Assembly (NCBI GenBank): GCA_016219235.1
Contig: JACRBO010000580.1
Coordinates: 1 to 11,057, forward strand
Origin: Chloroflexota bacterium
GTDB taxonomy: Bacteria; Chloroflexota; Anaerolineae; Fen-1058
Reading direction: 5' to 3'
DNA: 11,057 bases
Shown here in pieces: positions 1 through 11,057 of this stretch. The translations under genes and the position numbers were made by a program. The first letter of the stretch is position 1; each line of letters starts with the position of its first letter. A model generated the notes under the pieces. That model saw only the letters and a program-made list of their open reading frames with translations. It was not told the origin of the DNA and ran no database searches.

Positions 1-492
1 CGTACCCGCATAATAAGCGATCGACAGGGCTTCATTGAAGCCGCGCCGCGCCGCCGAGGCCGCCCGCACATTGGCCTGAATCGCCATGCGCATGCCCAAC
101 TGGCCGACCGCCAGCGAGAACGACGCGCCCATGATGAAGGCGATGGTGCGGCCGATGGCGACGATGATCTGCGCGCTGGCCGCGCCAAACTCCGCCTCGG
201 CTTCCTTACTGGGTGGCACGACATACACGCTGAGGAACATCAACACCGTCAGGACGCCGATCAGCGGCAAAATGGTGCGCAGCTGCTGACCCAGGTAACT
301 CTCGGCGCCGATGCGGATCGCGTTCCACACTTCCTGCATCTTAGCCGTGCCCTTGTCATTCTTGAGCACCTTGCCGCGCAACCACCAGGCGTAAGCCAGA
401 CTGATAAACGCCGTGATGACGACGCCCACGATCGCTATCTGCTCGAACGTGTTGAGTCCGTGTCGCCCTAAACCAAGAATACCAGTATCCAC
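1..492 (-). CDS. hppA: Membrane H+-translocating pyrophosphatase, N-terminal part (cut by left edge)
   Basis: This is the first 164 codons of a K+-stimulated or K+-independent proton-pumping inorganic pyrophosphatase, a membrane enzyme that couples PPi hydrolysis to H+ (or Na+) export. The call rests on the typical N-terminal pattern: a first TM helix (about residues 18-38), the segment YAWWLRGKVL followed by NDKGTAKMQEVWNAIRIGAE and the YLGQQLRTILPLI stretch, a second TM (about 75-90), a short extracytoplasmic loop rich in Glu/Ala, and a third TM (about 108-128) leading to GMRMAIQANVRAASAARRGF. The catalytic loops lie beyond the window. The start is GTG at 492-490, chosen because a strong AAGGAGG (497-503) sits just upstream and the protein then opens exactly as family members do. 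It is transcribed away from the neighbouring kinase gene's 3' end, from a promoter near 699-726. Cation specificity cannot be read from this fragment. Confidence 0.93.
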   Translation of the reverse strand, partial: MDTGILGLGRHGLNTFEQIAIVGVVITAFISLAYAWWLRGKVLKNDKGTAKMQEVWNAIRIGAESYLGQQLRTILPLIGVLTVLMFLSVYVVPPSKEAEAEFGAASAQIIVAIGRTIAFIMGASFSLAVGQLGMRMAIQANVRAASAARRGFNEALSIAYYAGT

Positions 493-522
493 GCTGCCTC
501 CTTGAGATGAAATAAGTGTCCA

Positions 523-546
523 AGTGATCCGCAGGCGCGGATCACT
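523..546 (-). promoter_or_regulatory. Perfect 10-bp hairpin in the hppA leader
   Basis: AGTGATCCGC and GCGGATCACT are separated by a 4-nt loop, giving a perfect 10-bp stem. It lies about 20 nt upstream of the AAGGAGG ribosome binding site, inside the predicted leader. It is not followed by a U run, so it does not look like a classic terminator. It could be an mRNA-stabilising or regulatory structure, or simply a small inverted repeat; no known riboswitch was recognised. Confidence 0.45.
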
Positions 547-586
547 CCAGAACCGATCAACACTGCATGGCAGGTACACAATCAAA

Positions 587-617
587 CTTCCGAAGCCGGC
601 AAATCAAGCCTCGGAAG
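587..617. repeat. Small inverted repeat in the hppA leader
   Basis: CTTCCGA (587-593) pairs with TCGGAAG (611-617), and the 17-nt interior can extend the stem with GCC/GGC after a 4-nt bulge. It falls within the predicted hppA 5' leader. It is a weaker structure than the hairpin at 523-546 and may be chance. Confidence 0.3.
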
Positions 618-698
618 CGCACATATCGTGGTACGGGAAATCCAGGTGATGCCGCAATAAGCGGTTCCAGACAACTTCGAGCCGTTAAAGATGGGCAC

Positions 699-726
699 AT
701 TGTACTTGATCGAAGAGGTTAGTCAA
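699..726 (-). promoter_or_regulatory. Predicted sigma70 promoter for hppA
   Basis: Reading the minus strand, TTGACT (726-721) is followed after 16 nt by TACAAT (704-699), one base short of ideal spacing. Transcription would start near 692 and give a leader of about 200 nt before the GTG at 492. No comparably good promoter was seen closer to the gene. Confidence 0.6.
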
Positions 727-750
727 GTGACAACATTCACGCTCAAACAA

Positions 751-896
751 CCGATCGGTGTCCCAAACCAGCAATTCTCAATTTGAACTTGACGCTCGCG
801 CTGGATTGCCAAATCCAGCGGCTAAGGCGACGGATTTGGCAATCCGTCGGGAGCACATTTGCCAAAATGAGAATTGCTGGTTCCAACTCCGATCGG
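751..896. repeat. Nested palindromic (MITE-like) element
   Basis: The ends read CCGATCGG (751-758) and CCGATCGG (889-896). Next come 15-bp perfect inverted arms AACCAGCAATTCTCA (766-780) and its complement (868-882), continuing with TTTG after one mismatch. Inside sit two tandem hairpins, each with a 9-bp perfect stem and 4-nt loop: 799-820 (loop GCCA) and 828-849 (loop TGGC). The two hairpins are themselves complementary over 14 bp (804-817 with 833-846). The whole is nearly symmetric about 824-825. It holds no gene and lies just upstream of the hppA promoter. It could be a non-autonomous mobile repeat or a structured RNA. No other copy is present in the window. Confidence 0.7.
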
Positions 897-1085
897 CCAA
901 TCCTGCACAGTGGAAATCCGCTGGCAGGTCGGCGCGGCGTTACAACAGGCTCACACCGAGCAGGCCACCCTGAATTTCAAGCCAAGAAGGCCCAGCGGGC
1001 GGGGCGAGGGAACAATTTCATAAGGGGTCGTGACATGAACTCGCCAACGGCATCACTCTCTCCGGGCACACCTCGAGCGACCCGG

Positions 1086-4000
1086 CTAGGCTTTGACCAC
1101 GCCACGATCAGAGGGTATCAGGATACAGAAGGTGGAGCCTTCGCCAAGTTGGCTTTCCACCCAGACACGGCCCTTGTGCCACTCCGCGATCGATTTGACG
1201 ATCGCCAGGCCCAGACCGGTGCCCTTAATGTCGATTGTCTCGCGCCGCTTGACGCGGTAAAAACGCTCGAACAGCCGCACTTGATCGGCTGGCGCAATAC
1301 CGATACCGGTGTCTTTCACGGCCACCATCATCGCTTCATCGCGCTCTTCAACCGAGACGGTGATCGTGCCGCCCGTCGGCGTATACTTCAGGGCATTGTC
1401 CACCAGGTTCGTGATGGCATGGCGCAGCAAACCTTGATCACCATAAATCACGCGCTCGGACAAGCGGCCTAGCGTCAGCGCCAGGCCGCGTGACAAAGCC
1501 TGACCTGCCACCGCGTCCGTCACGGTGCGGACGATGTCGGCCAATGCGCACGTTTCGCGCACGATGCCCACGCCCGCCTCGATGCGGCCCAGATCGAGCA
1601 GATCGTCGATCAATTCCGTCATCTGTTCGATACCGGCCATCACCTTCTCGGTATAGTCTTGCTGCTTGGGCGTCAACGAGCCGACCATCGGCAGCATCGT
1701 CGCATAGCCGCGCATGTAAGTCAACGGTGCGCGCAGGTCGTGGCTGACTGTCGCCACAAACTCGCTCTTCATCGCATCCAGTTCTTTCAGATGCGTGATG
1801 TCGCGCAGTACCGCCACACGGCCAATGACTTGATTGTCACTACTGTTGATGGCCGACGCGCTGCCGTATAACGTGCGGCCATCGGGCAGCGCAATTTCGG
1901 CGGTGCGCGTCTTCGGCTCGTCGCCCGCCGCAAACAAGCGCTGCATCGAAAGGTCGGGCCAGACATCGGTCACCAGTTGGCCGATCGAAGCGCCGGCTTT
2001 CAGATGGAAAGCAACCTCCGTCGCCGGATTGCACAGCAGGACATGATTATCTTTGTCGGTGACGATGACGGCGTCGCTGGTGCTCGTCAACACTGCCTGC
2101 AAGCGGCGACGGCCGCCCTCGGCTAATTGGAACAGCCGCGCGTTCTCGATCAGGACAGCGGCCTGCCCCGCCAGTGTGCCCAGGACATTGACTTCCGCCT
2201 CGCTAAAGGTGTGGACATCGGCATAACCCAACCACATGATGCCGATGGGTTTAGCCTGGCGGCGAATCGGCAACACGGCAATCGCCCGCACACCCGGCCC
2301 CACCAGATTGGGATCGAGCATCGCGCGCGAGCGGGCGCGGTTGACGTTATCGATCAAGATCGGCGCTTCGCTGGGCACGCCCAAACCCGCCAACGCCCGA
2401 TCGAGCGGCGTCAACGACTGCGGTCCCTCACCGCTGGCCAGCACCATTTCCGGCAAGGCGTCATCGGTGAGCACTACCAGGCGCGCCACGCGCGCGGGCG
2501 TGGCCTGCATCGCACCGGCCAGCAGCGGCGGCACGCCGCGCTCCAGATCGAGTGAAGCCGATACCGTCTGGCTGACACGCAGCAGCAACGACAAATCATC
2601 CACGCGATCTTTCAAGGCCAACCGCATTTGTTCAAAAGCCTGGCCCAGTTGACCGACTTCATCTTCACCACTGCTGGCGATGGGCTGATCGAGATGGCCC
2701 TGCGAGATGTGCGCAGCCGCTTTGGACAGATCTTTGATCGGCCGCGTAATCGCACCCGTTAATATCACCACGCCCACGCCCGCGAGCAAACCAATAAACA
2801 CCAGGAGGATCAGCAACGGCGTGGAGATTTGTAAGGCCAGGCTTAACACGCTCGTGATCGGGAGTTCAATCACAACCAGCCAGTTGGTGCCCGCCGCCGG
2901 CTGCACGAACAACAGGCGCGGCGTCCCGTCAGCAAAACGATCTTCGTACGCCGTGCCGCCTTCCGGTGTGATCAGCGTTGGCTTTAATTTCAGATCCAGA
3001 CTCCAGCTGGACAGGATAAGATCGGTGTCGCGATGCACGACAATCTGGCTGTTTTCATCAACCAGATAGCCAATGCCCTCGCCCAGCGTGTTCTGCAAGC
3101 TTTCACGCAAGCGTTCAATGAAGGGGTTGACCTGCAAGCGGGTGCGGCCCAGCAGCACCCCCTGTTGCTCACCGACTGGATCGCCCAGCGGCGCCACAAA
3201 TGAAATCAGGCTTTGCCCGTTCAGCGCGTAAACCACACTCATCTGTGGTGCGCGCGTTTGCAGCGTCCGGTCAATCAACACACGTTCTTCTTCGGTCGCT
3301 GGCGCCACGTCTTCGAGCGGGTATTGATCGTACAACTGGCCGCGATTGTCATACGTCAACAATTGATCGAAAAACGGACCGGTGCGCAGCGCCCCCAACA
3401 ACCCGGCTTGCCGCGTAGCGCGATCGGGGGAGCGCAGTTGTTCATCGGCCGCGAACTCGCCGATAAAACCCTGGCCGGTATGAAAGAATGAGGGAACTTC
3501 GCGCGCCGCTTTCAGCGCATCCCGTGACATCTGTGCAATCGAGGAGCGCTTGGCTTCTGACAGGGCAATCGCGCTGACCGCATACACCAGCACAATAATT
3601 AACATGCCCGTAAAGCTGATGAACGCCCACATGAGACGACCCGTCACCGTGCGGGCCCAGGGCGGCGCTGTAGGCCCGCCGCGCGGCAAGACCCACTGCG
3701 GACGGGCCAATTGAATCGCCTGCGCGATGACGCCGCCGAACAAGCCTTCGGTCAGCGTGGGCACCAGGCCGGCCATGAATAGCGGCCAGGCATAATTCAG
3801 CGCGGCCAGCGTGGTGCCGGGGGTGTACACAAAGAACGAGGGCAGCATGACGGGCCACGATAAAAACGCGGCCACCGGCGCAGCGAGCAGCGGCTGGCGC
3901 AGCCAGCGCCCGATCAACCCGCGATAATTCTGCCGGATGAAGACCGCGACCAACAAGCCAAACGCAATCACTTCGAAGCGCTGCGTTATCTCACCGCTTT

Positions 4001-4379
4001 GGAGACCGGCCTGAATGAAACCGCTCAAGCCGCTCAACAAGACGGTCGGGCCAATACCCAGCCAGGTGGCCGCCAGCAGCAGCGGCAGGCCGCTCAACAG
4101 CGGCGTCAACGGTACCGAGACTTCTTGCGGCCGGTTGGGAACCGGCTGAAAACCCGGCGCCGTGAAACGCCATAACATCACATTGCTCAGCACGATTGTG
4201 AGGAGCGCCAGACCACCGAAGATAAACCATTGCCGTCGACTGAGGGACAGGAACGACTGGCGCTGGCTGATGATCACCAGTAAGACAAGGAGTAAGTACA
4301 ACCCTAAAAGAATCAAGCCCTCGGGACGAACCGGCAGTTGAATCGACCAATTGAGCTGGCCTACAAATTCGATCTGCAT
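1086..4379 (-). CDS. Large multidomain membrane sensor histidine kinase
   Basis: This 1097-aa protein is expected to autophosphorylate on His and pass phosphate to a response regulator. Order of parts: about six TM helices in residues 21-222, a cytoplasmic Pro-rich linker, a TM at about 250-273, an extracytoplasmic sensor region of Cache type (about 275-512), a TM (513-541), HAMP (about 538-592), GAF (about 600-748), PAS (about 755-865), HisKA (868-935) and HATPase_c (about 975-1092). The phosphoacceptor is His880 in TVSHDLRAPLTYMRGY. The N box is NLVDNALKY (991-999), G1 is DTGIGI (1023-1028) and G2 GTGLGLAI (1053-1060), so the kinase core looks intact. The ATG at 4379 has GGAG 6 nt upstream. 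The N-terminal multi-TM block is an added module whose ligand cannot be told from sequence. No receiver domain or response regulator gene is in the window. It is divergent from the antiporter-like operon. Confidence 0.93.
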   Translation of the reverse strand: MQIEFVGQLNWSIQLPVRPEGLILLGLYLLLVLLVIISQRQSFLSLSRRQWFIFGGLALLTIVLSNVMLWRFTAPGFQPVPNRPQEVSVPLTPLLSGLPLLLAATWLGIGPTVLLSGLSGFIQAGLQSGEITQRFEVIAFGLLVAVFIRQNYRGLIGRWLRQPLLAAPVAAFLSWPVMLPSFFVYTPGTTLAALNYAWPLFMAGLVPTLTEGLFGGVIAQAIQLARPQWVLPRGGPTAPPWARTVTGRLMWAFISFTGMLIIVLVYAVSAIALSEAKRSSIAQMSRDALKAAREVPSFFHTGQGFIGEFAADEQLRSPDRATRQAGLLGALRTGPFFDQLLTYDNRGQLYDQYPLEDVAPATEEERVLIDRTLQTRAPQMSVVYALNGQSLISFVAPLGDPVGEQQGVLLGRTRLQVNPFIERLRESLQNTLGEGIGYLVDENSQIVVHRDTDLILSSWSLDLKLKPTLITPEGGTAYEDRFADGTPRLLFVQPAAGTNWLVVIELPITSVLSLALQISTPLLILLVFIGLLAGVGVVILTGAITRPIKDLSKAAAHISQGHLDQPIASSGEDEVGQLGQAFEQMRLALKDRVDDLSLLLRVSQTVSASLDLERGVPPLLAGAMQATPARVARLVVLTDDALPEMVLASGEGPQSLTPLDRALAGLGVPSEAPILIDNVNRARSRAMLDPNLVGPGVRAIAVLPIRRQAKPIGIMWLGYADVHTFSEAEVNVLGTLAGQAAVLIENARLFQLAEGGRRRLQAVLTSTSDAVIVTDKDNHVLLCNPATEVAFHLKAGASIGQLVTDVWPDLSMQRLFAAGDEPKTRTAEIALPDGRTLYGSASAINSSDNQVIGRVAVLRDITHLKELDAMKSEFVATVSHDLRAPLTYMRGYATMLPMVGSLTPKQQDYTEKVMAGIEQMTELIDDLLDLGRIEAGVGIVRETCALADIVRTVTDAVAGQALSRGLALTLGRLSERVIYGDQGLLRHAITNLVDNALKYTPTGGTITVSVEERDEAMMVAVKDTGIGIAPADQVRLFERFYRVKRRETIDIKGTGLGLAIVKSIAEWHKGRVWVESQLGEGSTFCILIPSDRGVVKA

Positions 4380-4418
4380 AAGTGCTCCGCATTGCTGTGG
4401 CGAAAATTCAGTGGGGAT

Positions 4419-4427
4419 ATTATAGCA
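4419..4427 (-). promoter_or_regulatory. Predicted extended -10 promoter of the kinase gene
   Basis: On the minus strand the sequence reads TGCTATAAT, a consensus -10 hexamer (4424-4419) with the TG of an extended -10 element (TGn). No good -35 is seen at the expected distance, which extended -10 promoters tolerate. Transcription would begin about 30 nt upstream of the kinase ATG at 4379. Confidence 0.55.
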
Positions 4428-4482
4428 TCAAGCCTGTTGGAAAGTGCAGTCGGGCAAAATTGACCCTAATTTGGCGCGGTTC

Positions 4483-4511
4483 TTGCACGAATTGTAGTGG
4501 CAGGTTACAAT
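4483..4511 (+). promoter_or_regulatory. Predicted sigma70 promoter of the antiporter-like operon
   Basis: TTGCAC (4483-4488) and TACAAT (4506-4511) are separated by exactly 17 nt. The start of transcription would be near 4518, about 33 nt before the ATG at 4551. It faces away from the kinase promoter, so the two share an intergenic region of 171 bp. Confidence 0.65.
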
Positions 4512-4550
4512 ACCGCCGCTTGGTAGTCTAAGATTGAATCATCGAGCCTA

Positions 4551-6191
4551 ATGACGCTCCCACCGATTATCCCCCTGGTCCTGCTCATCCTTGGCGCGCT
4601 GGCCGTTGGCGCCAGCGATCTGGCGCGATTGCGACGTCCCAATCTGGTGATGGTCGTAGCCGCGGCCTTGGCCTTGCTGACCGGTTTGCTAGTTCGCGGC
4701 GACGCGCCCGTAACGCAAATCGTGTCGGGCTGGCAGCCTGTGTCGGTCTTCACCGCCCCGATTAGTTTTCGCGTCGATCAAACGGCGTGGATCATGGGCG
4801 TCGGCTTGTTGATCGCGGGTCTGGCAACCGCCCTGGCCTGGCTGGCCTTTCCCGGCGAGAGCCGCCCGGCCCCGCGTGCGCTGTCGCTGTTGTTGATTGC
4901 CGCCGCCGTAGCCGGCGTCTACGCTAGCAATCTGCTCACCCTGACCATGGCCTGGGGCGCGCTGGACCTGATGTTTGTCGTGGCCTTGCTGGTGCGCAGC
5001 GGGCCGCAGGTCGGCCGGCGGGCGGCAGTGGCCATCATCCTCAACACCACTTCGACGATGTGCGTGTGGATTGCCACGCTGTTGATCGAAAACGGGCACG
5101 ATAGTCTGTATTGGCACCTGGTCAATCTGGCAGACGAGCCGCGCCTGTGGCTGGCGGCTGCCGGCGCCCTGCGGCTGGGGTTGTATCCGCTGCATCAGTG
5201 GCTGCCCGTCGATCCCAGCCGGGAAGCCAATCGATCTGCGCTGTTGTATACCGTTCCGACGATGGCCGGTCTGGCTCTGTGGGCGCGGCTGGCGATCACG
5301 CGCAATCTGCCCGAAGTGTCGATTGTGCCCCTGTTTGCCCTGGTCAGTGCCGTAGTAGGCGCGGTGCTGGCCTGGCAAAGCAGCCGATCGCGAGCGGGAT
5401 TGCCCTATGTCGCCCTGGGCCTGAGCGGGTTGGCAATGCTGGATTTGGGCGTATTGGCTACAGGTGGCACGCTGACCGCCGTCGCCCTGAACTGGCTATT
5501 CGTCATGATCAGTTTGTTCATTGCGCGCAGCTTCAGCCGTCGTGCGCCGTGGTGGTCGGCCGGCGGGCTGGTCGCCAGTTTAGCCATCATGGGGTTACCG
5601 GGTACACTGGGTTTTCCAGCGCGGTCCGCCATGATCACCAACCTGATCCACTCTGGCAGCTGGGGGTTGCTGGCTGGTGGCATCCTGAGCGAGGCGCTAC
5701 TAATCGCTGCCGTCATTCGCATGGCGTTCACCCCGCCCCCGGCGGGCGACGATCGACCGATCGGGTTGGTGAGGCAGGTCGCGTGCGGCCTGGCTATCAT
5801 CAGTGCAGCTGCGCCCCTGGTCCTGTTAGCGTTCAACTCAGCGTTGATACCGGGCACACCTCCACTGAATAATCTGCTGAGCAATCTGGAGCCTCTAACC
5901 CTGCTGGCCTGGTTACTGCCAGTCGGCGTAGGCACGGCGCTGGCGTGGCGCGATCTGCGTATGGCGACGCCGCCGACCTCGACCGAGCGTGACGCCATCG
6001 ATAGCGAAGCACCTCTCTGGCTGCGACTCATCCGGCTGGATTGGCTGAATGTCGCCGTTGGGTATGTGGTGCACCGCTCGACAACCCTCTTGCGCGGACT
6101 AGCAAGCGTAATCGAAGGCGAAGGTGGCCTGATCTGGGTCATTGTCATCGTCATCGTCGGCGTGGTCTTGACCAGCGGCGCGTTAAAGTGA
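4551..6191 (+). CDS. NuoL/NuoM-like proton-conducting membrane subunit, divergent
   Basis: A 546-aa, almost wholly hydrophobic protein with roughly 14 TM helices, resembling the antiporter-like subunits of complex I, Mrp antiporters and group 4 hydrogenases (Proton_antipo_M type). The clearest landmark is LYPLHQWLPVD (211-221) followed by SALLYTVPTM (229-238), which matches the PLHxWLP...SALLHAATM signature. The later MGLPGTLGFPARS (347-359) matches the broken TM12 helix. In canonical subunits Lys precedes the PLHxWLP motif and another Lys follows GF in TM12; here Arg208 and Arg358 stand there, and the usual His/Lys of TM8 is Tyr. The TM5 Glu has no clear counterpart (Asp139 is near). A C-terminal lateral-helix-like segment ends in EGEGGLIW (522-529). 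It is first gene of a three-gene operon. The ATG has only a weak ribosome binding site; an upstream in-frame TAG at 4524 limits the start. Confidence 0.8.
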   Translation: MTLPPIIPLVLLILGALAVGASDLARLRRPNLVMVVAAALALLTGLLVRGDAPVTQIVSGWQPVSVFTAPISFRVDQTAWIMGVGLLIAGLATALAWLAFPGESRPAPRALSLLLIAAAVAGVYASNLLTLTMAWGALDLMFVVALLVRSGPQVGRRAAVAIILNTTSTMCVWIATLLIENGHDSLYWHLVNLADEPRLWLAAAGALRLGLYPLHQWLPVDPSREANRSALLYTVPTMAGLALWARLAITRNLPEVSIVPLFALVSAVVGAVLAWQSSRSRAGLPYVALGLSGLAMLDLGVLATGGTLTAVALNWLFVMISLFIARSFSRRAPWWSAGGLVASLAIMGLPGTLGFPARSAMITNLIHSGSWGLLAGGILSEALLIAAVIRMAFTPPPAGDDRPIGLVRQVACGLAIISAAAPLVLLAFNSALIPGTPPLNNLLSNLEPLTLLAWLLPVGVGTALAWRDLRMATPPTSTERDAIDSEAPLWLRLIRLDWLNVAVGYVVHRSTTLLRGLASVIEGEGGLIWVIVIVIVGVVLTSGALK

Positions 6192-6195
6192 AAGT

Positions 6196-6915
6196 ATGGA
6201 CGTTCTAAAGACACTGTCTTCCATTCCGGGCCTGGCCGTGCTTATCGGGCTGATTGTGGCTGCGGCGCTGTTGGTCGTGCTGGTCAACTGGCGGCTGCTG
6301 ATTCTGGCGTTGGGTGTGCAGTATTTGCTGGTGGGCCTGATGCTGACCCGCGTCGTACCACTGGAACTGGCCGCGGTCAAGGCGCTGGTCGGCGTGATGA
6401 TCTGCCCGGTGCTGTTTATCACCGCACGCCGCGTCCGCTGGGGGCAGATCGATCAAGATGAGGCCGAGACCGATCAAGCGCCGAGCGATCCCCTGGCACC
6501 CGATCAACCCGCGCCCAAACCGGCGGCACGCCGGTCACTGTTCGGCTGGCTGATTAGCCCCGGTTTGCCGCTGCGGTTAATGGCCGCACTGTTGACCGCT
6601 GTGCTGGCCGTCAGTCTGGCGCTGCGCAATCCCCTGCCGGTCACGGGCGATGCGCTCGTCTCGCGTGACATCACGATCGGGACGTTTGGCCTGATACTGT
6701 TGGGGTTGTTGAATATCCTGCTGAATGAAAACCCACTAAAAGTGGGCGTAGGCTTGCTGAGTCTGCTGGCCGGTTTCGAGATGTTCTATACCTCGGTCGA
6801 ACCGACTCTCACGATCATCGGATTGCTGGGGATGACCAACTTGATCATCGGGCTGGCGATTTCGTATTTGACCACCGCCTGGGCAACGCATCCGCCGCGC
6901 GAGGCCCAACCATGA
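6196..6915 (+). CDS. NuoK/HyfE-like membrane subunit in two halves
   Basis: A 239-aa protein with two hydrophobic blocks, about three TM helices each (residues 12-77 and 114-228), joined by a polar Pro/Asp/Gln-rich linker (about 84-112). The length and layout resemble HyfE of hydrogenase 4. The C-terminal block (LLNILLNENPLKVGVGLLSLLAGFE, ending in an isoleucine/leucine-rich helix) resembles NuoK/MrpC, where membrane Glu residues are needed for proton transfer. Glu57, Lys62, Lys182 and Glu195 lie in or beside membrane segments and are the residues to examine. It starts 4 nt after the upstream stop, with no strong ribosome binding site, and its TGA overlaps the next ATG, so translation of the set is probably coupled. 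Assignment to HyfE rather than another NuoK relative is by layout and is less certain than membership of this superfamily. Confidence 0.65.
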   Translation: MDVLKTLSSIPGLAVLIGLIVAAALLVVLVNWRLLILALGVQYLLVGLMLTRVVPLELAAVKALVGVMICPVLFITARRVRWGQIDQDEAETDQAPSDPLAPDQPAPKPAARRSLFGWLISPGLPLRLMAALLTAVLAVSLALRNPLPVTGDALVSRDITIGTFGLILLGLLNILLNENPLKVGVGLLSLLAGFEMFYTSVEPTLTIIGLLGMTNLIIGLAISYLTTAWATHPPREAQP

Positions 6916-8315
6916 TCAACAGCGTACTGCCGTTGATCGCGCTGCCGTTGCTGGCGGCGGTGTTGACCTCTGGGCTGCGCCGCTCGGCAACGTTAAGCGC
7001 CCTGCTCGCCGCCGGGCTGCCGCTGGCCGGCGCAGTGCTGGCCCTGACCAATGATTTGAGCAATCCCTTCACGCTGTTGGGGCGCGAGCTGCTGGTGACG
7101 ACCGGCGATCGGTTCGCAATCGCCTATCTGTTCATCTGCGCCGCCGCCACGTTCATGGGTGTGTGGCGCACCTCCCCCAACTGGACGTATTATCCGGTCG
7201 CGTTATTGTCACTGACCGCCGTCGTCATAACCCTGGGCGGTCGCCCGGTCGAAGTAGCCGTCGTCGTCGGCCGCCCATTTGACCCCTTCCACTACTCGGT
7301 CATCTTCCTCACGGTCGCCTGCATGCTGGCGATTTTCCCGCTGCAGGGCGGGCAGCCGGGCGTAGCACGCGGCACCGTGCGCTTTATGGCCCTGATGGTC
7401 ATTGCCTTGCCCGCGTTCTTGACGGCGTCGTGGGTGCTGGATCAGTTTACGCAAAGCCCGGACGCCGTGAATCTGGCGCAAACGGCCAGTGTGCTGATCA
7501 TGATCGGCTTTGCCATCTGGCTGGGCGTGGTGCCCTTTCACGCGTGGCTGCCCGGCATTGCCAGTGAAGCGCCGCCGCTATCCAGCGCGTTCGTGCTGGG
7601 CATCATCAACGTGGCCGTCTGGTTCTTAATGCTGGATATGTTCCACGAGATCAAAGTGCTGTATGATAATCCGGCCTTGCCGGGTGTGCTGCAAATTGCG
7701 GGGATTTTAACCGCCATCGCCGGCGGTGTGCTGGCGCTGGCGCAACGCGACTTTGGCCGTTTGATGGGTTACGCGGTGCTCTCGGACATCGGCGTGGCGT
7801 TGGTGGCCTTTGGCACGGGCACGGCGGCCGGCCTCAGCGCCGCACTCGTCGTCGTGTTCGTACGCACGTTTGGCCTGGGGCTCATGTCGATGGGGCTGGC
7901 CGTCGCGCGTCAACAGGCCCGGCGGCTCGACGACAGTTTTGAATCGCTGACCAGCCTGGCGTGGCGGTCGCCGTGGGCGGCGATGGTGATCATCATCGGC
8001 GGCTTCTCACTGGCCGGTCTGCCGCCCTTTGCCGGTTTCGCCGGACGGTGGGCGGCCTTGCAGCAATTAGCCTATAACGATCTGGCGATATCGGCGGCCT
8101 TGCTGATCAGCACCATCGGCGTGGCCACGGGCACTTTGCGCGGACTGCAGTACGTCTTACAGCATCCTCACTCGGACAGCGCTCAACCCGATCGAATCTC
8201 GCCGCTCACGATCATGTTGCTGATCGGGGCGCTGGTGCTGACTCTGATCGTGGGCCTGTTTCCCGATCTCATCGCGCCGGCCATTCGTCAGATGGTCGCG
8301 GCGTACATGGGGTAA
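6912..8315 (+). CDS. NuoN-like proton-conducting membrane subunit, divergent
   Basis: A 467-aa membrane protein with about 13-14 TM helices. Landmarks of the complex I antiporter-like family are VVPFHAWLPG (206-215), LAQRDFGRLMGYAVLSDIG (276-294, matching the LAQxDxKRLLAYSSIxHxG signature) and FSLAGLPPFAGFAGRW (365-380, the TM12 region). The Lys that normally lies a few residues before PFHxWLP is Trp203, and the TM12 Lys is Arg379. No convincing TM5 Glu is visible. The start ATG overlaps the preceding stop (ATGA at 6912-6915) and has GAGG 7 nt upstream. The TAA stop lies at the edge of a heptamer repeat array. It is the last gene of the operon and converges on the glycosyltransferase. Its role is presumably with the two genes before it in one membrane complex; the transported ion is unknown. 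Confidence 0.82.
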   Translation: MINSVLPLIALPLLAAVLTSGLRRSATLSALLAAGLPLAGAVLALTNDLSNPFTLLGRELLVTTGDRFAIAYLFICAAATFMGVWRTSPNWTYYPVALLSLTAVVITLGGRPVEVAVVVGRPFDPFHYSVIFLTVACMLAIFPLQGGQPGVARGTVRFMALMVIALPAFLTASWVLDQFTQSPDAVNLAQTASVLIMIGFAIWLGVVPFHAWLPGIASEAPPLSSAFVLGIINVAVWFLMLDMFHEIKVLYDNPALPGVLQIAGILTAIAGGVLALAQRDFGRLMGYAVLSDIGVALVAFGTGTAAGLSAALVVVFVRTFGLGLMSMGLAVARQQARRLDDSFESLTSLAWRSPWAAMVIIIGGFSLAGLPPFAGFAGRWAALQQLAYNDLAISAALLISTIGVATGTLRGLQYVLQHPHSDSAQPDRISPLTIMLLIGALVLTLIVGLFPDLIAPAIRQMVAAYMG

Positions 8316-8452
8316 TGCACAATTCACAATGCACAATTCATAGTGCACAATTCATAATTGCCAACCGATGGTGAAGTTCCGACAGTGCAATTGTGCATTG
8401 AGCATTGTGCACTGAGCATTACGCATTATGAACTATGCATTATGAATTGCTC
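8314..8452. repeat. Inverted arrays of a 7-bp repeat between convergent genes
   Basis: The left arm is seven consecutive heptamers (8314-8362): AATGCAC, AATTCAC, AATGCAC, AATTCAT, AGTGCAC, AATTCAT, AATTGCC. The right arm is nine (8390-8452), in the opposite sense: ATTGTGC, ATTGAGC, ATTGTGC, ACTGAGC, ATTACGC, ATTATGA, ACTATGC, ATTATGA, ATTGCTC. A 27-bp spacer separates them. The arms can pair as a long imperfect hairpin and so could act as a two-way terminator. The array completes the stop codon of the NuoN-like gene and encodes the last residues and stop of the glycosyltransferase. It resembles the short heptanucleotide tandem repeats seen between genes in several bacterial phyla. Confidence 0.85.
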
Positions 8453-9640
8453 TAGTTTTGGCACGATGTAACGCCAGTCGTACTTCTCCGCAAACGATCG
8501 ACCCACGACGCCCAGCGCCCGCCCCTGCTCCGGCCCGCGAATCAATTCCACCGTCGCTCGCGCAAACGCGGCGGCGTCATCCGCCAGTAATAATTCCCGG
8601 CCGGAAACAACTTCAAAACCCTCCGCGCCCAGCGTCGTGCTGACACATGGCGCGTGCAAGGCCAGTGCTTCCAACAACTTGAAGCGTGTGCCGCCGCCCA
8701 TCCGCAGCGGAACTACGTACACACTTGCGCCGGTGATGTAAGGGCGCGTGTCCTCAACGCCGCCTGTGATCACAATCGAGTCGTCGGAACGCAGTTCGGC
8801 CAATCGAGCGTGCGGTCGCTGCCCCACGATCACGAACTGGGCATCGGGCACCTCGCGCTTGATCAGCGGCAGCACCTCACGCGCAAACCACAGCACCGCA
8901 TCGACGTTGGGGCGAAAATCCATCGTGCCCGTAAAGACGAGCGAATGCGGCGGCAGATCGATCGGCGCGACTTGCGATCGATCGTACAAGGCCGTGTCGA
9001 TGCCGTTGGGGACAACGTGAACGCGCAAAGCCGGATCGAGTTCGCGCAAGGCGGCGGCGTCAGCGTCAGAGACCGCCACCACCCGATCGGCCTGTCGCGT
9101 GATGCGGCGCTCGAAGCGGCGCAGTTTACGAGCTTGAAGCGTGGAGTAGATCGCACCGGGTGTCCAGCCGCGCGCGGCGCGTTCGGTCTGCGCGATGCGC
9201 GCCTGCAGCAGATACTCGGCGTTGTGATCGTCGAAGATCAGCTGACTCCCTCGCCGGGAGAGGGCCGGGGTGAGGGCCAGGCCATACCGCGCCAGCTCAA
9301 TGCCTTCGATCTCAATCGCGTCATAATTGCCGTCGCTCAACCAGGCTTGAAGTTGGGCCAGAAATTGCGGCGCCCACAGCCTGAGGCCCATGTCCGGCCA
9401 CGGCGAGATCAGCGTATCGATGGCCCGGCGCAGATTCGATCGCGCGGGCACAGTCACGACGGCGATGCGGCGGCACAGGCGATCGAGCGGCGTGCCGCGC
9501 GGCGTCTGCGGCGAATCGTGCACGCTAAGCAGATCGATCTCGTGACGCGCCGCCAGACCTGCGATAAGGTTGTAGTTGCGCAGCGTGGTACCTTTGTGCG
9601 GCGGATAAGGGAATTGAGGGGTGAGAAAGAGTAGGCGCAT
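8426..9640 (-). CDS. GT-B fold glycosyltransferase (GT4-like)
   Basis: A 404-aa cytoplasmic or membrane-associated transferase, expected to move a sugar from a nucleotide-sugar to an acceptor in surface polysaccharide or glycolipid synthesis. The N-terminal Rossmann domain opens with FLTPQFPYPPHKGTTLRNYN (5-24), the glycine loop pattern of this family, and includes FDDHNAEY (136-143). The C-terminal domain has VVPNGID (209-215), FTGTMDFRPN (236-245), and GGGTRFKLLEALA (315-327), the nucleotide-sugar binding and E-rich motif. It resembles the group of sugar transferases found with exopolysaccharide systems, but no such partners are nearby. Residues about 121-133 come from an inserted palindromic repeat, and the last eight residues from the heptamer array. 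The ATG at 9640 is the first start fitting the family N-terminus. Substrate is not predictable. Confidence 0.9.
   Translation of the reverse strand: MRLLFLTPQFPYPPHKGTTLRNYNLIAGLAARHEIDLLSVHDSPQTPRGTPLDRLCRRIAVVTVPARSNLRRAIDTLISPWPDMGLRLWAPQFLAQLQAWLSDGNYDAIEIEGIELARYGLALTPALSRRGSQLIFDDHNAEYLLQARIAQTERAARGWTPGAIYSTLQARKLRRFERRITRQADRVVAVSDADAAALRELDPALRVHVVPNGIDTALYDRSQVAPIDLPPHSLVFTGTMDFRPNVDAVLWFAREVLPLIKREVPDAQFVIVGQRPHARLAELRSDDSIVITGGVEDTRPYITGASVYVVPLRMGGGTRFKLLEALALHAPCVSTTLGAEGFEVVSGRELLLADDAAAFARATVELIRGPEQGRALGVVGRSFAEKYDWRYIVPKLEQFIMHSS
9242..9280 (-). repeat. In-frame palindromic repeat inside the glycosyltransferase gene
   Basis: In the coding sense this stretch reads CCCTCACCCCGGCCCTCTCC and continues to GGCGAGGGAGT, with CCCTC/GAGGG arms. 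It is translated as LTPALSRRG (residues 123-131). The same DNA motif and its LTPALS translation are a well-known widespread intergenic repeat in bacteria. Here it sits between ELARYG and LIFDDHNAEY, where relatives have a short loop, so it looks like an insertion that kept the frame. Confidence 0.7.
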
Positions 9641-9648
9641 AGTCGGTG

Positions 9649-9683
9649 TAATGAGTAATGCGTAAGATGTGATGCGTTCAGAA
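9649..9683. repeat. Degenerate 7-bp repeat array in the glycosyltransferase leader
   Basis: TAATGAG, TAATGCG, TAAGATG, TGATGCG and TTCAGAA follow each other with a 7-bp period. The word TAATGCGTAA (9656-9665) also occurs, inverted, in the right arm of the array at 8419-8428. It lies 9 bp upstream of the glycosyltransferase start, inside its expected leader. It is a decayed relative of the larger array at the gene's other end. Confidence 0.5.
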
Positions 9684-9686
9684 CTG

Positions 9687-9695
9687 AGTATAGCA
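9687..9695 (-). promoter_or_regulatory. Predicted extended -10 promoter of the glycosyltransferase gene
   Basis: The minus strand reads TGCTATACT, a near-consensus -10 with TGn extension and almost identical to the kinase promoter's TGCTATAAT. No convincing -35 at 17 nt is visible. The leader to the ATG at 9640 would be about 40 nt and consists mostly of the degenerate heptamer array. Confidence 0.5.
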
Positions 9696-9756
9696 CAACG
9701 GCGTCAACGAATAGCCTCGAATCCACGAATAGGCAACGACTGACAGCACGTAAAAA

Positions 9757-9785
9757 TTGACCTCCCCGCCCGATGCGCCTATACT
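9757..9785 (+). promoter_or_regulatory. Predicted sigma70 promoter of the LysE-family gene
   Basis: TTGACC (9757-9762) and TATACT (9780-9785) are 17 nt apart. Start of transcription would be near 9792, about 37 nt before the ATG at 9829. A GGGAGGAG ribosome binding site at 9817-9824 follows. Confidence 0.7.
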
Positions 9786-9828
9786 GGCGGCGTTGAAGTG
9801 AAATTTCAGATCACTCGGGAGGAGCGCT

Positions 9829-10464
9829 ATGTTTGATTTACCCCATTTGCCTGTATTTCTGGCAGCGGCTCTGATCCTGCTGCTGACGCCCGGCCCAGCG
9901 GTGCTGTACATCGTGGCGCGCAGTCTGGATCAGGGCCGCACGGCGGGCTTCGTCTCGGTGCTCAGCATCGAGGTTGGCAACTTTGTGCATGTCCTGGCTG
10001 CGACATTAGGCTTATCGGCCATTCTGATGTCGTCGGCGCTGGCGTTTTCCATCGTGAAGTATCTGGGGGCGGCCTATCTGATCTATCTGGGATTGCGCCG
10101 GCTCTTCACTCGCGAGGCGACCGATCAGCCGGCGTCCACCCAACCTCAGCAGCTGCGGCGCATCTTCCGTCAGGGCGTGCTGGTGGCGATCCTCAATCCC
10201 AAGACGGCCTTGTTCTTCTTCGCCTTCTTGCCGCAGTTTGTCGATTCGTCCCAGGGCACGGTCACGCTGCAACTGCTGACCCTGGGCTGTCTGTTCGTGC
10301 TCATGGCGATCGTCACGGACGGTCTGTATGCGCTGGCCGCCAGCACCGCCGGTCAATGGTTCAAACGCTCGCGCGTGTTTGTGCGGATTGATCGGTGGGT
10401 AGTCGGGAGTGTGTATATCGGGCTGGGGGTGACGGCCGCACTGGCGGATGCCAGACATCAGTGA
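9829..10464 (+). CDS. LysE/RhtB-family amino acid exporter
   Basis: A 211-aa inner membrane protein with about six TM helices, the usual size for this family of amino acid (lysine, threonine, homoserine lactone type) efflux carriers. The N-terminal signature LLLTPGPAVLYIVARSLDQG (residues 18-37) and the following GFVSVLSIEVGNFVHVLAATLGL are typical. The second-half signature GVLVAILNPKTALFFFAFLPQF (about 119-140) includes the conserved NPK. The start is fixed by a strong GGGAGGAG 4 nt upstream and by its own promoter. It is a single-gene unit, divergent from the glycosyltransferase and convergent with the transposase. No regulator of the ArgP type is adjacent, and the substrate cannot be assigned. 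Confidence 0.92.
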   Translation: MFDLPHLPVFLAAALILLLTPGPAVLYIVARSLDQGRTAGFVSVLSIEVGNFVHVLAATLGLSAILMSSALAFSIVKYLGAAYLIYLGLRRLFTREATDQPASTQPQQLRRIFRQGVLVAILNPKTALFFFAFLPQFVDSSQGTVTLQLLTLGCLFVLMAIVTDGLYALAASTAGQWFKRSRVFVRIDRWVVGSVYIGLGVTAALADARHQ

Positions 10465-10623
10465 CGAGGGGCCGGCCCACACCCGCACCGGCGCGACAGC
10501 ACGGCGACAGTCCATCATCGGACTTGGGCTGCTGGTATTGGGCAATCAACGCCGAAAATGGTCGCCGCCTGCTTCTCACACGAGCACCGATCGTTAGGCG
10601 AAACGGCAACGCCGAGGATAAGA
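10465..10623. other. Short gene-free spacer after the exporter gene
   Basis: No gene or known element was recognised. There is a GGGCCGGCCC palindrome at 10469-10478 just after the exporter stop, but no U-run follows it. Confidence 0.4.
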
Positions 10624-10660
10624 AAGACCTGACAGGTTTTTCGGAAACCTGTCAGGTCTT
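10624..10660. repeat. REP-like palindrome, 16-bp stem, possible two-way terminator
   Basis: AAGACCTGACAGGTTT (10624-10639) and its exact complement (10645-10660) flank the loop TTCGG. The pyrimidine stretch TTCTCTTC overlaps and follows its right end. It lies 19 bp from the stop of the RAYT-like transposase and between that gene and the converging exporter gene. RAYT transposases are known to be associated with REP palindromes near their genes, so this is likely its cognate repeat. It may also end transcription from both sides. Confidence 0.75.
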
Positions 10661-10679
10661 CTCTTCACCTAAGGCCAGT

Positions 10680-11057
10680 CTATTCAAAATCCTCGCTAAC
10701 CAATGCCCGGATTGGATGTTCATCGACAGCACTTTGGTGCGCCATGATGAAATTCTCGCACCCATCAAACCAGGCCAGCACGGCCCCGCGTTGTAGGCGG
10801 GTGGCCTGAGCGGACAGGTGCGCGTGATAGGATGAATAAGGCCAGTTGCGAAAATCCGTCACGAAGCCATGCTTTTGGGGATTCTGATGGATGTACGTGA
10901 CCAATCGACTAAAGTGTGCATCGCTGGCCACCAGTATCCGACCGAATGGCCGTTGAAACAGTGCGCCCGTACGTTGATACACTTTGTTGAACGCCTTGGC
11001 GTAGGCATTGAAGAAATTGGCGAAAGCCTGGTTGGGAGTGCGCTGCAAACCTGACAG
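10680..11057 (-). CDS. RAYT/IS200-like (Y1) transposase, C-terminal part
   Basis: Open through the right edge: 125 sense codons plus TAG stop. Y1 transposases are single-strand DNA nucleases of the HuH type, using one Tyr as nucleophile. The visible part matches the C-terminal half of REP-associated members: FFNAYAKAFNKVYQRTGALF, then QRPFGRILVASDAHFSRLV, then YIHQNPQKHGFVTDF and NWPYSSYHA. The Tyr of YIHQNP is at the position of the catalytic residue. The HuH metal-binding half should lie beyond 11057. A TTG at 11048 could be used as a start, but would give a protein lacking HuH, so the gene is more likely longer or broken. The last 11 bases resemble the palindrome at 10625-10635, so the gene may be truncated there. 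REP-type palindromes at both ends would fit a mobile or formerly mobile unit. Confidence 0.82.
   Translation of the reverse strand: MSGLQRTPNQAFANFFNAYAKAFNKVYQRTGALFQRPFGRILVASDAHFSRLVTYIHQNPQKHGFVTDFRNWPYSSYHAHLSAQATRLQRGAVLAWFDGCENFIMAHQSAVDEHPIRALVSEDFE
11047..11057. repeat. Possible start of a second copy of the RAYT palindrome
   Basis: AAACCTGACAG at the window's last 11 bases matches AGACCTGACAG (10625-10635) at 10 of 11 positions, in the same orientation. The rest of the palindrome would be outside the window, so this is tentative. Confidence 0.35.

Follow-up and report, generated by a model that had tools for sequence, protein, structure and literature searches.

A conserved membrane module of Chloroflexota that may be a Hyf/Ehr-type membrane arm without a redox arm

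We analyzed a three-gene module (ant1, mid and ant2) in an 11,057-nucleotide stretch of Chloroflexota DNA, referred to here as the window, and found that the module recurs in a conserved gene order across the class of the window's relatives, nearly always apart from redox genes. We read it as a Hyf/Ehr-type (group 4 hydrogenase-related) membrane arm of the complex I superfamily that stands without a redox arm in Anaerolineae-type Chloroflexota and would conduct ions without redox chemistry, and we give this reading a probability of about 50%. It is based on the conserved stand-alone order, the usual single copy, a genome (G253) in which no other PF00361 protein and no NuoD/HyfG-type protein was detected, the modeled fold of ant2, the separate clades of ant1 and ant2, and the HyfG-like neighbor of the module in Chloroflexia-type relatives.

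Results

The original prediction described a three-gene operon with a 4-nt gap, an ATGA-type overlap and a convergent end. The open reading frames and their coordinates (Table 1) confirmed this layout, with a 4-nt gap between ant1 and mid and a 4-nt overlap between mid and ant2. We also found an imperfect inverted repeat across the convergent gene ends, a possible two-way terminator. The module had been credited with its own promoter, but a simple consensus scan, which is weak evidence, gave no sigma-70-like site on the plus strand between positions 4380 and 4551.

Table 1. Features of the module and its surroundings in the window
Feature	Positions	Strand	Description
Intergenic region, divergent kinase to ant1	4380-4550	.	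expected place of the module promoter
ant1	4551-6191	+	546 aa ORF; first antiporter-like subunit; Asp139 (TM5 region), Arg208 (TM7 Lys position)
mid	6196-6915	+	239 aa ORF; membrane protein with seven long helices; C-terminal half (about residues 137-237) weakly similar to NuoK/MrpC
ant2	6912-8315	+	467 aa ORF; second antiporter-like subunit, antiporter fold; Trp203 (TM7 Lys position), Arg318 (TM11), Arg379 (TM12)
Imperfect inverted repeat of 7/14-nt repeats	8313-8442	.	lies between and across the ends where ant2 and the glycosyltransferase gene converge
Glycosyltransferase gene	8426-9640	-	convergent, next gene after ant2

Outside the module, BLAST of open stretches of at least 50 aa (E 1e-4) against E. 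coli and plasmid records, among which Mrp was represented by a few plasmid records, detected nothing in the window that resembles nuo, hyf, Mrp or DabA, and the eight window ORFs gave no such Pfam match besides the module. This agrees with the earlier view of an operon free of these genes. BLAST likewise found no HyfG-like gene in the window that could be an Ehr-type subunit lacking Ni/Fe ligands. The divergent gene encodes a 1097-aa sensor kinase. An H+-pyrophosphatase had been noted nearby; the gene is real (PF03030), but only 195 aa of it lie within the window, at its edge.

To describe the distribution of the module, we searched the class of the window's relatives with a mid profile, which matched 212 of 396 genomes (many of them fragmented, and none with a completeness value) and occurred as a single copy except in 9. 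In a hand-picked set of 60 distinct class loci, mid and ant2 were adjacent in all 60; ant1 was present in 41 and not found at 19. Chance was ruled out, since the homologous families are large and the gene order is conserved. At 59 of the 60 loci, the module had no nuo, hyf, Mrp or DabA-like genes nearby, which bears out the stand-alone arrangement proposed for the window. The exception was locus L003, where nuoB, nuoCD and nuoI lie divergently upstream. Apart from these nuo genes, nothing resembling Hyf A, C, G, H or I was found beside the module in the class loci, and large and small hydrogenase subunits were absent from the operon in the window and in all 60 class loci.

The suggested links to the kinase and the pyrophosphatase did not extend to the class as general features. 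A strong kinase homologue was found only at L005 and, as a partial gene at a contig edge, at L004, and the weaker matches in 11 other class loci were generic. The pyrophosphatase, for which the query was only the 195-aa fragment, was matched in 1/60 class loci (the window itself) and 4/40 phylum loci.

For the phylum, 40 loci were hand-picked from 114 matches. A HyfG-like subunit accompanied the module in Chloroflexia-type genomes (17/40 phylum loci), and a small hydrogenase subunit was found in 3/40. Both CxxC motifs were kept in 10 of the 17 HyfG-like proteins, and one was missing in the other 7. The original prediction had counted homologues beside nuo, mrp, hyf or dabA genes as evidence against a stand-alone module. 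Such neighbors do occur, namely these HyfG-like genes and the nuo genes of L003, whereas the other class loci lack them.

The phylogeny called for in the original prediction, against NuoL/M/N, MrpA/D, HyfB/D/F and DabB, placed ant1 and ant2 in two clades of their own, separate from all the Nuo, Mrp, Hyf and DabB references that were included. ant1 had no Pfam match, and its NCBIfam matches were weak, the best being antiporter subunit D models; ant1 and ant2 both matched the NCBIfam Mrp subunit D models weakly to moderately, far below the cut-offs. ant2 carries the PF00361 Proton_antipo_M domain and retains the antiporter fold in a model. mid, previously described as NuoK/HyfE-like, had no Pfam or NCBIfam match. 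The NuoK part of this description holds weakly for the C-terminal half, but similarity to HyfE was not detected: hhalign gave probabilities of 0.1 and 1.2% for mid against HyfE, compared with 94% for HyfE against NuoK in the same set-up, and mid and HyfE share gene position alone.

Neither ant1 nor ant2 has the TM5 Glu and TM7 Lys pair of an antiporter-like subunit. The TM7 Lys of ant2 was lost in 60/60 loci and the TM5 Glu kept in 28/60, while Arg was found at TM11 in 57/60 and at TM12 in 47/60. In ant1, Asp took the TM5 position in 33/41 and Arg the TM7 position in 36/41, where Glu and Lys are normal; this Asp was out of register with Glu in a second alignment, and the TM5 register is uncertain. 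Chloroflexia-type loci showed another pattern (ant2-type TM7 Arg in 12/12, ant1-type TM7 Lys in 1/11). Thus, the Asp/Arg plus Arg/Arg pattern does not hold throughout the family. With the TM7 Lys gone from ant2 and its TM5 Glu often missing, the module might transport no protons at all.

Discussion

We propose that ant1, mid and ant2, or mid and ant2 where ant1 is missing, would assemble into a single membrane complex through which ions flow down the proton-motive force, with no redox reaction involved. In place of the usual Glu/Lys relay, it would use a remodeled set of charged residues, Asp/Arg in ant1 and Arg/Arg in ant2. Such a complex might act as a proton/cation antiporter, serve as a controlled leak, or provide coupling for some other process. 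As for the independent ion-translocating module originally suggested, its independence is supported by how rarely nuo, hyf, Mrp or DabA-like genes lie near it in the class loci and by the separate clades of ant1 and ant2; ion translocation is suggested by fold and homology, but the canonical carrier residues are remodeled. The redox arm was probably lost in Anaerolineae rather than gained in Chloroflexia. A phylum-wide redox-free channel or antiporter from a stripped hydrogenase-type complex, with Lys relays turned into Arg sites split between ant1 (N-terminal half) and ant2 (C-terminal half) and mid plus ant2 as the minimal form, is a tentative possibility.

Known systems resemble the module in part. 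Hyf (hydrogenase 4/FHL-2, E. coli hyfD-hyfE-hyfF) shares the order of antiporter, membrane protein of about 220-240 aa and antiporter, and the HyfG-like neighbor in Chloroflexia-type relatives is a further likeness. Unlike Hyf, the class loci lack the other Hyf-like stretches, L003 being alone in having nuo genes; ant1 and ant2 lie outside the HyfB/D/F clades, and mid is not detectably HyfE. Ehr complexes, described as lacking Ni/Fe ligands in the part of the source available to us (PMC6349859), are similar to the Chloroflexia-type loci in combining antiporter-like subunits with a HyfG/NuoD-like subunit. They differ in that most HyfG-like proteins of these loci keep both CxxC motifs, and the Anaerolineae-type module has no adjoining redox subunit. 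Compared with NuoL/M/N/K of complex I, the Glu/Lys residues are remodeled, and the operon lacks NuoH, A, J and a hydrophilic arm.

A rival reading, which we consider rather unlikely, is that the module serves as a substitute or additional membrane arm and docks in trans to complex I or another Hyf-like redox arm encoded elsewhere. Partners in trans may be conceivable, as NuoD-type proteins (PF00346) occur in 34/40 module genomes, Hyf-range large-subunit matches (245-305 bits) lie elsewhere in 10/40, and L003 has its nuo genes divergently upstream. However, this is the only nuo neighborhood among the class loci. In G253, the sole PF00361 match is the module's ant2 (clear at 202 bits, with mid and ant1 weak at about 30 bits) and PF00346 was not found; PF00346 is also missing in 5 other module genomes, for which completeness is not given. 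Furthermore, the five pooled genomes of L001-L005 contain other PF00361 proteins that match the NuoL, NuoM and NuoN references, which means that complex I in these genomes does not have to rely on module subunits.

The residue losses in ant2 and the 19 loci at which ant1 was not found are also consistent with a non-transporting relic or scaffold, whose fold persists for a structural, lipid-related or sensory role while the ion path is dead. The strong conservation of the Arg sites of ant2 and of Asp/Arg in ant1 and the retention of the module genes across a phylum make this improbable, and DabB is a precedent: according to the part of the source available to us, it is a PF00361 subunit with an altered ion pair and no redox chemistry (PMC13144422). 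The DabAB/DAB2 CO2-uptake complex is alike in this respect, and the Mrp antiporter uses the same folds without redox chemistry, so the superfamily does include redox-free systems; the subunit D matches also point this way. Membership in either system is nevertheless very unlikely. No Mrp A-G or DabA-like stretch lies beside the module in any of the 60 class loci (E 1e-4; few references), and the window has no DabA-like stretch. DabA (PF10070) is absent in 15 of the 17 module genomes tested and far from the module in the other two, and the trees separate ant1 and ant2 from the MrpA, MrpD and DabB references.

As a redox-free membrane arm, the module would be a natural counterpart of the isolated modules made in a laboratory study, as described in the part of that source available to us (PMC11496545): a membrane arm kept apart from the redox arm in many species, with key lysines replaced. 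Ranging from Chloroflexia-type operons that include a HyfG-like gene down to modules of only two genes, the loci would provide a comparison series for asking which charged residues ion movement needs, and how such complexes gain and lose parts.

The three-gene module and its spread

The module consists of two antiporter-like subunits, ant1 and ant2, flanking the membrane protein mid. The 4-nt gap between ant1 and mid and the 4-nt overlap between mid and ant2, described in the original prediction, were confirmed. We found a PF00361 match for ant2 (90 bits); ant1 had no match in the Pfam search and three weak NCBIfam matches (antiporter subunit D, NuoN), and mid had none in either database. A divergent sensor kinase (1097 aa) lies on the left flank, with an H+-pyrophosphatase fragment (PF03030) at the left edge; the right flank holds a glycosyltransferase gene, convergent with the module, and a gene for a LysE-type exporter.

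Module genes and other features of the window
Feature	Positions	Strand	Description
ant1	4551-6191	+	ORF of 546 aa
mid	6196-6915	+	ORF of 239 aa
ant2	6912-8315	+	ORF of 467 aa
Inverted repeat	8313-8442		Imperfect inverted repeat of 46 nt built from a 7/14-nt repeat array, lying between the convergent genes and extending over the glycosyltransferase gene end
Edge reading frame	10680-11057	-	Transposase-like by eye; no significant Pfam match

Protein searches with mid and ant1 reach only sequences with shared short words, and thus hardly cover phyla beyond Chloroflexota; close relatives came from Thermoflexales, Anaerolineae or Chloroflexi wherever the organism was stated. The mid profile matched 212 of the 396 genomes of the class of genome G003, with a single match in all but 9. 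Of 400 genomes sampled from the phylum, 114 gave one match each with a broader profile; the two samples partly overlap. The five genomes of the homologous loci L001-L005 contain 10 to 19 PF00361 matches each. Pooled, their 29 longer PF00361 proteins match NuoL, NuoM, NuoN, MrpA, MrpD and Hyf references, indicating that the module is additional to these systems.

Phylogeny of ant1 and ant2

The expectation that these proteins fall outside the Nuo, Mrp, Hyf and DabB clades was borne out, for the references included, in two trees, which had no root or polarity and left out Mbh, Mbx, Fpo and Ech references. In the 118-sequence tree, ant1 (0.99) and ant2 (1.0) representatives formed separate clades outside the NuoL/M/N, MrpA/D and HyfB/D/F references, and also outside the Nuo/Mrp/Hyf-type proteins of the L001-L005 genomes themselves. 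The 121-sequence tree took in two DabB sequences as well as relatives from Chloroflexia-type genomes and from elsewhere in the phylum. Here the ant2-type split reached 0.998, the ant1-type split 0.935 and their joint split just 0.523, and DabB stood apart from both types.

Gene neighbourhoods and redox partners

To the window and L001-L005 we added 55 regions, hand-picked by contig extent and rank from the 212 class matches, giving 61 Anaerolineae-type loci, 60 of them distinct since L122 duplicates L003. mid and ant2 were adjacent in 60/60; ant1 (profile score of at least 100 bits, at the locus only) lay upstream in 41/60 and was not found there in 19/60. The identified flanking genes varied by lineage and included those for a PEP-utilising enzyme, an MgsA-type ATPase, HMG-CoA reductase, NusG, UDP-sugar dehydrogenase, glycogen debranching enzyme, NusA and MOSC, among others. 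All open stretches of at least 50 aa were compared by BLAST (E 1e-4) with the nuo and hyf proteins of E. coli, Mrp proteins taken from plasmid records and two DabA proteins. Besides the module, no nuo-, hyf-, Mrp- or DabA-like gene was found in 59 of the 60 loci; L003 alone carried such genes (nuoB, nuoCD and nuoI, upstream and divergent).

The original prediction of a module without a catalytic partner fits the class loci apart from L003, but it does not hold throughout the wider phylum sample (40 regions from the 114 matches, in two batches of 20), where a gene resembling E. coli HyfG is part of the module locus in 17/40. All 17 belong to the first batch and none to the second. The first-batch genomes include what we take to be Roseiflexus, Herpetosiphon and Chloroflexus aggregans, hence the label Chloroflexia-type. 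By our own gene calls, the order HyfG-ant1-mid-ant2 was uninterrupted in 14 of the 17, and one representative HyfG-like protein matched PF00346 with 134 bits. Of the 17 HyfG-like proteins (L172-L183, L185-L189), 10 keep both CxxC motifs and 7 have lost one, a pattern suggesting that the hydrogenase site is still being lost. BLAST found HyfI-like stretches in L172, L180 and L181, and PF01058 confirmed L172 and L181.

Several other features were observed in the phylum loci. A membrane protein of ~272 aa with no family assigned (L172, 6389-7207, and relatives) follows the module in 11 loci, and the NuoH profile did not match it. In L192-L195, an H+-pyrophosphatase gene and a sigma-54 factor gene lie upstream, divergent, near the module; a pyrophosphatase is also close to the module in the window. 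A ~590-aa protein without Pfam match (L192, 7228-9009) occupies the ant1 position in the same four loci, and those of L192 and L193 cluster with the ant1 type in a further tree.

At the genome level, a PF00346 (NuoD/HyfG-type) match was found in 34 of 40 chosen module-bearing genomes and in none of G253, G007, G362, G320, G334 and G040, which is weak evidence where these are fragmented. When 40 genomes were searched with a profile of the HyfG-like proteins, the four of Chloroflexia-type reached 443-532 bits and 10 others 245-305 bits, the latter taken for Hyf-type large subunits encoded elsewhere in the genome. The remaining genomes gave lower, NuoD-range scores, except G007, with only 25 bits, and G253, with no match. 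In G253 (main contig 2,945,494 bases), the module ant2 is the sole PF00361 match; the ant2 profile gives it 202 bits, and mid and ant1 reach only about 30 bits. DabA was found in 2/17 genomes, both Chloroflexia-type. Sections of PMC3150298 describe two complex I gene clusters in Chloroflexus aurantiacus; the word "antiporter" is absent from its main text.

Residues at transport positions

We aligned 51 canonical proteins (22 references and 29 Nuo/Mrp/Hyf-type proteins from the genomes themselves), 41 ant1 and 60 ant2 proteins and compared functionally important positions in E. coli NuoM numbering. The importance of E144 is treated in passages of PMC3046159. This TM5 position is Glu in 51/51 canonical proteins, Asp in 33/41 and Glu in 3/41 ant1, and Glu in 28/60 ant2 (Thr in the window). 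The ant1 Asp was out of register in a second alignment, so its match to E144 carries an uncertainty of roughly one helical turn. At TM7 (K234), 48/51 canonical proteins have Lys, 36/41 ant1 have Arg and 60/60 ant2 have Leu, Trp, Met, Tyr or Ile. At TM11 (H348), 49/51 canonical proteins have His or Tyr and 57/60 ant2 have Arg; the TM12 position is Lys or Glu in 51/51 canonical proteins and Arg in 47/60 ant2 and 20/41 ant1. D139 and R208 were invariant among 29 ant1 relatives.

The Chloroflexia-type pattern differs from that of the class: ant2 has the TM7 Arg in 12/12 loci, and ant1 has a TM7 Lys in 1/11 only (L181), there also aligned with a TM5 Glu. The charge path thus varies with the branch, which speaks against a fixed design of two complementary halves.

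Putative role of the module

The simplest account is that the module is a membrane arm of the Hyf/Ehr type (Ehr as defined in part of PMC6349859), whose redox arm would have been lost in Anaerolineae-type lineages and retained, in varied states, in Chloroflexia. PMC11496545 reports proton conduction by isolated complex I antiporter modules in proteoliposomes, and DabB (PMC13144422) is an example of a PF00361 subunit whose ion pair is altered and which can work in a different process. Because the module persists phylum-wide, is present also in one genome where no further complex I-type component could be detected, and retains charge at the positions used for transport, a redox-free, ion-conducting role is the most likely putative function.
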